A stretch of DNA of 64,000 bases, from NCBI RefSeq assembly GCF_008369445.1, contig NZ_VTWH01000004.1, positions 1 to 64,000 of the forward strand. Reading direction: 5' to 3'. Every line of letters begins with the position of its first letter. Position 1 is the first letter of the stretch. The notes below the pieces were generated by a model. It saw only the letters and a program-made list of their open reading frames with translations, was not told the DNA's origin and made no database searches. The position numbers and the translations under genes are program-made. Shown piece by piece: positions 1 through 64,000 of the stretch. Source of the stretch: Aureimonas fodinaquatilis. GTDB lineage: Bacteria; Pseudomonadota; Alphaproteobacteria; Rhizobiales; Rhizobiaceae.

Positions 1-378
1 TCTCCCTTTTGCGTCAATCAAAAAATCAAAACATTCGCCAAAAATTTTCAAACGCAAACAAAATCAATGGCCTAAACTCAAACCATTCGCTCACCCAACC
101 GTCATCATGTCAGAATCATTACAGCTGAACCCGACAAACAACCCCGGAATCAGACCCAAACCCAAACGGAATCGCAAAACAAACCAATAACGGAAACTGA
201 TGAGCCTGCACTTTTCAGGAATCATATTGCCAAGTCCGATTGACATAGGGGGTTAAAAGCGGCCAATCCTGAAATTGTGGAGCGCGGTCATATTTGTGCG
301 CGCTTCCTGACATATCGATTTCCGATCAACGGGGTTTTCGCTTGCCGCGGCAACGCGCGCAAGACCAACAAGGCGCGG
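1..378. other. Gene-free left edge, upstream of M23 peptidase
   Basis: No convincing coding region is visible. The first 200 bases are A-rich with short homopolymer runs. An in-frame extension of the peptidase gene back to about position 277 exists, but its residues look like translated non-coding DNA. The stretch probably holds the promoter of the peptidase gene; I could not assign boxes. Confidence 0.5.
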
Positions 379-2313
379 ATGAAGCAGGATCGACATGTAT
401 TGAGTGAGTTGGGCGATACACCGGCCCTTGTTGCGGATCGCCGTCGGCGCCCGGACAGGCGACAGGTATCGGCTCGCTGGCTTGCGGGAACGCTTTTGAC
501 CGGTCTGACATCTGTTACGTTAATGGGCATTGCTCTATCGGCGGCCCATGAGGGGCGGCCGGAACTGACCCGCCCGTTGATCCAGAACCCTGCCGCATCA
601 CTTGCAAGTTCCAATACGCCGCTTGCCAAGGGCGAGCGCGTTTTTGCCACGATGATCCCGCTGCCACGCAGCAAGAAGGTCATTGAAGTTCCTACAATGA
701 TTTCGGAAGGCTCGCGCGAAGTTATTCGGGCCATGCCTTTTGCCTTTGTAACAATGACATTGGGTGCGCGTCACAGCGCAGTGGGTGACTATCCGCCGTT
801 TGATCCGTTGAATGTATTTGCGGAAGTTGAAGGTGGACCCCGCCCTGTGGCTGACCAGGGGCAGATTTATGGTGCCCGCATCGAGTCCGACGTTCAGCTG
901 GCAATGGAAGCTTTCAGCTTCGACAGCCCGGAGCTGGACACATTGGATGACATCGGCACAACGGAAGCAGAACTTCTGCTGCGCCAGACTGAAGAGAACC
1001 TGGATTCAACGCCAATTCAGGTCGCGGCGTTCCTGCCGTTTGACCCAGGCCGGTTTGATCCGACCAGCGATATTCAAGGCTATGTGCCGGGCTCGGCCTT
1101 CCGCGTCATCCAGGAAAATGTTTCCGTCGCGGAGCCGGATAAGGGCAATCAGAACGATCCGCATTATTCGGAAGAAATCATTCCGCTGCGCGAGACTGCC
1201 AAGATTCGAAATCTGCTGACAGAAAATGAGTATGACGAGGCCAATTCCCGCAAGGTCAGTACCGCCCTGTCGGAACTGCTTGGCCGGGATGAACTGACTG
1301 CGGGCGAGGTTTTGCGTCTGGGGCTCACCAGCAAGACCGGCGATCGTCAGATAGTTCGCCTTTCCGCATACAAAGGTGTACGTCACCTCGGCACTGTTGC
1401 TCTTTCTGACGATAGCAAATTTGTCGAAGGGCCGGAGCCAAAGCTGAGCCGCTCTGTTGCAGAAGCATTCGACGAGAACGCCACTGAAGAGCCTATGCGC
1501 AGCAGCATGCCGACCGTTTACGATGGCATTTATCAGGCGTCGCTCTCTTATGGCCTGGACAATCGACTGGTAAGACGCCTGATCGGCATTCTGGCTTCTG
1601 ATCTGGATTTTCAGGCGCGGCTCGATCCCAAGGACAAGCTGACTGTGCTTTACTCACTGTCGGAAGGCAGTACAGAGGCCGACGGCGAATCCGAGCTTCT
1701 ATATATAGAAGCCAATTTCAGTGGTCAGGAACGCCGCTATTACCGCTTCTGGGATGGTGACGCCGAAGTTCTCGATTATTATGATGCCGATGGCAAAAGC
1801 GCACGGCAGTTCATGTTGCGCAATCCGGTGCCAAATGGCCGGTTCACCTCTCCGTTCGGCTCTCGACGCCATCCGGTACTAGGCTATACGCGGACGCACT
1901 GGGGCGTTGACTGGGCGGCACCAAGAGGCACGCCCATTCTTGCCTCCGCTTCCGGCGTTGTAACACAGGCAGGGTGGAGCAGCGGTTATGGCCGGCAGAC
2001 CATCATCAAGCATGCCAATGGCTATGAAACCTCATACTCGCATCAGAACACCATCGCAAAAGGCGTATCGGTTGGTGCAAAGGTTCGGCAGGGTCAGGTT
2101 ATCGGCACGGTGGGATCGACAGGCCTTTCAACCGGCAACCACCTGCATTACGAAGTCAGCGTTAACAACAAGCGTGTTGACCCTATGCGCATTCGTCTTC
2201 CGGCCAGTCGGACACTGAAAGGCGAAAAGCTGGAGGCATTCCGACTGGAGCAGCAGCGAATTGATTCACTGCTTGAAGAGACCACCGAGGACGCCCGGGT
2301 GGCTGGCCGCTGA
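379..2313 (+). CDS. M23 family metallopeptidase (murein endopeptidase), membrane-anchored
   Basis: A likely zinc endopeptidase that cleaves peptidoglycan cross-links in the periplasm. The C-terminal lysostaphin-like domain has both zinc motifs: HWGVD near residue 507 and HLHYE near residue 589, within a typical glycine-rich M23 fold (SPFGSRRHPVLGY upstream). After a basic N-terminus (RRRRPDRR, about residues 21-28) comes one hydrophobic segment at about residues 34-53, so the protein is probably anchored in the inner membrane with the catalytic part outside. The long middle region is acidic and resembles OapA/LysM-like periplasmic regions of this family. I place the start at the ATG at 379 because upstream in-frame residues look non-coding and this start puts the basic region before the membrane segment. 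A hairpin follows the stop. About 644 residues, within the long alphaproteobacterial M23 type. Confidence 0.9.
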   Translation: MKQDRHVLSELGDTPALVADRRRRPDRRQVSARWLAGTLLTGLTSVTLMGIALSAAHEGRPELTRPLIQNPAASLASSNTPLAKGERVFATMIPLPRSKKVIEVPTMISEGSREVIRAMPFAFVTMTLGARHSAVGDYPPFDPLNVFAEVEGGPRPVADQGQIYGARIESDVQLAMEAFSFDSPELDTLDDIGTTEAELLLRQTEENLDSTPIQVAAFLPFDPGRFDPTSDIQGYVPGSAFRVIQENVSVAEPDKGNQNDPHYSEEIIPLRETAKIRNLLTENEYDEANSRKVSTALSELLGRDELTAGEVLRLGLTSKTGDRQIVRLSAYKGVRHLGTVALSDDSKFVEGPEPKLSRSVAEAFDENATEEPMRSSMPTVYDGIYQASLSYGLDNRLVRRLIGILASDLDFQARLDPKDKLTVLYSLSEGSTEADGESELLYIEANFSGQERRYYRFWDGDAEVLDYYDADGKSARQFMLRNPVPNGRFTSPFGSRRHPVLGYTRTHWGVDWAAPRGTPILASASGVVTQAGWSSGYGRQTIIKHANGYETSYSHQNTIAKGVSVGAKVRQGQVIGTVGSTGLSTGNHLHYEVSVNNKRVDPMRIRLPASRTLKGEKLEAFRLEQQRIDSLLEETTEDARVAGR

Positions 2314-2320
2314 AACATTG

Positions 2321-2344
2321 TCAGGTGACCGCTTGATCACCTGA
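2321..2344. terminator. Hairpin between convergent genes
   Basis: Perfect 8-bp arms (TCAGGTGA / TCACCTGA) around an 8-base loop, just after the M23 stop and before the convergent aldo/keto reductase gene. Only a short mixed T-run (AAACCTTTTC) follows, so it may be a weak or bidirectional terminator. Confidence 0.5.
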
Positions 2345-2385
2345 AACCTTTTCATGTTACTCAGTTCGTGCGCAAACGTTTTGGC

Positions 2386-3423
2386 TTAATTCTGCGCCTT
2401 GATGCGAGATTGCGCACGCCAGAGGTCGATGCCACCATCAGTGGCATAGCGATCAATTTCGGAAATCTCGTCAGCCGAGAAGTCCAGATTGTCCAGCGCC
2501 GACAGTGAGTTGTCCAACTGCTCGACAGTGCGGGCACCTATCAATGCAGAGGTGATTGCGGGATTGCGCAATACCCACGCAATTGCCATTTGCGCCAAAG
2601 ACTGACCACGGCGTTCAGCAATATTGTTCAAAGAGCGAATGCGCTCAAGATTCTCACCGCTGATCATTGTTTTGGCAAAGGAACCACCCCGCGTTGCGCG
2701 CGAGAGTTCCGGAACGCCGTTCAGGTACTTGTTGGTGAGCAATCCCTGCGCCAGCGGCGAAAACGCAATGCAGCCAAGACCAATATCGCGCAACGTATCC
2801 AGCAATTCATCCTCCACCCAACGATTCAGCATCGAATAGGATGGCTGGTGGATGATGAAGGGTGTTCCCTGCTGTTTCAGGATCTCATACGCTTTGAGCG
2901 TCATATCCGCTGAGTAGGATGAAACGCCGACGTAAAGCGCTTTGCCCGACCGAACAATCTGGTCAAGCGCACCCATTGTCTCTTCCAATGGGGTGTCTGG
3001 ATCGGGCCGGTGGTGGTAAAAAATATCGACATAGTCCAGACCCATGCGCTTCAGGCTCTGGTCCAGACTGGCAATCAAATATTTTCGCGAGCCAAAGTTT
3101 CCATAAGGCCCGGGCCACATGTTCCAGCCCGCTTTGGTGGAGATCAGCAACTCATCGCGGTATGGCTGGAAATCAAGCTGCATCCAGCGGCCCATGTTTT
3201 CCTCAGCAGACCCGGCCGGCGGCCCATAATTGTTCGCCAGATCAAAATGCGTAACACCGCGATCAAAAGCCCGGCGCAAGACGGCACGGCCCGTTTCAAA
3301 AACATCTTCGCCGCCGAAATTCTGCCAAAGCCCAAGTGAGATCGCAGGCAGTTGCAGGCCAGAGCGCCCGGTGCGCCGATAAGGCATTGAATCATATCGC
3401 GACTGTTCCGCAACATATGGCAT
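2386..3423 (-). CDS. mgrA: Aldo/keto reductase, L-glyceraldehyde 3-phosphate reductase type
   Basis: 345 residues, the usual length for the YghZ/Gpr family (AKR14), which reduces L-glyceraldehyde 3-phosphate and methylglyoxal-like aldehydes with NADPH. Visible family features: the N-terminal YRRTGRSGLQLPAISLG strand; catalytic Asp and Tyr in FDLANNYGPPAGSAEENMG; the conserved Lys in STKAGW; the catalytic His in FYHHRPD; and the NADPH-binding region near the C-terminus (SALIGARTVEQL). The start has an AGGA Shine-Dalgarno 8 bases upstream. It lies 47 bases downstream of the extensin-like gene on the same strand and could share its transcript, although the functions are unrelated. Specific substrate is inferred from family resemblance. 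Confidence 0.9.
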   Translation of the reverse strand: MPYVAEQSRYDSMPYRRTGRSGLQLPAISLGLWQNFGGEDVFETGRAVLRRAFDRGVTHFDLANNYGPPAGSAEENMGRWMQLDFQPYRDELLISTKAGWNMWPGPYGNFGSRKYLIASLDQSLKRMGLDYVDIFYHHRPDPDTPLEETMGALDQIVRSGKALYVGVSSYSADMTLKAYEILKQQGTPFIIHQPSYSMLNRWVEDELLDTLRDIGLGCIAFSPLAQGLLTNKYLNGVPELSRATRGGSFAKTMISGENLERIRSLNNIAERRGQSLAQMAIAWVLRNPAITSALIGARTVEQLDNSLSALDNLDFSADEISEIDRYATDGGIDLWRAQSRIKAQN

Positions 3424-3470
3424 TGGTCATATCCTGTTATTGGCGGCTATGCGAATTGCACAAGGCAGGC

Positions 3471-4367
3471 TTATCTACAGTAGGTTGAGTTATTCGATCT
3501 GGCTGCAATGTCCAGATGAAAATGCGTTGTGTGGTCCGCATCGGTGCCAGGCCCGAGAACAGTTCTGAACGGACCACAGGCTGCACGGCGAATTGCCGCC
3601 AGAAATTTATCTTCCTGAGATCCTGGGGCCTGCGCCGTAACCTCAATGCGCTTGCCGGATTCAAATTCGAAGGAAGATATATCGACTGCACTGCCGCGCG
3701 AGTGTTCGGAAATCTGCTTTTCGGAAGCACGGTCACGGCAAACATAGGTCGAGGCTTGAGCGATTGCCGCCAGTTTCTCACCGTCCAGCTCTTTCTCCAC
3801 CGCTGATGTGACGCTTTCGGCAACCCAGATATCCAGTGCCAATGCCGCCCGGCAGAGCATGCGCGTGTCCGGTCCAATAGTGGCTCCAGACGAAAACTTC
3901 TTCAGAAGAACAGGGCGCAAGACTCCGCATTGCTCTTCCGAAATGCTGGCCTCTATCGAAAACTCTGCACCGCGTTGGCGCAGTTCCGCTTCACAGGTTT
4001 CCGCATCCAGCACTGCCGCGGCGGCCTCAGTGGCCTCGGTGGGCGTTACGCCAGCATCCGGTGTTGGCGGGGCTGTGTCTTCCGGCACCGTTCTGGCTTT
4101 TTCCGGCGGAACATAAGCTGCTGGTGGCTCATCTTTGGGCTTGGCAGGCTTGGCAGGTTCATCAGGCTCTGCCGTTTCCGGCGGTTCAGCGCGTTCTGCC
4201 GGCTTAGGTGGGGCTACCGGCATTGCAGGGTCAGCGGCTTCATCGCCCGGGCGCGGGGAAGGCAGAGGTAATTCCGAGCCAGTGGCTTCCGGCTCTTGAG
4301 CCAAAGCCGGTAATTGCATTGAGACAAGGAGAGACAGCACGATGACCTTTGTGAGTAACGTGCGCAT
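3471..4367 (-). CDS. Extensin-like family protein (secreted)
   Basis: About 298 residues. A signal peptide (about residues 1-23, MRTLLTKVIVLSLLVSMQLP then ALAQ) is followed by roughly 100 residues rich in Pro, Glu and Ala, a wall-spanning-like linker. The C-terminal extensin-like domain (PF06904 type, common in rhizobia) begins at CEAELRQRG. It shows HSRGSAVDI and HTTHFHLDIA, the His/Asp arrangement of M15/VanY-like zinc peptidases, so a peptidoglycan carboxypeptidase or endopeptidase role is plausible but inferred. The ATG at 4367 is chosen because GGAGAG lies just upstream and it begins the signal peptide. The gene is 11 bases downstream of the L,D-transpeptidase gene, so the two wall-active proteins are probably co-transcribed. 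Confidence 0.85.
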   Translation of the reverse strand: MRTLLTKVIVLSLLVSMQLPALAQEPEATGSELPLPSPRPGDEAADPAMPVAPPKPAERAEPPETAEPDEPAKPAKPKDEPPAAYVPPEKARTVPEDTAPPTPDAGVTPTEATEAAAAVLDAETCEAELRQRGAEFSIEASISEEQCGVLRPVLLKKFSSGATIGPDTRMLCRAALALDIWVAESVTSAVEKELDGEKLAAIAQASTYVCRDRASEKQISEHSRGSAVDISSFEFESGKRIEVTAQAPGSQEDKFLAAIRRAACGPFRTVLGPGTDADHTTHFHLDIAARSNNSTYCR

Positions 4368-4378
4368 CAGCTCTCCAA

Positions 4379-5668
4379 TCAATCGATGAATTCCACGACC
4401 ACACCGGGTTTGACAATTTTTGCCAGTTCCTGCGCGTCCCAGTTTGTCAGGCGGATACAACCATGGCTGTTGGTTTTGCCAATCTGTGATGGCTCGGGAG
4501 TGCCATGAATGCCGTAAGTTGGCTTGGACAAGGCAATCCAGACCGAGCCAACAGGCCCGTTAGGTCCCGGTGGAATCGTCAGCACGCGGGTGTTGTTGCC
4601 CTGCTGAAAATTGATCTTCGGATTGTAAGTGTAATTCGGATTCAGTGCGATGCGGGTCACTTCCACAATGCCGCTTGGCGATGGTGTCGCCGAAGACCCG
4701 ATTGTGGCTGGATAGGCTGCGACCAGACGCCCGGCTTCATCATAGGCGCGAACCTGCTCCCTGCCCTTGTCGGCAATGATGCGGGAAACCGGAGTGGCCA
4801 CATTCTTCCCGGTGTCCATCACTTTGAGCAAAGTGCCGGGGCGGCTGAAATCAGCCTCTGGATTGAGACTGCGCAGATAGTTTTCATCCATGTGAAACCG
4901 CTCGGCCAGCATTTCAGAAACACGTTCGTAGGACATGGCGGGCAACAACGCCTTCTCACCATAGTCTGATGGAATGGACGCAACGAACGGCCCTGCAACA
5001 TCTTCATTGGTAATTTCATACTGCTTGATGGCCGGCCCGCCGGTCATATGCAGCTCTTCCAGCAAGGCCTGCGGGTTGGAAGCATCGATACGCTTGCCGG
5101 TCATCTCGAAATAGGCGGCCACTGCCTTATTGACGTTGGAGCCCATTCTTCCGTCGATAACGCCGGGAGAAATCCCTGCCCTGTCCAGCAAAACCTGCAA
5201 GGCGGCAACCTCAATTGTCGCCTTGGTGCCGGAAGGTCCTGCAACCGGCGGGGCCGGGTTTGTCTCAATCATCGGCTGGCCGGGCTGCATCGGCTGCACG
5301 GCGGGCGGCACTTGCTCGATCGAACCGGTATATCCGCGATCAACCGGCGGATAACCCGCCTGCCTGTTGTCATAATAGTCGCGGCCGACTGGTCCTTCCA
5401 GTACAGCACCAGGAGGCGGAGCGCTCAGTGCAATTGGCGGCTCTCCATAGCCGCGCTGCGGTGGCTCTTCCACCGAGATAATCTGCCCATAGGCGTCAAC
5501 CGTAACAATTCGGCCCTGATCGTCAAGAAAGCGCTCAACGCCGTTCATGTCGAGATTGTTGTAATACGCATCGTTCTGATAGCCATATTGCGATAGCGCC
5601 GGCCCCGTCATAACTGACAGGACACCAGGCAGTACCAAAGCCAACGCCAGACGGCGCACTGCAATCAT
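4379..5668 (-). CDS. L,D-transpeptidase (YkuD) with peptidoglycan-binding domain
   Basis: Likely periplasmic enzyme making 3-3 peptidoglycan cross-links or attaching proteins to the wall. The C-terminal YkuD domain has IHGTPEPSQIG and the catalytic motif NSHGCIRL, in which Cys is the nucleophile. A PG_binding_1-like domain lies in the middle (VAALQVLLDRAGISPGVIDG). The N-terminus is a signal peptide (MIAVRRLALALVLPGVL). The start at 5668 is preferred because GAGG lies six bases upstream; an in-frame ATG at 5710 has no such site and would add 14 residues. The linker after the signal peptide is Pro/Gly/Tyr-rich. The extensin-like gene follows 11 bases downstream in a probable wall-modification operon. 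Confidence 0.88.
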   Translation of the reverse strand: MIAVRRLALALVLPGVLSVMTGPALSQYGYQNDAYYNNLDMNGVERFLDDQGRIVTVDAYGQIISVEEPPQRGYGEPPIALSAPPPGAVLEGPVGRDYYDNRQAGYPPVDRGYTGSIEQVPPAVQPMQPGQPMIETNPAPPVAGPSGTKATIEVAALQVLLDRAGISPGVIDGRMGSNVNKAVAAYFEMTGKRIDASNPQALLEELHMTGGPAIKQYEITNEDVAGPFVASIPSDYGEKALLPAMSYERVSEMLAERFHMDENYLRSLNPEADFSRPGTLLKVMDTGKNVATPVSRIIADKGREQVRAYDEAGRLVAAYPATIGSSATPSPSGIVEVTRIALNPNYTYNPKINFQQGNNTRVLTIPPGPNGPVGSVWIALSKPTYGIHGTPEPSQIGKTNSHGCIRLTNWDAQELAKIVKPGVVVEFID

Positions 5669-5833
5669 AACCAACCTCATTCCACGACCGGACATAAACA
5701 GAGTTACCATGACGAAATATGGTTACTGAATGGCAAAGGAAACGGTCAGGAACGTGTTCTGGCGCAGAATGGCAGGTAAAATATTCCGTTATGTCTGTTT
5801 GGCTGATTGAAGCGCGGCAGAAATGTCACGGAT

Positions 5834-6265
5834 TCATCGTGCAGCGCGTGCATTGCCCCCACCCGCAAAGGCTGGAAAATGCAGCGCTTTGGGCCCTATG
5901 TTCAGGCTGATTTGCAGACTGTCAGCAATGCGGTGAGCCCGATCGATCAATGCAGCAGCAGCCTCTCCCCTGCAGAGCTCATTCACTGTTGCTTCAAACA
6001 TCGCCAACCATTGCTGAAAGTGCTCCGGTGCAAGGCCCAGTCCATGGTGCCTGACATGGGGTTTGCCGGCATATCGCCCTGCGCGCAAAGTCACCGACGC
6101 CCAAAAATCCACCATAGTCGCCAAATGCGCATCCCAACGACCGTTCAGCTTGCTTTCGAAAATCGGCCCAAGAGCAGCATCTGCCCGAACACGCGCGTAA
6201 AATGCATGAACAACGTTGTGTATCAGTGTTTCAGTGATGATTTCGGGGCGCGGATCAACACGCAT
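5834..6265 (-). CDS. Group III truncated haemoglobin
   Basis: About 144 residues, matching small 2-over-2 globins. Group III features include ITETLIHNVVHAFYARVRAD at the start, GPIFESKLNGRWDAH, and HHGLGLAPEHFQQWLAMF, containing the proximal haem His and the conserved EHFxxW motif. In related bacteria these globins are linked to nitric-oxide or oxygen chemistry. I choose the ATG at 6265: it begins at the family's usual N-terminus, while the upstream ATG at 6322 lies inside the palindromic operator and has no ribosome-binding site. Divergent from nsrR, with the candidate NsrR site about 50 bases upstream, so NO-dependent derepression is expected. Confidence 0.85.
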   Translation of the reverse strand: MRVDPRPEIITETLIHNVVHAFYARVRADAALGPIFESKLNGRWDAHLATMVDFWASVTLRAGRYAGKPHVRHHGLGLAPEHFQQWLAMFEATVNELCRGEAAAALIDRAHRIADSLQISLNIGPKALHFPAFAGGGNARAAR

Positions 6266-6312
6266 TTTGACACCGTGAACTGTGAAATTGACGTCAGCAG
6301 GATTAGACAATA

Positions 6313-6337
6313 AAACATGCATTGTAAATGCATGTTT
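6313..6337. promoter_or_regulatory. Candidate NsrR operator between haemoglobin and nsrR
   Basis: A 25-bp palindrome with perfect 11-bp arms (AAACATGCATT / AATGCATGTTT) around three bases. It resembles the published 11-1-11 NsrR consensus built from ATGCAT half-sites. It lies between two divergent genes, one of which is nsrR itself, suggesting autoregulation and joint control of the globin. Confidence 0.75.
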
Positions 6338-6346
6338 GGAGAAGCC

Positions 6347-6784
6347 ATGCGCCTGACCGCCCATACCGATTATGGTCTGCGAGTTCTGATGTCACTTGCT
6401 GTCATGGAAGGCAGGGTTGTCACCATCGAGGAACTTGCCGAACGGCACGGGATATCGCGAAACCATCTGATGAAAGTCGCACTGACGTTGGTCAATCTGG
6501 GCTTTGTCAAAAGCATACGCGGCCGTGGCGGCGGCCTGACTTTGGCCCAAATGCCCGGTTCGCTTCAAATGGGCCATGTTGTTCGCAGTCTGGAAAGTGA
6601 TGTGGAACTGGTTGCCTGTCTCGGATCCGGCCAATGCAACTGCGTGTTTCACGGCGCCTGCAAGTTGACCGGCGCACTTGGGCGGGCAGTGGAAGCCTTT
6701 TTTGCCGAGCTTGACCGTCTCACATTGGCCGATCTGGTGGCTGACCCGTGCAGGATGCGCGAAAGACTGGCGGTGCTGGCATGA
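6347..6784 (+). CDS. nsrR: Rrf2 family NO-sensing repressor NsrR
   Basis: About 145 residues, Rrf2 size. The N-terminal winged helix starts MRLTAHTDYGLRVLMSLA, and the recognition region is ELAERHGISRNHLMKV followed by the wing GFVKSIRGRGGGLTLA. Three Cys that ligate the iron-sulphur cluster lie in CLGSGQCNCVFHGAC, in the arrangement of NsrR rather than IscR. The ATG at 6347 has GGAG eight bases upstream and opens the HTH correctly; an upstream in-frame ATG at 6317 lies in the operator. Known NsrR proteins lose DNA binding when NO reacts with the cluster. The stop overlaps the next gene by four bases (ATGA). Confidence 0.9.
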   Translation: MRLTAHTDYGLRVLMSLAVMEGRVVTIEELAERHGISRNHLMKVALTLVNLGFVKSIRGRGGGLTLAQMPGSLQMGHVVRSLESDVELVACLGSGQCNCVFHGACKLTGALGRAVEAFFAELDRLTLADLVADPCRMRERLAVLA

Positions 6785-7122
6785 ACATTAAAGAGCTTTG
6801 CCGCAAGTCGGAACGCAGCGGCGATGATCCGTTGAGGCCGGTTGTGATTGAGCGGGACGCCAATGGCGAGTTCACCATCGAGGCCGACGGACTTGCTGCA
6901 TGTTTCAAACGCCCGGTGGAAGAGTTTCGCAACCTGATGACTCGGGGACAGGTGGTCAGCACAGTCGAGGCTGGCCAAGGCGATGACGCCGGCCGTTTTC
7001 GCCTGACTGTGCGTTGCGGCAACCAGATGTGGCAGGCGATTGTGAGTGTGGATGGTGGCATTATCAGCCAGTCAACCGGATTTGCTCCGGCAACCAGCCA
7101 CTCTGCCAAATCCGAAGTTTAG
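6781..7122 (+). CDS. DUF6522-like protein, co-operonic with nsrR
   Basis: 113 residues. The pattern IERDANGEFTIEADGLAACF, then a three-residue-spaced region ending VEAGQGDDAGRFRLTVR, then a short beta-rich end ending QSTGF, matches my memory of the DUF6522 family of small alphaproteobacterial proteins. Biochemical function is unknown. No signal peptide or membrane segment is visible, so it is probably cytoplasmic. ATG overlaps the nsrR stop (ATGA), indicating translational coupling, and places it in the NO-responsive unit. The last 20 residues are Ser/Thr-rich and probably disordered. Family naming is moderately sure; the gene itself is very likely real. Confidence 0.75.
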   Translation: MNIKELCRKSERSGDDPLRPVVIERDANGEFTIEADGLAACFKRPVEEFRNLMTRGQVVSTVEAGQGDDAGRFRLTVRCGNQMWQAIVSVDGGIISQSTGFAPATSHSAKSEV

Positions 7123-7162
7123 ACTGTTACGGGCAGGTTAAAACCTCGGCGCTGCAACGATT

Positions 7163-7200
7163 AATGGTGCCTTCGCGTTTGTGAACACAAAGGCACCATT
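7163..7200. terminator. Convergent hairpin after DUF6522 gene and clpB
   Basis: Arms AATGGTGCCTT / AAGGCACCATT are perfectly complementary. The loop itself contains a second small hairpin (TTTGTG aa CACAAA). No strong T-tract follows on either side, so terminator function is inferred from its place between two converging genes. Confidence 0.5.
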
Positions 7201-7204
7201 CAAA

Positions 7205-9826
7205 TCAAGCCGCGAAGCGATCTCCGTCGCTGCCGCTTTTTGAGCCGACGACATAGAATTGAAGCCGGTCATTGCCAGCGGAAATCTTGACGCGATCCTC
7301 GTCCTTGATTTCGCCAAGCAGCAGTTTTTCCGCCAGCGGATCCTGAACCTCGCGCTGGATAACCCGTTTCAGAGGGCGTGCCCCGTAAGCCGGATCATAG
7401 CCCTTGTCTGCCAGCCAGTCTTTTGCAGAAGGCTCCAGTTCAAGAACGATTTCCCGATCTACCAGAAGCTTTTCGAGTCGCTTCATCTGAATATCGACAA
7501 TGGCGCCCATTTCAGAACGATGCAGGCGGTGGAACAGGATGATCTCGTCCACCCGGTTCAGGAATTCCGGCCGGAAACTGGAGCGGACAACATCCATTAC
7601 CTGCTCGCGCACGCTGTCAACATCTTCGCCGTCTCTCAGCGAAACCAGATATTCGGCTCCAAGATTCGACGTCATGATGATCAGAGTATTGCGAAAATCC
7701 ACCGTGCGCCCCTGGCCATCGGTCAGGCGACCATCATCCAGCACCTGCAACAGCACGTTGAACACATCCGGATGCGCCTTTTCGATTTCGTCGAAAAGAA
7801 TGACCTGGTAGGGCCGACGGCGGACAGCCTCGGTCAGCACGCCACCCTCTTCGTAGCCAACATAACCAGGAGGTGCGCCGATCAATCTTGAAACCGAATG
7901 CTTTTCCATGAATTCCGACATGTCGATGCGAACCATTGCGGTTTCTTCATCAAACAGAAAATTTGCCAGAGCCTTGGTCAGCTCGGTTTTGCCGACGCCG
8001 GTCGGGCCGAGAAATATGAACGAACCCAAAGGCCGGTTCGGATCCTGCAGGCCCGCACGCGCACGGCGAACCGCCCGCGAAACAGCCTGTACGGCTTCGC
8101 CCTGCCCGATCACGGTTTTGCCGATCACATCTTCCATCCGCAACAGTTTGTCACGCTCGCCTTCCAGCATTCTGTCGACCGGAATTCCAGTCCAGCGCGA
8201 AACAACCTGTGCCACATGATCTGCCGTCACGGTTTCCTCAACCATTGGCCCGGCACGGCTCAGATCAGCCGCCTCCGCTGCCTGAAGCTGTTTTTCAAGC
8301 TCAGGAATTTCGCCATAGGTCAACTCACCCGCCCGTTGAAACTCGCCGTTGCGCTGGGCAATCGCCAGTGCATTGCGCGCCTCATCCAGCTTCCGCTTCA
8401 GTTCGGCGGCAAGCCCCAGTCGGGATTTTTCAGCCTGCCAGGATGCGGTCAATCCGTCGGATTGCTCCTGAAGATCGGCCAATTCAGCTTCCAGCCTTTC
8501 CAACCGGCTGCGCGCTCCGTCGTCGGTCTCCTTCTTCAGAACTTCCCGTTCAATTTTCAGCTGAACAATACGCCGGTCAATTTCGTCCAATGCCTCAGGC
8601 TTGGAATCCACCGCCATCCGCAAGCGCGCCGCACCTTCATCAATCAGATCAATGGCTTTGTCGGGCAAGAAACGGTCGGTGATGTAGCGGTTGGAAAGCT
8701 GGGCCGCGGCCACCAAGGCAGAGTCCGATATCCGGACCTTGTGGTGCTGCTCATACTTCTCTTTCAAGCCGCGCAGAATGGAAACCGTATCCTCAACCGT
8801 CGGCTCATCCACGAACACCGGTTGAAAACGCCGGGCAAGTGCGGGATCTTTTTCGACATGTTTGCGATATTCATCCAGCGTAGTCGCACCAACGCAGTGC
8901 AGTTCTCCACGAGCCAGCGCTGGCTTCAACAGGTTGGAAGCGTCCATTGCTCCATCTGCCTTGCCCGCACCAACCAGCGTGTGCATTTCATCAATGAACA
9001 GGATGATGTTGCCGTCAGCAGACTGAACCTCGGACAAAACTGATTTCAACCGCTCTTCAAACTCGCCGCGATATTTTGCACCGGCAATCAAGGATCCCAT
9101 ATCCAGCGCCATCAACTGCTTGTCACGCAGGGATTCCGGCACATCGCCATCGACCAGCCGCAAGGCCAGCCCCTCAGCAATAGCAGTCTTGCCCACACCT
9201 GGCTCACCAATCAGCACAGGGTTGTTTTTCGTACGCCGTGAAAGAACCTGGATTGTGCGTCGAATCTCGTCATCACGCCCGATCACCGGATCCAGTTTGC
9301 CTTCCCGTGCGTCCTTCGTCAGATCGCGGGCATAGCGCTTCAAGGCCTCATAACCCTGTTCGGCAGAGGCACTGTCGGCAGTCCGACCTTTGCGAATTTC
9401 ATTGATTGCGGAATTCAATCCGCCCGGGGTAACGCCCGCTTTTGCCAAAATCTCGGATGTTTTGGCAGACTTTTCCATGGCCAGAGCCAAAAGCAGCCGC
9501 TCGACGGTTACGAAGCTGTCGCCCGCTTTTTTGGCAATCTCTTCGGCTGTGGCAAAAACCTTGGCCGTAGCAGGCGCAAGGTACATCTGGCCGGAGCCGC
9601 CCGATACGCGCGGCATGGCTTCCAATGCGGCGTCCACACCGGCTTTGACAGACTGAACCTGCCCACCGGCTCTTTCAATCAAGCCGGCGGCCATGCCTTC
9701 CGGGTCGTCAACCAGGACTTTAAGCAAATGCTCCGGCGAAAACTGCTGATGATCTCGCGTCAAAGCCAGAGTCTGAGCACTTTGAACAAAACCACGTGCC
9801 CGCTCGGTGTATTTTTCCAAATTCAT
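7205..9826 (-). CDS. clpB: ATP-dependent disaggregase ClpB
   Basis: About 873 residues, typical ClpB length. It works with DnaK to pull apart protein aggregates in the cytoplasm. Order: Clp N domain ([21 protein letters not shown]); first AAA domain with Walker [16 protein letters not shown] and Walker [15 protein letters not shown]; the coiled-coil middle domain, rich in Leu/Glu/Lys, that separates ClpB from ClpA; second AAA domain with [15 protein letters not shown] and [15 protein letters not shown]; and the C-terminal small domain. The start at 9826 follows AAGGGGATAAG and gives the standard MNLEKYT beginning. A heat-shock-type promoter candidate lies about 90 bases upstream, and the RpoH-type sigma gene lies 15 kb away in this window. 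Confidence 0.97.
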
Positions 9827-9915
9827 TCTTATCCCCTTTCGATACGCAACCCGCTGTGCGGCATTCGGATCGGTGTTTGGAGTCGGCTCCCGATAAGGCA
9901 AGCCGCTGAACACGA

Positions 9916-9944
9916 TATGGGAGTGATAATGCGCGTGGAAAAGA
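9916..9944 (-). promoter_or_regulatory. Possible sigma-32-type promoter of clpB
   Basis: On the minus strand CTTTTC (9944-9939) and CCCATAT (9922-9916) are separated by 16 bases. The -10 fits the CCCCATnT heat-shock consensus; the -35 fits CTTGAA only partly. It is about 90 bases before the clpB start. Inferred from pattern and gene function. Confidence 0.35.
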
Positions 9945-10031
9945 CCCGCCGACAACAGTTTTTTAACGACGTTCGCTACTGAAGTGGAGGTGGTTGAGTT
10001 GAAATAGCCGACATACCCGACCCATCAAACC

Positions 10032-10057
10032 AAAACCCCCGGCAGTGCCGGGGGTTT
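10032..10057 (-). terminator. Rho-independent terminator of the DUF4167 gene
   Basis: A-AAA-CCCCCGGCA / TGCCGGGGGTTTT: a GC-rich hairpin flanked by A and T tracts, located 13 bases after the stop of the DUF4167 gene. Works in either direction but only the minus-strand gene ends here. Confidence 0.85.
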
Positions 10058-10069
10058 TGAGATTTGATA

Positions 10070-11230
10070 TCAGCTGTCGGATGTGACCAGGAATGCCGGC
10101 ATATGGCCTTCATCATCCTGGGCTTCCGCCTTTTTACGGCGAGCCCGAACCGGTTTGCGAGGTGCCGCTTCCGCAGTTGCCTCTTCCGGGGCCGGGGCGG
10201 GAGTTGCAGGCTTGGCAGCCGCCTTCGGTGCGCGCCGACGTGGCGCCGGCTTTGCTTCGCTGGCAACAGGTGCCTCTTCAGCCGGGGCCGGCTTTTCAAC
10301 AACGGGTGCTGCGCGGGCTTCCGGCTCAGCGCGAGCTTCCGCCTCTACCTCACGGCTTTCGGAAGGCGCAGGGCGCGAACGCCGATGAACCGAAACGGAC
10401 GTGACCTGCGTTGCCGGCCGGGTTGCCGCATCATCAGAGAAAGTCGGCTCGGCAGAAAGCTCAGGTTGCGGTGCTCCCACTGCGGCGACACCGGCTTGAC
10501 CAGCAGTGTCATCACGGTTGAACCGCTCCCGCCGCTCAGAGAAACGCTGGTTTCTGTCGCGCCGGAAACCGCCCTCTTCATTGCGGTTGCCGCCTTCACG
10601 TGCAACCGGCGCATTTTCGCCATCCTGAGCCACTTCGCCATTAGGTGCGTGGCCGTTGGCGTTCTGCTGCCGCTCGCGGAAATTGTTGCGCCGCTCATCA
10701 CGGCGGTCTCTGCCGTCAGAGCGCCCATTGCTGTCACGCGGAGCCTGCCGATCATTTGGCTGGCGGTCGCTGTACTGACGCTCGCCCTGGTGGCGCTCGT
10801 TTTGCGGACGCTCATTGTATGGCCGCTCGTTCTGCTGGCGTTCGCCCTGCCCGCGTTCGCCATACTGGCGCTCGCCATTCTGCTGGCCGTTCACCCGCTC
10901 GGCGCCATCGGCCAATGCGTCGTCCTGCTCTTCCTCGTCACCGTCATAGTCACGTTCGCTGGACTGCAACTGGAAACTGCCCTGCGCAGCGGCAACGATA
11001 CGGCCGTAATGCTCTGCGTGCTGCAGATAGTTTTCGGCCATCACCCGGTCGCCGGATGCCGTAGCATCACGTGCCAGAGCTGCATATTTTTCAGCGATAT
11101 GTTGCGCAGTGCCCCGAATTTTCACATCCGGGCCGTTTGACTCATAGCTTCTGGCAAGCGTGTTCGGGCCTTTGCGCCCACCGCGTCCGCGCATCCGCTT
11201 GTTCTGCTGCTGTTGCTGTCCTGGCCTCAT
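10070..11230 (-). CDS. DUF4167 protein with long disordered Arg/Gln-rich region
   Basis: About 386 residues. The conserved part is the first 85 residues: MRPGQQQQQNKRMRGRGGRK, then KIRGTAQHIAEKYAALARDA and AENYLQHAEHYGRI, the hallmark of the alphaproteobacterial DUF4167 family. The rest is low complexity: an E/R/Q/N-rich block with repeated QNERP-like and QGERQ-like units, then an acidic and Ala/Pro-rich part ending in a Lys/Arg cluster (RARRKKAEA). The composition suggests RNA or nucleoprotein binding, but function is not established. The ATG at 11230 has AGGAAAAGC upstream. A strong terminator follows. It sits between prmC and clpB, a position seen in many rhizobial genomes. Confidence 0.85.
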   Translation of the reverse strand: MRPGQQQQQNKRMRGRGGRKGPNTLARSYESNGPDVKIRGTAQHIAEKYAALARDATASGDRVMAENYLQHAEHYGRIVAAAQGSFQLQSSERDYDGDEEEQDDALADGAERVNGQQNGERQYGERGQGERQQNERPYNERPQNERHQGERQYSDRQPNDRQAPRDSNGRSDGRDRRDERRNNFRERQQNANGHAPNGEVAQDGENAPVAREGGNRNEEGGFRRDRNQRFSERRERFNRDDTAGQAGVAAVGAPQPELSAEPTFSDDAATRPATQVTSVSVHRRSRPAPSESREVEAEARAEPEARAAPVVEKPAPAEEAPVASEAKPAPRRRAPKAAAKPATPAPAPEEATAEAAPRKPVRARRKKAEAQDDEGHMPAFLVTSDS

Positions 11231-11619
11231 GCTTTTCCTGTCTCTGGATCGCCTGGCTGACTGTTGACCTTGCACAGGTCTCACATCTCCCCAGTCTGGC
11301 CCCTTATCGGCGGGCGGCAAACGCCACCACGCATGACTATCCGTTATTTGAGCCTGTTGCCTTTGCAGCCGAAAAATCGGGAACTGCTTTGCTCCTGCTC
11401 AATAAGTTTCGTGTTGGTGTGTCCCGTGAGTGTGCACTGACACTGGACGGATCGGAGCCGTATCGAGGAAAAAACCACCTCCGGCATCCGGAGAATCAGC
11501 TGACTTCCTGTCGATAATTCCGTCTCTATGCGTTAGTCCTAGTTGCTGATGCTCTATCTCACAAGAGTTTTGTTGCACAAACACCGGGAAAATACACAAC
11601 CTGGCGCAGTTTATGCAGC
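11231..11619. other. Intergenic region without recognisable gene
   Basis: About 390 bases between the start of the DUF4167 gene and the end of prmC, both on the minus strand. Short open frames on both strands have no recognisable protein signature. It should contain the DUF4167 promoter; no clear boxes or hairpins were found. Confidence 0.5.
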
Positions 11620-12483
11620 TCAGTTGCGCCTGAACCATAAGGCGCGAATATGCCCACCAAGATCGCGTTCACTGTTTTCCAAACGAAAATTCGCACCATC
11701 AAGAATGGCTGTAACGTCCTGCTGCTGGTCAAATCCTATTTCCAGAAGCACATCGCCTTGTGGTGAAAGACTGGATTCAAGAGCCGATGCGATTGCTCGG
11801 TAGGCAACCAGACCGTCCAGACCGCCGTCCAAAGCGAGGATCGGATCAAAATTGCGAACCTGTGCGTCCAGCTCGCCCAATGTGTGAGTGGGGATATAAG
11901 GTGGGTTGGAAACAATTGCATCCACCGGTCCGCAGATCGCATCCAGATAATTTCCTCTCACCGGCAGAAACCTGTCCTCCACGCCGGCTCGTGCGGCGTT
12001 CAGGCTGGCGGTTGCCAAAGCTCCGGCCGAAATATCCACGGCAACGGCGCGGGCTCGTGCAAACAGACCAAGCAGGGAAACGGCAACTGCTCCGCTTCCC
12101 ACGCCAATATCTGCAAAAACAAATTCGCCATCTCTGCCAAAGCGTCGCTCAAATGCTCTGGCCGCAAGATCCACCAGTGCTTCAGTGTCGGGGCGCGGCT
12201 CCAATGTGTCGGCAGACAAAATGAAATCAAGCGCATGGAACGGGCGGTGCCCAAGGATCCGGTGCACCGGCTCTCCATGGCAACGCCGCGCCAATTTCTG
12301 CGACACCATTTCGGCAGAGCCAGACGGGACCGGAGCTTCGGCACGAAGTATCAGATCGGCGTTGGAAAGACCCAGGGTTTCCATTACCAGCAACCGTGCA
12401 TCCAGGCCGCCAGTCGCCACACCAGCCGCGGCCAGAACCTGCTGCGCATGCCGCAACAATTGCCCGACAGTCGTCTCAGGCAT
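11620..12483 (-). CDS. prmC: Release-factor glutamine methyltransferase PrmC
   Basis: About 287 residues. PrmC N5-methylates the Gln of the GGQ motif in release factors RF1 and RF2 using SAM. Visible: the N-terminal helical domain that binds the release factor, [14 protein letters not shown] (the GxxxF region), SAM motif I as [13 protein letters not shown] at about residues 125-137, and the diagnostic NPPYIPT at 193-199. The start at 12483 gives a normal N-terminus and overlaps the prfA stop by eight bases. It is placed directly after prfA, its substrate gene, as in most proteobacteria. Confidence 0.95.
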
Positions 12484-13555
12484 CGGCACCCACAGCCGCC
12501 AGCAGTGCTGCCTGATGATCGGCAACCAATGCGTTGACCAGTTCGTCCATTTCTCCCTCAATCACCCGATCCAGCTTGTAAAGCGTCAGGTTGATCCGGT
12601 GGTCTGTAACCCGGCCCTGTGGAAAATTATAGGTTCTGATCCGCTCAGACCGATCGCCCGAGCCAACCTGTGAGCGCCGGGACTCGGAACGTTCGCTGTC
12701 CATACGCTGCCGCTCCATATCGAAAAGCTTGGCCCGCAAAACCTGCATAGCTCGCGCACGGTTCTGGTGCTGGGACTTTTCCGACGAGGTTACAATGATG
12801 CCGGTGGGAAGATGTGTGATGCGAACCGCAGAGTCTGTGGTGTTGACGTGCTGACCACCAGCACCGGATGCGCGCATCGTATCGATGCGAATGTCTTCCG
12901 CGCGAATTTCGATATCAATGTCTTCCGCCTCTGGCAGCACAGCCACCGTTGCGGCGGAGGTGTGAATCCTCCCGGACGATTCCGTTGCCGGCACACGCTG
13001 CACGCGGTGCACTCCGGATTCAAACTTCAACCGCGAGAACACGCCTTTGCCTTTGACAGAGGCGATCACTTCCTTATAGCCGCCAACTTCGCCCTCTGAA
13101 GCTTCAAGCAGCTCTACTTTCCAGCCACTCAGCTCGGCGTAGCGCTGATACATTCGGAACAGATCGCCAGCAAACAGCCCCGCTTCCGATCCACCGGTCC
13201 CGGCCCGTATCTCCAGAATAGCGCCTTTCTCGTCGGCGGCATCTTTTGGCAGAAGCAGAATCAGAATTTCGTTGGACAGCGTTTCAATACGCTCGGAAAC
13301 CTCGTCAATTTCCGTTGCTGCGAGGTCGCGCATTTCCCGGTCGGCTGTTGCGTCCTCAAGCAAAGCCCGCAAATCTGCAAGCTCCCTGACCGCTGAATTG
13401 TAGGTCTGGATCGCCTCCACAACATCTTCCAGACTGGAAAACTCGGAAGCAAGTTTTGCATAGACCTCATGGTCAGGCCCCTTGGCCATTTCGGCTTCCA
13501 GAAAAGCCGAACGACGAAGAATTTCATTCATTGTCTCTGCGGGCAAAATCGCCAT
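12476..13555 (-). CDS. prfA: Peptide chain release factor 1
   Basis: 359 residues, standard RF1 length. It recognises UAA and UAG stop codons and triggers release of the finished peptide. Key signatures: the PAT tripeptide at residues 189-191 (RF1 codon-recognition PxT motif) and GGQ at 233-235 in [19 protein letters not shown], which acts in the peptidyl transferase centre. The start has AGGA six bases upstream. It overlaps prmC at its 3' end, forming a translationally coupled pair, and follows ptsP on the same strand. Confidence 0.97.
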
Positions 13556-13584
13556 GCTGGTCCTGAAGGTTCTTGATTGGTCTG

Positions 13585-13640
13585 AAGCGTTTCATGTGAT
13601 CTTTCGACCGTTAGAAACGCTGCAATTCGTTGGCCTGTCA
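13585..13640. repeat. Partial copy of a dispersed intergenic repeat
   Basis: In the ptsP-prfA gap. It shares the 15-base string TTCATGTGATCTTTC with the region just before the tandem array at 18.9 kb and a similar start with the element at 22.76-22.91 kb. It is also bounded by GAAACGCTG/CAGCG-like short inverted segments. Only this short part is convincingly related. Confidence 0.4.
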
Positions 13641-13687
13641 CACTGTATTGCCGCTTGCGCCATTCCGCTCACCGGCCGCACAATGCT

Positions 13688-15967
13688 CTAGACAGGAATG
13701 TTGTGGGTTTCAGCATAGGTCGTCAGAAACTCACGCAGAGTTCCCATGCGGAAGCGGTCTTCCAGAAAACTGTCCAGCTCCTGGGCAAGATGTCCGGCAT
13801 CCAACTCCAGAATCATGGATTTGACCGGCCCGATCGCCGAAGTGGTCATGGAGATAGACCGGAAGCCAAGGCCGATCAACGCCATCGCCGAAAGTGGACG
13901 GCTGGCCAGTTCGCCACACAGTGTTACCGAAACAGCGTTGCGCTCTCCCGCCCGCAAAATATCGCGCAGCGCTTTGAAGAACGGCGGCGACAAATCGTCA
14001 AATCGGCCGGCAATCTGCGTGTTGCCACGGTCAACCGCACAGAAGAACTGAAACAGATCATTGGACCCGATGGAAACAAAGTCCACAAGAGCCATCAATT
14101 CGTCCAGCTGATACAGCATGGATGGCACTTCAATCATCGCACCAAGCTTCAGCCTGCGCGGCATGACATGGCCGAAACGCGTCTGCTGCTTGAACTCGCG
14201 TGAGATCAGGTCGCGGGCCTGCCGCAACTCGTCAATATCCGTCACCATCGGAAACATGACGCTCAGCTCTCTGCCACCAGCAGCACGCAGCAATGCACGC
14301 AACTGGGTGCGCATCAGGCCGGGCTTATCCAACGCCAGGCGCAGGGCGCGGTAGCCCAGCGCCGGGTTTTCCTCCGGCGACTGGTGCAGGTAGGGCAAAA
14401 CCTTGTCACCACCCACATCCAGCGTGCGAAACGTTACCGGCTTTTCGCCTGCAGCATCCAGAACGGCAGCATAAAGCCGCTCCTGCTCTGAAGTCTTGGG
14501 CATGGCAGAAGCGACCATGAACTGCAATTCGGTGCGAAACAGCCCAATGCCATCTGCGCCCGCATCTGCGAGTTGCGGCAGATCAACCAGAAGTCCGGCA
14601 TTGACCAGAAGCTTGATCCGCTCGCTGTCTCTGGTTTCGGCCGGCAGATCCCGCAATTCACGGTACCGCTCCTGCCGCTTGGCGCGAAATTGCAATCGCT
14701 CGTTGAACACAGACTCAATGTCGGAAGGTGGGCGCAAATGCACGGCACCCTCTTCACCATCGACTATGATGGCGTCGCCCTTTTCCGCCAGCGAGACAAC
14801 GCCTTTTGCCTGGCCGACCACCGGAATGCCCAGCGCCCTGGCCACGATAACAACGTGGCTGGTTGGCGCGCCTTCCTCCAGCACCAGGCCGCGGATGCGC
14901 TCCCGGCGATAGTCCAGCAGTTCTGCGGCGCCCATGGACCGGCATACAACAATGGCGTCAAAACTGTCATCGCCGTCAAACGGGTCAATGGAATGTCCCA
15001 TGATCTGGCGCAGGAGCCTGTTTGCCAGATCATCGAAATCATGCAGCCGTTCCCGCAGATAGGGGTCGGCCATATGCATCATGCGTGCCCGCATGTCGGA
15101 CTGTACTTTTTCAACAGAGGCTTCGGCTGTCAGGCCGTTGCGCACCGCTTCCTCAAGCTTGCGCACCCAGCCACGATCATTGGCAAACATGCGGTAAGCT
15201 TCCAACACCGCCCGGTGTTCACCCTCGCCCGCAATGTCGCGGCGCTCCAGCATGTCCTCAATTGAAATGCGCAGCGAGGAAAGGGCCTTTTCCAGCCGCG
15301 TGATTTCGCGTTCCACATCTTCGTTGAAAAGGTTGGTCACCACCACGCGCGGCTCGTGCAGAACCACCCGCCCGACGCCAATGCCATCGGCCAGTGCCGC
15401 CCCTTCAATCATTACCGGGCGTGACAGGTCAAGCACCACCCCCGGCCGCGACAGTCCCTCCAGACCTCCCGCGGCAATCATTTCTGCAATTACCATTCCG
15501 ACTGTTTCCAGCGCCTCGCTCTCATCGTCGCGATAGGCGCGTTTTGTTTTGTTCTGCACCACCAGAACGCCCAGGGTGCGTCCGGTTCGCAGAATCGGAA
15601 CTCCGAGGAACGAGTTGTAAATCTCTTCCCCGGTTTCTGGCAGATAGGTGAATGCAGGATGCTTTTGCGCATCATTCAGGTTCAGTGCGCGCGCAGTGGC
15701 GGCAATGGTGCCAACCAGTCCCTCGCCAAGGCGGAGCTGGGCCAGATGGACGGAACCCGGGTTCAAACCCTCTGTAGCATACAGTTCCAGAATGCCGTCG
15801 GCCCGCAGAACATAGAGCGAGCAAACCTCAGCCAACATGTTGGCTGCGATCTGGCGCACAATTTCATCGAGCCGGACCTGAGGCTCCAGTGGTTCAGCCA
15901 TCAGCTCCCGCATCCGGCGCAACAACACCCGTGGTCCGGGAGAATCGCTTCGCATCAGAGGCGTCAT
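13688..15967 (-). CDS. ptsP: Phosphoenolpyruvate-protein phosphotransferase PtsP (enzyme I-Ntr)
   Basis: 759 residues. First enzyme of the nitrogen-type phosphotransfer chain: autophosphorylates from PEP and passes phosphate to NPr, then EIIA-Ntr. An N-terminal GAF domain (about residues 25-165) distinguishes it from sugar EI and may sense glutamine or other small ligands. Then comes the HPr-binding and phosphohistidine domain with the catalytic His at about 371 in EEGAPTSHVVIVAR, and the TIM-barrel PEP-binding domain with GIGLFRTELQFM and the near C-terminal catalytic Cys in TLCGELASRP. The start is the first ATG; upstream is GGACGG. It lies between lysC and prfA, the usual rhizobial order. 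Confidence 0.95.
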   Translation of the reverse strand: MTPLMRSDSPGPRVLLRRMRELMAEPLEPQVRLDEIVRQIAANMLAEVCSLYVLRADGILELYATEGLNPGSVHLAQLRLGEGLVGTIAATARALNLNDAQKHPAFTYLPETGEEIYNSFLGVPILRTGRTLGVLVVQNKTKRAYRDDESEALETVGMVIAEMIAAGGLEGLSRPGVVLDLSRPVMIEGAALADGIGVGRVVLHEPRVVVTNLFNEDVEREITRLEKALSSLRISIEDMLERRDIAGEGEHRAVLEAYRMFANDRGWVRKLEEAVRNGLTAEASVEKVQSDMRARMMHMADPYLRERLHDFDDLANRLLRQIMGHSIDPFDGDDSFDAIVVCRSMGAAELLDYRRERIRGLVLEEGAPTSHVVIVARALGIPVVGQAKGVVSLAEKGDAIIVDGEEGAVHLRPPSDIESVFNERLQFRAKRQERYRELRDLPAETRDSERIKLLVNAGLLVDLPQLADAGADGIGLFRTELQFMVASAMPKTSEQERLYAAVLDAAGEKPVTFRTLDVGGDKVLPYLHQSPEENPALGYRALRLALDKPGLMRTQLRALLRAAGGRELSVMFPMVTDIDELRQARDLISREFKQQTRFGHVMPRRLKLGAMIEVPSMLYQLDELMALVDFVSIGSNDLFQFFCAVDRGNTQIAGRFDDLSPPFFKALRDILRAGERNAVSVTLCGELASRPLSAMALIGLGFRSISMTTSAIGPVKSMILELDAGHLAQELDSFLEDRFRMGTLREFLTTYAETHNIPV

Positions 15968-16005
15968 CCGTCCATTGCGTTAAGGCGCCATTTCAGCGGC
16001 ACCCG

Positions 16006-16031
16006 ATCGGGCACAACAATCTGTGCCCGAT
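16006..16031 (-). terminator. Hairpin just after lysC
   Basis: Perfect 10-bp stem ATCGGGCACA / TGTGCCCGAT with a 6-base loop, starting two bases after the lysC stop. No T-tract follows, so it may attenuate or stabilise rather than terminate fully. Confidence 0.4.
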
Positions 16032-16032
16032 T

Positions 16033-17292
16033 TCACGGACGAGCTTTGTCAAGACCGTAGACTGAATGCAAGGTCCGAACTGCAAGTTCTGAAAACTCAC
16101 CGTCGATCAGAATGGAGATTTTGATCTCGGAAGTTGTGATGGCACGAATGTTAATTCCCCGGCCAGCCAATGCCTTGAAGGCAGTTGCAGCCACACCGGC
16201 ATGGCTTCTCATGCCAATGCCAATAACGGAAACTTTTGTCAGCCCGCTTTCAGACTGCACAACATCAAAGCCCATGTCTTCCTTGGCGGCAGCAATAATT
16301 GAAGCCGCCTTGTCCAGATCACTGGCAGGCACCGTAAAGGTCATGTCGGTGTGGGAGCCGTCTTCCGATATGTTCTGAACAATCATATCGACATTCACAC
16401 CGGCATCGGCCAACGGGCCGAAAATTGCCCCGGCAACACCGGGCCGGTCTGCAACCCTGCGAAGCGAAATCTGGGCTTCGTCCTTGGCATAGGCAATGCC
16501 AGTCACAACCTGCTGTTCCACGATTTCATCCTCGTCGCAAATAAGGGTCCCGGGCGGGTTATCAAAATCGCCCATGCCGGGGGCGTCCGGATCTTCAAAA
16601 GAAGAACGCACGAATGTGCGCACCTTGTGAACCATGGCCAGTTCAACCGAGCGCACCTGTAAGACTTTGGCTCCCAACGACGCCATTTCCAGCATTTCCT
16701 CAAAAGAAATGCGGTCCATGCGTCGTGCCTTGGGCTCGATACGCGGATCAGTTGTATAGACGCCGTCCACATCGGTGTAGATGTCGCAGCGATCGGCCTG
16801 CAGGGCTGCTGCCACAGCGACCGCGCTGGTGTCAGAACCACCCCGGCCCAAAGTGGCAATGCGGTTGTCCGGTGCCAGACCTTGAAAGCCTGCGATAACC
16901 GCAACCTGACCTTCGCCGAAGCGTCGAATGATCTCCGTTCCGTCAATCGCGTCAATCCGGGCTGCCCCATGCGAGCCGTCGGTGCGCAGCGGAATTTGCC
17001 AGCCCATCCATGAGCGGGCGTTCACGCCCAGCTTCTGCAGCACAATTGCCAGAAGGCCGGCCGTAACCTGCTCACCCGAGGCAACAACGGTGTCGTACTC
17101 GCGAGCGTCGTGAATGGCAGACGCCTCTCGGCACCAGCCAACCAGTTCGTTGGTTTTTCCGGACATGGCCGAAACCACCACGGCAACATCATGGCCAGCA
17201 TCAACCTCGCGTTTTACGTGCCGCGCGACATTCCGAATGCGATCAATATCGGCAACGGAGGTTCCGCCGAATTTTAGAACGAGACGAGCCAT
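16033..17292 (-). CDS. lysC: Aspartate kinase
   Basis: 419 residues. Phosphorylates aspartate as the first step to lysine, threonine and methionine. The kinase domain begins [16 protein letters not shown] (the KFGGTS ATP/aspartate motif) and includes [13 protein letters not shown]. It is followed by two ACT-type regulatory domains (about residues 260-415, with TFTVPASDL and [16 protein letters not shown]), where lysine and threonine feedback inhibition acts in homologues. Length and order match monofunctional class alphaproteobacterial aspartokinases. Divergent from ubiG across a 227-base gap. Confidence 0.96.
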
Positions 17293-17519
17293 AGGTATCT
17301 AGCATCAAGGTTGCCGGGCGGTTTGCCGCACCGCCGGGAATGGCTAAAAGGACTGGCGTCAAATGGCCCTGAACCACTTCACCGCCTGAAGGCGAGGGCT
17401 CAGTAACCGAAATTACGGCAATTCGCAAGCGTTGCAGCGCTTGACTTCGCCTCTGCGGCAGACCATCCCCACTTGAGCAGAACATCGCCCGTTTGCCACA
17501 GATACATCGGAGATTGTGA

Positions 17520-18266
17520 ATGTCCGGCACCCAGAAGACAACAATCGACGAAGCGGAAGTTGAGCGCTTTTCCCGTCTGGCGGCAGAATGGTGGAACCCG
17601 AATGGCAAGTTCAAACCGCTGCACCGATTCAACCCGGTTCGCCTGACTTACCTGCGCAATGAATTGCTCAACCATTTTCACCTGGACGCGCAAAGCGCCA
17701 CACCTCTTGCCGGGTTGAAAATTCTGGATATTGGCTGCGGTGGTGGCCTGATCTGCGAACCACTGGCGCGGCTCGGTGCGAACGTTACAGGCGCAGATGC
17801 CTCCACCACGAATATTGAAGTGGCGCGGCTTCATGCGGCGGAAGGTGGCCTGACGATAGACTATCGAGACACTCCGGCAGAAACCCTGCGGGATGCAGGC
17901 GAGACTTACGACGTTGTTCTGGCCCTTGAGGTTGTGGAGCACGTCGCGGATGTTCCGCTGTTTCTGACCGCTTGTGCGGAAATGGTGAAACCGGGTGGTT
18001 TCATGGTTGTGGCCACAATCAACCGCACGCTCAAAGCGCTGGCTCTGGCCATTGTCGGGGCGGAATATGTTCTGAACTGGCTGCCCCGCGGCACGCACCA
18101 ATATGACAAGCTGGTTCGTCCGGAAGAAATTGTTGCGCCACTTGAAGCCGCAGGGTTGCACATGGCGGGCAAATCCGGCGTGATCTACCATCCGCTGGCG
18201 GATGAATGGCGCTTGTCTGGCGATATGGATGTCAACTATATGCTCACGGCGCAGCGCCCGGCCTGA
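17520..18266 (+). CDS. ubiG: Ubiquinone biosynthesis O-methyltransferase UbiG
   Basis: 248 residues. Carries out both O-methylations of ubiquinone biosynthesis with SAM. The signature [19 protein letters not shown] near the N-terminus is characteristic, followed by SAM motif [20 protein letters not shown], then [15 protein letters not shown] and the conserved INRTLKAL and [13 protein letters not shown] segments. ATG has GGAG eight bases upstream. The neighbour lysC is divergent, and this ubiG-lysC head-to-head order is common in rhizobia. Confidence 0.96.
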
Positions 18267-18353
18267 TCTGCCACTGGAAAGCTTGAATCTTTTCTGATAG
18301 TTGAAGGTGACATTCACGCTCAGCTTTAATCTGGCTGTGCGTTTGCAGGTAAG

Positions 18354-18824
18354 ATGATGGCAAGATCAGCATTCAAAACGCCTTTGTTTGAGCCGGAAGG
18401 CCGGGTCGTATCATTTCCATGCCCCACCTCTGCCCGTATTCTGGCAGAGCGGCCGCGGCTGGACGATTCGCAACGGGTGGATCTGGATCGGTTGCGCTGG
18501 CTGGCCTTGCGCAGCCGCCTCGCCCCTAAGCCAAACCTGGAAAAAGCCTGTTTTCTTCTCGCCGGCGAAAAGTCGACCTCTCTCGATCGCTTTGCGACGT
18601 GTTTTTTCCGCGGCCTGGAGTCGCATGCCCGGCGCGAAATGGTGTTTTATCGACCCGGCTCTGCAGGCGTCAGCGACGATGAAGTCTGGCTTGTTCGTTT
18701 GCTTGATGCCTGGCGGCAAGGCGACCAGCGTGCGGCAGCGGCATTGATTGCGTGGCGTGTTCAGCCATCCCACCAGCGGTGGATGCGCTTTCTGGCTGAA
18801 GGTTTGGTTGGCGCGTTGAATTAA
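18354..18824 (+). CDS. Conserved-looking hypothetical protein
   Basis: 156 residues, family not recognised. The sequence is Arg/Leu-rich with alpha-helical character (SQRVDLDRLRWLALRSRL; VWLVRLLDAWRQGDQRAAAA) and no signal peptide or membrane segment. Base composition and codon use look like the neighbours, and an AGG sits just upstream of the ATGATG start, so a real gene is likely. It follows ubiG by 87 bases on the same strand and could be co-transcribed. The tandem repeat array begins about 90 bases after its stop. Confidence 0.6.
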   Translation: MMARSAFKTPLFEPEGRVVSFPCPTSARILAERPRLDDSQRVDLDRLRWLALRSRLAPKPNLEKACFLLAGEKSTSLDRFATCFFRGLESHARREMVFYRPGSAGVSDDEVWLVRLLDAWRQGDQRAAAALIAWRVQPSHQRWMRFLAEGLVGALN

Positions 18825-18912
18825 GCCAGCGCCTGATTAAGCTTTGAAGAAGCACGGGCAATTTCTTCATCGCTTCATGTGATCTTTCAATCACCCGAAG
18901 CGCATAGACACT

Positions 18913-19136
18913 ATGCTTCGCCGCATTGTCCTGCCGTCGAAGCGATTCCGCTTCAACGGGAAATGCTTATGCTTCGCCGCATTGTCCTGCCGTCGAAGCG
19001 ATTCCGCTTCAACGGGAAATGCTTATGCTTCGCCGCATTGTCCTGCCGTCGAAGCGATTCCGCTTCAACGGGAAATGCTTATGCTTTGCCGCATTGTCCT
19101 GCCGTCGAAGCGATTCCGCTTCAACGGGAAATGCTA
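18913..19136. repeat. Tandem array of four 56-bp units
   Basis: Four head-to-tail copies starting at 18913, 18969, 19025 and 19081. The copies are nearly identical; the last differs at least by TTTGCC for TTCGCC at its start. Each unit has an internal hairpin GAAGCG-attc-CGCTTC. Because 56 is not a multiple of three, all three forward frames stay open, giving spurious overlapping reading frames. The array ends 13 bases before the helicase start codon and so lies in its leader. The segment 18873-18912 plus one unit matches the element at 22.76-22.91 kb in opposite orientation. Confidence 0.9.
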
Positions 19137-19148
19137 TAGCTTCAGTTC

Positions 19149-22100
19149 ATGATGGATGCACGCCTGAACCAGAATCACCCCGTCTCTCGGCCTTCCCGCC
19201 CGACAGCAGAGGGTGTTAAGGCCATTCTGGGGCCAACCAATACCGGCAAGACATGGTTGGCGATTGAGCGGATGGTGGCTCATTCATCCGGCATCATCGG
19301 CCTGCCGCTCCGTCTGCTTGCGCGTGAAGTCTACCAGAAAGTGGTTGATCGTGTCGGCATCGGCGCAGTGTCACTGATCACCGGCGAAGAAAAAATCAAA
19401 CCGCCCAATGCCCGCTACATTGTGTGCACGGTGGAGGCCATGCCGCATGACACATCGGCAGCCTTTGTGGCGATTGATGAAGTGCAGCTCGCCAATGATC
19501 TGGAACGCGGCCATATTTTCACAGACCGTATACTGCACATGCGCGGCCGCGAAGAAACCTTGCTGCTTGGCTCTGCCAGCATGCGCCCGGTTCTGGAGCG
19601 CCTGATACCGGGCATCACCGTGCAGACCCGCCCTCGCCTGTCGCAACTCCATTACGCTGGTCAGAAGAAACTGACCCGTTTGCCACGACGCAGTGCCATC
19701 GTCGCATTTTCTGCTGACGAGGTTTACGCAATAGCCGAGCTGGTGCGGCGCCAGCGGGGTGGCGCGGCGGTGGTGCTGGGCGCACTCAGCCCGCGCACAC
19801 GCAATGCGCAGGTTGAATTGTATCAGAGCGGCGAGGTTGAATTTCTTGTTGCCACAGACGCTATAGGCATGGGCCTGAACCTGGACGTTGACCATGTGGC
19901 TTTCGCGCAGGACTGGAAGTTTGACGGTTTTCAGTACCGGCAACTGGCGCCAGCCGAATATGCCCAGATTGCAGGCCGCGCGGGAAGGCATCTGAAAGAT
20001 GGCTCATTTGGTGTGACTGGCCAGGTCGCACCCCTGTCTGCCGAACTTGCCGAAGATCTTGAAGCTCATCGCTTCGAGCCGATTCGGCTCATGCAGTGGC
20101 GCTCGCGCCAGCTTGATTTTTCCTCGGTGCAGGCACTGACACGCAGCCTTGAAGTGTTGCCGCCGACAAGCGACCTGACACGCGCCTTGCCTTCCGTTGA
20201 TCAACGAGCTCTCGATTTCCTCTCCCGAGACAGCTGGGTGCTTTCAGCGGCCAGCAACCGGCGTGCGGTGGAACTGTTGTGGGAGGCGTGCAAGCTGCCG
20301 GACTACCGGCGAATCGCTCCGGCTCAGCATGCAGAGATCATCCTGGCGGTGTATCGCGACCTTGTGAGCACCGGAAGAGTGGCCGAAGATTACATGGCGG
20401 CACAGGTTGAACGAGCAAATTTTACGGAGGGCGATATCGATACGCTTTCCCAGAGAATAGCCGAGATTCGCACCTGGACCTATATTTCGCACCGGCCCGG
20501 ATGGCTTGCCGATCCGTCACACTGGCAAGAAAAGACGCGTTCGATTGAAGATAGGCTCTCTGACGCATTGCACGAAAGGTTGACGAAACGCTTCGTAGAC
20601 CGCAGGACAAGCATCTTGATTAGGCGGCTGAGAGAGAACGCATTGATGGAAGCTGAGATCGGCGGCGACGGCAAGGTGCTCGTAGAGGGTCATCATGTGG
20701 GGGAGCTGCAGGGGTTCAGGTTCACGCCGGACATAAAATCTGACGGGCCGGATGCCAAAGCTGTGCGCGCTGCTGCGCAAAAAGCCTTGGCGGGTGAGTA
20801 TGAAACCAGAGCAGAACGTTTTTCCAACGCACCCAACAGCGATCTGGCCATTGGGTCAGACGGTTTGGTTCGGTGGCTGGGCGCACCGATTGCCAGCCTG
20901 ACCAGTGGAGAGCGTGCGCTTAAGCCGCGGCTCGTGATGCTGGCGGATGAGCAGTTGTCTGGCGCCGCGCGCGACAAGGTGGTCGCCCGGGCAGAGCGTT
21001 TTATCACCTATCAGGTTTCCACCATTCTAAAGCCACTGGCAGACCTGGAAGCGGGTGAAGGGCTGGAAGGCACTGCCAAAGGCATCGCCTTTCGCCTGTC
21101 TGAAAACTTCGGCCTGCTGCAAAGACGCGATGTGGCCGACGAAATCCGCTCACTCGACCAGGAGGCGCGTGCTGCACTGCGCCGCCTGGGCGTGCGGTTC
21201 GGTGCGTACCACATCTTTCTGCCCACACTGATCAAGCCCGCCCCTGCGGCGCTCATAACCCTTCTTTGGGGGGTGATGAACGATGGTCGCGACAAGCCCG
21301 GCTTCGGTGAGGTGACACAGCTTCTGGCAACAGGGCGCACATCGGCGGCTATTGATCCGGAGTTCGACCCTGTATTCTACGCACTTGCAGGCTACCGGTC
21401 GCTGGGGCGAAGAGCGGTGCGCGTCGATATTCTGGAGCGGCTGGCAGATCTTATCCGCCCGACACTGGCGTGGAAGCAGGGAACTGCGCGTCGCCCGGAT
21501 GGCGGCTATAACGGGCGGGAATTTGTTGTCACACCGGCAATGATGTCAATTCTGGGTGCCACGGCGGAAGATATGGATGAGATCCTGAAGGGTCTTGGCT
21601 ATCGCGCCCATTCGGTCAGCGCAACGGACGTTGAGCAACTGCTGGCAAAGCAGGACGCAGCTTTTGCCGCCGCAACTGCTGCTCCGGCAGAAAATGCACC
21701 AGCAGAGCCCGCGCCGGAAGACAACACTTCTGAGGATCAGGCCGTTGAACCGGCAGTGCAGGCCGACGCTGAAACCGTCGCGGCAGATGTTTCGGCTGAA
21801 ACAGAGGTGAGCGCTCAGCCCGTTGACGCCGAGGTTGCGCCTCTGGATGTTGCCCCGGTTGAGGACGTGACGGCCGACGAGGACACTGCACCAGCGGGAG
21901 ATGCGCAGGCCACAACGCCGGACACAAGCACGGACGCACCAGCAGAGGCCGCTCCTGCGGCTGAAGCGGATGTGAAGATGATCCAGCTATGGCGCCCATT
22001 TCGTGGAGAACGGAACGCTGGCGGACGGCGGGATGAAAACCGGCGTGGCGGGCATGGCCAGCAGCAACGCCGCCCCGCAGAGGGTGAAGGCGAGGCAAGG

Positions 22101-22346
22101 CAGCGCCCTGCCCACCAACGCCCGCAGCGAAGGCAGAACGAGCAGGGCGAAGGTGCCCAGCGCCATCACCAGAAATTTGGCGGCAAGCGATTTGACGGCA
22201 AGGGCGGCAAGCACCGTTCGGGTGAGCAGGAACAGCGCAAGCCGCAGATGCATCAGCAGGAAAAGCGGGTTGAGAAGCCACGGCCAATTGATCCCGATTC
22301 ACCATTTGCCAAGCTGGCGGCCCTGAAAGACAAGCTCAAGCAGTAA
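19149..22346 (+). CDS. SUV3-like ATP-dependent RNA helicase with disordered tail
   Basis: 1065 residues. Likely RNA helicase of the DExH type related to mitochondrial Suv3, which in eukaryotes feeds the RNA degradosome. Visible: Walker A GPTNTGKT at residues 28-35; the DEVQ box at 110-113 (DExH variant); LLLGSAS (motif III); motif V region ATDAIGMGLNLDVDHV; and motif VI QIAGRAGR. After about residue 840 comes a Glu/Ala/Val-rich acidic stretch, then an Arg/Gln/His-rich region, and last DPDSPFAKLAALKDKLKQ, the short conserved end seen in alphaproteobacterial members. Start may be either of two adjacent ATGs (19149, 19152); no strong ribosome site is visible because the tandem array abuts it. 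The S4 gene follows. Confidence 0.9.
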   Translation: MMDARLNQNHPVSRPSRPTAEGVKAILGPTNTGKTWLAIERMVAHSSGIIGLPLRLLAREVYQKVVDRVGIGAVSLITGEEKIKPPNARYIVCTVEAMPHDTSAAFVAIDEVQLANDLERGHIFTDRILHMRGREETLLLGSASMRPVLERLIPGITVQTRPRLSQLHYAGQKKLTRLPRRSAIVAFSADEVYAIAELVRRQRGGAAVVLGALSPRTRNAQVELYQSGEVEFLVATDAIGMGLNLDVDHVAFAQDWKFDGFQYRQLAPAEYAQIAGRAGRHLKDGSFGVTGQVAPLSAELAEDLEAHRFEPIRLMQWRSRQLDFSSVQALTRSLEVLPPTSDLTRALPSVDQRALDFLSRDSWVLSAASNRRAVELLWEACKLPDYRRIAPAQHAEIILAVYRDLVSTGRVAEDYMAAQVERANFTEGDIDTLSQRIAEIRTWTYISHRPGWLADPSHWQEKTRSIEDRLSDALHERLTKRFVDRRTSILIRRLRENALMEAEIGGDGKVLVEGHHVGELQGFRFTPDIKSDGPDAKAVRAAAQKALAGEYETRAERFSNAPNSDLAIGSDGLVRWLGAPIASLTSGERALKPRLVMLADEQLSGAARDKVVARAERFITYQVSTILKPLADLEAGEGLEGTAKGIAFRLSENFGLLQRRDVADEIRSLDQEARAALRRLGVRFGAYHIFLPTLIKPAPAALITLLWGVMNDGRDKPGFGEVTQLLATGRTSAAIDPEFDPVFYALAGYRSLGRRAVRVDILERLADLIRPTLAWKQGTARRPDGGYNGREFVVTPAMMSILGATAEDMDEILKGLGYRAHSVSATDVEQLLAKQDAAFAAATAAPAENAPAEPAPEDNTSEDQAVEPAVQADAETVAADVSAETEVSAQPVDAEVAPLDVAPVEDVTADEDTAPAGDAQATTPDTSTDAPAEAAPAAEADVKMIQLWRPFRGERNAGGRRDENRRGGHGQQQRRPAEGEGEARQRPAHQRPQRRQNEQGEGAQRHHQKFGGKRFDGKGGKHRSGEQEQRKPQMHQQEKRVEKPRPIDPDSPFAKLAALKDKLKQ

Positions 22347-22376
22347 CTCTTACAAAGCGAAACTGCGGGGAACTCG

Positions 22377-22697
22377 TTGACACAATCCGCGCCATTGCAG
22401 GAACAGCGCATTGACAAATGGCTGTTCTTTGCGCGGATCGTCAAATCCCGCAGTCTGGCGCAGGAGCTGCTGAGTTCAGGTGCTGTTCGTCTGAACCGCG
22501 TTAAGGTGCAACACAATGCCCGTGTCGTGCGTGCGGGTGATGTGTTGACAATCGCCATTGCCAACCGCGTGCGGGTGTTGCGCATAGCCGCCATTGGCAT
22601 CAGGCGTGGCCCGGCCGCGGAGGCTGCAACTCTCTATTTCGACCTTGCTGGCGAAGGCGGCTCTGCGGAAGCGGTGGAGAAATCAATACCCGAATAG
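22377..22697 (+). CDS. S4-domain RNA-binding protein, Hsp15-like
   Basis: 106 residues with a TTG start, supported by a GGGG site seven bases upstream. The S4 RNA-binding fold is clear: RIDKWLFFARIVKSRSLAQE, LSSGAVRLNRVKVQ and VRAGDVLTIAIANRVRVLRI, matching the Hsp15/heat-shock S4 proteins that rescue stalled 50S subunits with attached tRNA. The C-terminal portion is short and acidic. It directly follows the helicase (30 bases) and precedes fdxA, an order typical of rhizobia. Confidence 0.9.
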   Translation: MTQSAPLQEQRIDKWLFFARIVKSRSLAQELLSSGAVRLNRVKVQHNARVVRAGDVLTIAIANRVRVLRIAAIGIRRGPAAEAATLYFDLAGEGGSAEAVEKSIPE

Positions 22698-22755
22698 GCT
22701 GAAAAGACAGTAAGGATTGCTCTTGCATCAAGGATCGCAAGACGCTACCTCGGCG

Positions 22756-22912
22756 TCTAGAGCAATTCCAGCAATGCTTGTGCAGGTGTGCAGCGATGAA
22801 CGTGTGCGTGCTGAGCTTAGGCATTTCACTGTGAGGCGGACCCGCTTCAACAGCAGGACAAAGCGACGTAGCCAAGACTTCTGGCGCTTCAGGTGATCGA
22901 AAGGTCACAAGG
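22756..22912 (-). repeat. Dispersed intergenic repeat, inverted relative to the 18.9-kb copy
   Basis: On the minus strand this reads a GATCACCTGAAGCGCC-like start, then TTGTCCTGCTGTTGAAGCG, then GTGAAATGCCTAAGC, aligning along its length with 18873-18970. At its other end TCTAGAGCAATTCCAGCAA resembles a palindromic-type extragenic repeat common in Rhizobiales. A reading frame through both copies gives similar peptides (SPEA...CPAVEA...EM) only because the DNA is shared. Confidence 0.65.
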
Positions 22913-22989
22913 AACGCTCGAAGGACAAAGTCTCATTTTCAACTGCCCCGGTACACCCTTTGTGCCGGCAAGTTTCAGGACCGCCTGAC

Positions 22990-23328
22990 ATGACCTATGT
23001 CGTGACCGACAACTGCATACGCTGCAAATATATGGATTGCGTGGAAGTTTGCCCGGTCGATTGTTTTTACGAAGGCGACAACATGCTCGTCATTCACCCG
23101 GATGAGTGCATTGATTGCGGCGTTTGCGAGCCGGAATGCCCGGCTGAGGCAATCAAGCCGGACACGGAGCCGGGGCTGGACAGCTGGTTGCAGCTCAATG
23201 CCGAATACGCCGAAAAATGGCCCAATATCACGATCAAGCGTGACGCGCCGGACGATGCCAAGGAAATGGACGGCGTTGATGGCAAGCTGGCAAAATTCTT
23301 TTCCCCCGAACCTGGCAGCGGCGATTGA
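22990..23328 (+). CDS. fdxA: Ferredoxin FdxA (7Fe type)
   Basis: 112 residues, the standard size for alphaproteobacterial FdxA. Electron carrier with one [3Fe-4S] and one [4Fe-4S] cluster: [18 protein letters not shown] and [16 protein letters not shown] hold the cluster Cys residues. The ATG at 22990 opens with [17 protein letters not shown], as in known family members. It sits between the S4 gene and carD in a conserved alphaproteobacterial block. Confidence 0.96.
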
Positions 23329-23735
23329 AAATCGGAAAGTGATTCTCTTTGATTTTGCGGTGCAAAATGCTGCCCTGCGGGACATATTAGGGGAATGGTA
23401 ACCGTTCTGAGTCAGGGAGTCGCGCTGCGCTGAAGCATTATTGTTGAAATTTGCGCAAAACTGGGGTATTATTTCAGCAACAGTCGAATGCTGTTGATCT
23501 TTTACGATCCAACGGCATCGCGGCAACTTCCGAAAGGCGTTTCTTCGTCACATTTGATTTACATCACCAGCCGTCTGCGCTGGGTATGTTTTCTGATGCC
23601 TGATGATGTTCGCTCCAGGAGCCAGACTGTCGTGTCATCATGAGATGACTCGCGCTCTAATCCGGCGACCTATAGCGTCGTCCCCGTGCTTATCGGCATT
23701 TGCAGCCGGGCACAACAGGGAGTTTTAGCAGGCGT
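23329..23735. other. Leader region of carD
   Basis: About 400 bases between fdxA and carD with no convincing reading frame. It contains GATCTTTTAC-like and TTTGATTT-type AT-rich stretches that may include a promoter. No clear hairpin or riboswitch was found. Confidence 0.4.
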
Positions 23736-24314
23736 ATGAGCATTCAGAAGAAAACCTCCCAACGTCAAGGTTTCAAAACAGGTGAAAGCATCGTTTATCC
23801 GGCGCACGGCGTTGGACAGATCGTTGCGATTGAAGAGCAGACCGTGGCTGGAATGAAGCTCGAGCTCTTCGTTATCGATTTCGAAAAAGACAAAATGCGG
23901 CTGAAGGTGCCGGTTGCAAAGGCCGAGGCAGTCGGCATGCGCAAACTTGCAGAAACCGATTTTGTCGAGCGTGCACTGAAGGTGGTTCAGGGCCGTGCGC
24001 GGATCAAGCGCACCATGTGGAGCCGCCGTGCACAGGAATATGATGCAAAGATCAATTCCGGTGACCTGATTTCGATCGCCGAGGTTGTGCGTGATCTGTA
24101 TCGTGCAGACACTCAGCCGGAGCAATCCTACTCAGAGCGTCAGCTCTATGAAGCAGCCTTGGGCCGCATGGCCCGCGAACTGGCTGCTGTGAACGAAGTC
24201 TCGGAAACTGAGGCTGTTCGTCTTATTGAAATCAACCTCAACAAGGCTCCAAAGCGCACTGCCAAGGTTGCCGAGAACGATGAGGATGAGATTGAGGCGG
24301 ATGAAGCCGCTTAA
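23736..24314 (+). CDS. carD: CarD family transcription regulator
   Basis: About 192 residues. CarD binds RNA polymerase beta at the N-terminal Tudor-like domain and stabilises open complexes, especially at rRNA promoters. Seen: FKTGESIVYPAHGVGQIVAIEEQ, LELFVIDFEKDKMRLKVPVAKA, and the helical DNA-contact domain around TMWSRRAQEYDAKINSGDLISIAEVVRDLYR, followed by an acidic tail (DEDEIEADEAA). The start at 23736 (MSIQKKTSQ) is the family's normal start. A rho-independent terminator follows. The fdxA-carD-rpoH2 order is typical of rhizobia. Confidence 0.95.
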   Translation: MSIQKKTSQRQGFKTGESIVYPAHGVGQIVAIEEQTVAGMKLELFVIDFEKDKMRLKVPVAKAEAVGMRKLAETDFVERALKVVQGRARIKRTMWSRRAQEYDAKINSGDLISIAEVVRDLYRADTQPEQSYSERQLYEAALGRMARELAAVNEVSETEAVRLIEINLNKAPKRTAKVAENDEDEIEADEAA

Positions 24315-24342
24315 AACGGCGCCTACTGTCTGAACCCATTAA

Positions 24343-24377
24343 AGCTGGTGCTCTACTCTGGAGCGCCGGCTTTTTTA
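24343..24377 (+). terminator. Rho-independent terminator of carD
   Basis: AGCTGGTGCTC pairs (two G-U) with GAGCGCCGGCT around an 8-base loop, followed by TTTTTTATTT. It begins 28 bases after the carD stop. Confidence 0.85.
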
Positions 24378-24562
24378 TTTGTGCCTGTGGACAGGTGATT
24401 TCCCATACACAGTATGCTTCAACGTCCTTGAAAACATGCGCCTCGCGTCATGAAATTGTAAATTATCACTCGCCCGATAGCCGCACGCTGCTGAAATTGC
24501 ATCATTTTTCAGGTTGCCAAACGGATCAACCTTCCTAATTTTACAATATTTCGCGAATATCT

Positions 24563-24587
24563 GGAACCTTAGATTGTTTCCGCCGTT
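24563..24587 (+). promoter_or_regulatory. Candidate EcfG-type (general stress) promoter of rpoH2
   Basis: GGAAC at 24563-24567, a 16-base spacer, then CGTT at 24584-24587, matching the published alphaproteobacterial general-stress sigma consensus GGAAC-N16/17-CGTT. It lies about 85 bases before the rpoH2 start in an otherwise gene-free 356-base stretch. Sinorhizobium rpoH2 is known to be controlled by such a sigma factor (RpoE2). Confidence 0.6.
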
Positions 24588-24670
24588 GTTTCTGTGCCGC
24601 AACGACAAGGTGTGTTGCCTTATCACCTTGCGATTTCGTCCTGACAGAATTTTCAGCGAGAGGTCTCAAC

Positions 24671-25537
24671 ATGAAGTCCCAGCCAGCAGGTCGCCTCATG
24701 ATCCGTGCAGCTATGGCTGCACCTTATCTGGAACGGGGCGAGGAATACGACCTCGCTGTACGATGGAAGGAGCGGCAGGATCAGGACGCGCTCCATCAGA
24801 TCACCGCCGCGCATATGCGGCTTGTTATTTCAATGGCGGGCAAGTTCCGGCATTTTGGCCTTTCAATGAGCGACATGATCCAGGAAGGTCATGTTGGTCT
24901 TCTGGAAGCGGCTGCCCGCTTTGAACCAGAGCGCGAGGTCCGGTTCTCCACCTATGCTACGTGGTGGATACGCGCCTCTATCCAGGATTATATTCTGCGT
25001 AACTGGTCAATCGTACGCGGTGGAACTTCGTCCACGCAAAAGGCTCTGTTCTTCAACCTCCGGAGATTGCGGGCCAGATTGAGCCAAGGCTCGGAGACAC
25101 TGGCGAACAGTGATATTTATCGTGAGATTGCCTCTGCCTTAAACGTGTCTGTACAGGATGTGGCACTGATGGACAGTCGTCTGTCCGGCCCGGACTCATC
25201 GCTGAATGCGCCTCTATCCGACGATGAAAGCGGTGGCTCGGATCGACAGGACTTCCTGGTGTCGAATGACCCTCTTCCCGACGAAATGGTGTCGAGCGTC
25301 ATTGACGATGAGCGACGCGTAATCTGGCTTGCGGACGCGCTGGATGTTTTGTCTGAACGTGAACTGCGAATTATTCGCGAGCGGCGTTTGCAGGATGACG
25401 GCGAAACTCTTGAGGCTTTGGGCAGCAAGCTCGGAATTTCCAAAGAACGGGTTCGCCAGATTGAAACACGGGCCCTGGAAAAGCTACGGGCTGCGCTTTT
25501 GGCGAAGAACCCGGATGAAGCGGCCTATGTAAGCTGA
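24671..25537 (+). CDS. rpoH: RNA polymerase sigma-32-type factor RpoH2
   Basis: 288 residues. Alternative sigma factor of the heat-shock family. Region 2: HMRLVISMAGKFRHFGLSMSDMIQEG, then FSTYATWWIRASIQDYILRNWSIVRGG (2.3-2.4). RpoH box region: TSSTQKALFFNLRRLR. Region 4 HTH: LGSKLGISKERVRQIETRALEKLR. Homologues in rhizobia called RpoH2 have a stress role distinct from RpoH1. The location after carD and the EcfG-type upstream site favour RpoH2. A strong bidirectional terminator follows. Confidence 0.93.
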   Translation: MKSQPAGRLMIRAAMAAPYLERGEEYDLAVRWKERQDQDALHQITAAHMRLVISMAGKFRHFGLSMSDMIQEGHVGLLEAAARFEPEREVRFSTYATWWIRASIQDYILRNWSIVRGGTSSTQKALFFNLRRLRARLSQGSETLANSDIYREIASALNVSVQDVALMDSRLSGPDSSLNAPLSDDESGGSDRQDFLVSNDPLPDEMVSSVIDDERRVIWLADALDVLSERELRIIRERRLQDDGETLEALGSKLGISKERVRQIETRALEKLRAALLAKNPDEAAYVS

Positions 25538-25553
25538 AAACCAGAGATTACCG

Positions 25554-25592
25554 AAACCTCCGGCCCGTTAAACAACGGGCCGGAGGTTTTTT
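25554..25592. terminator. Strong bidirectional terminator between rpoH2 and M48 gene
   Basis: A GC-rich hairpin, AAACCTCCGGCCCGTT / AACGGGCCGGAGGTTT with loop AAAC, flanked by A's and TTTTTTG. It serves converging genes on both strands. Confidence 0.9.
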
Positions 25593-25593
25593 G

Positions 25594-27156
25594 TTATTCA
25601 GAAATAATCTTGTAGCGCCCGCCGGTGCGTATGCCGCGCCCGTCCTCAAGACCATTCAGCAGACGGAATAGCTCCAGCTTGCGGTCTACACCCTGCATTC
25701 GTGCAGAGATGGACGATTCCGTATCGCCAACCCCGGCATTCACAATGCGAATGCGCAAGGGTTTCAATGCCTGCCGCTCGGCGGGCGACATGAGGCGGAA
25801 CGAGCTGGAGATTTCCCGGGCAACGGGCTCAAGGCGGTCAGTTGATCCGGCGGGCAGAGCTGTCAGGAAGCGGTAAACCTGCCCGCCAACTCGCACCAAT
25901 GTGATGTCGAACGCATAGGCGCCACCCTTGGCGCGCGCCGTTATGCCCTGAAGGTCGCCCATTTGTATCGGTCGGACAGAGCTTTCGTCCAGTCCACCAA
26001 TCCAACCACTGCGCACATAGTCATCCAGAGAGGTGCGTTCAGACAGAGCCACACCATCAAAGCGTATGGCGGTGTCACCCGGCCCGGTGGCAAGCACTGC
26101 CTCAGCGGTGTTGTCGATGACAAAGCCGTTCGGCACGGCAAAAGTTATGCCCAGACCCGGATGGTAAAAGTTTCTCTCCCGCACATAACCTTCCGCCGCG
26201 GTGTCGCCGAACAACATTCCGTCAATGCCGGTCAGATAGCGGTCCCGTTCGGTAACGCCGGTGCCTTGCGGGCCGAATTCCGCAGCATGCCTGCGCGCAA
26301 GTTCAACCCGTTGCGGTGCAGCCGGATGCGAGGCGAGAAAGTCGAGATCGGGATTGCTGGCCTGAAATGCATTGCGGAACTTGGAAAAAGATTCCATCGC
26401 ACCCAAAAATCTCGACGCAGCATAGGGGTCATAGCCAGCGCGTCCTACATGGCGAATGCCAAGCGCATCGGCTTCCAGTTCCTGATTGCGCGAAAAGCTG
26501 GCAAGGCTCAACTGGCCACGTGCCAGTGCCGCCTGTCCGGCCTGAGAGCCTTGAGGGTCGGTTGAAAGCACTTCACTTACAACGCGTCCTGCCAGTTCTG
26601 CCGCCTGCTCCCGCTCCTGGCGCTTGATACCGTGATTGGCGGAAACATGCCCCATTTCATGGGCAAGCACCGCGGCCACTTCAGCGGAGTCATTGGCCAA
26701 TGCCAGCAGGCCGCGCGTGACATAAAGATATCCGCCCGGCAACGCGAAGGCGTTGATATTGGGAGAATTCAGAACCGTGATGGAATATGCGCGGGTTGGA
26801 TCCTGCGAATAGGCGGCCAGTCGGCCAACAATGGCCGCGAGAGAACGCTCCAGACGGGGGTCGGAATATGCGCCGCCATAGGCAGCAAGGATGCGCGGAT
26901 GTTGCGAACGCCCGATGACCGATTGCGGGTCATCTGACTGGGCACCTTCAAATGAAATCGGCTGACGCGACTGCGTGGGCAAAAAACCTGAAGGACCACT
27001 GGCGGCCGACTGCGCGGCATCTTCCATGCTGGTGCCCAGCGAGGTGCAGGCGCTGATCAACAGGCAAGCCGACAAGCCGATGGCCAGCCGACCAGCCCGG
27101 TTCTTTGTGCCTTTGACAGGAAGGCCGTCTTTTGACCGTACCGGCATGGCCTTCAT
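25594..27156 (-). CDS. M48 family metalloprotease, lipoprotein
   Basis: About 520 residues. Periplasmic zinc protease of the BepA/LoiP-like M48 class, which handles misassembled outer-membrane proteins. Lipobox ISAC after a hydrophobic segment (LAIGLSACLL), so lipid-anchored. Catalytic HEMGH in AAVLAHEMGHVSANHG with the third zinc ligand Glu in NQELEADALGIRHV. The C-terminal 200 residues form an extra domain ending in a LysM-like stretch (RIRIVNAGVGDTESSI). I place the start at 27156 with AGGAG about 13 bases upstream; another ATG three codons on is possible. Confidence 0.9.
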   Translation of the reverse strand: MKAMPVRSKDGLPVKGTKNRAGRLAIGLSACLLISACTSLGTSMEDAAQSAASGPSGFLPTQSRQPISFEGAQSDDPQSVIGRSQHPRILAAYGGAYSDPRLERSLAAIVGRLAAYSQDPTRAYSITVLNSPNINAFALPGGYLYVTRGLLALANDSAEVAAVLAHEMGHVSANHGIKRQEREQAAELAGRVVSEVLSTDPQGSQAGQAALARGQLSLASFSRNQELEADALGIRHVGRAGYDPYAASRFLGAMESFSKFRNAFQASNPDLDFLASHPAAPQRVELARRHAAEFGPQGTGVTERDRYLTGIDGMLFGDTAAEGYVRERNFYHPGLGITFAVPNGFVIDNTAEAVLATGPGDTAIRFDGVALSERTSLDDYVRSGWIGGLDESSVRPIQMGDLQGITARAKGGAYAFDITLVRVGGQVYRFLTALPAGSTDRLEPVAREISSSFRLMSPAERQALKPLRIRIVNAGVGDTESSISARMQGVDRKLELFRLLNGLEDGRGIRTGGRYKIISE

Positions 27157-27325
27157 GGTTTTTTCGCAACTCCTGCCTTGCAACACCGTCTCAGGCATAT
27201 TTCTAACGCTAGCGTGTCTTTTCGAAAAGCACCACAAAGCAACAACCACGACGATTCTCGAAGATGCCGGCGCTTTCCTCAGTGGCTTTCTGTCTCACCT
27301 CTAAATCGGTCAGAAATATGAGCGT

Positions 27326-28033
27326 TCAAGCCTTACCAAGATAAGAAGCGATGCGACTGTCTACAGGAGGCGTCAAAAGTGTGGAAGTGTTGCCCGACAG
27401 CACAATTTCACCGTTGTCGACGAAGGCAAGCTTTTCGGCATAACCTGCTGCATCATCCGGCTGATGCGTCACCATAAGAATTGCCATGCCGGTTTGCAGC
27501 CTTAGCCTTGAAAGCAGTTCCAGCATTTCCAGGCGCATGGCTGGGCCAAGCGCCGCAAATGGCTCGTCCAGCATCAGTATGGGCCTTTTGCGCACCATGG
27601 CCCGGGCCAGGGCCACACGCTGGCGTTCGCCACCAGACATTTGCGCAGGCAAGCGGGTTTCAAATCCGCCAAGCCCAACCATGGCCAATGCTTCACCAGC
27701 CGCCAGCTTTTGCGAAGCATCCGGCCGCATGCGGCTGGTAAGACCCAAAACAACATTCTGCAATGCCGTCAAATGCGGGAAAAGGTTGTTCTCCTGAAAC
27801 AGGAAGCTCACCGGTCGCTCACCTGGGGCAACGTCAGTCAGATCCCTGCCGTCAATCAGAATACGGCCGGCAACCGGCGTGATAAAACCGGCAATCAGGT
27901 CCAGCAGCGTCGATTTTCCGGCGCCGCTTGGTCCGACAATGGCCAGCCATTCTCCGGCTTCCACTGCCAGATCAAAGTGCATGGCAGCGCCCTGATAGGC
28001 ATAAGTGAGATTTTCGACAACCAGAATCGGCAT
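27326..28033 (-). CDS. thiQ: Thiamine ABC transporter ATP-binding protein
   Basis: 235 residues. Powers import of thiamine and thiamine phosphates. Walker A GPSGAGKST, Q-loop LFQENNLFPHLTALQN, signature MSGGERQRVALARA, Walker B ILMLDEPFAALGP. Start ATG overlaps the thiP stop (ATGA) so the genes are translationally coupled. It is the last gene of thiBPQ, under the TPP riboswitch upstream of thiB. Confidence 0.95.
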   Translation of the reverse strand: MPILVVENLTYAYQGAAMHFDLAVEAGEWLAIVGPSGAGKSTLLDLIAGFITPVAGRILIDGRDLTDVAPGERPVSFLFQENNLFPHLTALQNVVLGLTSRMRPDASQKLAAGEALAMVGLGGFETRLPAQMSGGERQRVALARAMVRKRPILMLDEPFAALGPAMRLEMLELLSRLRLQTGMAILMVTHQPDDAAGYAEKLAFVDNGEIVLSGNTSTLLTPPVDSRIASYLGKA

Positions 28034-29640
28034 CAGTCAACAGTCCCTCGGGTTCGGGTTCCCAATTCCGCCAGCCACATCAGAAACATGCAGATTGCCG
28101 CCAGCATCAATGCCAGGCCAGCAGCATCGGTGCTGCGATAGCTGCCCATGCGCTGAAGCAACAGATAGGGCAGAGTGACCAGGTCCTGATTGCCGAACAA
28201 TGCCACGACGCCCAGATCGCCAAGCGACAGCGCCAATCCGAAGGCTGCCGCCAGCCCCAGTGGAAGGCGAAGCGCGGGCCATTCCACCAGTCGCCAGCGG
28301 GCAAAGCTGCCGAGAGCAAGATGCCCTGCCAATTTGCCATAGCGTTGATGCGCAGTGGCAAGCGCAGGCCCGAGAATGCGGATCATGAAGGGAATGGCGA
28401 TAATGGCATTGCTGACAACAATCACTGCCGGTGCCACCCTGTAGACGTCCGTCGCCTGCCGCAGAACAAGAAACCAGCCGGCGCCAACGACGATCGGCGG
28501 CACGACCAGAACGATACTGCCAATATAGTCGAAGAGAAACGCCGCCCGCCCTCCGGCCCCGGCCTGCCTTCCCATCACCAGCGCGAGTGATACAACAATG
28601 CCCAGGCCGGTTGCCAGAACGGCAATTTTCAGGCTGGTCAGAATCGCACGCTGCACATCGGCCTGCATGATCAATCCTGTCAGATTGGCCTGCAAGCCAG
28701 ATGAGAGAATGAAGAAGAACGGCGCGATAACAAAAGTCGCACCCATGGCAATGATTGCGGCGTCAGCGCAGCGCCAGAGCAATGGGCTCTTGTCGTAGCG
28801 CAATGCGGGGCTGCCCAGTGAAAACATGGCTGCACCATCGGCTTTGCGCATCAACATGGGTACCAGTATCAGGCTGACAACAACGATTTGAAGAACAGCC
28901 AGGGAAATAACCCTGCCCGGGTCGAAATCATAGCGAAGCGACTGATAAATTGCGACTTCCAGAGTGGTGGCTCCCGGCCCGCCGCCGAGCACAAGGACCA
29001 GGGCAAAGCTGGTAACACACAGCATGAAAATAAGGCTGGCTATTCCGGCAAGGGCGGGCCGGATTGCCGGCCACTCGACAATGCGAAACGTAGCCACCCG
29101 TCCAAAGGAAAGTTGCCCGGCCAGTTTCCAGTTTTCTGCCGGGACTGTGGACAAGGCTGCCAGCATCAGCCGGGCTGCCAGCGGCATGTTGAAGAACACA
29201 TGGGCCAGCAGAATGCCGGTCAATCCATAGATGTTCAGACGGCCAAGCCCTGCACTGACCAACAGGTCGGAAACCACTCCTGCCCTGCCCCACACCTCAA
29301 CAATGCCCAGGGCAGCCACCAGTGTGGGCAACGCCTGGGGCAACAAGAACAGCCGAAGCAGCAATTGCCGCCCGGCAAACCGGTTGCGATGCAGCGCCAG
29401 CGCAAGCGGAAGTGCCAGAACAACCGACAGGATTGCCGATAACGCAGCCTGCATCAGCGTGAAGCGAAGCACTCCCAGAATGTAGCTGTCATCCAGAACG
29501 GCTGCCAGGCTGGGCAGTGTGCTGGTGGCCAGCGGCAGAATGGCAAATGGTGCAAACAACACCACCGCAATCAGCAAAAGCGCCACCAGCCCCGCTGTTC
29601 GCCGTCCATCCCACAATGTTCCGGAAAACGGGACGTGCAT
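28033..29640 (-). CDS. thiP: Thiamine ABC transporter permease
   Basis: About 535 residues with a dozen hydrophobic segments: two fused permease units, as in ThiP. Each half ends in an EAA-type loop (VEWPAIRPALAGIASLIFML; VEWPALRLPLGLAAAFGLAL). Start at 29640 (MHVPFSGTLW) has AAGG four bases upstream, 14 bases after thiB; an in-frame ATG at 29679 would overlap thiB. Partner of ThiB and ThiQ in the cytoplasmic membrane. Confidence 0.94.
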   Translation of the reverse strand: MHVPFSGTLWDGRRTAGLVALLLIAVVLFAPFAILPLATSTLPSLAAVLDDSYILGVLRFTLMQAALSAILSVVLALPLALALHRNRFAGRQLLLRLFLLPQALPTLVAALGIVEVWGRAGVVSDLLVSAGLGRLNIYGLTGILLAHVFFNMPLAARLMLAALSTVPAENWKLAGQLSFGRVATFRIVEWPAIRPALAGIASLIFMLCVTSFALVLVLGGGPGATTLEVAIYQSLRYDFDPGRVISLAVLQIVVVSLILVPMLMRKADGAAMFSLGSPALRYDKSPLLWRCADAAIIAMGATFVIAPFFFILSSGLQANLTGLIMQADVQRAILTSLKIAVLATGLGIVVSLALVMGRQAGAGGRAAFLFDYIGSIVLVVPPIVVGAGWFLVLRQATDVYRVAPAVIVVSNAIIAIPFMIRILGPALATAHQRYGKLAGHLALGSFARWRLVEWPALRLPLGLAAAFGLALSLGDLGVVALFGNQDLVTLPYLLLQRMGSYRSTDAAGLALMLAAICMFLMWLAELGTRTRGTVD

Positions 29641-29654
29641 AGACCTTAGCAATA

Positions 29655-30659
29655 TCAGCGACCGATTGCCTGCAACCATTCCTGTGTCCAGGCACGGCGA
29701 TTGGCTGCAACAATTTCGGGATCAATCGCCAATGTTTTCGCCGGTGTGACCAGTCTCTTGAACTCGTCCGGCATGGGCTCAGGCAGATCAATCACCGGCA
29801 GTGTCCAGTTGGTCGTGGGAATAATTGACTGAAACTCGGGAGAGAGGGTGAACTGCAGAAACTGCGTTGCGAGCTCAGGGTTCTTCGAGCTCTTCAACCG
29901 GCCGGCAATCTCAACCTGCAGGTAATGTCCCTCGGAAAATTCCGCTGCCTGATAGCGATCCGTACCTTCCTCAATCATGTGGTATGCCGGCGAAGTGGTG
30001 TAGGAAAGCACAATGGGAACCTCACCCTTGGTGAACAGGCCATAGGCCTCACTCCAACCAGGGGTTACAGTCAGAATTCGCGGCGCAAGCTCTTGCCATT
30101 TTGCAGCCGCGTCATCACCGTAAACCGCCTTCATCCAGAGCAACAGGCCAAGTCCCGGTGTGGATGTCCGCGGATCCATAATGGCAATTTTCTGATCTTT
30201 GTCACCGGTCACCAGTTCAGCCAGGCTGGTTGGCGGGGTTTTGACAACCTCACTGTCATAGATGAAGGCAAGCGGCGCGTAGTCAAAGGGCACAAACACC
30301 TTGTCATCAAATCCACCGGGAAGATTGATCGCCGACAGGTCGACGTCAGACTCGGCAAACAGTTCGGTTGCCATCAGTTCGGGAATCAGGTCCGTGGTCA
30401 TGCCCAGTGCCACATCGGCCTGAGTGGAGTTCCCCTCCAGCCGCAGACGGTTCAGGATGCCAACGCCGTCATCCAGCCCAACCAGCTTCAGATCACAGTT
30501 GCAGATTGCTTCAAAAGCCGCCTCAACTTTTGGACCGGGGCCCCATTCGGGAATAAAGCTGTCATAGGTGTAAACTGTTAGAACTGGCTTATCGGCCTCT
30601 TGGGCAAAGGCAGATGAAACCCCGATAAACAATGTTGCGACAAGACATGAAATTCGCAT
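29655..30659 (-). CDS. thiB: Thiamine ABC transporter substrate-binding protein
   Basis: About 334 residues. Periplasmic thiamine/TPP-binding protein: signal peptide MRISCLVATLFIGVSSAFAQ, then VLTVYTYDSFIPEWGPGPKVEAAFE, NRLRLEGNSTQADVALGM, and FVPFDYAPLAFIYDSE, all typical of ThiB. ATG at 30659 sits at the base of the hairpin that probably hides its ribosome site. First gene of the operon, preceded by the TPP riboswitch on the same strand. Confidence 0.95.
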   Translation of the reverse strand: MRISCLVATLFIGVSSAFAQEADKPVLTVYTYDSFIPEWGPGPKVEAAFEAICNCDLKLVGLDDGVGILNRLRLEGNSTQADVALGMTTDLIPELMATELFAESDVDLSAINLPGGFDDKVFVPFDYAPLAFIYDSEVVKTPPTSLAELVTGDKDQKIAIMDPRTSTPGLGLLLWMKAVYGDDAAAKWQELAPRILTVTPGWSEAYGLFTKGEVPIVLSYTTSPAYHMIEEGTDRYQAAEFSEGHYLQVEIAGRLKSSKNPELATQFLQFTLSPEFQSIIPTTNWTLPVIDLPEPMPDEFKRLVTPAKTLAIDPEIVAANRRAWTQEWLQAIGR

Positions 30660-30662
30660 AAG

Positions 30663-30686
30663 GCACCCATTATAGTCGGAGGGTGC
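30663..30686 (-). promoter_or_regulatory. Putative sequestering hairpin next to the thiB start
   Basis: Minus strand GCACCC and GGGTGC form a 6-bp stem around 12 bases, only three bases from the thiB ATG. It covers the G-rich part of the leader that could serve as ribosome-binding site, fitting translational control by the aptamer upstream. Confidence 0.55.
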
Positions 30687-30710
30687 GTTGGTCAGCGGCA
30701 CGTGCTGGAC

Positions 30711-30795
30711 CTCCCCATCCCTACGCCGGTACAAGCCGGATCAGGTTCGGCGGGTTGGCAGCTTGCCTCTCAGCCCTTAAGGGCACCCCGTGAGA
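30711..30795 (-). promoter_or_regulatory. TPP riboswitch (THI element)
   Basis: On the minus strand it begins GGGGTGCCC, then GGGCTGAGAGGC (the CTGAGA core), ACCCGCCGAACCTGATCCGG and TTGTACCGGCGTAGGGA, the classic THI-box order. It is just upstream of thiB; binding of thiamine pyrophosphate is expected to reduce thiBPQ expression. Confidence 0.93.
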
Positions 30796-30843
30796 ACTCT
30801 TATTGTAACCGAGCCTGACACTGATGAACAGGGAGCAGACCTC

Positions 30844-31476
30844 ATGACCGTTCTGGTCGTCTTGATGGCGGGTGAGATTGCACCAACAGCGCAACTGCGC
30901 GCATTTGTGCAGGGAAAAACGGTGATTGCGGCGGATGCCGGTATTCGCCATGCCAAAGCGCTGGATGTGAAACCGACATTGTGGGTCGGCGACTTTGACT
31001 CAACTTCGGCGGAGTTGCTGGCCGCTTTCGATCACGTTGAAAAACGCAGTCTGCCCCGAGAAAAAGACATCACCGACGGTGAGTACGCGATCGTCGAGGC
31101 GTTGGCGCTTGGCGGAACCGAACTGTTGATCGTCGGGGCGTTGGGCGGCGCGCGCACTGACCATGTTTTTTCCAATCTGGTACTGGCTTCAAGCTACGCC
31201 GACCGTGTGCAACGGCTTGTGTGTTTCGACGGGCGTGAATGGGTGTATCCACTTCGGCATGATCAGGTGCTGAGCCATGAGGCTCGGGCAGGTGTGCAAT
31301 TCAGCGTCTGCAAGTTCTCGGCCATCGGCAATCTGTCGATTCGCGGCGCTCGCTGGCCACTCTACAATGTCGATGTGCCGTTCTTGTCGATTCTGACGCA
31401 GTCAAACGAGGCGCTTGGCCCGGTTGAAATCGAGCTTTCTTCGGGTCGTGCACTGGCAATTTTTGAAGCGAATTGA
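30844..31476 (+). CDS. thiN: Thiamine pyrophosphokinase
   Basis: About 210 residues. Converts thiamine to TPP with ATP: the thiamine-binding core includes VIAADAGIRHAKALDVKPTLW, GDFDST, LPREKDITDGEYAI and LIVGALGGARTDHVFSN, all conserved in the ThiN/TPK fold. ATG at 30844 has GGGAG eight bases upstream. Divergent from thiB, which lets the same locus import thiamine and phosphorylate it; the riboswitch faces only thiB. The start 54 bases upstream lies inside the riboswitch region and is not used here. Confidence 0.93.
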   Translation: MTVLVVLMAGEIAPTAQLRAFVQGKTVIAADAGIRHAKALDVKPTLWVGDFDSTSAELLAAFDHVEKRSLPREKDITDGEYAIVEALALGGTELLIVGALGGARTDHVFSNLVLASSYADRVQRLVCFDGREWVYPLRHDQVLSHEARAGVQFSVCKFSAIGNLSIRGARWPLYNVDVPFLSILTQSNEALGPVEIELSSGRALAIFEAN

Positions 31477-31555
31477 ACATTCCGGAGGATATTTTCGGAA
31501 AGCTGAAGTCTTCGCCTTTGCTTGGAAGTGAACTTCCATTATTGTGCGCCCGGCT

Positions 31556-31632
31556 GGTCCCATAGCTCAGCAGGATAGAGCACCAGATTCCTAATCTGGG
31601 GGCCGCTGGTTCGAATCCAGCTGGGATCACCA
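31556..31632 (+). tRNA. tRNA-Arg (anticodon CCT)
   Basis: 77 bases folding perfectly: 7-bp acceptor (GGTCCCA/TGGGATC), D arm GCTC-GAGC, anticodon stem CCAGA/TCTGG with loop TTCCTAA (anticodon CCT), TpsiC arm GCTGG-TTCGAAT-CCAGC, and encoded CCA. An accessory gene stretch starts right after it; no duplicate 3' end was found within the window. Confidence 0.95.
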
Positions 31633-31732
31633 TATTTCGCGGCACCAGTTCACGGACACGCCCTGATGATAGAACGGACCCGAAGATCGGGTGAGCTCGT
31701 CAAGCATCGAAAAACTGGCGCAGGAATAGCCC

Positions 31733-31972
31733 CTATCGGGCTTCGTCATCAGTCGGTGGCAGAGTGATGCGGTAATCTCCTCCGTGATCCTCCACCTCGA
31801 TCTTGCCGATCCATTCGCCGACGGCCTCTAATGGTCGTCCAATGAAGCTATCCACTATCCAGTAAAAAAGGCCGTAAGCGACAGCGAACAGGCACAGTGT
31901 CAGTGTGGCCGCAAGCAAGAGCCCTCGTACCCATGGTTGGCGGGGCTTGCTCTCTAATCGCGTCTTCCTCAT
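31733..31972 (-). CDS. Small single-pass membrane protein
   Basis: 79 residues: a basic N-terminus (MRKTRLESKPRQPW), one hydrophobic helix (about residues 18-38, LLLAATLTLCLFAVAYGLFY) and a soluble acidic C-terminus ending with PPTDDEAR. No family recognised. The ATG at 31972 is preferred because GAGGGA lies seven bases upstream. Last gene of a three-gene minus-strand set with the next membrane protein and a YwqG-like protein, 98 bases apart from its neighbour. Confidence 0.55.
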   Translation of the reverse strand: MRKTRLESKPRQPWVRGLLLAATLTLCLFAVAYGLFYWIVDSFIGRPLEAVGEWIGKIEVEDHGGDYRITLPPTDDEAR

Positions 31973-32070
31973 CGCAGTCCCTCTGAATATCTTCATCTGA
32001 GGAGTTCAACGAACGATTCAACTTTAAATCGACTGGCAGTCGCCAAACTCCCACAAGGGATTGTTTCGAT

Positions 32071-32526
32071 CTACAGCGTTGCAACCCACCACCAGCCATA
32101 CAAAAGGATCATGGTGGCGGCGAGTATCCGCCTCGGCACACGCATGCTCTGCCCTTGCAGCATAAACGCCGGGTGCAAGGTGAAGCCCCGTCCCCACAGC
32201 CACCAGACAATCGCCGGGAGAAGGCCGTAAAGAATCCAGCCCAGGATGAGCATGGCCCAGTAAGGAGCAATGAACGCAAAAATCATCGCGGGCATACTCA
32301 ATATGGCAAGCGGCGCCTCCAGATCGATACCGCCCGTAACACAGGTTCCGTTGCTTGGGCCTATTTGACAGCCGGGAATGAAGACCCGCACGATCGCGAA
32401 CGCGACACCCCACATCAAGGCCAGGATCGCCGGTATGGCGATCAACACGATCGATATGATCCGCCAGACGCGCCACCCGGTTGGATCGTTGATCGTATGC
32501 GCCATGCCTGAGGGGGTTTCTGTCAT
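32071..32526 (-). CDS. Multi-pass membrane protein, unknown
   Basis: 151 residues with three to four hydrophobic segments (IISIVLIAIPAILALMWGVA; PLAILSMPAMIFAFIAPYWA with MLILGWILYGLLPAIVWWLW; AATMILLYGWWWVATL). Four Cys including CQIGPSNGTC in a loop between the first two segments. No family recognised. Start lies 12 bases after the stop of the YwqG-like gene, so one transcript is likely. Confidence 0.65.
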   Translation of the reverse strand: MTETPSGMAHTINDPTGWRVWRIISIVLIAIPAILALMWGVAFAIVRVFIPGCQIGPSNGTCVTGGIDLEAPLAILSMPAMIFAFIAPYWAMLILGWILYGLLPAIVWWLWGRGFTLHPAFMLQGQSMRVPRRILAATMILLYGWWWVATL

Positions 32527-32538
32527 GCTACCACCCGC

Positions 32539-33726
32539 TCAGTCCTGCTCATAAACGGCCCATGCTTTTTCGAAGCGACCCGCCTTCAGATCCTCCTGAC
32601 GCATAAGGATATTGAGCGCGCCGGGCAACAAATTGCCGATGGCGTCGTCGGGTCCCAGTTGGAATACGAGCCGCCATGCAGCTTCATCCTCCAGCAGGCG
32701 TTTGCCCTCGGCGGAGCTGAACGCCTCCGAGGTGCCGGCGTTCAGGCCATTGGCGGCGAGTTGCGCTGTACCCTCCATCGTCGCCTGGATCGCGCGGCGC
32801 CAGCCACCGAGTTGATGCGCTTGTTCCGGCCCGTCGCCCGGCCAACCCGGCACTTGGGAAAGCCAGCTTCCGTATGTCGAAAGGTCCGCTTCCGACAGAC
32901 CCAGCGCCTCAGCCGCGGCAGAGTATTGCGGAACAGCGGTGAGCACCGAGTGCGCGGTCACTGTTGCCGGCTTCAAACTCGTTCCGACAAAGTCGGAAAT
33001 GGCCGCGAGCGCTTCCGGCAGTTCGGCTCGCACCAGTTCGTCGGCAGGCGAGCGGTCGTGGATCACGCGCAAGCCGATACTGGATGCGGGATGATATGAC
33101 GGTGGAAGCACGAAAAGATCGTAGAAGAAGTAGAGCCGTCCGTCGCGAGGCAGCGCCGCATCGAAACCTGGGGAACTGGACAAATCGGCCAGATCGATTT
33201 GCGCCAGGAATGCCAGCGGGAATGCGCCTTTGAGCGCCTTAACCTTTGCGATTGCCTCATGGGCAACCTCGGCGGCTTGTTCGGGGGTGAATGTATAAGA
33301 GAAGCCTGCGTCCAAATCATCATTGCTGATCGACAACGACTGCATGAAGGCTCGCGTTTCGGCCTTCAGCCTTTCGTTTTCCGCCAGCATCGCCTTGCCG
33401 TCTTCGGCGCTCATCCAGGGCGGCACTTGGCCAGCGTCAGCATGGAAGCGCTCTGCGCCATTATAGGTTTCGCGGATGAGTTCTTCGGCATTTGCATACG
33501 CCCCACGATGAGGCCAGGGCACCGTCGCCGGAAGATCGGGCCGTCCACCGAACTTGGTTGAACCGATGGCGATCACGTCGTCATTCTCTTGCGTTGTGGT
33601 CAGCATCATGGCGGGACGCGCAGCGTCAATAATCAAGGCCACAGCGCTCGCAGGAACTTCGGCCTGCAAGAGGGAAGAATGCAAGGCCGGACCGTCCACT
33701 GGCCAGCCGGTCAATCCATCGTCCAT
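32539..33726 (-). CDS. YwqG/DUF1963 family protein
   Basis: About 395 residues. The hallmark of the YwqG family is present: STKFGGRPDLPATVPWP with FLAQIDLADL downstream (residues about 165-180) and DGRLYFFYDL, typical of this cytoplasmic beta-rich family of unknown biochemical function. The C-terminal half (about residues 230-395) contains a helical region and ends QLGPDDAIGNLLPGALNILM, consistent with the 'DUF1963' closing motif. The ATG at 33726 is chosen because GGAGG is five bases upstream; an earlier ATG four codons upstream is nearly as good. Operon partner of two membrane proteins. Confidence 0.75.
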   Translation of the reverse strand: MDDGLTGWPVDGPALHSSLLQAEVPASAVALIIDAARPAMMLTTTQENDDVIAIGSTKFGGRPDLPATVPWPHRGAYANAEELIRETYNGAERFHADAGQVPPWMSAEDGKAMLAENERLKAETRAFMQSLSISNDDLDAGFSYTFTPEQAAEVAHEAIAKVKALKGAFPLAFLAQIDLADLSSSPGFDAALPRDGRLYFFYDLFVLPPSYHPASSIGLRVIHDRSPADELVRAELPEALAAISDFVGTSLKPATVTAHSVLTAVPQYSAAAEALGLSEADLSTYGSWLSQVPGWPGDGPEQAHQLGGWRRAIQATMEGTAQLAANGLNAGTSEAFSSAEGKRLLEDEAAWRLVFQLGPDDAIGNLLPGALNILMRQEDLKAGRFEKAWAVYEQD

Positions 33727-34151
33727 CATAACCTCCATCGTTACATAATCCTGTAGCTGCCATAGACTGGCAGGACTGTCGCTGCCAATCAGCACAACGC
33801 CTTAAGCTCGTAGTGTTATCTGGCCATGACGCAAGATTGATCGTGTGTGCCGCGCCGCTTTCGATCGCTGATGATGTAAAAACCAGCAGGCGCAACGGGG
33901 CCACATGTCCATTCGGTAGCTGTCGACGGGTTCATCAACGACATGCCGCATCTTGCACCGGCCCCGGTCCGCGTCAAAAAACAAACCCGAAAGCTCACCG
34001 CTCTATGGAACGGCGTCACCGCCGAAGGCGTATTGTCTATGCGTAATGTGCGATGCCGCATTGCTTTGATCATCAAGGCGGCATTGTTCGGGCCTCGACC
34101 ACGTCGTGTCAGGCTTTAAATCCAGAACACCTGACTTGAAAGGAATGCTTG
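33727..34151. other. Gap between YwqG-like gene and Ntn-hydrolase gene
   Basis: About 425 bases in the accessory stretch. Short open frames on both strands lack a recognisable motif, ribosome site or family. One forward frame reads through about 60 codons with plausible composition (AVDGFINDMPHLAPAPVRVK) and may be a decayed fragment. Promoters for both divergent neighbours are expected here. Confidence 0.35.
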
Positions 34152-34847
34152 ATGACTGTCGTGCTTGCCACCGTTTGCCGAGATGGAGTTGTGATCGGCT
34201 CGGATTCCCAGATCACCGACAAGGGGCGAGGCATGACATATCCAGCACAAAAACTTCATCCCTTGGGCGAGTCAGCGGCATGGGGCGGAAGTGGAGCGCG
34301 CTCAGTGCTGACAGATGTTGAACGCTGTTTCAACGAAAACAGCGCCACGATTTTGGAGTCACCCGACATCGGTCGTGCGTTACAGGCACAGGTTCTGCCG
34401 ATCCTTCACCATCACTACGAGACCTTTATATCCGATGTTCCGGGCGATGAGGACAATGGGACGCCCGCGGCCTATGTGATGGCCGCTGGCTGGCGCGACG
34501 GCGAGCCCTGGATCCTCGAGATCACACCATCTGGAATGATCGGGCACTATGCCGATATTGGTTTCCACGCTATTGGCAGCGGTGCAGCTATGGCCCAGCA
34601 GGCTGGTTCGCTTCTCTCCCACTTTCTATTGGCAGATCGATCCGTGCATTTCGGATGCGCAGCGGTGCTGCGGGTTCTGCAAGCGCTTGATCTTACCTCT
34701 GCCAGCGTTGGTAAGCCTTTCAGCCTGTGCAGAATAGACGCAGAAGGTGCCCACCACCTCAGTGATAAAGAAATTGAGGACCTGGGCAACGTCGTGAGCA
34801 AATGGGAGAAAGCCGAACAGGCCGTTATCGCCAAAATGTTCGATTGA
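34152..34847 (+). CDS. Stand-alone proteasome-beta-like Ntn hydrolase
   Basis: 231 residues. The ATG at 34152 has AAGGA eight bases upstream and is followed directly by Thr, so methionine aminopeptidase would leave Thr as residue 1. Counting from it, Asp17 (GSDSQ), Lys33 (AQKL) and Gly47 (WGGSG) fall at the positions of the proteasome beta/HslV catalytic residues. A later GSGAAMA (141-147) resembles the conserved GSG of that fold. So the protein is likely an active N-terminal-threonine peptidase or related amidohydrolase. It is not HslV (no HslU neighbour, different length and sequence) and I do not recognise Anbu features. No ATPase is adjacent. No signal peptide, so cytoplasmic. Confidence 0.75.
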   Translation: MTVVLATVCRDGVVIGSDSQITDKGRGMTYPAQKLHPLGESAAWGGSGARSVLTDVERCFNENSATILESPDIGRALQAQVLPILHHHYETFISDVPGDEDNGTPAAYVMAAGWRDGEPWILEITPSGMIGHYADIGFHAIGSGAAMAQQAGSLLSHFLLADRSVHFGCAAVLRVLQALDLTSASVGKPFSLCRIDAEGAHHLSDKEIEDLGNVVSKWEKAEQAVIAKMFD

Positions 34848-35131
34848 AAAATTTTGGCCGCCTGACGGGCGAACTAAAGTGCTTTGGAGTGTTGTGCAGC
34901 AGCAAGCTGATTGGGGCTTCCCGCAGCGGTGCTTGGCGGGAAACCACTGCATTTTTGCTGGCTGCGAATGCAATTTCCTGCCTGTGTGACGCCCCGTCGG
35001 CGAAGAACCTTGGCGCGAGCTATTGCAGGCTGACAACAGACCCGCTCCGAACCGTTTCGAAGTTTGTCAGAAAAGATGTGCTTACAGGTCAGGCTGTTCG
35101 ACAAAAGGGCAGCCTGTTTTTCTCCCACCCG

Positions 35132-35731
35132 TCACTCCGGCGAGAACCTCATCAATGACCGTGCAATCACCCTGATCCGCTCATTGTCATCGTCTGCAAG
35201 GACAGAAATGGCGTCAAAGACTTTCGGATGTCCGCCAGCTTCAGCAAAAGGCGCGATGCTATACAACGCCTGGTATCGAACATCCCAGCTGGGGTCTTCA
35301 AGCATCGCTATGCTGACCTGGATGAAAGCCGGGTCATTGCTTTGACGAAACACCTCCAATGCCTGTTTGCGAACGGGAACAGCCGGTGAACTAAGAGCCG
35401 CCTTTGCAACCTGCAAAATTGCAGACCGGTGTTTTCCACTGTGTTGGACGAGGTGCGTAAAAAGAACGAGCACGTCATCCTGGATCGCGGGGTCGGCGAG
35501 CGCGAACGCGCTGACCAGCTTTGGAATTGCCTCCAGGTCGGCATTGCTCGGCTCATGCTGAAGCAGCCTGAGCCTTTGCGCGTTGACCTCCCGTGCAAAA
35601 TCACTTGCATCGACGGGTGGGTTGGTTGCCCATTCTGCCAGAGTTGTCAAAGACGGCCCGCTCCAGGACGGCGAAGCGACTGCCAGCAACGGTAGCAGAG
35701 CAAGCAGACTTAAGGCGCGGGCTTTCGGCAT
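35132..35731 (-). CDS. Secreted HEAT-like repeat protein
   Basis: About 199 residues. Signal peptide MPKARALSLLALLPLLAVAS then PSWSG. The remainder is helical with HEAT-type repeats: VPVRKQALEVFRQSNDPAFI, WDVRYQALYSIAPFAEAGGH and ERIRVIARSLMRFSPE carry the Arg-x-x-Ala/Leu pattern. Probably a periplasmic scaffold; no enzymatic motif. Start at 35731 chosen since AAGGAG lies nine bases upstream. No obvious operon partner; the Ntn-hydrolase gene converges on it from the left. Confidence 0.65.
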   Translation of the reverse strand: MPKARALSLLALLPLLAVASPSWSGPSLTTLAEWATNPPVDASDFAREVNAQRLRLLQHEPSNADLEAIPKLVSAFALADPAIQDDVLVLFTHLVQHSGKHRSAILQVAKAALSSPAVPVRKQALEVFRQSNDPAFIQVSIAMLEDPSWDVRYQALYSIAPFAEAGGHPKVFDAISVLADDDNERIRVIARSLMRFSPE

Positions 35732-36083
35732 AGTGGCCATCTCCTTGGCACGGTATCGGTGATAGGACGTCTCAAGGCTCACATAGCTTGGCAACCGGGT
35801 GCAAATGTTCCTGAAGACCGGCCCCGGCCAATTGCGCATCAGGCCTTGCGTCCTGAAAACCCTCGTGGCCAGAAATGCCGACCATGCCCGGCGTGAACGC
35901 CCGTAACGCAACGGAAATCAGCCGGCATTGCAAGCTTCGCTGGGCCTTGGCGTGTGGCCGTTGCAGTTGCATCGGCCCCAGTCAACTTGCGTTAATCTGC
36001 GCAGCCTACGACGTTGTTGCCGTCCAGATCGATGTCCGAAGCTCAGCGTATTTCTGCCGGTCAGGCAGGTTTAGTATCCTGCC
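35732..36083. other. Gap upstream of the HEAT-like gene
   Basis: About 350 bases with no recognisable gene on either strand. It should hold the promoter of the HEAT-like protein and lies just after the end of the autotransporter gene. No hairpin terminator was seen for the autotransporter. Confidence 0.4.
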
Positions 36084-39000
36084 CTAAAACCGATAGGTGA
36101 ACCGTCCCTGAATGGCATGGTCTCTGTCATCGGTGCCTATGCGACCGTCATATGACACGCCCAGAGAAACCGCCTCAGTCAGCGCTGCATCTATCCCGAC
36201 GGAAAGCAACGCGGCATCGCGCGAAAGTGCTGATCCTTCAATAGTGAAGGGCGCAATGGATGCGAGGGAAAGGCCTGCCTGCGGCGCTAAATCCCCGAAG
36301 CTGTGCTGCCATCCCAGAAGGCCGCCAATGGTGAAACGGATGTCGCGCCAGTCAACATCTACGTAACTGCGCAATCCAAGTGTCGACAGCGTCGAATTGT
36401 AATCAGAGCCGTTACCGGACAATGCGGCCGGGCCACCTGCTTCCGCGAAGGAATCAGTTCTTACCCACAGTTGTGTAAGGTTGACGAACGGCTCCACCAA
36501 AATTCCGCTGATGCGCGTTTCATAGCCCAGTTCGGCAAAAAGCTGTGCCGTGTATCCGTCATAACTTGCGCTTGCAGCATCGACAAAGCCGGGGAAACTG
36601 ATGGTGCGGTTTGTCTCAATCTGATGATTGGAATAGGAGGCCCCGCCACGTAGCGCTATCTCGCCAAGATTGGTACCAGCATACAGTCCGATATGGTAGC
36701 TGTCCGATCGCGAACTTGCGTCTATGGCTTGAGAGTCAAGGGTTCCGCTGCTCCAGCCTGTCAACAGGCCCACTCGCCCGGCGTCTCCCACCGCACCATC
36801 GATGCCGAGAAGCACGCCGCCAGTATCCTGATTCAGGTGGCCGGCACCAGTTCCGTCCAGCCGTCCCCAGCCGCCGAATGCCTGTACCCAGCCTGTGGCC
36901 AGCCCACCGGGTTCTCCAATATCGGAACCTTGAGCCAGCGGTGCAATCTGCGCGCTGCGTTCGTCTCGCAACCGGTTCATGGCAGCCTGGCGCACATGGC
37001 GGCTTTCCTGCGCCAAGGCAGCTACCAAGTCCGCATGTATTCCGCCGCTGAGGCTTTCAAGCGCACTTGACGCCGACCTCATATCCAGCGCGGCCAGCGA
37101 GCTGACCAGTGGAATGGTTGCGGATGTGAGTGGCAGGGAGTCTGCAGCAAAGCCGACAGAGCGCTGGTTATCGGTTGTGCCGGCAGTGGCGAATGACACA
37201 TCGCTGCGGCCGATGCTGAGCAGAACCGATTGTGGCGTGTAGATGAGGTCAGCCGCCAAAAACGGATAGGCCGACGAGAACACCGCACTGTCGTCGATTG
37301 TGGCAAACTGGCCATCAATGCCGCCCGCTGCGGTCAGAATTGTGAAGCGGGTGCCAAGTGCAGGAACGGTGGCGTCAGTTCCAAATAGCAGAAGTGACAC
37401 ATCACCGCCAAGTTGCGCCCGCCCGCCAACATCGATGCGATCCGATTGCGCCACCCCATCAATCTCGACAACATAGGTTGTTCCGCTGCCAAGACTAAGA
37501 TCGCCGGCAATGGTCAGCGTGCCGATGGAATTTCCGGCGGCGAGGGCCGACCCTTGCAGGGTCGTCACGCCACCCAGAATCTGCCCGGTGCCCGACAAAG
37601 TCCCGGCACTCTGCACAGATCCGGCAACCAGTCCGTTGTGCAGGAAGGTGCCCGCGCTGCCGATGGCAACGTCGCCGATGATTGTGCCGGTCAAATTCAG
37701 ACTGCCCGACTGAACGGTGGTGCCGCCTGTATAATTAGCAAAGCCAGCCAGTGCGACGGTGCCGGCACCCGCCACGATGAGCGAGCCGGACCCGCCAACG
37801 CCGTTTGCCAGCGTCGTTGTCGAGGCGGCTGCAGGAGCCAGTGTTGTTGCTCCCGCGAGGATAGTGGGAACGCCAATGGACAGGTCTGCCTGCGGAGCAA
37901 GGGCGCCGTTCAGGACAAGAACCTGCCGAAACATCGGGTTTGAGGCAGTTGCATTCTGGTTGGGCAACACGCCCACAAATCCATCCACAGCATCGTAGAA
38001 AAGATTCATGCCATGGAATGCGCGCACAGAAGCGTTGAGATACGAGGCAGTATGGCCGCGCGGCCCTGCCCAGTTCATCGGATTGGGCGCACTCGGGTCG
38101 GTCGGGTCGACAACGAAACTGTAGCCGACAGCGCCGCCGGATCCGAGCAGATCCACCGTGATTGTCGATCCGGCAGCAATGGCATTCTGGAAATCGTGTT
38201 GCTCAAGATAAAGGAAGCCGTCAGTGACCCCCGTGTCCATCAGAACCTGCCCTACCCCGCCAACTGTATGGCCGGAAGGAAATGCCACCGAGACTGCCAT
38301 GGGTTGCATGGAATAGGCCTGTGCATTCGCTGCATCCGTGACCCTGCCAAGTTGACCGATGGCGTAACCTGCCGTGTTGGACGCTGTCAGGCCCAGAACA
38401 AACCCCGCCTGGGTAACAATGTAGCCGGCTCGCATTGTGCCGCCGGCCTGCATCCCGGCTATATTGACAAACGGGTTATAGGCCTGCGGAGTTGCCAGCG
38501 CGGACGCCAGTGTCGACGGATTCAGAGTGTTGAGGTCTAGCCCGGCGGAAACTCCAGGTATCATCGTGTTACGGCCGAACCCGACACCCATCATGGAAAT
38601 CGATCCCGACGCATCGCAGGCATTCGGGGCGCCGGGCAGACAGACCTTGTCGCGAACGCCCAGGACCCGCATGTTATCGCCCGTGGACACGGTGGTGCCA
38701 TCGGCCGCGTTGAATGTGACAGTTCCTTCGTAGTATTCGCCGAATGCGACAAGGTTGGAGGAGCTGTAATAGATGAGGCCGTACTCTCCAGTGGGCCGAA
38801 ATCCACTGCCTGCCCCGCTTAGATAAGACTCTTCCAGACCAATGCCGGTTGACCCCGTATCGACAAGCAAACTGGAATTGTAGGTTCCAATCGACACGCC
38901 AACCCGGGGCGAGCCGGTGCGCATAATCTCGGACAAAGACTCGGCGCCCCCGCCATTGGAAAAGGGAACAAGCGCACTGGACGTATAGCCGTCGTAGGCT

Positions 39001-39104
39001 GTCCATGCGCTCTGCGCAAAGACCGGCTGCGTAAGGGCCGCCAGACAAAAACCGAGGCCGCATGCGGCCCCTCGCTGCAGATTTGAAACTGGGAAGGGAC
39101 GCAT
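36084..39104 (-). CDS. Autotransporter with aspartic-protease-like passenger
   Basis: About 1006 residues. Signal peptide about 1-31 (ends TQPVFAQ). The passenger has two DTG motifs: LLVDTGSTGIGLEES (Asp82) and QVLMDTGVTDGFLY (Asp290), about 208 residues apart, plus SMMGVGFGR resembling the hydrophobic Gly motif of pepsins; this suggests a bilobal aspartic-protease-like fold. A passenger-associated beta-helix repeat follows (TGGTTVQSGSLNLTG). The last ~280 residues form an autotransporter beta-barrel (GWVQAFGGWG, ending GRFTYRF with terminal Phe). AGGA lies eight bases before ATG 39104. Substrate and processing unknown. Proteolysis is inferred. Confidence 0.85.
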   Translation of the reverse strand: MRPFPVSNLQRGAACGLGFCLAALTQPVFAQSAWTAYDGYTSSALVPFSNGGGAESLSEIMRTGSPRVGVSIGTYNSSLLVDTGSTGIGLEESYLSGAGSGFRPTGEYGLIYYSSSNLVAFGEYYEGTVTFNAADGTTVSTGDNMRVLGVRDKVCLPGAPNACDASGSISMMGVGFGRNTMIPGVSAGLDLNTLNPSTLASALATPQAYNPFVNIAGMQAGGTMRAGYIVTQAGFVLGLTASNTAGYAIGQLGRVTDAANAQAYSMQPMAVSVAFPSGHTVGGVGQVLMDTGVTDGFLYLEQHDFQNAIAAGSTITVDLLGSGGAVGYSFVVDPTDPSAPNPMNWAGPRGHTASYLNASVRAFHGMNLFYDAVDGFVGVLPNQNATASNPMFRQVLVLNGALAPQADLSIGVPTILAGATTLAPAAASTTTLANGVGGSGSLIVAGAGTVALAGFANYTGGTTVQSGSLNLTGTIIGDVAIGSAGTFLHNGLVAGSVQSAGTLSGTGQILGGVTTLQGSALAAGNSIGTLTIAGDLSLGSGTTYVVEIDGVAQSDRIDVGGRAQLGGDVSLLLFGTDATVPALGTRFTILTAAGGIDGQFATIDDSAVFSSAYPFLAADLIYTPQSVLLSIGRSDVSFATAGTTDNQRSVGFAADSLPLTSATIPLVSSLAALDMRSASSALESLSGGIHADLVAALAQESRHVRQAAMNRLRDERSAQIAPLAQGSDIGEPGGLATGWVQAFGGWGRLDGTGAGHLNQDTGGVLLGIDGAVGDAGRVGLLTGWSSGTLDSQAIDASSRSDSYHIGLYAGTNLGEIALRGGASYSNHQIETNRTISFPGFVDAASASYDGYTAQLFAELGYETRISGILVEPFVNLTQLWVRTDSFAEAGGPAALSGNGSDYNSTLSTLGLRSYVDVDWRDIRFTIGGLLGWQHSFGDLAPQAGLSLASIAPFTIEGSALSRDAALLSVGIDAALTEAVSLGVSYDGRIGTDDRDHAIQGRFTYRF

Positions 39105-39309
39105 GGAAACAATCCTGAATGGGTATAAAACCAAGCTCTATACACCTTTGGGTTGAAATCAAGCGGGGCTCATGCGGCCAATTGCCTGATTCACCATCAT
39201 CAAGCGGTTGCAGGTGAAACAATTTCGGACATGTGCTTTCAATGCACCGTGTGTGCAGGCAAGCGCCGATTGTGGCTGGCTGCGCCGGACCCTGAAATCT
39301 CGTTGTGAT

Positions 39310-39780
39310 CTACTCTGCAGCAACGGGCTGCACAACAATTCCAATCAGGCGCCAGACCCTGTCAACGACTTGAAACACAAGTTCAAAACGGACAGGGACA
39401 GGTGTTGTCGCGAAGCGGCCGGAAACCCGAAGGAGGCCGTTCTCGTCGAGAACAGGACCAAAGGTAATGTCCGGCTGAAGCACCGTCACGGCCTGCAGGT
39501 CAATCTCCCTGCGCCGCAATTCTGCGAAAGTAACGGCAAGGTCGGCCGCGGTGTTTCGCGCGGTAAAACCTGGCGCAGCCAATTGGCTCAACACCGAATA
39601 ATTGCCGGTGACGTTGGCGTGATGCAGGGCTACCAAAGTCGAACGTATGAGAATGGCAACAAGTTGCGCGTCCTCCTCGCTGCCAATGGCAGGCACTGGC
39701 TGGGCAGCAACGTTTACAGTCGCCCCGCATGCCATGGCAGACGAAAGCAGAAGCGCAAGCCAGCCACGCCTACCAGGCAA
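39310..39780 (-). CDS. Small secreted protein downstream of the YadA-like gene
   Basis: About 156 residues. The best start is the TTG at 39780, with GGAG six bases upstream, giving a signal peptide (RRGWLALLLSSAMACGATVN then VAAQ). The mature part (LVAILIRSTLVALHHANVTG, LAAPGFTARNTAADLAVTFA, VPVRFELVFQVVDRVWRLIG) resembles small alpha+beta proteins with an NTF2-like cystatin fold; family not certain. Its start overlaps the YadA-like stop by eleven bases, so the two are probably translationally coupled and the small protein may help assembly or act as a periplasmic partner. Confidence 0.65.
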   Translation of the reverse strand: MPGRRGWLALLLSSAMACGATVNVAAQPVPAIGSEEDAQLVAILIRSTLVALHHANVTGNYSVLSQLAAPGFTARNTAADLAVTFAELRRREIDLQAVTVLQPDITFGPVLDENGLLRVSGRFATTPVPVRFELVFQVVDRVWRLIGIVVQPVAAE

Positions 39781-41545
39781 AGCTGGCTCCGATGCGACCG
39801 GCAACTGTTCCGTGGCTGGTTCCAACCCCTACGCCGCCGTTCAGGTATATATTTTCGTGGATTTGGCCAATGGCGCCAAAGCCAAGGGCGGCTTCCCGCT
39901 CAAACATTCCGACATTGGCTGAAATCGCGAAGCTCTTGTCACTTGGCAGTTGCACCCCGCCGAGAGCCAGCGCAATGGCCACACCCTCACGTATGCTGCG
40001 ATTGTCGCTTTCCAGTACGCCGACCCGATCGCTCAGCACGTCCACATTGTTGAAAAAACTGTCAAGGCTGACAGAAGCGAGATTGCCGGAGGCATCGCTG
40101 GTCACGAACTCGACCGGCCCCTGCTGCGCAGCATAGCTTGCTTCAGAGGTTATGCCTGCCAGCGTGTAGGTGGCACCTGGGCCGCCAATGACGATCTGGT
40201 TAGCACCGCCGGCGTTAACGCCCGCGCCTATTGCCACAGAATTGACACCGGAGGCCGTTGCGCCCGCACCCAGCGCGATGGAGCCGGTGCCGGAAGCGGA
40301 TGCCGCTGAACCAACAGCGACCGCGTTGCTGCCGCTGGCGGCTGCACCACCACCTGCCGCAACAGTTTCAATTCCGGTTGCTGAGGCTGGCGCGCCAGTT
40401 GTCCTTGCAGCAAAATAGAAATTATTGCTTTCAATGTTGCCCAACGCGGTGTTGATGGCACCAAAGGCAGCGCCGACCGAATTGTATGTTTGACTCAGTA
40501 CCGTATAGGTTGGCTGCGTCACCGTGCCGTCCGGGGCAACGCTTGAACTTCCGCCCAGCGCCGACACGATGCTTGTGCTGACGGCGGAGAGCTGGCCGCC
40601 ATTGATTGCCTCAGCAGAGCCTGCGGAGACGGCCCCCGCTGCTACACCTTCCAGCGTCCGCGCAACGCCTGACTGGTTGGCAATCGAAATGCTGGTGCCA
40701 TCGGTTGCACCGCCAATGGAAATCGCCCTGCTGATCGGGTCCTGGCGAACGATGCCGCTGGCACCATTGATGATATTGGTGATTTCCAGACTGTTCAGCG
40801 CAGTGCGGCTGTCAAGGTCGATGAGCGCAGACCCGACATTGGTGAAAGTTCCTGTGCTCAGCGCATAGCTTGGCGCCAGCACAAGCCCATCCGTTCCCAC
40901 GGTCGTTCCAAGCGCTTGCGCAATGGCTGTGTTGCTGGAGAATAGCTGCCCCCCATTGATAGCATCTGTGGACGCCGAAGCGATTTCACCGGCAGAAACC
41001 CCGGTCAGCCGTCGTGACAATCCGCCCTGCGAAAGGAAGGAAACGGTGTCTCCGTCAGTGCCAGCCCCAACCGTGATAACCCGAGTGGTCAGATCCTGCT
41101 GAACAAGGCCGATCTGGCCATTCTGCACATCGAGGTAGAAGTCTTCGAGCGCAGCAAAAGCAGCGATCAGACCGATCGAATCGATGAACTGAACACCTGC
41201 GACAAGATCGGTTCTGCTTCCCAGGGTCGAGATGGCATCAGCAAGGTTGTAGTAGGGAACGCCGCCGATCGTATAGGTTGGACCGGTGAAGACGCCTCCG
41301 GTGAAGGTGCTGTCGCCACCGAACACTTCGGTGACAAACGTGTTGACATCGGTATCGGTGATTGCCTGCGCAACAGCGTTATCAGGCGCCAACCCCAATA
41401 AACACACAGCAAGCAGGACGGGCTTGCCGCGTCTCAGAAAAGTTGACGGCGAAGTGCACTTTTTCGGTGCCATGGAAGCCACTTGCACGATGATGTTCCC
41501 CAAAAGACGCGAGGCGATCCAACCTTCAGCCCCGAATTTTTTCAT
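39770..41545 (-). CDS. YadA-like trimeric autotransporter adhesin
   Basis: About 591 residues. A trimeric outer-membrane adhesin: extended signal region with hydrophobic core (VLLAVCLLGLAPDNAVAQ), passenger with two ISneck-type motifs ending STDAINGGQL and SAEAINGGQL, a YadA head-like array of AVAVGSAASASGTGSIALGA-type repeats, a coiled stalk (SDRVGVLESDNRSIREG), and the YadA anchor, a four-strand membrane domain of about 70 residues ending IGASFAW. A CtrA-like box is just upstream. The start is uncertain: ATG 41545 preferred, a GTG at 41587 and ATG at 41473 are alternatives. Probable role: adhesion to surfaces or hosts. Confidence 0.88.
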   Translation of the reverse strand: MKKFGAEGWIASRLLGNIIVQVASMAPKKCTSPSTFLRRGKPVLLAVCLLGLAPDNAVAQAITDTDVNTFVTEVFGGDSTFTGGVFTGPTYTIGGVPYYNLADAISTLGSRTDLVAGVQFIDSIGLIAAFAALEDFYLDVQNGQIGLVQQDLTTRVITVGAGTDGDTVSFLSQGGLSRRLTGVSAGEIASASTDAINGGQLFSSNTAIAQALGTTVGTDGLVLAPSYALSTGTFTNVGSALIDLDSRTALNSLEITNIINGASGIVRQDPISRAISIGGATDGTSISIANQSGVARTLEGVAAGAVSAGSAEAINGGQLSAVSTSIVSALGGSSSVAPDGTVTQPTYTVLSQTYNSVGAAFGAINTALGNIESNNFYFAARTTGAPASATGIETVAAGGGAAASGSNAVAVGSAASASGTGSIALGAGATASGVNSVAIGAGVNAGGANQIVIGGPGATYTLAGITSEASYAAQQGPVEFVTSDASGNLASVSLDSFFNNVDVLSDRVGVLESDNRSIREGVAIALALGGVQLPSDKSFAISANVGMFEREAALGFGAIGQIHENIYLNGGVGVGTSHGTVAGRIGASFAW

Positions 41546-41589
41546 GCCCCAACCTGTGGTTGATTCCGCCAAGGCATTTTTCTTCACCA

Positions 41590-41606
41590 GTTAACCATAG
41601 GTTAAC
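41590..41606. promoter_or_regulatory. CtrA-like box (TTAA-N7-TTAA)
   Basis: GTTAACCATAGGTTAAC, a 17-bp palindrome containing TTAACCAT and TTAA spaced by seven bases, matching the published CtrA consensus. It is 45 bases before the preferred YadA-like start. A second half-site (GGTTAACC) lies near 41846. CtrA control of an adhesin would tie it to the cell cycle. Confidence 0.6.
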
Positions 41607-41885
41607 GGAAACATGTGTAACCGCCCTGCATCTTTGCGGATCGATTTCAGCCGGATAATCAGGGAACCGGGTGCTGGAAACAGCGGCAGATGCCGGTGAA
41701 ACACTTCCAGCTTCAGCCTCTACCCAGCGTTGTGGCTGGCCAGAATGGACAGCAGCCGCCTTCCTCCAGAAGGTTAAAGCCGGCATCAAAAAATGCTACT
41801 TAAGCCTTATTGATTTTATGGGTGACCTGCGCATTTGGGTGAGAATGGTTAACCGCGCATCTATTGCAAGCATTCGGACTGTTAC

Positions 41886-42035
41886 ATGCTGTCGTCACGA
41901 CGAGACAAAATCATAAGCTATGCCGTCGCAGCATCTTTGCTGGGCACCGCCATGATCGCCCTGATGTACGAGGGAAACAAAGCCCGCTTCCATGATCATC
42001 GAAGCGAGAGACACCAGACCAACGGCCGTGGTTAG
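41886..42035 (+). CDS. Possible 49-residue membrane protein
   Basis: [10 protein letters not shown] then a hydrophobic stretch ([20 protein letters not shown]) and a basic, His-rich tail. Topology is plausible for a small membrane protein, but there is no clear ribosome-binding site. The region between 41607 and 41885 shows nothing else convincing, apart from an AT-rich area. The reading ends four bases into the SRAP gene on the other strand. Low certainty. Confidence 0.3.
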
Positions 42036-42682
42036 CCGTCCTGCATCAGACCTGAAAGAACGATAGACAGCGCTCCGTCGGGCAGTGGTCTTTGCAGCGC
42101 TCCAGCTTCCGCCCAGGGCGCTCGCATCCATATGTCAATTTCTTCTGCCGTCGTCAGGATAGCGGGCATCGCTTTCGGGTGGACGGCGCCAACTTCCTGG
42201 TTCGGCTCACAGGTCACGAAGCCGTACACATCTGCACGCACCTCGCCCTCTTTGACCTTGCGCACGCTGGTCCAGTTGGTCCAGATACCGGCGAAAACTG
42301 CCAGTGGGCGCTCCTGCGACAGGGCAAACCAGACCGGTACTTTCTTTCCGTCAATTGTCGCATATTCACTGAATGAGGTGAATGGCACCAGACATCGGCT
42401 GTTCACGCCAAGCCACCGCTGCCAGTGCGGGCTTTTCGTGTTGCGGATATTGGTGACGCCTGGGTCTGAGTTCCTGCCTTTCAGCACAAATGCGGGCGAC
42501 GGCATGCCCCATCGCATCAGCGTCAGTTCGCGTTCAAAATCCTGCCCGTTTCTGACAACGGGCGCGGCGTAATCCGGAAATACGCCCGGCATCGGCGGCA
42601 GATTTCCCGTGCTGTCGCGCATTGACCGCGTGAACGCTATAATCGCCGATTGGCCTTTGGTTATGGAATATAGGTTGCACAT
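42032..42682 (-). CDS. SOS response-associated peptidase (SRAP/YedK)
   Basis: About 216 residues. YedK/HMCES proteins covalently trap abasic sites in single-stranded DNA. Cys2 follows the start Met ([10 protein letters not shown]), as required for the thiazolidine link. The active-site regions [27 protein letters not shown] and the late [19 protein letters not shown] are all present. ATG at 42682 has AGG upstream. It sits next to two small stress-type proteins on the same strand, separated by a terminator hairpin. Confidence 0.93.
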
Positions 42683-42705
42683 GCCTGTTAGTTGGCGTGT
42701 GCCGG

Positions 42706-42744
42706 TCAAAAAGAAAGCCCATTCAGATCAAGGTCTGAACGGGC
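42706..42744 (-). terminator. Terminator after the DUF2945 gene
   Basis: Minus strand GCCCGTTCAGA / TCTGAATGGGC hairpin followed by TTTCTTTTTGAC. It begins 28 bases past the DUF2945 stop and precedes the SRAP gene. Confidence 0.75.
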
Positions 42745-42771
42745 ATGGATTCAGGTTCAAATCGTCCGCTT

Positions 42772-42981
42772 TCAGGTCTTCTTCAAGGCATCAGGTTTAT
42801 GGGCAGCTTTCTTTCCGGATTTGGAACTCTGAACAATCACCTGCGGGTCGTCCTTGGAAGCCTTGACCACGTGGCCTTTGATTTTTGTGTCAGATGTCTG
42901 TTTTTTAACAACCTTGCCCTCGGTTTTCCCCTGGCTCGTATTCCAGGAAACCTTGTCGCCCTTTTTCAGAGTGTCGGTCAT
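42772..42981 (-). CDS. DUF2945 / hypervirulence-associated TUDOR-domain protein
   Basis: 69 residues, Lys-rich. MTDTLKKGDKVSWNTSQGKTEGKVVKK, then GHVVKASKDDPQVIVQSSKSGKKAAHKPDAL, matches the small DUF2945 family with a TUDOR-like fold. Function unknown; such genes are often seen with general stress genes. ATG at 42981 has AAGGA eight bases upstream. It follows the DUF2934 gene by 11 bases, implying one transcript. Confidence 0.88.
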   Translation of the reverse strand: MTDTLKKGDKVSWNTSQGKTEGKVVKKQTSDTKIKGHVVKASKDDPQVIVQSSKSGKKAAHKPDALKKT

Positions 42982-42992
42982 GGGGCTTTCCT

Positions 42993-43235
42993 TCAATCCG
43001 GGCTGGCCACGGAAGGTGGCTTGATATCATCCACAAAACCGGGTTCGTCTTCCTCCCCGGAAAATTCTCTATCCGCTTCCTGATTGACCTTGATAACGTC
43101 TTCCGATTCCTGTTCGGTCAGTTCGTGTGGATCGTGAGCGCGTTTCCAGTGATCTTCGTGTGCGCCCGTTGGCCGTCCCTCATCCTCCCAGATTTTATAG
43201 GCACGTTCGCGGCGCTGCTGTTCCCTGTCATCCAT
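42993..43235 (-). CDS. DUF2934 family protein
   Basis: 80 residues, acidic. RERAYKIWEDEGRPTGAHEDHWKRA is the signature of DUF2934; the rest is disordered and acidic. Function unknown. AAGGAG lies seven bases before ATG. First of a two-gene unit with DUF2945; an EcfG-type promoter candidate lies upstream, consistent with stress induction. Confidence 0.88.
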   Translation of the reverse strand: MDDREQQRRERAYKIWEDEGRPTGAHEDHWKRAHDPHELTEQESEDVIKVNQEADREFSGEEDEPGFVDDIKPPSVASPD

Positions 43236-43261
43236 GGTGCTTCTCCTTGATGGTCAAACAC

Positions 43262-43287
43262 AACTCGGATTGCGTATAAGTCGTTCC
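43262..43287 (-). promoter_or_regulatory. Possible EcfG-type promoter of the DUF2934-DUF2945 pair
   Basis: On the minus strand GGAAC (43287-43283), a 17-base spacer and AGTT (43265-43262), close to GGAAC-N16/17-CGTT but with A for C. The -10 lies 26 bases from the start codon. Compared with the rpoH2 site, which fits the consensus fully, it is weaker. Confidence 0.4.
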
Positions 43288-43359
43288 TGCCGAGGAACCT
43301 GTATTCTTTTCGAAAGCACCGCTTGACCTGGCATCTGGTGGAAGCCTTATCGAGACATC

Positions 43360-44289
43360 ATGGCTGAGCACGCATACACCATTAGTCAGGCTTCAAGGCT
43401 GGTCGGCCTTCCGGTCCGGCGCATTCGTTTCTACAGCGATCAGGGGCTGTTGCCTCTGCTGGACAGAACCGGGAGCGGATACCGCCTGTTCGACGAAAGC
43501 GATCTGGTGCGTCTGGGTTTGATCAGCGCTCTGAGGGACGCAGGATTAAGCCTGAAAGCAATCCGGACCGTCCTTGCCCGGGGCCAGTCTGTTGGCGATG
43601 TGCTGACGCTCCGACTGGCGGAGATAGAGGCGCAGATCAGTTCACAGCGTCGCATTGCGGCAGCCATCCGCATGGCTCTTCGGTCATCTGAGCCAAATCC
43701 CGAAGATCTCAGGAGAATATGGATGATGACTCACTTATCGAACGTCCAACATGTTGCAACCGTGGAGCGGTTTCTTGAACAGGTTGTCGAGGGTTCATCG
43801 GTGGATCCGAAATGGAAAGACTGGATGCTCCGAATGAGCGCCCCAAACCTTCCTGATGACCCTTCATCGGAGCAGCTTGATGCCTGGCTGGAACTGTCGG
43901 CCATGTTGGTTGACCCGGCCTTCATAGCAAAGATGCGGAAAAACGCCGAAGACAGCGCGGTTGCCCTTGATGCCGAGGTTTTCAAGACGATGAGCACTTC
44001 GGTTCTGGCCAAAGCAAACGATGCAATGGATCGCGGTCTGGAACCATCCTCGCCCCAAGGCAAGGCAATCGCTGAAGAATATCTGGCGGGCTGGGCGCGC
44101 GCTACCAATACAAGGCTGGACGAGCCCGGCTTGCAGCGGATGAAGCGGAAGCATCTGGAACATCAACCGAACATGCGGCGATACTGGGCGCTTGTTTCCA
44201 TTTTGAACGGTTTGCCAGGTCGTTCAGAGCCCAGTCAGGAATGGCTGTGGATTGAAAAGGCGGCCTTGGCGTTACTGGCAGACGCCTGA
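43360..44289 (+). CDS. MerR family transcription regulator with helical C-terminal domain
   Basis: 309 residues. An N-terminal MerR winged helix (YTISQASRLVGLPVRRIRFY, then SDQGLLPLLDRTGSGYRLFD) and dimer helix (LAEIEAQISSQRRI) are followed by a long domain of about 200 residues, rich in Trp, Glu and Met, resembling the TipAS-type or unknown ligand-binding helical domain (WKDWMLRMSAP; KAIAEEYLAGWARAT). No Cys for metal sensing is obvious. It lies just upstream of the cobalamin riboswitch operon on the same strand, but has no obvious link to it. Confidence 0.8.
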   Translation: MAEHAYTISQASRLVGLPVRRIRFYSDQGLLPLLDRTGSGYRLFDESDLVRLGLISALRDAGLSLKAIRTVLARGQSVGDVLTLRLAEIEAQISSQRRIAAAIRMALRSSEPNPEDLRRIWMMTHLSNVQHVATVERFLEQVVEGSSVDPKWKDWMLRMSAPNLPDDPSSEQLDAWLELSAMLVDPAFIAKMRKNAEDSAVALDAEVFKTMSTSVLAKANDAMDRGLEPSSPQGKAIAEEYLAGWARATNTRLDEPGLQRMKRKHLEHQPNMRRYWALVSILNGLPGRSEPSQEWLWIEKAALALLADA

Positions 44290-44340
44290 ATTCACGGCCA
44301 ACTGTCTTGCGCTTTGCCGGTCAAGGCGCTACCCCGTTGA

Positions 44341-44520
44341 TTGATGGTGCCTTCCTTTCGGAAGGTTAAAAGGGAATGCGGTCTGGACATATCATCCAAA
44401 GCCGCAGCTGCCCCCGCAACTGTAAGCGGTTCGAGTCTGACACATTGCCACTGGGTTAACCGGGAAGGCGTCAGGCAATCACCGCGAGCCAGGAAACCTG
44501 CCATCATCAACACGGACTGT
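44341..44520 (+). promoter_or_regulatory. Cobalamin riboswitch
   Basis: Core pieces in order: GGTGCC, AAAAGGGAATGCGGT, CCGCAGCTGCCCCCGCAACTGTAAGCGG, GCCACTGG, GGGAAGGCGTCAGGCAA, and GAGCCAGGAAACCTGCC. This is the classic adenosylcobalamin-type element with its B12 box. It precedes the methyltransferase and ABC transporter genes. Confidence 0.93.
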
Positions 44521-44526
44521 CGCCGG

Positions 44527-44589
44527 GCGGGGTGTCTCGGAGGCTTCAGCTTCGCCATTGCTGGCGAAGCGGTTCGCATTGCACCCCGC
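44527..44589 (+). promoter_or_regulatory. Expression-platform hairpin of the cobalamin riboswitch
   Basis: GCGGGGTG and CACCCCGC form an 8-bp stem, enclosing an inner hairpin (CTTCGCCA-ttgc-TGGCGAAG). No T-tract follows. The ribosome site GGGG lies further on at about 44609-44613, so control could be through termination by Rho or translation; uncertain. Confidence 0.5.
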
Positions 44590-44619
44590 TTGTAAAATGA
44601 CGTCCGTCCGGGGTTCGAC

Positions 44620-45426
44620 ATGCATGACGTTTCAGATATGGATGCCAGAAATGCGCGTTCGAACTACGACGTAAAAGAGCAAATTCGCGAATATTGGTCA
44701 CGCCGGTCCCAAACCTTTGATCAATCACCCGCGCACGGCATCCACTCTCAGAACGAGCTTGAAAGCTGGCAACGCCTGATCGGTGACAATGCGCAAGGCA
44801 TTGGCAATGGCCGGGTTCTGGAACTGGCCAGCGGCACCGGTGAATTCACCCGTGTTCTCCGGGCGCTCGGTTGCCAGGTTGAAGGTCTGGATATTTCCGA
44901 AGCAATGATCAGAAATGCTCGGGAAAAACACGGCGGCGATGTGAAATTCCACCTTGGCGATGCCGAGAATACGATGCTTCCCGATGGTTTGTTTGACGCT
45001 GTTGTTTGCCGGCATCTGGTCTGGACGCTGCTGGACCCTGAAAACGCGTTCGGCGACTGGCTGCGAATTTTGAAGCCGGGCGGTCGTCTGATCATCATCG
45101 ATGGCAACTGGCAGCATCAGGCATACGCCGCGAAGCTGGCTGCGCAGGTTGCGAGGATCTGGGACCGTTTTGCACCGCGCAAACCTCTTTACGACGCAGA
45201 GGCGCATCGTTTGATTCAGGCTCAGCTCTTTTTCCGCGACGGCCTGTCCACAACTCTGCTTATTGAAATGCTTGGCAAGGCAGGGTTTGCCCAAGTTCAC
45301 TCAGGCCCGCTCAAAGGCGTTCTGGCTTCCCAGCTTCGCGCCGCCAACTGGCGCGACCGGCTCGATCTGCTTCAGTCGCAAGGCCGCTCCTTCATCGTCT
45401 CGGCTCAGCGCCCTTCCGAAATCTGA
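44620..45426 (+). CDS. Class I SAM-dependent methyltransferase under B12 control
   Basis: 268 residues. SAM motif I VLELASGTGEFTRVL, followed by VEGLDISEAMI, AVVCRHLVWTLLDP and LKPGGRLIIIDGNW. Closest in pattern to UbiE/BioC-type small-molecule methyltransferases. Substrate unknown. It is the first gene after the cobalamin riboswitch, 31 bases before the binding-protein gene, so its substrate is likely linked to cobalt or corrinoids. ATG has GGGG seven bases upstream. N-terminal region is Arg- and Asn-rich (DARNARSNYDVKEQIREYWS). Confidence 0.85.
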   Translation: MHDVSDMDARNARSNYDVKEQIREYWSRRSQTFDQSPAHGIHSQNELESWQRLIGDNAQGIGNGRVLELASGTGEFTRVLRALGCQVEGLDISEAMIRNAREKHGGDVKFHLGDAENTMLPDGLFDAVVCRHLVWTLLDPENAFGDWLRILKPGGRLIIIDGNWQHQAYAAKLAAQVARIWDRFAPRKPLYDAEAHRLIQAQLFFRDGLSTTLLIEMLGKAGFAQVHSGPLKGVLASQLRAANWRDRLDLLQSQGRSFIVSAQRPSEI

Positions 45427-45457
45427 ATCTGACTGAACATCCCCGGAGATACGTCCC

Positions 45458-47017
45458 ATGACCAGAATTTCCCGCCGAACGGTCTTGATCGGCAGCGGAT
45501 CGCTTGCCGCTCTGCTGAGTTCCCCCAGCTGGCTTCGGGCACAGGAAACTGCACCAAAAAGCATTCGCGCTATTCAGCCCTGGGAGTTCAAGAGCATTCA
45601 GCCCGCAGAAAGCGGCTTTGTCCTCAACCGTGCCAGCATTGCCGAAGGGCTGACCGCGCTTCAGCCAGACGGCAATGTTGTTCCGTGCCTTGCAACGGGC
45701 TGGACCACCTCCGACGACGCAAAGAAGTGGCGGTTCGCGCTGCGCCAGGGTGCTGTTTTTCATGACGGCACGCCCGTCACCTCCCAAACGGTCAAGGCCT
45801 CGCTGGAAGCACTGATACCGGAAGCGCGGCGCTTGTCGGCAGTTCCCATTTCGTACATCGAGGCCGAGGAAGACGAGATTGTGTTTCATCTCGATCAGCC
45901 ATTTGGGCCGCTACCGGCCTATCTCTGCGATTTCGCAATCAGCGTCTATGCTCCCGCTGCGTTCGGCCCAGACGGCAAGGTCGCCCGGATTATCGCCACC
46001 GGACCTTACAAAGTCGATGCCATAGAGCTTCCACGACGCCTTTCGCTGGTGCGCCACGAAAACTATTGGGGCAGAAAACCGCATGTGGAGCGTGCGGAAT
46101 TTGAAGCCGTTGCCAATGGTGAGACGAGAACCAATATGGCGCTGGCTGGCGACGCTGACGTCATTATGAACATTCCGACGCCAAGCATCTCGCGCATCGC
46201 CAATTCCGGCACGATGCAGGTGCACGAAGTCATCAATCCGCGTGTGCATGCGCTGTATCCGGACTGTGGCAAACCGCAATTCCAGGATGTTCGCACACGA
46301 CGCGCGTTAAGCCTGGCCATTGACCGCACGGCCATTGCCGCAACAATCATGCGCAATGCCGATCTGGCAGCGACGCAGCTTTTTCCCCCTGTCATGCCGG
46401 ATTGGCACTTTGATGATCTTCCCAATTACGATTATGACGTGGCCGCCGCGGAAGCTTTGCTGGATGAGGCAGGCTGGGTAAAAGGCGCCGACGGCATCCG
46501 CTCCAAGGATGGTGTTCGTTTTGCCGGAACAATCCGAACCTTTCCCAACCGCCCGGAAATGCCGGTCATTGCGGCTGCGCTTCAGGCAATGTTCAAAACC
46601 GTGGGATATGAGCTGGATATCAGCATTGGCGAAGCAAGCGCCATCGTTGAGGCAAAACAGAGCGGAAACCTCGATATAGGCTTTTCATCGCGCCATCTTG
46701 CGATTGTCCCGGACGGTATAGCGGTGATTTCCAGCGAATTCGTTGTGGAGGATTCGCGCAATCAGTCCGATACGGGTGCCACGAACTGGCGCAACGCGGA
46801 GTTCGATGCGCTTTGCGACGCCTATTACGGCGAAACAGACGAGACTGTCCGGGCGAAAAGCCGTCGCCGTCTGGCTGAAATCCTGCAGGAAGATGTGCCG
46901 GTGCTTCCGATCGTCTGGTACAGCCAGATATTTGCGGTTTCCAACCAGCTACAAGGCTTTGTGAACGACCCGTTCGAGCAACGCCTCTATCTTGATCAAC
47001 TGAGTTTCAAGGGCTGA
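45458..47017 (+). CDS. Opp/Nik-type ABC transporter substrate-binding protein, Tat signal
   Basis: 519 residues. SBP_bac_5 family periplasmic protein. N-terminal twin-arginine motif SRRTVLIGSGSLAALL indicates Tat export, used by some metal or cofactor binding proteins. Typical of the family: LKEG-like pattern FALRQGAVFHDGTPVTSQTV, GPYKVDAIELP, FQDVRTRRALSLAIDRTAIA and YDYDVAAAEALLDEAGW. Ligand cannot be told by eye. Position in a B12-regulated operon suggests cobalt, a cobalt chelate, or corrinoid. It ends with TGATG, overlapping the permease start. Confidence 0.88.
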   Translation: MTRISRRTVLIGSGSLAALLSSPSWLRAQETAPKSIRAIQPWEFKSIQPAESGFVLNRASIAEGLTALQPDGNVVPCLATGWTTSDDAKKWRFALRQGAVFHDGTPVTSQTVKASLEALIPEARRLSAVPISYIEAEEDEIVFHLDQPFGPLPAYLCDFAISVYAPAAFGPDGKVARIIATGPYKVDAIELPRRLSLVRHENYWGRKPHVERAEFEAVANGETRTNMALAGDADVIMNIPTPSISRIANSGTMQVHEVINPRVHALYPDCGKPQFQDVRTRRALSLAIDRTAIAATIMRNADLAATQLFPPVMPDWHFDDLPNYDYDVAAAEALLDEAGWVKGADGIRSKDGVRFAGTIRTFPNRPEMPVIAAALQAMFKTVGYELDISIGEASAIVEAKQSGNLDIGFSSRHLAIVPDGIAVISSEFVVEDSRNQSDTGATNWRNAEFDALCDAYYGETDETVRAKSRRRLAEILQEDVPVLPIVWYSQIFAVSNQLQGFVNDPFEQRLYLDQLSFKG

Positions 47018-47985
47018 TGACGCTCTGGACGACCATGATTCTGGGGCGGCTGGCGCAAACCACGCTTGTCGCCCTCACACTGGTTACCGTGTGCTTTGTC
47101 TTCGTGCATGCGCTGCCCGGAGACACAGCTCTGCGTATTGCCGAAGCAAGAGGCGGCGCGGAATTCCTCAACCTTGGCAAAGCACAGCAGATTGCCGAGG
47201 AGGAAGGCCTCAACCGCCCGATCCTTGTCCAGTATGGCGAGTGGGTTGGACGCATTGCAACGGGCGATCTGGGCGTTTCGCTGGTCACAGGACAATCGGT
47301 TGCAAGTGAACTTTGGCAAAGAGGGAAGAACACGCTCATCCTGGGAATTGCTGGTTGGCTTGCATCCTATCTTGTGGCTTTGCCGATCGGAATTTACGCC
47401 GCACTTCGCCCACATGGATGGGTGGACAGGGCATCATCATTCTATTGCGTCACGATGGCATCGCTCCCCAGTTTTCTGATGGGCATCGGACTTATATCCA
47501 TCTTCGCCTTGTCCCTTCGCTGGCTGCCGCCAGCCGGTTTCCGCTCCTGGTCGCATCTCATCTTGCCGGCGGCAACGCTGGCGCTTGGATTGTCAGCATT
47601 TTCAATCCGGCTGATACGAGACACTGTCCGCGAGGTGAACGGAAATTTCTTCATCACTTTCGCAAGAACGAAGGGCCTGACAGCCACAGCAGCTTTGCGA
47701 CAGAACGGCTCGCGCAATGCTGCAATCCCGATTGTCGCCTTCGCCGCGTTGCAGTTTGCCGCCGTTGTCGACGGATTCATCATGATAGAGACGCTTTTCA
47801 ACTATCCCGGCCTAGGCGAACTGCTCGTTTCCTCAATGCTGGCAAGGGATGTTCCCATGGTCATGGGTGCCGGGCTTGTAGCAGCTATTGGCTACGGCCT
47901 TGTCAATCTCGCAGCCGACCTTGTCAGCATTCTGCTGGACCCCCGGCTGTCGCATCGCGACCAGACCAGAGCGGCTCTACGATGA
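47017..47985 (+). CDS. ABC transporter permease (DppB/NikB-like)
   Basis: 322 residues, six membrane segments. N-terminal permease of an Opp/Dpp/Nik importer: LVTVCFVFVHALPGDTALRIAE at the start, EGLNRPILVQYGEWVGRIATGDLGVS and the EAA-type loop with FARTKGLTATAALRQNGSRNAAIPI. TGATG links it to the binding protein upstream and ATGA to the next permease. Forms the membrane channel with the next gene product. Confidence 0.9.
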   Translation: MTLWTTMILGRLAQTTLVALTLVTVCFVFVHALPGDTALRIAEARGGAEFLNLGKAQQIAEEEGLNRPILVQYGEWVGRIATGDLGVSLVTGQSVASELWQRGKNTLILGIAGWLASYLVALPIGIYAALRPHGWVDRASSFYCVTMASLPSFLMGIGLISIFALSLRWLPPAGFRSWSHLILPAATLALGLSAFSIRLIRDTVREVNGNFFITFARTKGLTATAALRQNGSRNAAIPIVAFAALQFAAVVDGFIMIETLFNYPGLGELLVSSMLARDVPMVMGAGLVAAIGYGLVNLAADLVSILLDPRLSHRDQTRAALR

Positions 47986-48773
47986 TGCGGCGCATGCAGG
48001 TTGTTTCGATCATAGTGCTTGCGGTAGCCGTCAGCGCGCATCTCATTCTGCCCGGGGATCCGAACGCCCAGTCTCTGATCAGGGCCCTGGAGAAACCCAG
48101 CCTTTTCCATCCTTTCGGTTTTGATCATCTGGGTAGAGATGTCTTTCTGCGTGTCATGCATGGTGCCCCGAGATCGCTGGGACTTGCCGCACTTTGCGTT
48201 GTATTCGCCTATAGTCTGGGGATCGTGCTTGGCATGGTCGCGGCTTATCGAGGTGGCTTGCTTGATGCAGTGCTCATGCGCACGGTTGATCTGCTTCTTG
48301 CCTTTCCTAGCATTCTTCTGGCGCTTCTGCTGGCAGGATTTCTGGGCGGTGGCCCCGGTCCTATCCTGTTTGGCATTTCGCTTGGGCTTATGCCGCAGTT
48401 TGCCCGTTTGTCCCGCGCCACGGCTGGTCAGGTGCTGGCGGAGCAGCATGTGGAAGCTGCCGAAATGGCCGGCTTTCGAACAAGGGCAATTCTGCGCCGC
48501 CATGTCCTTCCGCCCGTCATTCATTCCACTCTGCCAATTGGGGTCCTTTCCATCGGCGGCGCGATCCTTTCCGTTTCCTCCCTCGGGTTTCTTGGCCTGG
48601 GCATACGCCCGCCTGCTCCGGAATGGGGGGCGATGATCAGCGAGATGATGCCCTATATATCCGAGGCGCGGATCCAGCTTGCAGCACCCTGCATCGCAAT
48701 TTTCTTCTCCGTCCTGGCATTTGCCCACCTGTTCAGGACGGGCGGAAAAACAAGTGACCAGAGACGCACCTGA
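47982..48773 (+). CDS. ABC transporter permease (DppC/NikC-like)
   Basis: About 263 residues. Second permease: HPFGFDHLGRDVFLRVMHGAPRSL and the EAA-type loop AAEMAGFRTRAILRRHVLPPVI are standard DppC elements, ending with GIRPPAPEWGAMISEMM. The start is at the ATG overlapping the previous stop (ATGATG). The reading frame is open upstream but those residues are not coding. Tight overlap at both ends. Confidence 0.9.
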   Translation: MMRRMQVVSIIVLAVAVSAHLILPGDPNAQSLIRALEKPSLFHPFGFDHLGRDVFLRVMHGAPRSLGLAALCVVFAYSLGIVLGMVAAYRGGLLDAVLMRTVDLLLAFPSILLALLLAGFLGGGPGPILFGISLGLMPQFARLSRATAGQVLAEQHVEAAEMAGFRTRAILRRHVLPPVIHSTLPIGVLSIGGAILSVSSLGFLGLGIRPPAPEWGAMISEMMPYISEARIQLAAPCIAIFFSVLAFAHLFRTGGKTSDQRRT

Positions 48774-50209
48774 TGAGCAATCGCGATATGGAATTGCGCC
48801 TGGATGAGATTGTGGACGGTGCCGGGCAGCGCGTGGTTGGCCCGGTGTCACTGCACTGGAACGCTCCGGGCGATGCATGTGCGCTGATCGGTGAGACAGG
48901 CAGCGGCAAAAGTCTTGTCGCACAGTCTATCCTTGGTCTCCTGCCGCCGAATTTTCGGGCCCGCGGCTTTATTCAGATCAAGCAGAACCGCACATCTCTT
49001 TCAGATGTGGCAGCCCTTCAGGCGCAGTGGTCAACGCTGATGGCCCTTGTGCCGCAGGAGCCATTCCGTTCTCTTGATCCGACAATGCGGATCCGCCGGC
49101 AGTTTCGGCAGGTGAAGGGCAGCAATGATGTGCGGATCGTCAATGCGCTGACCGAACTGGACCTCTTGCCCTCTGTGGGTCAGGCCTACCCGTTCCAGCT
49201 ATCCGGCGGCATGGCACAGAGAACTTTGTTTGCAATGGCGCTGATCAGCGGCGCACCACTGGTCATTGCTGATGAGCCGACCAAGGGATTGGACGAAACA
49301 CGCTCTGCTCAAAGCCTGGCGGCTCTGAGGCGCCTTCGCGCAGAGGGACGGAGCGTGCTGATCATCACGCATGATCTGGACCTCGCAAGGCAGTTGGATG
49401 GAACAACGGTTGTCATGAAAGCGGGCGAGGCTGTGGAGACTGGCCCTGCGCAGCATGTGTTCACCAATCCAGCCAATGCCTACACCCGCGAATTGCTTCA
49501 GGCGGACCCTGCTTTCTGGTCCAGCGAAACCGAGCGGACCAGCCCTGCGCAAAACATTGTCGGGGAATTGCGCCGGGTGTCATTTGGATATCGCCGTCAG
49601 ACACCTCTGTTCGAAAATGTCTCCTTTACAATCAATGCGGGCGAGGTTGTTGCGATAACGGGGCCCAGCGGCATCGGAAAAACAACCCTTGGCGATGTGC
49701 TGCTGGGTCTGCGCCGTCCGACGTCGGGAAGCGTTTTGTGGCAAGGCAGCGATATCGCCACAAAAAGCGGTTTGGTTTCCAGTTTGCGAAGCAGATATCA
49801 GAAGCTTCACCAGGATCCCGGATCAGTCTTCGCGCGCCATCGGACAATAGGCCAGCATTTCGCCGATCTGGCTGACATTATCGATCCTGCAACGGTGACT
49901 GAGCGTATGGACAAGCTGATGCAGACAATGCGGCTATCTTCGCGCCTGCTTGACAGAACAGTCGACGAAATTTCCGGCGGCGAAGCGCAGCGGCTGGCAC
50001 TGATGCGTATTTTGATGCTTGCCCCGGTGCTGATCGTCGCTGACGAGCCCTCCTCACGGGTTGATCCTATCGTCCAGCGCGATGTGTTCGACCTTCTCGG
50101 CATGGTCCGCGAGCAACAAAACGTTGCCATTGTGCTGATCAGCCATCAGGCAAGAGTTGTGTCTACTTTTGCCGATAAGGTCATCGATCTGAAAACTGTG
50201 TGTGGCTGA
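48773..50209 (+). CDS. Double-domain ABC ATPase (fused DppD-DppF-like)
   Basis: 478 residues; two nucleotide-binding domains in one chain. First: Walker [13 protein letters not shown], signature [20 protein letters not shown], Walker [13 protein letters not shown]. Second: [36 protein letters not shown] and [11 protein letters not shown]. Both look intact. It drives the two permeases. TGATG overlap with the upstream permease. Ends the B12-regulated operon; no terminator is obvious afterwards. Confidence 0.9.
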
Positions 50210-50257
50210 CGGCATGAACATGCATCGATGATACCGTGACGGTGCAAAAGCCGCCGA

Positions 50258-50500
50258 CACGGTGGGAACTGTGCCACCATCAATTACATAGTCAGCACCG
50301 GTGATGATGGCAGCTCGATCGGAAGCCAGAAAGGCAACGAGATTTGCCACCTCTTCGGGGCTGGACGGGCGTCCGATGGGGATGCCGCCAAGAGTGGCCA
50401 TTATCATTCTTTTACCGGCTGCAAGATCGGTGCCCGCCTCACTGGCCAAACGTTGCGCAAGCCCGATCGAAGCTTCTGTCTCTATCCATCCCGGCGAAAC
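50258..50500 (-). pseudogene. Fragment: C-terminal part of a short-chain dehydrogenase
   Basis: Reads [20 protein letters not shown], then [20 protein letters not shown] and [14 protein letters not shown], the conserved end of SDR enzymes. The N-terminal half, with the Rossmann GxxxGxG, is missing on this strand. It starts just where the plus-strand SDR fragment also starts, head to head, indicating an inversion breakpoint near 50500-50508. Confidence 0.8.
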
Positions 50501-50507
50501 GCCTGCC

Positions 50508-50738
50508 TTGAGCAATGACGATTGGCACAATGAACTGGCACTCAACCTGTTTCCCGCTGTCCGGCTGGATCGCGAGTTGATCCCGAGCATGGTCGCACAG
50601 AGAAGCCGCGTCGTAATTCACGTCTCTTCCATTCAGAGATTGCTGCCGCTGCCGGAAGCAACAACCGCTTATGCTGCGGCAAAGGCAGCACTTTCTACCC
50701 ACAGCAAAGCCTTGTCCAAGGAGATTTCGCCGACGGGA
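50508..50738 (+). pseudogene. Fragment: middle part of a short-chain dehydrogenase
   Basis: Reads [40 protein letters not shown] and [20 protein letters not shown], the SDR stretch with the catalytic Ser and YxxxK. It is on the strand opposite to the C-terminal fragment and then runs into a LysR-type tail, so the gene cannot give a working enzyme. Remnant of one SDR gene cut by an inversion, or two different genes. Confidence 0.8.
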
Positions 50739-50910
50739 TGTCCGTGAGGATATCGAGGCTGGCCCGCTGGTGTGCATTTTGCAGGAATGGATGCCGTTTT
50801 CGGAAGAGCTTTGCATCTACTATCCTCGACGCAACCCGTCAGCCGCACACAGAGCGTTTGTCGATCTTGCGCGTCAGTTTGCAGCAAAGGCTCGAAACAA
50901 CTCCGCATAG
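50737..50910 (+). pseudogene. Fragment: C-terminus of a LysR-type regulator
   Basis: Reads [20 protein letters not shown], then [20 protein letters not shown], typical of the LysR effector-domain end. The DNA-binding half is absent. The arrangement suggests a divergent LysR-SDR pair that was rearranged and is decaying. Confidence 0.7.
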
Positions 50911-50963
50911 TCGGCACTTTCAGCCTCAAACCTGTGCGAAATTTCAGCTATTGCAGAGCGACA

Positions 50964-53735
50964 CTATTCCAGATCATCGTTGAGCATTTCGTGGATGCGG
51001 TTGGACAGGACCTGCATGTCGAATGGTTTGGTGACGATCTGCATACCGGGTGCAAGATGCCCGTGGGAAAGCACTGCGTTCTCGGCGTAACCGGTAACAA
51101 ACATGACTTTCAAATCGGGATGTATTTCTCTGGCCGCGTCGGCAACCTGCCGCCCGTTCATGCCATTGGGCAATCCAACATCGGTAATCAGCAGGTCAAT
51201 GTGGGAATTCGAGCGCAAAGCGTTCAATGCCTGAGGACCGTCGCCAGCTTCAATGACAATATGACCCAGTTCTTCAACCACATCCACGACAAGCATTCGA
51301 ACCAGCGGCTCGTCGTCCACCACCAGTACAGTCCTTCCCGGCTCGCCCGTCAGAACGGGTGACGGGTCGGCATCCTTTTCCATCGCCTCTTCAGAATGAT
51401 GGCGCGGAATGTAGATGCAAACCGTTGCTCCCTCACCCACCTCTGAAGTGATCCGGACCTGACCACCGGACTGGCGTGCGAAGCCATATATCATTGACAA
51501 GCCGAGCCCGGTTCCGACACCGATCGGCTTGGTTGTAAAAAAAGGATCGAAGGCCTTGTTGATGACATCGGGGGTCATGCCTGTTCCCGTGTCTGAAACA
51601 CATAAGGACACGTAATGTCCCGGCTGCAGGTCACGCTCGCGCGCAGAGCGCTCGTCCAGCCGATGATTGGTGGCTTCAATTGTAATAGTTCCGCCGTGGG
51701 GCATCGCATCCCGCGCGTTGATGCACAGGTTCAACAGGGCATTTTCAAGCTGGTTCGGGTCAACCAGCGTAGGCCACAGGCCTGCACTGTCACCGGAATC
51801 AACGATAATTTCCGGACCAACAGTCCGCTGGATCAAATCCTTCATACCGGCAACCAGCCGGTTCACGTCGGTCGGCTTCGGGTCCAGGGTTTGACGGCGG
51901 GAGAATGCAAGCAGGCGATGGGTCAGCGCGGCAGCGCGCTTGGCCGCTCCCTGTGCACCGACCATATAGCGGTCAATCTCTGCGGCCCGCCCCTGCTGGA
52001 TGCGAATTTGCATCATATCCAGCGAGCCTGAAATGCCAGCCAGCAGATTGTTAAAATCATGTGCCAGACCGCCGGTCAGTTGACCGACCGCTTCCATTTT
52101 CTGGGACTGGCGAAGCGCTTCTTCCGTCCGCGCCAGCGCCTCTGCCTGAGCCTTCTCAGCCGTGATGTCACGCCCAGTAGCGTAAGTCACATTCCCAAGC
52201 GGCGCCGCCACCCAGGATATCCATCGCAATGTCCCATCCTTGTGCAGATATCGGTTGACTACGCTGGGCCTGCCACCCTCGGCGGCCAGCTTATAAGCCT
52301 TGATTGTTTCAGCGTGATCCTCAGGAATGACAAAGGCCGTAACATGTTGCCCGACAAGCTCCTCGTCAGTGTAACCAAGCATGGTTGTCCAGGCAGGGTT
52401 GACACGCAGGAACACGCCATCAAAGTCGATCACCAGCAACAGATCCGGTGAAGCATCCCAAAGGCGGCTTACCTCTGTTGTGCGCGTTGCCACCTCGGAC
52501 TGCAGGGAAATGTTCTGTGACCGCAAGGCATCCTGCGCGTCCTTCTGGTCCTGAATATCCAGAACTGAGCCAACATAGCCCAGGAATGTACCGTCGCCGC
52601 CAAAGCGTGGGCTGGCAGCATCGACCGCCCAGCGATAGTCACCATCATGTCGGCGCAGACGATACTCCAGCCGAAACGTCTCCTGATTGGCATTGCATGC
52701 CAGAAAAGTTTCGCCGGACCAACCCTGATCATCGGCGTGGACGGCTTCCAGCCAGCCAAGGCCGAGCGCTTCCTCTTCCCTCTGGCCGGTGAACTCATAC
52801 CAGGAGCGGTTGAGATATGTCGCCTGCCCTTCAGGGTCGGTCACCCACATCATCAGCGGCGAGTGATCGGCAATGTTGCGGAAACGCTCTTCACTCTCGC
52901 GCAGTGCAGCCTCGCTGCTGCGCAAAGCCAGTTCGCTGCGGCGGCGCTCTGTCAGATCATGGAAGATCAGGGCCAGGCGCGAGGTGTTGGCAGCATCGAT
53001 GGGAATTGCATAAACATCGAACCAGCGCCCCATCGCCTCAGACCCGCTTTCGAACCGGCGGGGCGTATGGCTGGAGGCAACTTGCGCGTAGACATCCACC
53101 CACTCCTGCTCAAGATCGGGCACCAGTTCCCGTGCGGTCCGCCCGATTGCGTTTTTCAGCCCGGTGTTTTCTTCAAATGCCAGATTGGTTTCGAGAAAAC
53201 GATAATCCACGGCGCGACCATCGGGATCAAACATCATCTCCAGAATACAAAAGCCAACTTCCATAGACCGAAGCAGCTCGCGATATCTCTGTTCGGAGGT
53301 CTCGGAGGCGCGAAGCGCACCGCTGGCATTGTTGAGCGAAGTTTCATCCCGCAACAGCTTCACATAGCCCTGAAGTGCGCCCTCGGAATCGCGCACGGCA
53401 ATCAGTTCTCCTGCAGCCCAGAAACGGCTGCCGTCTGCCCGTAGATGCCAGCGAATATCGGCGGCCCTGCCGGTTTCGGCCGCAATCAGCATTTCCTTTT
53501 TGTCAGCCCCTGCTGCTCGATCTTCCGGAGTGAAGATCATTGTCACCGTCTTCCCGATGATGTCGTCGCCACTCCAGCCGAAGATATAGCGGGCACCCGC
53601 GTTCCATTCGGTAATAACCCCGTTCAAATCAGTGCCGATGATCGCAAAGTCCCGACTGGATTGAAGCATCGAGGCATATTTTGCGCCCGGATAATGGGCA
53701 GACGCTTGGCTGTTCTGATCTGGAATTTGGCTCAT
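50964..53735 (-). CDS. Hybrid sensor histidine kinase with several PAS domains
   Basis: About 923 residues. Multiple PAS domains in order: SSRDFAIIGTDLNGVITEWN; a second region MEVGFCILEMMFDPDGRAVD; FRNIADHSPLMMWVTDPEGQ; and WDASPDLLLVIDFDGVFLRV. Then the kinase: phosphoacceptor His in GGLAHDFNNLLAGI, ATP-binding domain (NLCINARDAM; DTGTGMTPDVINKAFDPFFT; GTGLGLSM) and a C-terminal receiver (VLVVDDEPLVRML, Asp in LLITDVGLPNGMNG, Lys in VTKPFD). No membrane segment is seen, so it is probably cytoplasmic. The start is MSQIPDQ at 53735; a longer open frame upstream overlaps the small plus-strand gene and looks non-coding. Confidence 0.9.
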   Translation of the reverse strand: MSQIPDQNSQASAHYPGAKYASMLQSSRDFAIIGTDLNGVITEWNAGARYIFGWSGDDIIGKTVTMIFTPEDRAAGADKKEMLIAAETGRAADIRWHLRADGSRFWAAGELIAVRDSEGALQGYVKLLRDETSLNNASGALRASETSEQRYRELLRSMEVGFCILEMMFDPDGRAVDYRFLETNLAFEENTGLKNAIGRTARELVPDLEQEWVDVYAQVASSHTPRRFESGSEAMGRWFDVYAIPIDAANTSRLALIFHDLTERRRSELALRSSEAALRESEERFRNIADHSPLMMWVTDPEGQATYLNRSWYEFTGQREEEALGLGWLEAVHADDQGWSGETFLACNANQETFRLEYRLRRHDGDYRWAVDAASPRFGGDGTFLGYVGSVLDIQDQKDAQDALRSQNISLQSEVATRTTEVSRLWDASPDLLLVIDFDGVFLRVNPAWTTMLGYTDEELVGQHVTAFVIPEDHAETIKAYKLAAEGGRPSVVNRYLHKDGTLRWISWVAAPLGNVTYATGRDITAEKAQAEALARTEEALRQSQKMEAVGQLTGGLAHDFNNLLAGISGSLDMMQIRIQQGRAAEIDRYMVGAQGAAKRAAALTHRLLAFSRRQTLDPKPTDVNRLVAGMKDLIQRTVGPEIIVDSGDSAGLWPTLVDPNQLENALLNLCINARDAMPHGGTITIEATNHRLDERSARERDLQPGHYVSLCVSDTGTGMTPDVINKAFDPFFTTKPIGVGTGLGLSMIYGFARQSGGQVRITSEVGEGATVCIYIPRHHSEEAMEKDADPSPVLTGEPGRTVLVVDDEPLVRMLVVDVVEELGHIVIEAGDGPQALNALRSNSHIDLLITDVGLPNGMNGRQVADAAREIHPDLKVMFVTGYAENAVLSHGHLAPGMQIVTKPFDMQVLSNRIHEMLNDDLE

Positions 53736-53961
53736 CAGGTCTTCTTCGGTAGCGGGGCCAGTAAGAGCCGGTTGTGCTGCATCAATTAACAGATGAGCAC
53801 CCGATACGGTTCCTCGCGGATGTCCGATGTCAGGCTGTCTGCTGCCAGGCTTGAGCACTGCGGTTTTAATGCCTGCATTGATTGTTTGCGAGGCCGCTAT
53901 AGGTAGTAATCTGGAAGTTTTCCCAACTTCCGTTCCGCCTTTGAGCAAGTTAGGACCGATT

Positions 53962-54114
53962 ATGACGGCAAAAGGCAACAACATCCAATTTCGCAGGGAG
54001 CGCGCCGATACCACGACGCGCGTCGCCAGTGCGATCATTGCGGTTGAAAAGGCCAAGCGAGCGCTGAAAACCGAGCGGCTGCGAGCCGCCCGCCTTGAAG
54101 TTAAAACCAAATAG
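53962..54114 (+). CDS. Small basic protein, unknown
   Basis: 50 residues: MTAKGNNIQFRRERADTTTR, then AIIAVEKAKRALKTERLRAA, Arg/Lys-rich and likely one long helix. AGGA is seven bases before ATG. Divergent from the histidine kinase gene. I do not recognise a family, though similar small helical proteins are common in rhizobia. Confidence 0.55.
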   Translation: MTAKGNNIQFRRERADTTTRVASAIIAVEKAKRALKTERLRAARLEVKTK

Positions 54115-54183
54115 CTTTTCCAGCGCCCGAATTTGAACCATCGCCGGCTGTCACATCGGCAGTTGGAAACCTGTGCTGCCGGA

Positions 54184-54966
54184 TTAAAAATGCACGACAA
54201 GACCGACGATCGGCCCGTGCTGGATAATGTCGAAAACGAAACCGTCGTCATTGCTGAAATCGACGCCAAGCGCACGATAGCCAAGCACCGATGAAAAGCG
54301 CTCGTTGAAATGATAGCCGAGGGCTGCAGCGACATCCCAATCAAGATCCGCCTGACCGGCACCGATCAACCCCCACCCTGTCAGATAGAGCTTCGGCGTA
54401 AAATTAAAATTTCCCCGGATGCCCACCAGCCCGTCTGCCCAGGTGTCCCCGTCAGAAAATGACCGACCATCCAGCAACCCTCCGTAAAAAGTTATGTCGG
54501 TGTCGACGGACCAGACCCGCACACCCGCGGCAAGGTCAAGATGCCCATCCTGAGACTTGGCAACTGTATAGCCAGCCCCAAGCAAACCGCTGAATGTCGT
54601 GGATGTGACCGCAACGCTGCCTGCAACAAAACCTCGAGGCGTGACTGAATCGGTCGAAACCTGGCTGTATTGCAGATCATTGAAAATACTGAAATTGCCT
54701 CGCCTGGCCTCGGCGATCGACATGAAGCCGATATCAAAATCCTTGATAATGTCGCTGAAACTTTCATGCACCTCCACTTCAGCAGATCCAAACTGCGCCA
54801 TTTTGCCATCCAGCCCCGCAACCCAGAAATACGGTGCGATTGTGAACTGCCACCCTTCCTGCTCCATTGAATAGGCCGCGGGCGAAACGGGCACCACCGC
54901 ATCCGCCGCCATCGCGGATCCAAGCGAAGCCAAGCCAAGTGGAATTCCAACAAACCAAGCCTTCAT
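54184..54966 (-). CDS. Outer-membrane-type beta-barrel protein
   Basis: About 260 residues. Signal peptide MKAWFVGIPLGLASLGSAMA. The mature part is beta-rich with aromatic-alternating strands (WQFTIAPYFWVAGLDGKMAQ; LYLTGWGLIGAGQADLDWDV; YHFNERFSSVLGYRALGVDF) and ends HGPIVGLVVHF with terminal Phe, typical of barrel proteins. Family not identified; similar to uncharacterised alphaproteobacterial OMPs. ATG 54966 has GGGGG upstream. Confidence 0.7.
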   Translation of the reverse strand: MKAWFVGIPLGLASLGSAMAADAVVPVSPAAYSMEQEGWQFTIAPYFWVAGLDGKMAQFGSAEVEVHESFSDIIKDFDIGFMSIAEARRGNFSIFNDLQYSQVSTDSVTPRGFVAGSVAVTSTTFSGLLGAGYTVAKSQDGHLDLAAGVRVWSVDTDITFYGGLLDGRSFSDGDTWADGLVGIRGNFNFTPKLYLTGWGLIGAGQADLDWDVAAALGYHFNERFSSVLGYRALGVDFSNDDGFVFDIIQHGPIVGLVVHF

Positions 54967-55155
54967 GCCTGCCCCCGCAAACGTAGAATACGACCCGACT
55001 GCTATAAATGTGCGATTTGGCGTTTCTTCTGAACTTCGCCAGACATTCACCTTCAGGTAGAAGGTCACGTCCATCAATCCAAGTCAATCCACAGCGGCCT
55101 TGATGCAAAACCGGTTTTCGGATCGCACTTGCACGCCTTCACAAACGATGTAATA

Positions 55156-55193
55156 GTATCGAGATACGATTGAATTATATCGAATATCGATAC
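55156..55193. promoter_or_regulatory. Candidate operator upstream of the ABC operon
   Basis: A 38-bp imperfect palindrome from GTATCGAGATACGAT to ATATCGAATATCGATAC; 15 of 19 half-site positions match. It is about 70 bases before the binding-protein start. Which regulator binds is not known; the nearby IclR gene is one candidate. Confidence 0.5.
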
Positions 55194-55261
55194 ATCTTGA
55201 TGGTCTTGATGACCTCTCCCAAACGCCATTTGTTCAACCGCTGCTATGCATTGGAGTGGGA

Positions 55262-56812
55262 ATGCAAACTTCATCGACAAAGAAGATCACATCGCGCATT
55301 TCGGCTGCGCTGGTACTATCGGCGCTGGCATTGCCTGCATTTGCGGACAAATCCACGGACACTCTTGTCTGGGCTCGGGATATTGAAGCAATCATAACCG
55401 ACCCGTATTACGACAATACGCAGATCACGGTGACCATTCAGGACGAGGTTTGCGACAATCTGCTCGCCCGCAATCCCGAGACGCGTGACTATGAGCCAAA
55501 TCTTGCCACGTCCTATGACTGGGTGGACGATGTGACGCTCAACGTGAAACTGCGGGAAGGCGTGACTTTTCATGGTGGAGAACCATTCACGGCTGAAGAC
55601 GTGAAATACACGCTGGAGCACATTTCCGGGCCGGAAAGCGGCGTGACCCAGCGCACCTATGTCAACTGGATCGAAGGCGTGGAGATTGTTGGCCCGTACG
55701 AGGTGAACATCAAGGCTAAAGAGCCAACCCCGGTCGCGACGGAATATCTGTCAACCGTGTTGCATATGGTGCCGAACGGGCATTACGCCGAAGCGCCTGA
55801 GCGCGATGGGCAGAAGGAATATGGCAGTGTGCCATTGAACTGCACCGGGCCATACAGGATTGCCAACATCGATCCCGGCCGCTCTGTAGAGTTCACAGCC
55901 AACGAAAATTACTTCGACGGACCCAAGCCAAAGCCAACAATCCAGAACGTCACTTACCAGACAATCACCGACCGCGACGCGCAGATCATCGAACTTCTGG
56001 GCGGCAATCTGAACTGGATTGCCAATATCGGCAAAGACAACACGGCGCAGCTTGCTGCCTATGACTCGGTGGAAACACAGGAAGCACCGATCCTGCGGTT
56101 CACCTTCCTGCTGTTCAATTCTGCCGGCAAAGGCGGCGGAACCAACCCGTTCCAGGACCAGAAGGTGCGCGCAGCTGTTGCCCATGCCATCAACAAGCAA
56201 GGCATTGCACAAGGGTTGATTGGTGAACGCGCCGATCCGGTCAATTCGGTTTGCCACCCGCTTCAGGTTGGTTGCAGCACCGATGTGACGACCTATGACT
56301 ACGACCCGGATAAGGCCCGTGCCCTGCTTGCAGAGGCTGGCTTCCCGGATGGCTTTTCGGCAGACCTGTACACGGCCGTGCCGCGCGAATTCAACGAAGC
56401 GGTTGTTAATGACCTGCGGGCTGTGGGCATTCAGTTGAACATACGGCAAATGCAATACAGCGCTTTCAGGCCGGTTGCCCGTTCGGGTGAGGCAAAAATC
56501 ACCTTCAACACCTGGGGCTCCAACCGCATCAATGACGCTTCAGCCAGCACCTCTCACTTCTTCAACCATTCCGATGACGACCTGACATTGGACCCCAAAC
56601 TGCATGAGCTGCTGCAGAAGGCCAACAGCACGATCAACACGGAAGAGCGCAACGCCGCTTTTCAGGAAGCGCTGGGCATCATTGCCGACAATGTCTACGC
56701 GGTACCGGTAACAACGATGTCCGTTTACAATGCCAGCACAAGCGATCTGGAAATCTCGCCATATTTCGACGATCTCCCACGCTTTTATCGCGCGAAATGG
56801 AAAGAAGAATAG
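55262..56812 (+). CDS. Peptide-type ABC transporter substrate-binding protein
   Basis: About 516 residues, SBP_bac_5 family. Signal peptide MQTSSTKKITSRISAALVLS with ALPAFA cleavage. Typical pattern: YEPNLATSYDWVDDVTLNVK, then LREGVTFHGGEPFTAEDVKY, FQDQKVRAAVAHAINKQGIA, and YDPDKARALLAEAGFP. Ligand not predictable by eye; peptides, opines or similar. Start at 55262 with GGAG nearby; the frame's GTG two codons before is less likely. First gene of a five-gene import operon. Confidence 0.9.
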   Translation: MQTSSTKKITSRISAALVLSALALPAFADKSTDTLVWARDIEAIITDPYYDNTQITVTIQDEVCDNLLARNPETRDYEPNLATSYDWVDDVTLNVKLREGVTFHGGEPFTAEDVKYTLEHISGPESGVTQRTYVNWIEGVEIVGPYEVNIKAKEPTPVATEYLSTVLHMVPNGHYAEAPERDGQKEYGSVPLNCTGPYRIANIDPGRSVEFTANENYFDGPKPKPTIQNVTYQTITDRDAQIIELLGGNLNWIANIGKDNTAQLAAYDSVETQEAPILRFTFLLFNSAGKGGGTNPFQDQKVRAAVAHAINKQGIAQGLIGERADPVNSVCHPLQVGCSTDVTTYDYDPDKARALLAEAGFPDGFSADLYTAVPREFNEAVVNDLRAVGIQLNIRQMQYSAFRPVARSGEAKITFNTWGSNRINDASASTSHFFNHSDDDLTLDPKLHELLQKANSTINTEERNAAFQEALGIIADNVYAVPVTTMSVYNASTSDLEISPYFDDLPRFYRAKWKEE

Positions 56813-56855
56813 TCGCCTGAGGCGAAGCTTCATCACTCACGGCAAGGACGTTTAG

Positions 56856-57773
56856 ATGATTGCATTTCTGATACGGCGTATTGGCACAGCCATTCTCGTC
56901 GTCTTCACAGTGTCCTTGCTGGCATTTATGCTTGTGCGGCTCGCAGGGGACCCTGCGGCCGCCATAGCGGGCGAAGGGGCCACGCCTGCGGATATTGAGC
57001 GTATCCGCATTCTTTACGGCTTCGACAAGCCCTGGTTCCACACCTATCTTTTGTGGCTGGAGCGCATTTTCAACGGCGATCTCGGCTATTCGCCAATCAC
57101 CCGGCAAGACGTTTCCGCCATGATTGCCAAGGCCCTGCCCGTTACGCTGACGCTCGGCGGCATGGCCATGTTGTTTGCGATGATGCTCAGCCTGCCGCTG
57201 GGCATCATCGCCAGCCTGAAGCCAAACGGCCTGGTTGACCGTATCGTACTGGCAATAACGGTCGTATTCCAGGCTATGCCGGTTTTCTGGATGGGCTTGC
57301 TGCTTCTGCTTTATTTCGGGCTGTACTGGCGGCTTTTCCCCACCGGGGGCGATGCAACGCTGAAGCACTTTGTTTTGCCTGCAGCGGCACTGGGCCTGTT
57401 TGCCAGCCCTGGCCTTATCCGCCTGACACGCGCAGGAATGCTGGATGCGCTGGCATCGGATTATGTGCGCACGGCGCGGGCCAAAGGAATGAGCGAGATG
57501 ACGATTGTTCTGCGCCACACCATTCCCAATGCAATGATTCCGGTGGTGGCGCTGGCAGCGGTGGAGTGCGGAACGTTGCTGGGCGGTTCAATTGTCATTG
57601 AAGCCGTTTTTTCTCTCAACGGACTTGGGCAACTTGCATGGCGGGCAATTCAACGGCTGGACATTGCGGTCATTCAGGGCGTCGTTCTGGTGGTTGCCGT
57701 CATCTACATTCTGCTCACCCTCTTTGCCGATTTTCTCAATGCGTTTCTCGATCCGCGTATCCGGGTGAAGTGA
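56856..57773 (+). CDS. ABC transporter permease (DppB-like)
   Basis: 305 residues, six membrane segments. DppB-type: starts MIAFLIRRIGTAILVVFTVS, then EGATPADIERIRILYGFDKP, GDLGYSPITRQDVSAMI, and EAA loop with YVRTARAKGMSEMTIVLRHT. AAGGA eight bases upstream of ATG. Partner of the next gene. Confidence 0.93.
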   Translation: MIAFLIRRIGTAILVVFTVSLLAFMLVRLAGDPAAAIAGEGATPADIERIRILYGFDKPWFHTYLLWLERIFNGDLGYSPITRQDVSAMIAKALPVTLTLGGMAMLFAMMLSLPLGIIASLKPNGLVDRIVLAITVVFQAMPVFWMGLLLLLYFGLYWRLFPTGGDATLKHFVLPAAALGLFASPGLIRLTRAGMLDALASDYVRTARAKGMSEMTIVLRHTIPNAMIPVVALAAVECGTLLGGSIVIEAVFSLNGLGQLAWRAIQRLDIAVIQGVVLVVAVIYILLTLFADFLNAFLDPRIRVK

Positions 57774-57774
57774 C

Positions 57775-58677
57775 ATGACAACACTGGATCAAACGGACCG
57801 CACCATCGACACAGCCACTCCTCTGGGCAAGCGCTCGGGGCTGGCGCGCTATCTCAGCCATTACGGCTTTGCCTTCGGCATAACCCTCTTGGCAATTGTT
57901 GTGCTGATGGCGCTTTTTGCACCGCTTATCGCCCCGCATGACCCGTTTGCGCAGGATATGACACGCCGCTGGCTGGATCCGGTATGGTACGCAGACGGCA
58001 CATGGGCGCACCCGCTTGGCACAGATGGTTTCGGTCGCGATTATCTTTCCCGGCTGATTTACGGCGCGCGCATCTCCATTCTGATCGGCCTGTTCACCAT
58101 GCTGCTGTCCGGCTTCATCGGTGTAACGCTGGGGCTGCTTGGTGGTTACTTCGGTGGCTGGGTGGATTCGGTCATTTCCTTCATCATCATGACACGCCTG
58201 ACGGTTCCCGTGGTTCTGGTGGCAACCGCCCTGTCAGCGATCGCCGGCAGCACATTCGGCACGGTCGTCATCATTCTGGGCTTTTTGTTATGGGACAGGT
58301 TTGCCGTGGTGACACGCGGCGCGGTGCAAAAAGTGCGCAGTCTGGAATTTGTGCGGGCGGCGCGTGCTGTCGGATGCAGCAACACCCGCATCATCATCCG
58401 CGAAATCATTCCCAATATCGCACCGGTCATTCTGGTCATTGCCACCTTGGAAGTGGCGCAGGCCATTCTTCTGGAAGCCGCCCTCTCCTTTCTGGGTCTT
58501 GGCGTGCAACCGCCCTTGCCATCCTGGGGCTTGATGATCGCGGAAGGCAAAAGCCAGATGCTGTTCAAACCCTGGGTCATCACCATTCCGGGCATAGCGC
58601 TGTTCATGCTGATTTTGGCCATCAACCTTCTGGGCGACGCATTGCGCGATTTGACGACGACGGGCGGACGGGTGTGA
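57775..58677 (+). CDS. ABC transporter permease (DppC-like)
   Basis: 300 residues. N-terminal membrane helix (FGITLLAIVVLMALFAPLIA), then HPLGTDGFGRDYLSRLIYGA and EAA loop FVRAARAVGCSNTRIIIREI, ending in QPPLPSWGLMIAEGKSQMLF, as in DppC. Follows the first permease by one base. Confidence 0.93.
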   Translation: MTTLDQTDRTIDTATPLGKRSGLARYLSHYGFAFGITLLAIVVLMALFAPLIAPHDPFAQDMTRRWLDPVWYADGTWAHPLGTDGFGRDYLSRLIYGARISILIGLFTMLLSGFIGVTLGLLGGYFGGWVDSVISFIIMTRLTVPVVLVATALSAIAGSTFGTVVIILGFLLWDRFAVVTRGAVQKVRSLEFVRAARAVGCSNTRIIIREIIPNIAPVILVIATLEVAQAILLEAALSFLGLGVQPPLPSWGLMIAEGKSQMLFKPWVITIPGIALFMLILAINLLGDALRDLTTTGGRV

Positions 58678-58708
58678 CGGGCATGAACGCAAATTGGAAC
58701 GAGATATC

Positions 58709-59698
58709 ATGACAGCGGTCGAAACTTTCGAAAGCCAGACACTCTCGGTCAAAAATCTGCGGATCGCCATACCCGATCCTGCTGAGGATATTCCGATTGT
58801 CCGTGGCATTTCACTGTCAGTGCGCCGGGGCGAAACCGTATGCGTTGTGGGGGAATCCGGCTGCGGAAAATCCATGACGGCCCTGGCGCTGATGTCTCTG
58901 CTGCCGCGCTTTGTCAAATGCGCCAGCGATGAGTACCAGGTTAATGGCAAGGACCTGTCGCGGCTGTCCAACCGCTCGATGAGCGGTGTTCGCGGGCGCG
59001 ATATCGGCATGATTTTTCAAGAGCCGATGACATCTCTCAACCCTTGCCTGACCATCGGCTCGCAGTTGACAGAGGCGTTTTTGCGCCATGGCATGGGGTC
59101 AAAAAAGGATGCCGCCGACAGGGCAACCTATCTTCTGGACCGAACCGGCATAAAAAACGCTCCGGAGCGGATGCGGCAATATCCGCATGAGCTCTCGGGT
59201 GGGTTGCGGCAGCGTGTCATGATTGCCATGGCGCTGATGTGCAAACCCGGTTTTCTGATTGCCGATGAACCGACAACCGCGCTGGATGTCACCATTCAGG
59301 CCCAGATTCTGCATCTGCTGAAAGAGCTTCAGGTCGAGAACAATATCGGCATGATGTTCATCACTCACGATCTGGGCGTGGTGGCCAATATCGCCGACCG
59401 GGTGGTGGTGCTCTATGCCGGCGAAGTGGTGGAACAGGGCACGGCGCAGGATATCATCCGACGCCCGGCTCATCCTTACACCAAGGCGCTCATCGATTGC
59501 CTGCTGGTACCCGGCCAGACGCGTCCGGGGCAAAAACTGACAACAATACCGGGTCTTGTGCCCAGCGGGGCGAAAGGCAATGTCTGCAGCTTTCTGAACC
59601 GCTGCTACTATGCACAAAACGCCTGCAGGCAGCCCATCATGCTGCGAGAAAGCGGTCAGAAGGAGCATCTCTATCGATGTATATTGGACCCGCAATGA
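58709..59698 (+). CDS. ABC transporter ATP-binding protein (DppD-like)
   Basis: About 329 residues. Walker A GESGCGKSMTALALM, signature ELSGGLRQRVMIAMAL, Walker B FLIADEPTTALDVTIQ, and the C-terminal oligopeptide-transporter region with four Cys (CSFLNRCYYAQNAC and IMLRESG...YRCIL) typical of the iron-sulphur-like DppD/F tails. ATG at 58709 rather than the in-frame TTG 15 bases before. ATGA overlap with the next gene. Confidence 0.92.
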   Translation: MTAVETFESQTLSVKNLRIAIPDPAEDIPIVRGISLSVRRGETVCVVGESGCGKSMTALALMSLLPRFVKCASDEYQVNGKDLSRLSNRSMSGVRGRDIGMIFQEPMTSLNPCLTIGSQLTEAFLRHGMGSKKDAADRATYLLDRTGIKNAPERMRQYPHELSGGLRQRVMIAMALMCKPGFLIADEPTTALDVTIQAQILHLLKELQVENNIGMMFITHDLGVVANIADRVVVLYAGEVVEQGTAQDIIRRPAHPYTKALIDCLLVPGQTRPGQKLTTIPGLVPSGAKGNVCSFLNRCYYAQNACRQPIMLRESGQKEHLYRCILDPQ

Positions 59699-60501
59699 CA
59701 GGCAGCCCCGTGTCCGACACATCCCCCATGGTCATCGAAGCGCAGGATCTGACATGCGTGTTTTCCAGCGGCGGTATGTTTTCGCGGCAAAAAGCTGTTG
59801 CGCTCAACAATGTCAGCCTGTCCGCACGCAAGGGAGAGTCCATTTCCATTGTTGGTGAATCCGGCTCTGGCAAAACCACTCTGGCCATGGTTCTTCTGGG
59901 CTTGCAGCCGGTAACCGCGGGCTCGGTGCACATTGCCGGCAAGGCGCTGTCATCCTATTCGCGCAAGGAACTGGCACGGGTGGTGCAGCCAGTGTTTCAG
60001 GACCCATATTCCACGTTGAACCCACGCCAGACCATTCGATCCATATTGACCCTGCCGCTGATCGTCCATGGCGAAAGCCGCAACAATGGCGAAAAGCGAA
60101 TGCTGCAAGCCATGGATGCGGTGGGCATGGCGGCGCGGCATCTGGATGCTTTTCCATCACAGCTTTCCGGCGGCCAGCGTCAGCGCATTGCTATTGCCCG
60201 GGCATTGATGGTCCGGCCCGAAATCCTGATCTGTGATGAGCCCACATCAGCGCTGGATGTGTCGGTGCAGGCCCAGATCCTCAATCTCCTGACCGATATC
60301 CGGCGCGAATTCGGCCTGACATACATCCTGATCACGCACAATTTTTCGGTCGCTGAATATATGGCGGACAGGGTTTGTGTGATGTTGAAGGGCGAGATTA
60401 TTGAAGAGGCGGCAGCGCAGGATTTCTTCCGCTCTGCCAGCCACCCTTATTCACGCTCGTTGCTCAACGCCATTCCCACACTGGAAGGCGTAGACCGGTA
60501 G
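59695..60501 (+). CDS. ABC transporter ATP-binding protein (DppF-like)
   Basis: About 268 residues. Walker A GESGSGKTTLAMVLLG, signature LSGGQRQRIAIARALM, Walker B LICDEPTSALDVSVQ, and the short C-terminal end HPYSRSLLNAIPTLEG. ATG at 59695 overlaps the preceding stop (ATGA) and starts MTGSPVSDTSPMVIEA; an ATG at 59677 is also possible. Last gene of the import operon; converges on lhgO. Confidence 0.92.
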   Translation: MTGSPVSDTSPMVIEAQDLTCVFSSGGMFSRQKAVALNNVSLSARKGESISIVGESGSGKTTLAMVLLGLQPVTAGSVHIAGKALSSYSRKELARVVQPVFQDPYSTLNPRQTIRSILTLPLIVHGESRNNGEKRMLQAMDAVGMAARHLDAFPSQLSGGQRQRIAIARALMVRPEILICDEPTSALDVSVQAQILNLLTDIRREFGLTYILITHNFSVAEYMADRVCVMLKGEIIEEAAAQDFFRSASHPYSRSLLNAIPTLEGVDR

Positions 60502-60557
60502 TCTGTTCAAATGATCGTCCAATGGCCTGAACTGATCTGGCCCTCTGTCCTGTCAAA

Positions 60558-61748
60558 CTAAGCCGTCAACCGGTCCACAATCATGCGGCCAATCGGCATG
60601 GCCGAGGTAGCGGCCGGCGACGGTGCATTGCACACGTGCAGCATGCGGGGCGATTGCAGGAACAGAAAATCATGCACCAGAGTGCCATCCGCCAGCACTG
60701 CCTGTGCGCGAATGCCAGCGCCCGGTGAAGACAGGTCTTCCAGCTTCAGGCTTGGGCAGAATTTCCGGCATTCTTCCAGATAGCGCGCCCGTGCGATTGA
60801 ATTGCGAAACTCCGTCACACCAGAGCGCATATTGGCAGCGGCCATTTTCCAGAAGCCGCCGAAACGCACTGTATCCACGACATCCCTGACGTTGACGGAG
60901 CCTTTGGGATACCCTTCCCGCGCAAAGCCCAGAACAGCATTCGGGCCCACCGTGGTGCTGCCGTCGATCATCCGCGTCAGATGAATGCCAAGAAATGGCA
61001 GATCCGGATCCGGAATAGGATAAATCAGATGCCGGACGATACCGGATTTGCTTTGCGGCAAGGTGTAGTATTCACCCCGGAACGGCACAATTCTGTGGGT
61101 CACATCCATGCCCGCAGCCTTGGCCAGCCGGTCTGATTGCAGCCCGGCGCAGGCGACAAGCTGGCTGGCCGTCAACGTTGCGCCATCATCGGTGATGACA
61201 TCAACATTCTGTCCGGTTTCGCGAATGGTTGAAACGCGGGTGTTGTAGCGAATTTCCACGCCGCGTTCAGTCAGCAATGCTGCCATTGCCAGACAGATGC
61301 GGCGATAATCCACTATGCCGGTTGCGTGCACCAGCATTGCACCGACCCCGCTGATATTGGGTTCCAGCTCTCGCAAACGCTGCACAGACACAACATCAAA
61401 GTCGATTTCGTTTTCTCGTGCCCGTCCCTCCAGAGCGTGCATTCGCTCAAGCTCTTGCGCATTGGTGGCCACCAGCAGCTTGCCGCACACCTCGAAAGGA
61501 ATGTTGTGCTCGGAGCAGAATTGCTTGGTTGCCTCTGCTCCTTCCCGACACAGCCGTGCTTTCAACGAACCAGGCTGATAATAAACGCCCGCATGAATAA
61601 CGCCGCTGTTGTGGCCGGTCTGGTGCAGGCCCGGCTCGGCCTCCTTTTCCAGCAGCACGATTTTCGCGCCGGGGTCGCGGCGCAACAGTTCCAGCGTGGT
61701 AGCAAGTCCAACGATGCCGCCACCGACGACACAATACTGATACGGCAT
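60558..61748 (-). CDS. lhgO: L-2-hydroxyglutarate oxidase
   Basis: About 396 residues. FAD-dependent enzyme oxidising L-2-hydroxyglutarate to 2-oxoglutarate. N-terminal dinucleotide motif YCVVGGGIVGLATTLELLRR, then the characteristic EPGLHQTGHNSGVIHAGVYY and PGSLKARLCREGAEATKQFC, as in E. coli LhgO. The ATG at 61748 has AAGAG seven bases upstream; another ATG five codons earlier is possible. It lies 65 bases past the IclR gene on the same strand. Confidence 0.93.
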   Translation of the reverse strand: MPYQYCVVGGGIVGLATTLELLRRDPGAKIVLLEKEAEPGLHQTGHNSGVIHAGVYYQPGSLKARLCREGAEATKQFCSEHNIPFEVCGKLLVATNAQELERMHALEGRARENEIDFDVVSVQRLRELEPNISGVGAMLVHATGIVDYRRICLAMAALLTERGVEIRYNTRVSTIRETGQNVDVITDDGATLTASQLVACAGLQSDRLAKAAGMDVTHRIVPFRGEYYTLPQSKSGIVRHLIYPIPDPDLPFLGIHLTRMIDGSTTVGPNAVLGFAREGYPKGSVNVRDVVDTVRFGGFWKMAAANMRSGVTEFRNSIARARYLEECRKFCPSLKLEDLSSPGAGIRAQAVLADGTLVHDFLFLQSPRMLHVCNAPSPAATSAMPIGRMIVDRLTA

Positions 61749-61813
61749 GTTCGGGCTCTTCATAAGCGAGTTGAATTCTGTTCGGGAAGTTAACTGTGTA
61801 CAGGCTTTGCGTC

Positions 61814-62638
61814 TTAGACCTTGCCGGAGCCGAGACGAAAAGGCTCCAGTTGATCAAGTTCCGGTGTTTGCGTTGAAACCTGCCTTGCAGTTTCCATGAC
61901 CATCGGTGCCAGTTCCTCGCGCAGCCGCTCTATCGTCCAGCGCGTTGCCGGGGCGGAAATGGTGATAGCTCCGACCACCCTGCCCGATTGCAACACGGGT
62001 GCACTGACATTGAGATCACCTGTGTAAAACTCTCCATCCGCATAAGCATAGCCTTCTTCCGATGCCTCCTGACACAGTGTCAGCAAAGCTTCCACGTCGG
62101 TTATGGTTTTGCGGGTGTGCGCAACGCGATCAGAACTTTGCAGAATGCTGCGCCGTTCATCCACCGGCAGGCAGGACAAATAGGCCCGGCCAGCCGAAGT
62201 GCAGAAAATCGGCAGTCTTCGGCCCAAAGGCATGTGAACCGGTGTTGTCAGGCTGGTGGGGAACCGGCCGACATAAACCATTTCGGCACCGTCCGGCTCG
62301 GAATAGTTCACCGTTTCGCGGCATGCCCGGTTCAGGTCCAGCAAAAACGGATTGGCCCGCTCAATCGTCCGGTTGACCAGAAGGTAGCGGTAGCCAAGCG
62401 CCAAAGTGGCAACCGTCAGCGAATAGCGCTTGGTCGACGGATCCTTGTGCAGATAACCCAGTGTTTCCAGCGTGTGCGCAAAACGTTGCGCGGCACTTTT
62501 GCTGATGCCCGCGCCAACCGCAATTTCCGAAAGGTTCATTGCTTCACGTTCGGGGCTGAACGCCAGAAGAACAGCAAGGCCTTTTTCCAGAGACTGGTTG
62601 AAGAGACCGTCCACGTGATCCGTTTTGTTCTTTTGCAA
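61814..62638 (-). CDS. IclR family transcription regulator
   Basis: 274 residues. N-terminal winged HTH (SLEKGLAVLLAFSPEREAMN, then LSEIAVGAGISKSAAQRFAH) and C-terminal IclR effector domain (GRRLPIFCTSAGRAYLSCLP; GYAYADGEFYTGDLNVSAPV). It probably controls the adjacent hydantoinase/oxoprolinase operon and lhgO, and perhaps the ABC operon nearby. All on the minus strand with the hyuB gene 96 bases upstream. Confidence 0.92.
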   Translation of the reverse strand: MQKNKTDHVDGLFNQSLEKGLAVLLAFSPEREAMNLSEIAVGAGISKSAAQRFAHTLETLGYLHKDPSTKRYSLTVATLALGYRYLLVNRTIERANPFLLDLNRACRETVNYSEPDGAEMVYVGRFPTSLTTPVHMPLGRRLPIFCTSAGRAYLSCLPVDERRSILQSSDRVAHTRKTITDVEALLTLCQEASEEGYAYADGEFYTGDLNVSAPVLQSGRVVGAITISAPATRWTIERLREELAPMVMETARQVSTQTPELDQLEPFRLGSGKV

Positions 62639-62734
62639 ATTCGTATCACCTTGCCTGCTGTGGGAAAGGGTGACAGTGCCACCCCCACTGAATTGGTTCG
62701 CGTCCCGTTGTGCGGCGGCGATCGGGCCTTTGCC

Positions 62735-64000
62735 TCATGCCGCCGCCACAACCTTTTTGTCAACAGCATACAGGCTTTCGGCGGCTTGCGAACTGACCTT
62801 GCCGTTGGCAACATCCTCCTGCAAGGCTGCCGGATCGCGCAGGGCCGGATCACCAAAACCGCCACCGCCCGCGGTCTCCACCACAATTCTGTCGCCGCGC
62901 GCCAGCTGAGTTACGATTTTGGAAGGCACTGTCTCAACCGAGCCATCCTGCCGGTAAATGACTGTGCGCGCGCATTGCCCGGAAGAGCCACCTTCTCCAC
63001 CTGAGGCAGCAACAAAATGCCGTTCGCCGCGATGCGTGAACGTAACGTCATCGCCGAGAATTTCATATTCGCGCACAATGCCCAGACCACCCCGATGCGT
63101 GCCTGCGCCACCCGAATCCTGGCGCAACGAACAGCGATGCATGCGAATCGGAGCATCCATCTCAATCGCTTCCACCGGCAGGTTCATGCAGTTGGTGGCA
63201 TCTGTCTCGATCACATCCACGCCGTCGCTTTCCGGCCCGGCACCGCTGCCACCGGCAATCAACTCACCCACAACATATGGCTTGCCATCTTCCTGCGCTC
63301 CGCCAAACATCAACAGCAGCATTTCACCCGCGGCATCGGCGCCAATAACTTCCGGCATGGCCTCCCGCATGGCACCCAGCATGGCCCCGGTCACGCGTTT
63401 GATGGTGGCTGATCGGGCGTTAACCGGGGCGGGCTCCACCGGGTCCAGAATGCTCCCTTTTGGAATTTCCATCGTAACCGGCCGGAGGCAACCACCATTT
63501 GTCGGAATATCTGCGCCCGTAATCGCCCGCACCACAAAAAACGCTGCGGCCAGAGAGCCGGACCTGACGACATTGAAAGGGCCACGGACCTGCGGGTTGC
63601 TGCCCGTAAAGTCACAGTGGAATGTTCCGTCTTTTATGGTTATGGCCACTTCGATCCGAATGCGCTTGTCCAGATCAAGACCATCATTGTCGTTGTAGTC
63701 AACGTAACGATAGGTGCCATCTGGAATAGCCTTCAGAGCATCCCGCGTCATGATTTCCGAACGGTCCAGAAGCGTGGCAAATATTGTCCGTGCCTGTGCC
63801 GCTCCATAAGTCCTGGCCAGTTCACCGATCCGGTTGGCGCCAACCACACAGGAAGATATCTGCGCATGGATATCGCCCATGAAAATTGTGGGTATACGGC
63901 TGTTAAGTTTGAGAATCTTGATAAGGCCTTCGTCAAACTTGTCGCCATCGCGCAGTTTCAGCGGCGGCAGACGCAATCCTTCCTGGTAAATGCTGGTGGC
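62735..64000 (-). CDS. Hydantoinase B/oxoprolinase family protein (5' end outside the window)
   Basis: The visible 421 residues are the C-terminal part of a HyuB/OplB-type subunit; the frame runs to the right edge without a start (TSIYQEGLRLPPLKLRDG). Signatures: FMGDIHAQISSCVVGANRIG, TFHCDFTGSNPQVRGPFNVV, and GAGTHRGGLGIVREYEILGD, with GGGGFGDPA near the end, all of the HyuB family (ATP-dependent N-methylhydantoinase or 5-oxoprolinase, beta subunit). Works with a HyuA-type subunit, which probably lies upstream outside the window. Confidence 0.93.
   Translation of the reverse strand, partial: ATSIYQEGLRLPPLKLRDGDKFDEGLIKILKLNSRIPTIFMGDIHAQISSCVVGANRIGELARTYGAAQARTIFATLLDRSEIMTRDALKAIPDGTYRYVDYNDNDGLDLDKRIRIEVAITIKDGTFHCDFTGSNPQVRGPFNVVRSGSLAAAFFVVRAITGADIPTNGGCLRPVTMEIPKGSILDPVEPAPVNARSATIKRVTGAMLGAMREAMPEVIGADAAGEMLLLMFGGAQEDGKPYVVGELIAGGSGAGPESDGVDVIETDATNCMNLPVEAIEMDAPIRMHRCSLRQDSGGAGTHRGGLGIVREYEILGDDVTFTHRGERHFVAASGGEGGSSGQCARTVIYRQDGSVETVPSKIVTQLARGDRIVVETAGGGGFGDPALRDPAALQEDVANGKVSSQAAESLYAVDKKVVAAA

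Follow-up and report, generated by a model that had tools for sequence, protein, structure and literature searches.

Organization of the operon

We analysed a window of 64,000 nucleotides from Aureimonas fodinaquatilis. It contains an operon of five genes, all on the + strand, that encode a methyltransferase, a solute-binding protein (SBP), two permeases and a fused ATPase, in that order (Table 1). The tight overlaps reported in a preliminary description of this DNA, TGATG at 47015-47019, ATGA at 47982-47985 and TGATG at 48771-48775, are all present, and the methyltransferase and SBP genes are separated by 31 bases. Pfam searches confirmed the gene set given there (a class I SAM methyltransferase, a Tat-type SBP, two permeases and a fused double ATPase), with the Tat signal recognized by eye. 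They also agree with its assignment of the importer to the Opp/Nik family, based on a family-5 SBP, two BPD_transp_1 permeases and two ABC ATPase domains. The matching gene order behind a cobalamin riboswitch was found in Mesorhizobium zhangyense (L061), with tblastn identities of 74% for the methyltransferase, 87% for the SBP, 89 and 86% for the permeases and 75% for the ATPase. Since L061 keeps the gene order behind the same riboswitch, the operon is a conserved unit and not a chance arrangement.

Table 1. Features of the riboswitch-methyltransferase-importer locus.
Feature	Position	Strand	Evidence
Cobalamin riboswitch aptamer	44328-44519	+	Rfam RF00174, 116.6 bits (gathering score 31.5), covering model positions 1-189
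Leader hairpin, possible expression platform	44524-44592	+	RNA fold; between aptamer and start codon
Class I SAM-dependent methyltransferase, importer-associated family (motif RHLVWTL)	44620-45426	+	Pfam Methyltransf_11 8.2e-23; family alignments
Family-5 solute-binding protein, twin-arginine signal (by eye)	45458-47017	+	Pfam SBP_bac_5 7.9e-74
Inner-membrane permease 1, Opp/Nik B type	47017-47985	+	Pfam BPD_transp_1 1.2e-30
Inner-membrane permease 2, Opp/Nik C type	47982-48773	+	Pfam BPD_transp_1 1e-24
Fused double ABC ATPase, NikD-like and NikE-like halves	48773-50209	+	478 aa, two ABC_tran stretches

The clear cobalamin riboswitch that had been described from 44341 onward lies within the Rfam match. 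The leader contains the full-length aptamer, and B12-dependent regulation of the operon is predicted. Folding of 44505-44640 gave the leader hairpin with a z score of -2.15 (6 of 200 shuffles fold equally well or better), and the arms of its outer stem are conserved in L061. There is no T run 3' of the hairpin, and a search for terminator-like sites gave none here; therefore, it is not a canonical intrinsic terminator.

Components of the importer

The SBP has a twin-arginine start, MTRISRRTVLIG, recognized by eye. Its predicted structure (pLDDT 83) is closest to chains of the NikZ/YliB/NikA/DppA type, with Z scores from 34.6 (CntA) to 37.7 (S. aureus NikA). In NikA, we take Trp398 and Tyr402 to be part of the motif TWGxxYDP and His416 to be the metal ligand. 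The SBP lacks TWGxxYDP: in a sequence alignment with stretches of 4oer and 5yh5 only, SRHLAIVPDG takes the place of the motif, and the region after it contains no His. It scores 221.5 bits against the NikA model NF045468 (cut-off 600), 184.8 against the NikA model TIGR02294 (cut-off 393) and 127 against the CntA model NF047575 (cut-off 800). With these scores and the replaced ligand motif and His region, closeness to NikA or CntA proper was not borne out. The fused ATPase matches TIGR02770 and TIGR02769, both below cut-off, and two Walker A motifs, GETGSGKS and GPSGIGKT, can be read from its sequence. NikABCDE and CntABCDF belong to the same importer superfamily and provide the best NCBIfam names for the SBP and permeases, but the window proteins score far under the cut-offs, their binding motif is replaced and their ATPases are fused. 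Opp/Nik-type importers behind a B12 element have been described as NikABCDE in Clostridium tetani and Desulfitobacterium hafniense; unlike the window operon, these are from distant phyla, and the portion of the source at hand mentions no adjoining methyltransferase (PMC2667541).

Relatives of the binding protein

In the SBP tree, which was rooted at the midpoint, the window SBP belongs to a clade of four (support 100/99). All four have the riboswitch and the methyltransferase, and none has a Zur-like site of 15 bits. This clade is sister (99/98) to L151-L153 within an 18-row clade (95/97). SBP searches fetched 12 other Opp relatives, of which 9 have a Zur-like site upstream, three of these nine being from a single genus. 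One of the 12, L055, has a riboswitch, together with a Zur-like box. The Zur-like score was built from five sites of one species with plain shuffling as the null, and the site in L155 (17.2) is barely above its shuffles (15.6). In the window, no Zur-like site of at least 4 bits is present in 43801-44620 and none of at least 13 bits across the 64 kb; the znuA-like locus of the same genome, our control, has a site of 23.9 bits. Some of the nearest SBP relatives also adjoin COG0523-type genes and carry Zur-like boxes. Judging from this context, the Zur-boxed relatives are probably zinc importers. A Zur-regulated importer with a COG0523 gene is known as cluster C (pden1338-1344) of Paracoccus denitrificans (PMC5387054). 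According to the portion of that source at hand, cluster C is likewise an Opp/Nik-type importer, but it is under zinc/Zur control with no riboswitch, and no methyltransferase is among its seven tabled genes (PMC5387054); the likeness is one of published description. The methyltransferase was found beside none of the 12 Opp relatives, L055 included, in the stretch covered (L153 and L154 stop at contig ends), suggesting that it is dispensable for this type of importer. In another locus, L093, a CbiX-domain gene sits between the riboswitch and the Opp genes.

The methyltransferase family

The methyltransferase carries RHLVWTL and a lid motif, IRxYWSxR..FD, and belongs to the importer-associated family defined here. 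In alignment A3 of this family, which has 50 rows, Arg131, His132, Leu133, Val134, Trp135 and Leu137 are invariant in 50/50 rows and Thr136 is present in at least 90%. His39, His132 and His196 are invariant or nearly so. The family tree has 55 rows out of 87 sequences; L077, truncated by a contig end, was excluded when conservation was counted in the larger sequence set. The structure model (pLDDT 91) is closest to UbiG (Z 21.0), phosphoethanolamine methyltransferase (20.2) and DhpI (19.8). Many other chains follow close behind, and the substrate is therefore not readable from the predicted fold. No export signal was seen by eye.

We named 79 loci with the methyltransferase, which represent the 80 top-ranked of at least 554 relatives; they are mostly from Rhizobiales and not independent. 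In 52 of the 79, the methyltransferase lies behind a Fec-type SBP-permease-ATPase set (CbtJKL-type), and all 52 have a cobalamin riboswitch according to the covariance model R1, whose input alignment included 6 of the named loci that it later found. R1 replaced a regular expression that missed 3 of the 7 cobalamin riboswitches in the window genome. An Rfam recheck of 17 of the 79 loci, in which L069 and L085 (plus the unnamed L042) were the only CbtJKL-type loci, found a riboswitch in 6 and none in 11, in agreement with R1. L075 and L109 were not counted as Opp riboswitch operons; their riboswitch is on the opposite strand and they are 'other' in the methyltransferase tree.

The S. meliloti 1021 locus is SMb20056-58, cbtJKL by position, with the methyltransferase gene directly behind it. 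Its riboswitch is at 66295-66456 of pSymB and the SBP begins at 66644, in line with a reported candidate RNA at 66313-66506 between SMb20055 and SMb20056 (PMC2780559) and a B12 riboswitch upstream of smb20056 (PMC2245857). CbtJKL is a reported riboswitch-controlled cobalt importer (PMC7689651); we found no role for the methyltransferase gene behind it in the open-access literature. The Sinorhizobium meliloti and window operons share a cobalamin riboswitch in the leader, an ABC importer and an adjacent methyltransferase of the same family. However, CbtJKL is a Fec/Btu-type importer, unrelated to the Opp/Nik type in the window (SBP_bac_5 and BPD_transp_1, against Peripla_BP_2 in the CbtJ-like SBP of L162), and its operon has a Zur-like box whereas the window operon has none. 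Such a box is present in 17 of 53 CbtJKL-type operons, which suggests joint zinc and B12 control of these 17 and makes it possible to test whether the supplies of zinc and cobalt are linked.

Other family members adjoin unrelated importers marked by NikR, or by AztC and a Zur-like box. The methyltransferase is also carried by 22 CC-type Fec operons, in which no riboswitch or Zur-like site was found and a palindrome search showed no evident common motif; the Zur-like sites were sought in an 850-base interval chosen after earlier sites of this kind had been seen. Fur-like boxes are present at CC-type operons only in L160 (16/19) and L161 (18/19), against a background of 7 sites of at least 14/19 in 1.10 Mb of other loci; iron as the metal of these two importers is a lead. 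By gene context, what the family tracks is metal import; it is tied neither to a single transporter fold nor to a single metal. The repeated association agrees with the earlier view that the methyltransferase is part of the system. However, its presence does not single out cobalt, because some of the importers next to it are marked by Fur-like boxes and others by NikR or a Zur-like box.

Proposed function

We propose, with a probability of roughly 0.55, that the window operon encodes a B12-repressed high-affinity cobalt importer derived from an Opp/Nik importer of the zinc type. Ample adenosylcobalamin would turn the operon off through the riboswitch. Under shortage, the SBP, the two permeases and the fused ATPase would import cobalt, probably as a small chelate, for B12 synthesis. 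Cobalt as the cargo, repression by B12 and the direction of the rewiring are what we infer from sequence and gene context. Most of the relatives are Zur-boxed, and in the window clade the riboswitch is present and Zur-like boxes are absent, suggesting that Zur control of a zinc-type ancestor was swapped for the riboswitch; the order, Zur first and B12 later, is put forward on a midpoint-rooted tree. The operon is thus a candidate for an importer that changed its metal through a change of regulator. The preliminary description had guessed at uptake of cobalt, a corrinoid or a methylated metallophore. Context favours the metal, most likely cobalt; the corrinoid part fits poorly with the other riboswitch loci of this genome and the Zur-like boxes of most nearest SBP relatives.

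The methyltransferase, most likely cytoplasmic, may methylate the ligand with which the metal enters the cell, and the metal would be released as its affinity for the ligand is lowered or the ligand is marked. We favour this role but offer it tentatively, as less likely than not when taken by itself. If true, metal release by chelator methylation would be a new mechanism. The methyltransferase family has been little noticed so far and also accompanies transporters that look like zinc, nickel and possibly iron importers. Its recurrence next to metal importers from several families points to one chemical step common to them, for which handling of a chelate is the easiest picture. A broader scheme would have three parts: this one cytoplasmic family generally accompanies importers of chelated metals (cobalt, zinc, nickel, perhaps iron) and frees the metal by methylating the ligand; CbtJKL-type cobalt uptake is under joint control of Zur and the B12 riboswitch; and the importer of the window began as a zinc importer and was rewired for cobalt. 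As a whole, this scheme is speculative and rather doubtful. CbtJKL is described as a Co(II) importer, and the role of the methyltransferase could be tested in S. meliloti, where its gene directly follows cbtJKL.

The methyltransferase could instead take part in the synthesis or completion of a metallophore of the cell's own, which would be exported, bind metal outside and return through the importer. CntA-kind Opp/Nik importers take up opine metallophores, and the methyltransferase lies beside importers for several metals by context, as a broad chelator would predict. But the CntA ligand motif is missing from the SBP, no gene for an exporter or for chelator synthesis lies within the operon itself, and the six Pfam families matched by the methyltransferase at E 0.001 are all methyltransferases, with no nicotianamine synthase among them; we consider this explanation unlikely. 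A nickel or zinc importer with incidental B12 control would fit the Zur-like boxes of the closest SBP relatives, the co-occurrence of riboswitch and Zur-like box in L055 and the best NCBIfam scores of the SBP, which are for nickel-type models and under cut-off. It is made improbable by the riboswitch in 4 of 4 window-clade members and by a window operon with neither a Zur-like site nor a NikR-type gene.

Uptake and methylation of corrinoids by the importer and the methyltransferase would suit a riboswitch that senses corrinoids, and the methyltransferase does have a weak match to CpaM, the corrinoid-protein-associated methyltransferase (53.9 bits, cut-off 180). However, BtuB-like and BtuFCD-like genes are each found elsewhere in the genome behind their own riboswitch, the window components are not of the Fec/Btu type of BtuFCD by Pfam, most SBP relatives have Zur-like boxes, and relatives of the methyltransferase adjoin NikR, AztC or Fur-like boxes, which together make this very unlikely. 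The least probable explanation, an ordinary peptide importer next to an unrelated methyltransferase, draws on a fold common to DppA and OppA-type proteins and can hardly be reconciled with riboswitch control, the Zur-like boxes of the relatives and a methyltransferase beside several importer families.

In the proposed role as a cobalt importer, the operon may stand in for CbtJKL, since the closest counterpart of CbtK encoded in this genome has 38% identity, against 62-97% in cbt-type loci. Behind another riboswitch of this genome is a CobW-CobN locus. CbtAB-like genes, recognized by eye, follow a weak riboswitch match just over the cut-off (31.9 against 31.5 bits), and with these genes present cobalt uptake may be redundant.

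Results

The riboswitch-led operon proposed in the preliminary description, with its methyltransferase, binding protein, two permeases and fused double ATPase, was confirmed by the Rfam match and the gene coordinates, which also bear out the gene overlaps described there. The outer arms of the leader hairpin, located between the aptamer and the start codon, are conserved in the related locus L061. Since no T run follows the hairpin on its 3' side, the riboswitch would be as likely to control translation as termination. Directly upstream of the operon is a MerR-family regulator gene, for which no partner gene was recognised, and directly 3' of the operon an inversion splits a short-chain dehydrogenase gene.

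Features in the window
Feature	Position	Strand	Remarks
TPP riboswitch	30701-30800	-	
tRNA gene	31556-31629		
Trimeric autotransporter, YadA type	39770-41587	-	stalk, head and anchor domains
MerR-family regulator gene	43360-44289	+	
Cobalamin riboswitch	44328-44519	+	complete; 116.6 bits, gathering score 31.5 (Rfam)
Leader hairpin	44524-44592		long, G+C-rich; RNA fold z -2.15
Methyltransferase gene	44620-45426	+	
Family-5 binding protein gene	45458-47017	+	
Permease 1 gene	47017-47985	+	
Permease 2 gene	47982-48773	+	
Fused double ATPase gene	48773-50209	+	
Split short-chain dehydrogenase gene	50192-50747		
C-terminal part	50192-50516	-	adh_short_C2 profile 171-234 of 236
Middle part	50502-50747	+	adh_short profile 96-171 of 195

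The preliminary description had proposed a search for the same gene order behind cobalamin riboswitches elsewhere; the whole operon, riboswitch included, recurs in Mesorhizobium zhangyense (L061), a Beijerinckiaceae bacterium (L063) and Stappia (L065). In L063, a second cobalamin riboswitch (2342-2542) precedes the first by ~5 kb, and other genes lie between them. Both the methyltransferase and the binding protein turn up rarely in the genomes sampled from the class: 5 of 384 other genomes have the former (E 1e-30) and 6 the latter (E 1e-60). Among 60 nearer relatives, a clear orthologue of the methyltransferase is present in six (E no higher than 2e-44) and a binding-protein relative in six (E 1e-40); just one genome (G001) has both, at separate places.

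Scanning one genome per species (84,980 species) with the methyltransferase alignment gave at least 554 relatives, and 79 loci from the best 80 of these were classed by their importers. In 52 of the 79, a CbtJKL-type importer (Fec-type binding protein, permease and ATPase, sometimes a cupredoxin-like gene) is followed by the methyltransferase, and R1, a covariance model made here for cobalamin riboswitches, finds one in all 52. Thirteen loci have another Fec type, marked by a Cys-Cys motif in its binding protein (CC-type), and none of the 13 has a riboswitch. Opp-type importers occur with a co-directional riboswitch in four loci (L061, L063, L065, L093) and without one in three (L062, L064, L077). 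One locus is AztC-type (L067), and six remain (L072, L075, L101, L109, L127, L132). An Rfam recheck of 17 of the 79 loci concurs with R1 (6 with a riboswitch, 11 without). Beyond the 79, 11 further loci were classed, nine as CC-type and two as cbt-type (L042, L157), the latter both riboswitch-led.

Zur-like sites were scored with a weight matrix of five published Paracoccus denitrificans Zur sites (Table 7, PMC5387054). Such a site is present in L072, L077 and L067, the last of which also encodes AztC (383.7 bits, cut-off 350) and a CobW-family GTPase. In L062, a NikR gene (195.6 bits, cut-off 83) precedes the Opp genes. Fur-like boxes stand before the operon in 2 of the 22 CC-type loci carrying the methyltransferase (L160, 16 of 19 positions; L161, 18 of 19), pointing to iron. 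The importers that the methyltransferase family accompanies therefore belong to three or more ABC families, and the regulators it occurs with are those for B12/cobalt, zinc and nickel, and perhaps also iron.

Twelve Opp relatives not belonging to the window clade were scored (L055-L060, L151-L156). In nine of them a Zur-like site of at least 15 bits lies upstream of the operon, three of the nine (L056, L058, L060) being from one genus, the window's; in L151 it stands before the COG0523-type gene. L057, L153 and L156 have no upstream site of 15 bits, and L153 has one elsewhere in the locus. Shuffled upstream regions of the 12 gave mean best scores of about -1 to 9 bits with maxima up to 18.0 bits, the latter in A+T-rich L057, and the L155 site at 17.2 bits is barely above its own shuffle maximum of 15.6. 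COG0523-type genes (GFLGAGKTT, by eye) adjoin L059, L151 and L153. By Rfam, 11 of the 12 lack a riboswitch; L055 has a riboswitch and a Zur-like site at its Opp-type importer, and no methyltransferase was seen in the 15 kb covered.

In the window clade, all four members (window, L061, L063, L065) have a riboswitch and none has a Zur-like site of 15 bits (best 11.7, L065); the region upstream of the window operon has no Zur-like site. As a control, a znuA-like locus of the window genome (L170) has one at 23.9 bits; a second such locus (L171) has none of 12 bits or more. In the midpoint-rooted binding-protein tree, the window clade (100/99) is placed beside L151-L153 (99/98), within an 18-row clade (95/97).

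The S. meliloti 1021 pSymB locus has a riboswitch at 66295-66456 and a binding-protein start at 66644. PMC2780559 places a candidate RNA (66313-66506) between the genes SMb20055 and SMb20056, and PMC2245857 reports a B12 riboswitch upstream of smb20056; in our reading, this makes the locus cbtJKL. CbtJKL is described as cobalt uptake under a riboswitch (PMC7689651) and is likewise given a role in cobalt uptake in PMC4207669 and PMC12239276. The next gene after cbtJKL encodes the methyltransferase, of which the stretch analysed covers the first 149 residues; a complete copy in strain ml21 is annotated 'methyltransferase domain-containing protein'. This locus (L163) has a Zur-like site scoring 17.9 bits at 16123, ~170 bases before the aptamer core. 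In 17 of 53 CbtJKL-type loci (the 52 and L042), a Zur-like site occurs in the 850 bases preceding the binding-protein gene (L066, L069, L073, L084, L091 and L107 among them), versus 0.77 expected from the remainder of the same loci; the Poisson P of 1.7e-17 is too small, as these are related loci and the interval was picked after the sites were seen. Fourteen of the 17 sites precede the aptamer core, that of L123 is at its edge, and those of L042 and L085 are behind it.

The window genome has seven cobalamin riboswitches. They lead, besides the operon, genes for a ribonucleotide reductase large subunit (Pfam), a BtuB-like receptor (by eye), BtuFCD-like proteins (BtuF-like and BtuC-like by Pfam, the rest by eye), a MetE-like protein (by eye) and a CobW-CobN cobalt-chelatase locus (CobN by Pfam, CobW by eye); CbtA/CbtB-like genes (by eye) lie behind the weakest match (31.9 bits). 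The best CbtK match in this genome is 38% identical, versus 62-97% for the CbtK-like permeases of cbt-type loci.

Discussion

The simplest reading of the Zur-like sites and of the tree is that the window operon encodes a zinc-type importer in which a B12 riboswitch would have replaced Zur control. A Zur-controlled P. denitrificans operon, pden1338-1344, is, by its description in PMC5387054, of the same general importer type. At riboswitch-led CbtJKL-type operons, that of S. meliloti included, joint control by zinc and B12 is possible; some of the Zur-like sites may instead serve a divergent neighbour, which in L084 is an AztD-like gene. Import of corrinoids, one of the roles first considered for the operon, seems to be provided for elsewhere in the genome by the riboswitch-led BtuB-like and BtuFCD-like genes.

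Closeness of the binding protein to nickel and opine binding proteins was not borne out, the NCBIfam models for both scoring far below their cut-offs. When the window protein is aligned to stretches of CntA and Brucella NikA, SRHLAIVPDG takes the place of the TWGxxYDP motif, which we take to include NikA Trp398 and Tyr402, and histidine is absent from the region that follows, where NikA His416 presumably falls. The four window-clade proteins share PRVH and a cysteine in [DN]C[GA]KPQF; none of the 12 relatives has the PRVH histidine, and the cysteine was found in L151. Our guess is that the two residues might have a role in metal binding. The predicted structure (pLDDT 83, built from just 8 sequences) reaches a Z of up to 38.5 against chains such as NikZ, YliB, NikA and DppA, matches that would indicate the fold only.

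What does the methyltransferase act on? Its SAM motif LELASGTGEF is intact, and no export signal was seen by eye. The nearly invariant RHLVWTL motif follows strand 4, a position near the substrate in class I enzymes. Modification of an importer protein is unlikely because the family serves importers differing in fold and metal; a shared ligand or chelate would be the natural common object. The enzyme would methylate this ligand and reduce its metal affinity, thereby setting the metal free. Alternatively, it could complete a home-made chelator, or dispose of an emptied one. Searches of an open-access library, which omits most subscription papers, yielded no account of the role of this methyltransferase, of combined control of CbtJKL by Zur and B12, or of the window operon itself.

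The pairing of enzyme and importer has a mixed history. In the 55-row methyltransferase tree, the window enzyme falls in a six-row Opp clade (98/92). The L093 enzyme lies inside the CbtJKL clade beside the solitary L127 (99/96), and its Opp importer differs from that of the window (binding proteins 25% identical); the importer next to this enzyme was therefore swapped. The same clade also holds the L067 and L072 enzymes. On the tree, five context labels require 8 changes, versus 26.3 when shuffled and a minimum of 4; partners were thus mostly inherited together and sometimes swapped. L064 and L077 each have two family methyltransferase genes flanking an Opp-type importer, with no riboswitch. 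A small cupredoxin-like gene lies between the ATPase and methyltransferase genes in L069, L073, L078, L079, L083, L046 and others, and the L046 copy exceeds the NCBIfam pseudoazurin cut-off.
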